Assembly (NCBI GenBank): GCA_023150835.1
Contig: JAKLKB010000089.1
Coordinates: 28,647-37,393, forward strand
Direction of reading: 5' to 3'
From: Myxococcota bacterium
GTDB taxonomy: Bacteria > Myxococcota_C > UBA6777
DNA: 8,747 nucleotides
Shown here piece by piece: positions 1 to 8,747 of the stretch. The first letter of the stretch is position 1; every line of letters starts with the position of its first letter. The translations under genes and the position numbers were made by a program. Under the pieces are notes generated by a model that saw only the letters and a list, made by a program, of their open reading frames with translations, had not been told where the DNA came from and did no database searches.

Positions 1-1113
1 CCCAACAACACAGAACTCCCTACATCCCCCACTTCCACCCCCCCCCAACCTCCCCGCAGCGCTTGGCGCGCCTTCTTCCCCAAATCTTCCCTCCAAAAGT
101 ACTGCAACCAGATCTTCGTCAACTTCTCCGCCACCGACCTCAACGCCTCTTTCGTCAACCTCCGCCTCGGCTTTGTCACCGATGGCGACTCCACTTGCAA
201 AACACCCAACGGCTTTATCGGCATCGGGGGCCGAAGCCGCTTGCTCCCCTCGATCTCTGCCGGAAACCTCTGCACCAACTCCAGCTCTTGCGAAACCAAC
301 GACACCACCAAACCCGCCTTGATCGGCCTCTATATCCGCGATCTCCCTCCCATCAAATCCACCCTCAAGCGCGTCCTCGGTGTCCTTCAGCCCTCCACAG
401 GCCCCATCCCACGCTCCTGCCTCGCTTATCGTATGCCCCCACACAACCACACCAACAACGACAACTATTGGATACAGCCCGCCAACTCCCCACTCCCCAT
501 GATCACCTTCTGCGAAATGACCCGACACGGCGGCGGATGGACCGCACTCCTCAAAACCAACAACACCGCCCAATTCGCTTATGACTCCGCCCTCTGGACC
601 AACACCGCCACCCTCAACGAAAGCCCCACCGTCAACCCCGTATTCACCGACGCCTACAAACTCAACACCTTCCACTCCTTTCCCATCGAAGAACTTCTCG
701 TCAGCCTACACAACACCAACTCCTCTGCACTCTACGTCAACTACTTCTCCTTCCTGTTTTCGGCCTCTTCCATGCTCAACGCCATCCAAATCCCCCGCCG
801 CTTCGACAACGAAGACCCCAGACCTTGGCGCGACCTCCTCCCCGATACCAACCTCCACTCAGGATGCACCCAGATCGGCACCACCCTCACACCCGCCGCC
901 AACAACAACTACGCTCATCTCCGCCTCGGCTTAATCGCCGCCCCCGATCAACCTCTCCTTTGCACCATCGCCAGTTCCTACATCGGTCTCGGAGCCAAGC
1001 TCTCCGCTTGCAACGTCAACAACGCCCCATCCACCGGCCATGCCATCGGTTGCATTACGACCGGTGCCGCACCCCAAATCACCCCCGCCACCGGCTACCT
1101 CTTCGCCCGATAA
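1..1113 (+). CDS. Fibrinogen-like domain protein, 5' end outside window
   Basis: The frame is open from base 1 to TAA at 1111-1113, so this is the last 370 residues of a longer protein; the first possible start codons inside the window are not real starts. Residues about 139-180 carry the N-terminal signature of the fibrinogen C-terminal (FReD-like) fold: a Cys (SCLAY), a YWI turn, then ITFCEMTRHGGGWTALLKTN with the diagnostic GGGW at nt 529-540. The C-terminal part has Cys pairs and ends in GYLFAR. Upstream, LRLGFV, a Cys, FIGIGG and a final GLYIRD mirror LRLGLI, a Cys, YIGLGAK and GYLFAR, so a first copy of the domain is cut by the window edge. Such proteins are usually secreted and bind glycans or surfaces; the signal peptide would lie outside the window. 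The substrate is unknown. It converges on the next gene with a 59-bp gap and no clear terminator. Confidence 0.8.
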   Translation, partial: PNNTELPTSPTSTPPQPPRSAWRAFFPKSSLQKYCNQIFVNFSATDLNASFVNLRLGFVTDGDSTCKTPNGFIGIGGRSRLLPSISAGNLCTNSSSCETNDTTKPALIGLYIRDLPPIKSTLKRVLGVLQPSTGPIPRSCLAYRMPPHNHTNNDNYWIQPANSPLPMITFCEMTRHGGGWTALLKTNNTAQFAYDSALWTNTATLNESPTVNPVFTDAYKLNTFHSFPIEELLVSLHNTNSSALYVNYFSFLFSASSMLNAIQIPRRFDNEDPRPWRDLLPDTNLHSGCTQIGTTLTPAANNNYAHLRLGLIAAPDQPLLCTIASSYIGLGAKLSACNVNNAPSTGHAIGCITTGAAPQITPATGYLFAR

Positions 1114-1172
1114 TCCGCCAACACCACTATACCAAATACCTCCCCACGATCACATAACGGGCAGATTTCGTA

Positions 1173-2831
1173 TCATCGCTTCCCTTGATGCTTTTTCAAC
1201 CATGCCTCGATCTTCTCTTGCCGCGCAAACCGCCCTCGCATCCGCATCACCAAACGCTTCGCATCCTCCTCCCGACCCTGCGATACCCATAGTTCCGCCA
1301 GATCCAACACCAACCTTGATGACACCTTCGGCAACCACAAGCCTTTCCGCCAATACTTCTCCGCCTCCCCCAAACGCCCTCGCATCCGTTCGATATGCCC
1401 CAGTCCCCACAACGGCGTCACACTCTTGTCCCCTCCCACCATCCCCAACACCCGCAAAAACAACTCCTCTGCTCGCTTCAAATGCGACTCCCGTTCCGCC
1501 GATCCCTTCGGCAGATCCCATGCCCGATACAAACATACCAACCCCAAACTATTCCACCCCTGAGGCCGCAACGGGGCCACTTCCACCGCCACCCGCAACA
1601 ACTTCTCCGCCTCCTCAAAACGCCCCCGCTGCACCGCGATCGCTCCCAAATTCGTCGTCGCACCGATATGACGCGGATCTTGCCGATACACATACAGCCA
1701 CAACGCCACATCACTCTCCCACGCACCCACATAACGATGCGTCTCCATACCCCACGCCAACAACGCCGGCAACACCGCCCATCCCAGCCACTTCACCTTC
1801 ACCGCCATCCTCTCCAACAACATCGCACCACCCCACGCACACACCACCACAACCAACAACAAAAACCGATCCGCATGATGCTGATTCACCCGCAAGATCC
1901 CCACATACGGCAACAACACACACGCCAAACCCACCACAAACACCCACAACATCGGCATTTTCGCCCCACTCCGCCCCGCCCACAACATCCCTCCCAACAC
2001 CAACACACCCAACCAAGGCCACGGATCCATCCACCAAGACTCATACAAAAAACGACCCTCATAACTCGGCGAAAGATCCCACGGCAGCAACCACCTCACC
2101 ACCGACCACAACGGCATCCCCAACGCATGAAACAACCTCCTCCACAACGGATCTCCCACCGCTCCTCCCACCTCCACGATCTGATTCCGCACACCCACCC
2201 ACAACGTCCAACTCACCCAACATCCCGCCATCACCACCACCACCGCATAACCCTTCCACCACCGACGCCAAAGCTCTCGACCCCTCCACCACCACCAACC
2301 GCCCAACATCGGCACAACCACCACACCCGCACCCTTGCTCAACAATGCACCCACACTCCACACTCCCACCCACCACATCCACCCCCTCCCCTCACCCGAA
2401 ACCTCCGATGCCTCGCCCTCTTCACCCAATACCCGCGATGACTTCCCCTTCTTCTCCTTACCCTCTTTTCCGCGCTCTCCCTTCTCTTTTCCGCGCTCTC
2501 CCTTCTCTTTTCCGCGCTCTCCCCTCCCTTCTCCCGCCCTCCGCCACACCTCCAACGCTCGATCCGCTCCCCACAACGCCAACAACACACACAGCCCATA
2601 CAACAAGTCTTTCCGACCACTCACCCACGCCACAGGCTCCACACACAACGGATGCAACCCCACCATCCCCACACCCACCCAAGCCCACCCTCGCCCCAAC
2701 CCCATCCGACGCCCCAACAACCACACCCACAACAAACACATCACAAACAACCACACATTCGTCCCATGAAACGTCCTCGCTTGCATCCCACACCTCTCCC
2801 TTCCACGCTGCTCGCGGCGACAACAACTCAC
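1173..2831 (-). CDS. TMTC-like GT-C membrane protein with C-terminal TPRs (main reading frame)
   Basis: This is the main frame (552 codons from a GTG at 2831). The real protein very probably starts at 3003 in another frame (see the N-terminal fragment), giving about 609 residues with one frameshift near 2787. Numbering from the GTG, visible TMTC/O-mannosyltransferase-type motifs are FHGTNVWLF (21-29), HPLCVEPVAWVSGRKDLLYG (60-79), LSKGAGVVVVP (164-174) and HHADRFLLL (318-326). Several hydrophobic helices lie between 23 and 362. A basic/acidic cytosolic-type loop (98-150) contains GERGKEK repeats. Residues about 372-550 hold TPR-like helices (for example TTNLGAIAVQRGRFEEAEKL). Family members are membrane glycosyltransferases or scaffolds; the bacterial versions are mostly uncharacterised. 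The expected N-terminal DD lies in the other frame. Codons are G/T-ending (GTG, TTG, GGG), the opposite of the neighbouring + strand genes. It is unusually rich in Trp, Gly and Val. Confidence 0.8.
   Translation of the reverse strand: MSCCRREQRGRERCGMQARTFHGTNVWLFVMCLLWVWLLGRRMGLGRGWAWVGVGMVGLHPLCVEPVAWVSGRKDLLYGLCVLLALWGADRALEVWRRAGEGRGERGKEKGERGKEKGERGKEGKEKKGKSSRVLGEEGEASEVSGEGRGWMWWVGVWSVGALLSKGAGVVVVPMLGGWWWWRGRELWRRWWKGYAVVVVMAGCWVSWTLWVGVRNQIVEVGGAVGDPLWRRLFHALGMPLWSVVRWLLPWDLSPSYEGRFLYESWWMDPWPWLGVLVLGGMLWAGRSGAKMPMLWVFVVGLACVLLPYVGILRVNQHHADRFLLLVVVVCAWGGAMLLERMAVKVKWLGWAVLPALLAWGMETHRYVGAWESDVALWLYVYRQDPRHIGATTNLGAIAVQRGRFEEAEKLLRVAVEVAPLRPQGWNSLGLVCLYRAWDLPKGSAERESHLKRAEELFLRVLGMVGGDKSVTPLWGLGHIERMRGRLGEAEKYWRKGLWLPKVSSRLVLDLAELWVSQGREEDAKRLVMRMRGRFARQEKIEAWLKKHQGKR
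2463..2525 (-). repeat. Three tandem 21-bp repeats inside the TMTC-like gene
   Basis: Units at 2463-2483, 2484-2504 and 2505-2525 are identical except for one base near the end of the third. The 21-bp length keeps frame and encodes a repeated seven-residue charged unit (GERGKEK) in the hydrophilic loop between predicted membrane segments. Copy number could vary without breaking the gene. Confidence 0.9.
2650..2707 (-). other. G-run cluster with quadruplex potential on the coding strand
   Basis: The + strand shows eight C runs of three or four bases within 46 bp (2658-2703). The - strand, which is the mRNA sense of the TMTC-like gene, therefore carries eight closely spaced G runs. This satisfies the usual four-run rule for a G-quadruplex. 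It lies within codons for a Gly/Trp-rich membrane segment, so it may simply reflect G-biased codons. Function is not shown. Confidence 0.45.
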
Positions 2832-3003
2832 CCCATGCCCCTCCCTCCCCTTGCGCGATCTGCCAAAACACCCGACGCTCTAAGTATTTCTTGTCATCCC
2901 ACTTCAACAGCGGATACCCCCACACCCGACCGTACAACCACAACACTCCCAACACCACACAACAACCCCAACCCCACACACTCCATCTCTCTTTCCATCC
3001 CAT
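2788..3003 (-). pseudogene. N-terminal fragment of the TMTC-like gene, out of frame with the rest
   Basis: ATG at 3003 is preceded by a GAGG-containing ribosome site (GCGAGGCGAGAG) and opens a frame giving one membrane helix (about 12-30) and then YPLLKWDDKKYLERRVFW (30-47). The WDD motif is what a TMTC/PMT-like protein carries after its first helix. The frame stays open much further but loses resemblance to the family. The resemblance resumes in the +1 frame at GMQARTFHGTNVW. The neatest join is after KGEVW (codon 72, ending at 2788), skipping one G at 2787 and continuing with ATG at 2786. The total of 1831 nt is 3 x 610 + 1, so one base too many (or two too few) explains the break. It could be a real inactivating mutation, an assembly error in a G-rich run, or, less likely, programmed frameshifting. 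Confidence 0.65.
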
Positions 3004-3095
3004 CTCTCGCCTCGCTTCAATATCATCAAAAATGGCACAATCAGTTCATTTTTTGTTTGTTTACAAATAAAAAAGAGACAATATTTTTGCTCCTA

Positions 3096-3121
3096 GAACA
3101 CACAGCATCCTCTCTGTGTTC
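3096..3121. promoter_or_regulatory. Imperfect inverted repeat, possible operator
   Basis: GAACACACAG at 3096-3105 and CTCTGTGTTC at 3112-3121 are inverted copies matching at 9 of 10 positions around a 6-base centre. A dyad of this size about 90 bases upstream of the DoxX start would suit a dimeric regulator. It could also act as an RNA hairpin. No regulator gene is present in the window. Confidence 0.35.
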
Positions 3122-3164
3122 AAAACACATACTCTATCGCCCAATAGACGGGCAAGACCACCAC

Positions 3165-3191
3165 TAACCCATCCCTGAATCGATGGGCTTA
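3165..3191 (+). promoter_or_regulatory. Hairpin next to the DoxX ribosome binding site
   Basis: TAACCCATC (3165-3173) pairs with GATGGGCTTA (3182-3191) apart from one bulged base, around an 8-base loop. The right arm runs into the AAAAGGAG ribosome site at about 3190-3197, seven bases before ATG 3205. The stem could modulate translation of the DoxX gene. It was judged by eye only. Confidence 0.35.
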
Positions 3192-3204
3192 AAAGGAGCA
3201 TCCC

Positions 3205-3651
3205 ATGAACGCACAAGCCGCAGCCCCCGCACTCACAAGCCAAGCTTCCGTATCCACCGAAAAAACCACCCTCGACAAGATCGTTCTCGCCGTACGCATC
3301 CTTACAGGCTTGATCTGGGTCGTCTTTGGACTCAATGGCTTCCTTCACTTTATACCCATGCCACCGCTCCCCTCCAAAGCAGGGGCCTTTATGGGCGCTC
3401 TCGCCGCCACAGGCTACATGTTCCCCCTCATTAAAGGCACCGAGATCCTCGGCGGGCTGCTGCTCCTTTCAGGGCGCTTCACCCCGATCGGCTTGGTCCT
3501 GCTCGCTCCCGTCGCCGTCAATATCCTCGCCTTCCACCTCTTCCTTGCGCCTGCTGGCACGATCATGCCCCTTCTCTTGATCGCCGGCGGCCTCTTCCTC
3601 GCTTGGCAACACCGCGATATCTACGCCCCTGTCCTCGGACTCAAAAACTAA
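3205..3651 (+). CDS. DoxX family integral membrane protein
   Basis: The 148-residue product has four predicted membrane segments (about 26-48, 62-90, 93-115 and 117-133), the size and topology of DoxX-family proteins. Family-like features are RILTGLIWVVFGLNGFLHF (31-49), the GTEILGGLLLLSGRF stretch (78-92) between helices two and three, and an LVLLAP-type third helix. ATG 3205 is preceded by a strong AAAAGGAG at ideal spacing, so the start is well supported. The first 22 residues are a polar Ala/Ser/Thr tail. DoxX proteins are inner-membrane proteins of mostly unclear function, some linked to thiosulfate:quinone oxidation or redox stress. An FMN/quinone reductase lies downstream, but 434 bp of structured spacer make a shared transcript uncertain. 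No strong terminator follows; a 6-bp stem (3705-3710 with 3718-3723) lacks a T tract. Confidence 0.85.
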   Translation: MNAQAAAPALTSQASVSTEKTTLDKIVLAVRILTGLIWVVFGLNGFLHFIPMPPLPSKAGAFMGALAATGYMFPLIKGTEILGGLLLLSGRFTPIGLVLLAPVAVNILAFHLFLAPAGTIMPLLLIAGGLFLAWQHRDIYAPVLGLKN

Positions 3652-3737
3652 ATCCCATCCAACGATCATCGCCGTACCCCCAACAACCCGTGTTCGCGAA
3701 CCTTCAAGCGGCACAGTCGCTTGTGTGAAAAGCGCCT

Positions 3738-3848
3738 ATCCACACCGCCAACACGGGGTCAAGGGGGCAAATCTGTCTCTGCCGCATTGCAAGTCAAGGC
3801 AAACTCGACGCCTCATCCACACCGCCAACACGGGGTCAAGGGGGCAAA
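3738..3848. repeat. Two direct copies of a 34-bp intergenic sequence
   Basis: The copies at 3738-3771 and 3815-3848 are identical over 34 bp and lie 77 bp apart. Each begins ATCCACACCGCCAACACGG and ends in a GGGGGCAAA run. The flanks also resemble each other just upstream (CGCCT before both). Only the second copy continues into the right arm of a hairpin, so the first looks like a truncated copy. The style is that of dispersed, hairpin-forming extragenic repeats. Confidence 0.85.
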
Positions 3849-3881
3849 GCTCCCTTGTGGGGTGTGGGGTGCCAACCCACA
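3837..3881. other. Pair of adjacent hairpins following the second 34-bp copy
   Basis: CAAGGGGG (3837-3844) pairs with CTCCCTTG (3850-3857), with one G-T wobble, around the loop CAAAG. Immediately after, TGTGGG (3863-3868) pairs with CCCACA (3876-3881). No T tract follows, so this is not a classic terminator. It probably forms the core of the repeat element and could affect RNA decay or rho-dependent ending. Confidence 0.5.
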
Positions 3882-4005
3882 AACAACCTCCCACCGCGCA
3901 AGTCCGACAACAAGCGACACACCCGTTTTTTCCACAGCGAATCTCTGCGTGGTTTCCCAGCATCTTTATGATCACTTGAGATCAGATCACCATCGCTCAC
4001 GTTTG

Positions 4006-4049
4006 CCCCCAAAGCCTCCTTCTACCCCACATGATCGAGGCTTTGGGGG
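4006..4049. promoter_or_regulatory. Perfect 13-bp stem upstream of the FMN reductase gene
   Basis: CCCCCAAAGCCTC (4006-4018) and GAGGCTTTGGGGG (4037-4049) are perfect inverted repeats around an 18-base loop. A further TCAC/GTGA pairing (3997-4000 with 4049-4052) could extend it if bases are bulged. It ends 36 bases before the start codon. No T run follows. It may be a leader structure, an operator, a terminator for upstream RNA, or part of the neighbouring repeat element. Confidence 0.55.
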
Positions 4050-4085
4050 TGAGACCGCGTAGCGCCGCCCAAAGGAATCCCACCG

Positions 4086-4658
4086 ATGACCTCGACCCCT
4101 CTCCGACTACTCGGCATCTCTGGATCTCTCCGAAAGCATTCCCTCAACACCGCTCTCCTACAAGCCGCCCAAGAGCTTCTCCCCCCTGACGTTTCCCTCA
4201 CCCTTCATCCCCTCAACGATATCCCCCTCTACAACGGCGACCTCGAATCCTCACTCCCCGAAGCTGTCTCCGCCTTCAAACACGCCATCGCCCAATCTGA
4301 CGGACTCCTGATCTCTACCCCCGAATACAACTACAGCATCCCGGGCGTCCTCAAAAACGCCATCGATTGGGCTTCTCGACCTGCCTACAAATCTCCCCTC
4401 GCTCACAAACCCGTCGGTATCCTCGGCGCAAGTCCCAGTCCCTACGGCACTGTTCGCGCACAAGACCACCTCCGACACGTCCTCGCTGCTGTCCATGCCT
4501 ACGCTCTCCCCCATCACGGCCTCTTGCTTGGCGGCGCAAACCAAAAATTCGACGAACACCGCCACATCAACGACCCCTCCACCCGCGAACGCCTCCAAGT
4601 TTTTCTCGCTGATCTCGCCTCTTGGACTCGACGCTTCCGCACACCACACCACCCCTAA
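4086..4658 (+). CDS. NADPH-dependent FMN reductase (flavodoxin-like; chromate/quinone reductase type)
   Basis: The 190-residue product has the usual length for the NADPH-dependent FMN reductase family. The N-terminal strand and phosphate loop LLGISGSLRKHSLNTALL (8-25) match the FMN-phosphate-binding GSLR-x-x-S-x-N motif. STPEYNYSIPGVLKNAIDWA (77-96) is the family hallmark around the flavin ring. GILGASPSPYGTVRAQDHLR (111-130) follows as expected. Members are soluble cytoplasmic flavoproteins that pass NAD(P)H electrons to quinones, azo dyes or metals such as chromate, usually as dimers or tetramers; the true substrate cannot be read here. ATG 4086 has AAAGGAA about ten bases upstream. The sequence is complete, with no damage. 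The C-terminus ends TRRFRTPHHP, slightly longer and more basic than necessary. It converges on the Cys-rich gene across a minisatellite. Confidence 0.92.
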   Translation: MTSTPLRLLGISGSLRKHSLNTALLQAAQELLPPDVSLTLHPLNDIPLYNGDLESSLPEAVSAFKHAIAQSDGLLISTPEYNYSIPGVLKNAIDWASRPAYKSPLAHKPVGILGASPSPYGTVRAQDHLRHVLAAVHAYALPHHGLLLGGANQKFDEHRHINDPSTRERLQVFLADLASWTRRFRTPHHP

Positions 4659-4680
4659 CGCAACACACCTTCCCTTCCCT

Positions 4681-4808
4681 TCGCTTCCCCTTCGCTTCCC
4701 CTTCGCTTCCCCTTCGCTTCCCCTTCGCTTCCCCTTCCGCTTCCCCTTCGCTTCCCCTTCGCTTCCCTTTCGCTTCCCCTTCGCTTCCCCTTCCCCTTCG
4801 CTTCCCCT
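4681..4808. repeat. 11-bp minisatellite (TCGCTTCCCCT), about eleven units
   Basis: Five perfect units run from 4681 to 4735. They are followed by a 12-base variant, further perfect or one-mismatch units to 4791, a 6-base partial unit, and a last unit ending at 4808. The + strand is almost all pyrimidine. The - strand has four-G runs separated by 7 bases, a regular quadruplex-capable pattern. Eleven is not a multiple of three and the array lies between two convergent stop codons, so it is non-coding. Confidence 0.92.
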
Positions 4809-4811
4809 TCC

Positions 4812-4838
4812 TTTTCCGTGTTTTCCGTGTTTTCCGTG
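4812..4838. repeat. Three tandem 9-bp repeats (TTTTCCGTG)
   Basis: TTTTCCGTG occurs at 4812-4820, 4821-4829 and 4830-4838, directly after the 11-bp array. With the array it fills most of the 209-bp gap between the FMN reductase and Cys-rich stops. No conventional terminator is visible in either direction. Confidence 0.9.
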
Positions 4839-4867
4839 GACTCTTGGCCCCATCAAACCAGCCGATA

Positions 4868-5440
4868 CTACGGTCTTTTTTTGCAAGGGATCATTCGGCA
4901 TTGCGTTTCGCAGACCGCGCCTTGCGCGATACAATGCGGCTTACATACCACGTTATGCACGATGCAATGAGGCTTGCACACCGCTCCTTGTACGATGCAA
5001 TGGCTTTTGCACACAGCGTTTTGGATCTCGCAGTGGGGTTTGCAGATCAGTTGACCGGGGATGCAATGGAGTTGTTGACACTTTTTGATACAGCCTCGGC
5101 GGATCTTCTTCGAAAGTGCGATCGGACCAAGCGCAGCGATACAAGCCGCTACACAACCCGGTTTCGAGACGGTTTTACAGATTTGGTTCCCCCGCTTACA
5201 GATCTTCCGACACACCCGCGTCCCGCCGCTGCACACTTTTTTGCACACCTGTTGGCCACCGCTGCACACTCGATTGCAAACGCGACTCCCTCCGCTACAC
5301 ACGTTTCGGCACACCTGCTGCCCTGCCCGACAAACCTTTCGGCATTCCTTACACATCTTCGGAAATGGACCCGCCTCTGCCACCCCACCCCAAAACAACC
5401 ACGCACAAACCAACGCTCCTGCACTCCACCACTTTTTCAT
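4868..5440 (-). CDS. Secreted Cys-rich protein built of 11-residue CxxxC repeats
   Basis: ATG 5440 is chosen because GAAGGAG lies six bases upstream and a Sec signal peptide follows at once: MKKWW, a hydrophobic core to about 19, and AEA/G cleavage after residue 23. An upstream in-frame start at 5506 would bury it. The mature 167 residues hold 28 Cys. Block one repeats CxxVCxGGxxV with Cys at 33, 44, 55, 66, 77, 88 and at 37, 48, 59, 70, 81. A middle segment (89-126) has irregular Cys and a hydrophobic stretch. Block two repeats CKPHCIxxxxV with Cys at 133, 144, 155, 166, 177 and at 137, 148, 159, 170, 181. The spacing i, i+4, i+11 puts Cys on one face of a helix; disulfide ladders or metal binding are both possible. 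It resembles the CxxxC habit of Csp copper-storage proteins only loosely. I recognise no family. It is divergent from the PLD-CBM20 gene. Confidence 0.85.
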   Translation of the reverse strand: MKKWWSAGALVCAWLFWGGVAEAGPFPKMCKECRKVCRAGQQVCRNVCSGGSRVCNRVCSGGQQVCKKVCSGGTRVCRKICKRGNQICKTVSKPGCVAACIAALGPIALSKKIRRGCIKKCQQLHCIPGQLICKPHCEIQNAVCKSHCIVQGAVCKPHCIVHNVVCKPHCIAQGAVCETQCRMIPCKKRP

Positions 5441-5481
5441 CGCCCGCTCCTTCAAAAATGAAATAGATCGACCCGCTCGCC

Positions 5482-5495
5482 CGGAAGCGCTCCCG
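5482..5495. promoter_or_regulatory. Imperfect 14-bp palindrome upstream of the Cys-rich gene
   Basis: CGGAAGCGCTCCCG is palindromic at 12 of 14 positions around AGCGCT and lies about 42 bases upstream of ATG 5440. It could be an operator in this 231-bp divergent gap, but dyads this short are common by chance. No good promoter for the Cys-rich gene was found. Confidence 0.2.
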
Positions 5496-5584
5496 AACGA
5501 CCGCAACCATGCTACGTTGCTCTCATGGATCGCTTGTCAGACGCCCCTTGCCGATGGTTATTCACCTCCCGCCACAAAGCACCC

Positions 5585-5613
5585 TTGACACTTCCCCATT
5601 TTCCACCTAATCT
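5585..5613 (+). promoter_or_regulatory. Sigma70-type promoter for the PLD-CBM20 operon
   Basis: A perfect TTGACA (5585-5590) is followed after exactly 17 bp by TAATCT (5608-5613), which matches TATAAT at three positions including the first, second and last. Transcription would begin near 5620, leaving about 50 bases of leader before GAGGA (5662-5666) and ATG 5672. Confidence 0.55.
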
Positions 5614-5671
5614 CGCGCCGTTAGACGCCTTTCATCCACCCACGACCGCCTGACCTTGTGCGAGGATCACC

Positions 5672-7426
5672 ATGCCCGATAGAATCAACCACCGCCCCAA
5701 CCTCCCACCCATCACCCAGCCCTCCACAAGCCACACCTCTCCTACAAACAACACCTCTCCTACAAACAACACCTCTCCCACAAGCCACACCTCTCCCACA
5801 AACAACACCACTCCCACAGGCGGCATCACCGCCGAGATGCAACGCACTCTCGGACTTGCACAAGCCAACCACACCTCCCCTGTCCTCAAAACATGGTTTG
5901 CCCCGTACGAAGACACCCGTAAGCCCGAACTTGCCCTTCTTGACGAAGTGATCGCCGCCCGAAAAGCCGATCCCCGCACCTTTCAAGAAGGCCAAAACCC
6001 CTACAAGATCAACTACGCCGTCTACAACATCTCCAGCCAAGAGATCCTCGAAAAACTCGCCGAAGCCAACCGCGCTGGCGTCGATGTCCAAGTCCTAATC
6101 GAAGAGGACCAACTCGACCCCAAAAAAACATGGAACGACGGCGATGACTACTTGATCCGCAACGGCTTTGAATTCGCCCCCGATCACAAACAGCTCACCC
6201 CCGAAGAACGCCACACCGCCGACCTCATCGGCATCAAAAACTCCACCCTCATGCACCTCAAAACCCGCATCTTCGAGTACCCCGACCCCCAAACAGGCGA
6301 TCTCAAACAAACCGTCCTCACGGGCTCGATGAACCCGGGCGAAAGCGCCGTCCACAACGACGAAAACCTCATGCAGATCAACGATCCCCGCGTCGCTCGC
6401 CGCTACATCGAGATGTACGAAGCCGTCCGCGACGGCAAAGAGATCAAAAACGAATTTGACCCCCAATCCCCGATCAACGTGATGTTCACAGGCGCACCCG
6501 TCAAAGACGGCCAGTCCGTCACACGCCAGATCTTCAACATGATCGACCAAGAAAAAGAAGCCATCTTCCTCAGCGTCTTCACCCTGCGCAACCTCACCAC
6601 CGACTCCGACCGCCAAAATCTCGTCGACAAACTCAAAGCCGCCCACGATCGCGGTGTCCCCGTCGTCGTGATCACCGACAAAAAACAATCCGACGGCGTC
6701 GACGCCCAAGGCAACCGCACTTTCAGCGACGACCAGACCGAAGACCTCCTCCAAAAAGCAGGCATCCCCACCTACGAAGCCCTCAACCCTTCGGGGCCTT
6801 TCAATGCCATGCACGCCAAAAGCGCCATCTTCGGCCTCACCGACATGAAGGTGATCACCGACACAGGAAACTGGACCAAAGCCGCACTCAGTGGCCGAGG
6901 CTCCCGCTACGCCCAAAACGAAGAATCCTATCTCTTCGTCGACTCTGGCAAACTCGACAACAACCAAACAGGGATGCGCTACCTCGGAAATTTCTTGAAT
7001 CTCTTGCGCGCTTATGCCCCCCAAAATCCCGACCAACCCGCAGCCGAAGAACTCATCAACAAACTCTCCAGCCATCCCGCATGGCCCCGTGTCAACGTCG
7101 ACTTCTCCGTCATGGCGCACACCTTCATGGGCCAAGATGTCTATATCACAGGCAACCATCCCGCCGTCGGCAACTGGACCCAAGACGGTCCCGGCCTCAA
7201 ACTCAATACCAGCCCGGGACGTTATCCTTTTTGGGAATCAGGCGGGGCCTTGGAACTGCCCTTCGGTGCGCAGTTTGAGTACAAGATCGTCAAGCGCGAA
7301 CCCAACGGCTCCCTCCAATGGGAAGCCGGACCCAACGCCTTCTTGATCGTCGATCCCACCGATATCCGCTCCGGCCAAGGCCTCGGCAACACCCTTCTGC
7401 GTTCCGACGACTTCACACCCCCATGA
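5672..7426 (+). CDS. Phospholipase D-like protein (two HKD motifs) fused to C-terminal CBM20
   Basis: The start is fixed: GAGGA lies five bases upstream of ATG 5672 and an in-frame TGA occurs 21 bases before it. There is no signal peptide. The order of the 584 residues is: Thr/Ser/Pro/Asn linker with TSPTNN repeats (18-51); PLD-like domain one, with H195-x-K197 then GSMN (218-221) and NDEN (229-232); PLD-like domain two, with H381-x-K383 then TGNW (398-401) and NEE (416-418); and a carbohydrate-binding module of family 20 (about 474-562). The CBM20 keeps GQDVYITGN, GNW (W501), YPFW (W521), FEYK and LQWEAGPN (W550), the three Trp positions expected for starch sites. The HKD aspartate is Glu or Gly here, as in several nuclease-like PLDs. 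Likely role: phosphodiesterase targeted to alpha-glucan (glycogen or starch); the substrate is unproven. TGA overlaps a possible downstream ATG by four bases. Confidence 0.9.
   Translation: MPDRINHRPNLPPITQPSTSHTSPTNNTSPTNNTSPTSHTSPTNNTTPTGGITAEMQRTLGLAQANHTSPVLKTWFAPYEDTRKPELALLDEVIAARKADPRTFQEGQNPYKINYAVYNISSQEILEKLAEANRAGVDVQVLIEEDQLDPKKTWNDGDDYLIRNGFEFAPDHKQLTPEERHTADLIGIKNSTLMHLKTRIFEYPDPQTGDLKQTVLTGSMNPGESAVHNDENLMQINDPRVARRYIEMYEAVRDGKEIKNEFDPQSPINVMFTGAPVKDGQSVTRQIFNMIDQEKEAIFLSVFTLRNLTTDSDRQNLVDKLKAAHDRGVPVVVITDKKQSDGVDAQGNRTFSDDQTEDLLQKAGIPTYEALNPSGPFNAMHAKSAIFGLTDMKVITDTGNWTKAALSGRGSRYAQNEESYLFVDSGKLDNNQTGMRYLGNFLNLLRAYAPQNPDQPAAEELINKLSSHPAWPRVNVDFSVMAHTFMGQDVYITGNHPAVGNWTQDGPGLKLNTSPGRYPFWESGGALELPFGAQFEYKIVKREPNGSLQWEAGPNAFLIVDPTDIRSGQGLGNTLLRSDDFTPP
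5735..5824 (+). repeat. Five 18-bp units coding the TSPTNN linker
   Basis: Units start at 5735, 5753, 5771, 5789 and 5807 and encode TSPTNN, TSPTNN, TSPTSH, TSPTNN and a decayed TTPTGG. The array forms a flexible Thr/Pro/Asn linker at the N-terminus of the PLD-CBM20 protein, and its length is a multiple of three. Confidence 0.88.
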
Positions 7427-7500
7427 TGCGACCTTCCAACCGTCCGCAATACCCTTCTGCGTTCCGACGACTTCACACCCCCATGATGCGACCTTCCAAC
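7381..7500 (+). repeat. 60-bp tandem duplication across the PLD/EEP gene junction
   Basis: 7381-7440 and 7441-7500 match at 57 of 60 positions; the last 50 bases are identical and the three differences lie in the first ten. The unit spans the last codons and TGA of the PLD-CBM20 gene plus the ATGATG start of the next gene. Because 60 is a multiple of three, both ATGATG copies (7423 and 7483) are in the same frame. The sharp identity suggests a recent event. Confidence 0.95.
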
Positions 7501-8747
7501 ACGCCTTTTGTACCGAGACGACCGCTCAACACGCCCTTTTTATTCGGCTTCATCGCGCTGCTTTTGTTCTGTTGGGTGGCGCTTCTCGCCTGCGACACCC
7601 TCCCCGCCCAAGAATCCCTCACCGAATCCACCCACGAATCCGCCTCGGATGCCTCGACCGAATCCGCCTCCACCGAACTCTCTGTTGATCGTCCCTCCGA
7701 GGCTTCACCGACAGAAACCACACCTGATCCGTTTCCGCCCGAAGACACGCCCGAAACCATACAAGACTCCTCCAACGAAACCACCGAATCCTCCAACGAG
7801 ATCGCCACCGAAACCACCGAAAAGATCATCCCTGAAACCACGCCCACAGAGGAGACCGCCAACGATATGCCCGATCAACCCACCGGACCCCAACGCATCC
7901 AATGGGCCAGTCTCCAATGGCCCCCCGTCGTTACTGTCTACGCACAACAAACCAGCCGCCCGATCTACGGCCAATTTTACGCACAAGGCTACACCGACCA
8001 ACAAAAAGGCCAACCTCTCCCTCGCGCTTCTGTCGAGATCGGATACGGTCCCTTGGACTCCGACCCCCGCAACCAACCCTCCACATGGCGATGGTCCACC
8101 CAAACCACCTTCCACAAAAGTACAGGACTCCAAGACAACAACCACGAATACAAGGCCACGCTCACCATCCCCCAAGCGGGCCACTACCACTACACCTTCC
8201 GCTATCGGCTTGAAGATGGCCCTTGGTTCTACGGAGATCGGGCTGATTACGGTCGCCTTGGCAGTCAAGACGGCTTCTCTCCTAAAGACATGGGCGTGAT
8301 CGCTGTGGTCCAATCGGGCGCTCGCTTTCGCATGGCCTCTTTCAACCTGCACTGCCTCGTCGAACAGCCCGAAAAACGCCTCCAAGCCATCGCCGACGCC
8401 ATCGCCACCGAGCAGATCGATTTCCTCTCGCTCCAAGAAGTCTGCCGCCCCCAAGCTTCCGCCATCCCCGACTCCGCCGCTCGCCTCGCCACTCTTCTCC
8501 AACAAAAAGGACTCCCCTACACCTCTTTCTTTTCACAAACCCACGTCGGCCAACACGATGGCGCTTCTTTTGACGAAGGCATCGGCTTTTTGAGCCGCTA
8601 CCCCGTCATTGAAACCCAAGCTCTCCCCATCCCCCCCAACCACACTCCCCCCGCCGGCGCTTGTCCGCGCAAAGCCGCTTGGGGACGCCTCGCCACCCCT
8701 GTGGGGATCTTGTCGCTGCGCTCGACTCACCTTGCCTTTCGTTCTGC
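7483..8747 (+). CDS. Endonuclease/exonuclease/phosphatase-fold lipoprotein, 3' end outside window
   Basis: The frame is open from the ATGATG at 7483 to the window edge (421 codons visible). An in-frame start at 7423 overlaps the upstream TGA as ATGA and would add 20 residues; I prefer 7483 because the signal peptide is then more normal. Neither start has a clear Shine-Dalgarno, so coupling to the PLD gene is likely. A hydrophobic segment (19-36) ends in lipobox LLAC with Cys37. A Ser/Thr/Glu/Pro linker follows (39-135), then a probable beta-sandwich domain (about 139-256; IYGQFYAQGYTD, TWRWSTQTTF, HYHYTFRYR). The EEP domain starts near 281 with SFNLH (N288), LQEV (E319), GIGFLSRYP (366-374) and STHL (H416), matching the metal-binding and catalytic motifs of DNase I-like enzymes. 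The remaining C-terminal motifs lie outside. It is probably an outer-surface or periplasmic nuclease or phosphodiesterase. Confidence 0.85.
   Translation, partial: MMRPSNTPFVPRRPLNTPFLFGFIALLLFCWVALLACDTLPAQESLTESTHESASDASTESASTELSVDRPSEASPTETTPDPFPPEDTPETIQDSSNETTESSNEIATETTEKIIPETTPTEETANDMPDQPTGPQRIQWASLQWPPVVTVYAQQTSRPIYGQFYAQGYTDQQKGQPLPRASVEIGYGPLDSDPRNQPSTWRWSTQTTFHKSTGLQDNNHEYKATLTIPQAGHYHYTFRYRLEDGPWFYGDRADYGRLGSQDGFSPKDMGVIAVVQSGARFRMASFNLHCLVEQPEKRLQAIADAIATEQIDFLSLQEVCRPQASAIPDSAARLATLLQQKGLPYTSFFSQTHVGQHDGASFDEGIGFLSRYPVIETQALPIPPNHTPPAGACPRKAAWGRLATPVGILSLRSTHLAFRS

Follow-up and report, generated by a model that had tools for sequence, protein, structure and literature searches.

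The window, by which we mean the whole 8,747-nucleotide stretch of DNA analysed here, contains a gene whose product joins a PLD-superfamily core to a CBM20 starch/glycogen-binding domain without a signal peptide, and it raises the question of whether such a protein is a cytosolic enzyme docked on storage glycogen or acts with its neighbour at the cell envelope. The following features are discussed, the PLD-CBM20 protein and its orthologs being referred to as family A.

5672..7426, + strand: PLD-CBM20 protein (family A), 584 aa plus stop
5672..5869, + strand: disordered S/T/N/P-rich N-terminus (residues 1-66), no signal peptide (pLDDT, hydropathy, N-terminal comparison)
5870..7039, + strand: two-lobed PLD-superfamily catalytic region (residues about 67-456; PLDc_2 in two stretches, model superposes on PLD3)
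6254..6334, + strand: catalytic motif 1, H195-x-K197 ... N221, HKD Asp absent
6812..6871, + strand: catalytic motif 2, H381-x-K383 ... N400, HKD Asp absent
7091..7345, + strand: CBM20 starch/glycogen-binding domain (residues 474-558) with W502, W521, K538 and W550 (Pfam E=6.9e-19; PDB sequence matches)
7423..8745, + strand: EEP1, lipoprotein with an Endonuclease/Exonuclease/phosphatase domain (PF03372, E=4.6e-7; alternative start 7483)

Domains and motifs of the PLD-CBM20 protein

The gene is a complete single open frame with an ATG start, preceded by six open codons and an in-frame stop 21 bases 5' of the start, and a renewed reading of the frame agrees with a preliminary description of this DNA, which had given 584 residues and a start set by that stop. 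Comparison of genomes G000 and G001 gave a dN/dS of about 0.10 for A, the value for its paralog B being 0.06, and the gene is under purifying selection. The pLDDT of the model is below 50 over residues 1-67, and the highest 15-residue mean hydropathy within the first 80 residues is 0.19, in keeping with the lack of a signal peptide noted earlier. Cysteine is absent from the window protein and from two near orthologs. Elsewhere in the window, a small protein of 212 aa on the minus strand (4868-5506) has an apparent signal peptide, 29 cysteines and a short repeated C-x-x-x-C pattern, and gives no match in Pfam.

The PLD domain is well supported, with a Pfam PLDc_2 match in two stretches (E=1.2e-25, 90.3 bits against a curated cut-off of 27) and a two-lobed fold in the AlphaFold model (seven input sequences, pLDDT 74.6, pTM 0.78), for which CBM20 domains are also among the Foldseek matches. 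Residues 67-454 of the model superpose on PLD3 (8v06_C) with a Z of 24.8 and an rmsd of 3.4 over 305 residues, and both lobes are therefore predicted to stand in the PLD arrangement; other fold matches are the bacterial PLD 7e0m (Z 24.4) and PPK1 (Z 22.9). The two motifs, previously taken to be of HKD type, are in fact of the form HxK...N, namely H195-L-K197 ... G218-S219-M-N221 and H381-A-K383 ... G399-N400, so that each His-x-Lys is followed by an Asn as in the PLD superfamily while the Asp of HxKx4D is replaced by E202 and G388. No A ortholog has Asp at these positions: motif 1 has E/Q/T/S/R/A/N/K there, and motif 2 has G. The His, Lys and Asn of both motifs never vary in the orthologs covering the sites. 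TDP1 also has HKN motifs (PMC12280126), and since it works with them the loss of the Asp need not abolish the predicted catalysis. The likeness to TDP1, a member of the PLD superfamily with His-Lys-Asn motifs without Asp, is one of motifs, and TDP1 differs in being a eukaryotic DNA-repair enzyme with no CBM20.

The CBM_20 profile matches residues 474-558 with 67.9 bits against a curated cut-off of 23.3 (E=6.9e-19), within the region 474-562 on which the preliminary description had made its reading depend, and in a PDB sequence search this part matched solved starch-binding domains of glucoamylase and CGTase (best E=1.2e-11). The three expected tryptophans, W502, W521 and W550, are confirmed together with Lys538, all at conserved CBM20 positions, and W502, K538 and W550 make up the Trp/Lys/Trp binding site. 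In STBD1, mutation of a conserved CBM20 Trp abolishes amylose binding (PMC4076837). The binding residues are kept in most orthologs, partly lost in G945 and lost in G883, G951 and G950, and on these three losses the putative glucan binding is judged not to be indispensable to the family.

Other CBM20 proteins were seen in the same and related genomes. The window genome encodes another leaderless one (L038:1450-2505, - strand, CBM_20 E=8e-18), whose neighbours seem to include genes with lipoyl-type domains (L073), and relatives of that genome (L036 and L039) have a GH57 glycoside hydrolase with a C-terminal CBM20, the L036 gene adjoining one for an ABC-transporter ATPase.

Distribution, paralog and known relatives

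Family A was found in all five genomes of the small phylum to which the window belongs and in 11 of the 195 genomes of a second phylum, probably Myxococcota, in a survey of other genomes such as the preliminary description had proposed. Full-length members were found neither among 400 genomes from a third phylum nor elsewhere in the 386-genome sample. Full-length relatives were likewise missing from phages, plasmids and IMG/VR contigs, and a phage, plasmid or viral source was set aside on this ground. In the tree a long branch leads to the A sequences, which group together as a single clade (support 100/100), and the architecture is not a one-off but has a single-clade origin. In the relatives a single open frame spans both halves (the G933 assembly is split by a frameshift), whereas separate genes in all relatives had been named as the outcome fatal to the fusion.

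The window genome also encodes a paralog, B (L002:829-2853, + strand, 675 aa), about 32% identical to A, in which an extra N-terminal domain of predicted strands precedes the PLD and CBM20 (E=3.3e-22) parts. Both lobes of B have a canonical HKD (HTKFAIFD and HHKFAVFD) and by sequence profile match MitoPLD/Zucchini (E=8e-11) and Nuc (3e-7). The N-terminal domain gave no match in Pfam or PDB sequence searches, and a CBM21-like reading, made by eye only, was dropped. B was found only in G000, G001 and G004, where in the last it is adjacent to A, and most genomes with A do not have it.

PLD3, PLD4 and the bacterial two-domain PLD 7e0m share with A two PLD lobes per chain and the same overall fold (Z about 24), but the identity is about 15%, they have no CBM20, and the HKD motifs are intact in B and not in A. 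By sequence profile Nuc, NucT, MitoPLD and DISARM DrmC are closest to B, NucT and DrmC falling below cut-off, and all differ in having a single lobe, no glucan-binding domain and no EEP partner. The equivalog scores are 34.9 bits against 211 for nuclease NucT (NCBIfam NF010490) and 28.4 bits against 133 for DISARM DrmC, and membership in DISARM was rejected since DrmC matches only weakly, under its cut-off. Laforin, STBD1 and GPCPD1 resemble the window protein in that a CBM20 is fused to a non-amylolytic protein, and laforin and GPCPD1 are phosphate-acting enzymes; their catalytic domains are, however, a dual-specificity phosphatase and a GDPD and not a PLD. All three are eukaryotic, while PLD-CBM20 is bacterial with a C-terminal CBM20, the domain being N-terminal in laforin and GPCPD1. 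The PLD superfamily and CBM20 are each well known, but a limited literature search found no account of a PLD-CBM20 fusion that has HKN motifs and is paired with an EEP gene, and the combination appears undescribed; the preliminary description likewise knew of no PLD-CBM20 system, and an empty search of this kind is weak evidence of absence.

The EEP1 partner and the gene neighbourhood

The EEP1 start overlaps the PLD-CBM20 stop (ATGA), and the EEP1 gene is cut by the contig end. Its product has a DNase-I-like (EEP) phosphodiesterase domain and a hydrophobic LLLFCWVALLAC lipobox. The A-EEP1 pair occurs in seven genomes from two phyla (G000, G001, G004, G931, G930, G933 and G937), the two genes overlapping or lying a few bases apart, or with paralog B in between in G004; EEP1 lies directly 3' of A in G001 and, in the second phylum, in G931, G930, G933 and G937, where the EEP1 homologs also share the N-terminal domain. 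In G002, G003, G883, G951, G950, G944 and G945 it does not adjoin A, and in G887 the contig ends. The order in G004 is an acyltransferase-like (Condensation) gene, A, B, EEP1, EEP2 and a membrane sulfatase-family protein, and G002 has the same order minus B and EEP1, keeping EEP2 and the sulfatase-family protein; these two genomes belong to one genus, and their common gene order counts as one observation. PADLOC-DB gave no match to the tested neighbours, EEP1 and the sulfatase.

Positions 7381-7500 of the window hold a 60-bp tandem duplication (57/60 identical) that spans the PLD-CBM20 end and the EEP1 start, and it looks recent because the translated EEP1 start of G001 has no such repeat. Directly downstream of the PLD-CBM20 relatives in G951 and G950, EEP1 is replaced by genes without a Pfam match (L132:7633-8864 and L134:5221-6428, - strand), the first encoding a leaderless protein with a P/T-rich start. 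A second EEP-PLD gene pair was seen at L138:1123-5885 (+ strand), where an EEP-domain gene with an HTH domain is followed by one for a 1086-aa Fic + PLD protein.

Cell location and proposed role

Most A members are leaderless, the window protein included, but the orthologs of G944 and G945, both among the genomes with no adjacent EEP1, begin with lipoprotein signal peptides (MRRLTLSALALFGLLLLPAC and MGRLWRRCSPAATVALILVPFLMAAC). The exported EEP1 partner, the cysteine-free sequence and these two lipoprotein members together favour an envelope location for PLD-CBM20. We put a probability of about 45% on the tentative reading that it is a predicted phosphodiesterase located at the envelope or exported, anchored on alpha-glucan and with EEP1 as its partner, in preference to a cytosolic glycogen-docked enzyme. 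By analogy with the PLD superfamily, one active-site His would attack the phosphodiester to give a phosphohistidine intermediate, the other would serve as acid/base, and Lys and Asn would hold the phosphate. The CBM20 would anchor the enzyme on an alpha-glucan, which may be glycogen, starch or an alpha-glucan surface polymer, and the operon structure and lipoprotein members suggest that PLD-CBM20 and EEP1 may cooperate on a phosphodiester polymer, either at the envelope or outside the cell. The putative substrate is most likely nucleic acid, as the nearest folds are the PLD3/PLD4 5' exonucleases and Nuc/NucT-type nucleases, and next a phospholipid or other envelope phosphodiester.

How a leaderless enzyme would leave the cell was approached through the N-termini. 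The starts of leaderless orthologs resemble each other (MPDRI in the window, and MPSRI, MPRI, MPRRV and MARRI), but no other protein in the five genomes from the phylum of the window has the MPxRIN start, and over roughly 1 Mb from two related genomes an x-R-[IV] start was not enriched on leaderless P/S/T-rich N-termini (R[IV] in 8 cases; the control dipeptides R[LF] in 8 and R[AG] in 15). A shared N-terminal export tag was discarded on this result, and the search for shared starts yielded no export route for the leaderless members. The leaderless exported effector of the preliminary description is better supported than glycogen docking by the EEP1 lipoprotein partner and the two lipoprotein orthologs. 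We consider quite unlikely the more specific proposal that PLD-CBM20 and EEP1 form an alpha-glucan-anchored extracellular phosphodiesterase pair in which the conserved MPxRI/V start and the disordered S/T/P-rich N-terminus are the export signal, the leaderless enzyme leaving the cells of Myxococcota-like bacteria by an as yet unrecognised route. One of the genomes with PLD-CBM20 encodes an unrelated leaderless protein of 385 aa starting MPRVTRRPAP (L167:4847-6004, + strand), whose Cys/His pattern resembles, by eye, NlpC/P60 peptidases.

A cytosolic enzyme docked on storage glycogen by its CBM20, whose target would be a phosphodiester at the granule or close to it in analogy to laforin and GPCPD1, is possible but somewhat doubtful. 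All five genomes from the phylum of the window have GlgA, and the window genome has in addition a GH57 branching enzyme and glycogen phosphorylase, which makes an intracellular alpha-glucan likely; most members have no signal peptide, the CBM20 site is intact in the window protein, and the leaderless CBM20 protein of L038 is encoded in the same genome. The docking proposed at the outset is to this extent possible, but the linkage to glycogen genes suggested as a check was not seen in the flanks read, the conserved neighbour EEP1 is an exported lipoprotein, and some relatives are themselves lipoproteins or have lost the glucan-binding residues.

Two further alternatives concern the PLD core itself. 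It might be a weak or dead scaffold that has lost both HKD Asp and binds glucan or another polymer, the enzyme being B or EEP1, as might be thought from the missing Asp in every A ortholog, the long branch of the clade and the two HKD motifs kept by B; we hold this to be unlikely, since both His, Lys and Asn are invariant across two phyla as a TDP1-like HKN set (PMC12280126), and most A-bearing genomes have no B. The top Foldseek match is PPK1 (1xdo, E=6.3e-12), and there is a weak PP_kinase_C match (E=0.0025), which could point to a polyphosphate kinase-like phosphotransferase on an alpha-glucan scaffold. This is very improbable, as PP_kinase_C reaches 17.7 bits against a cut-off of 25.8, only the PLD fold is in common, Pfam finds no PPK N or middle domain, and VIA-align ranks PLD3 above PPK1.

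Family A represents a bacterial clade of predicted phosphate-acting enzymes with an alpha-glucan-binding domain, conserved across two phyla, with a PLD core that does not have the textbook HKD aspartate. It raises the questions of whether PLDs of HKN type other than TDP1 have enzymatic activity, and of what purpose a starch-binding domain has on a phosphodiesterase. That its partner is an exported EEP lipoprotein speaks against assigning all leaderless CBM20 enzymes to glycogen.
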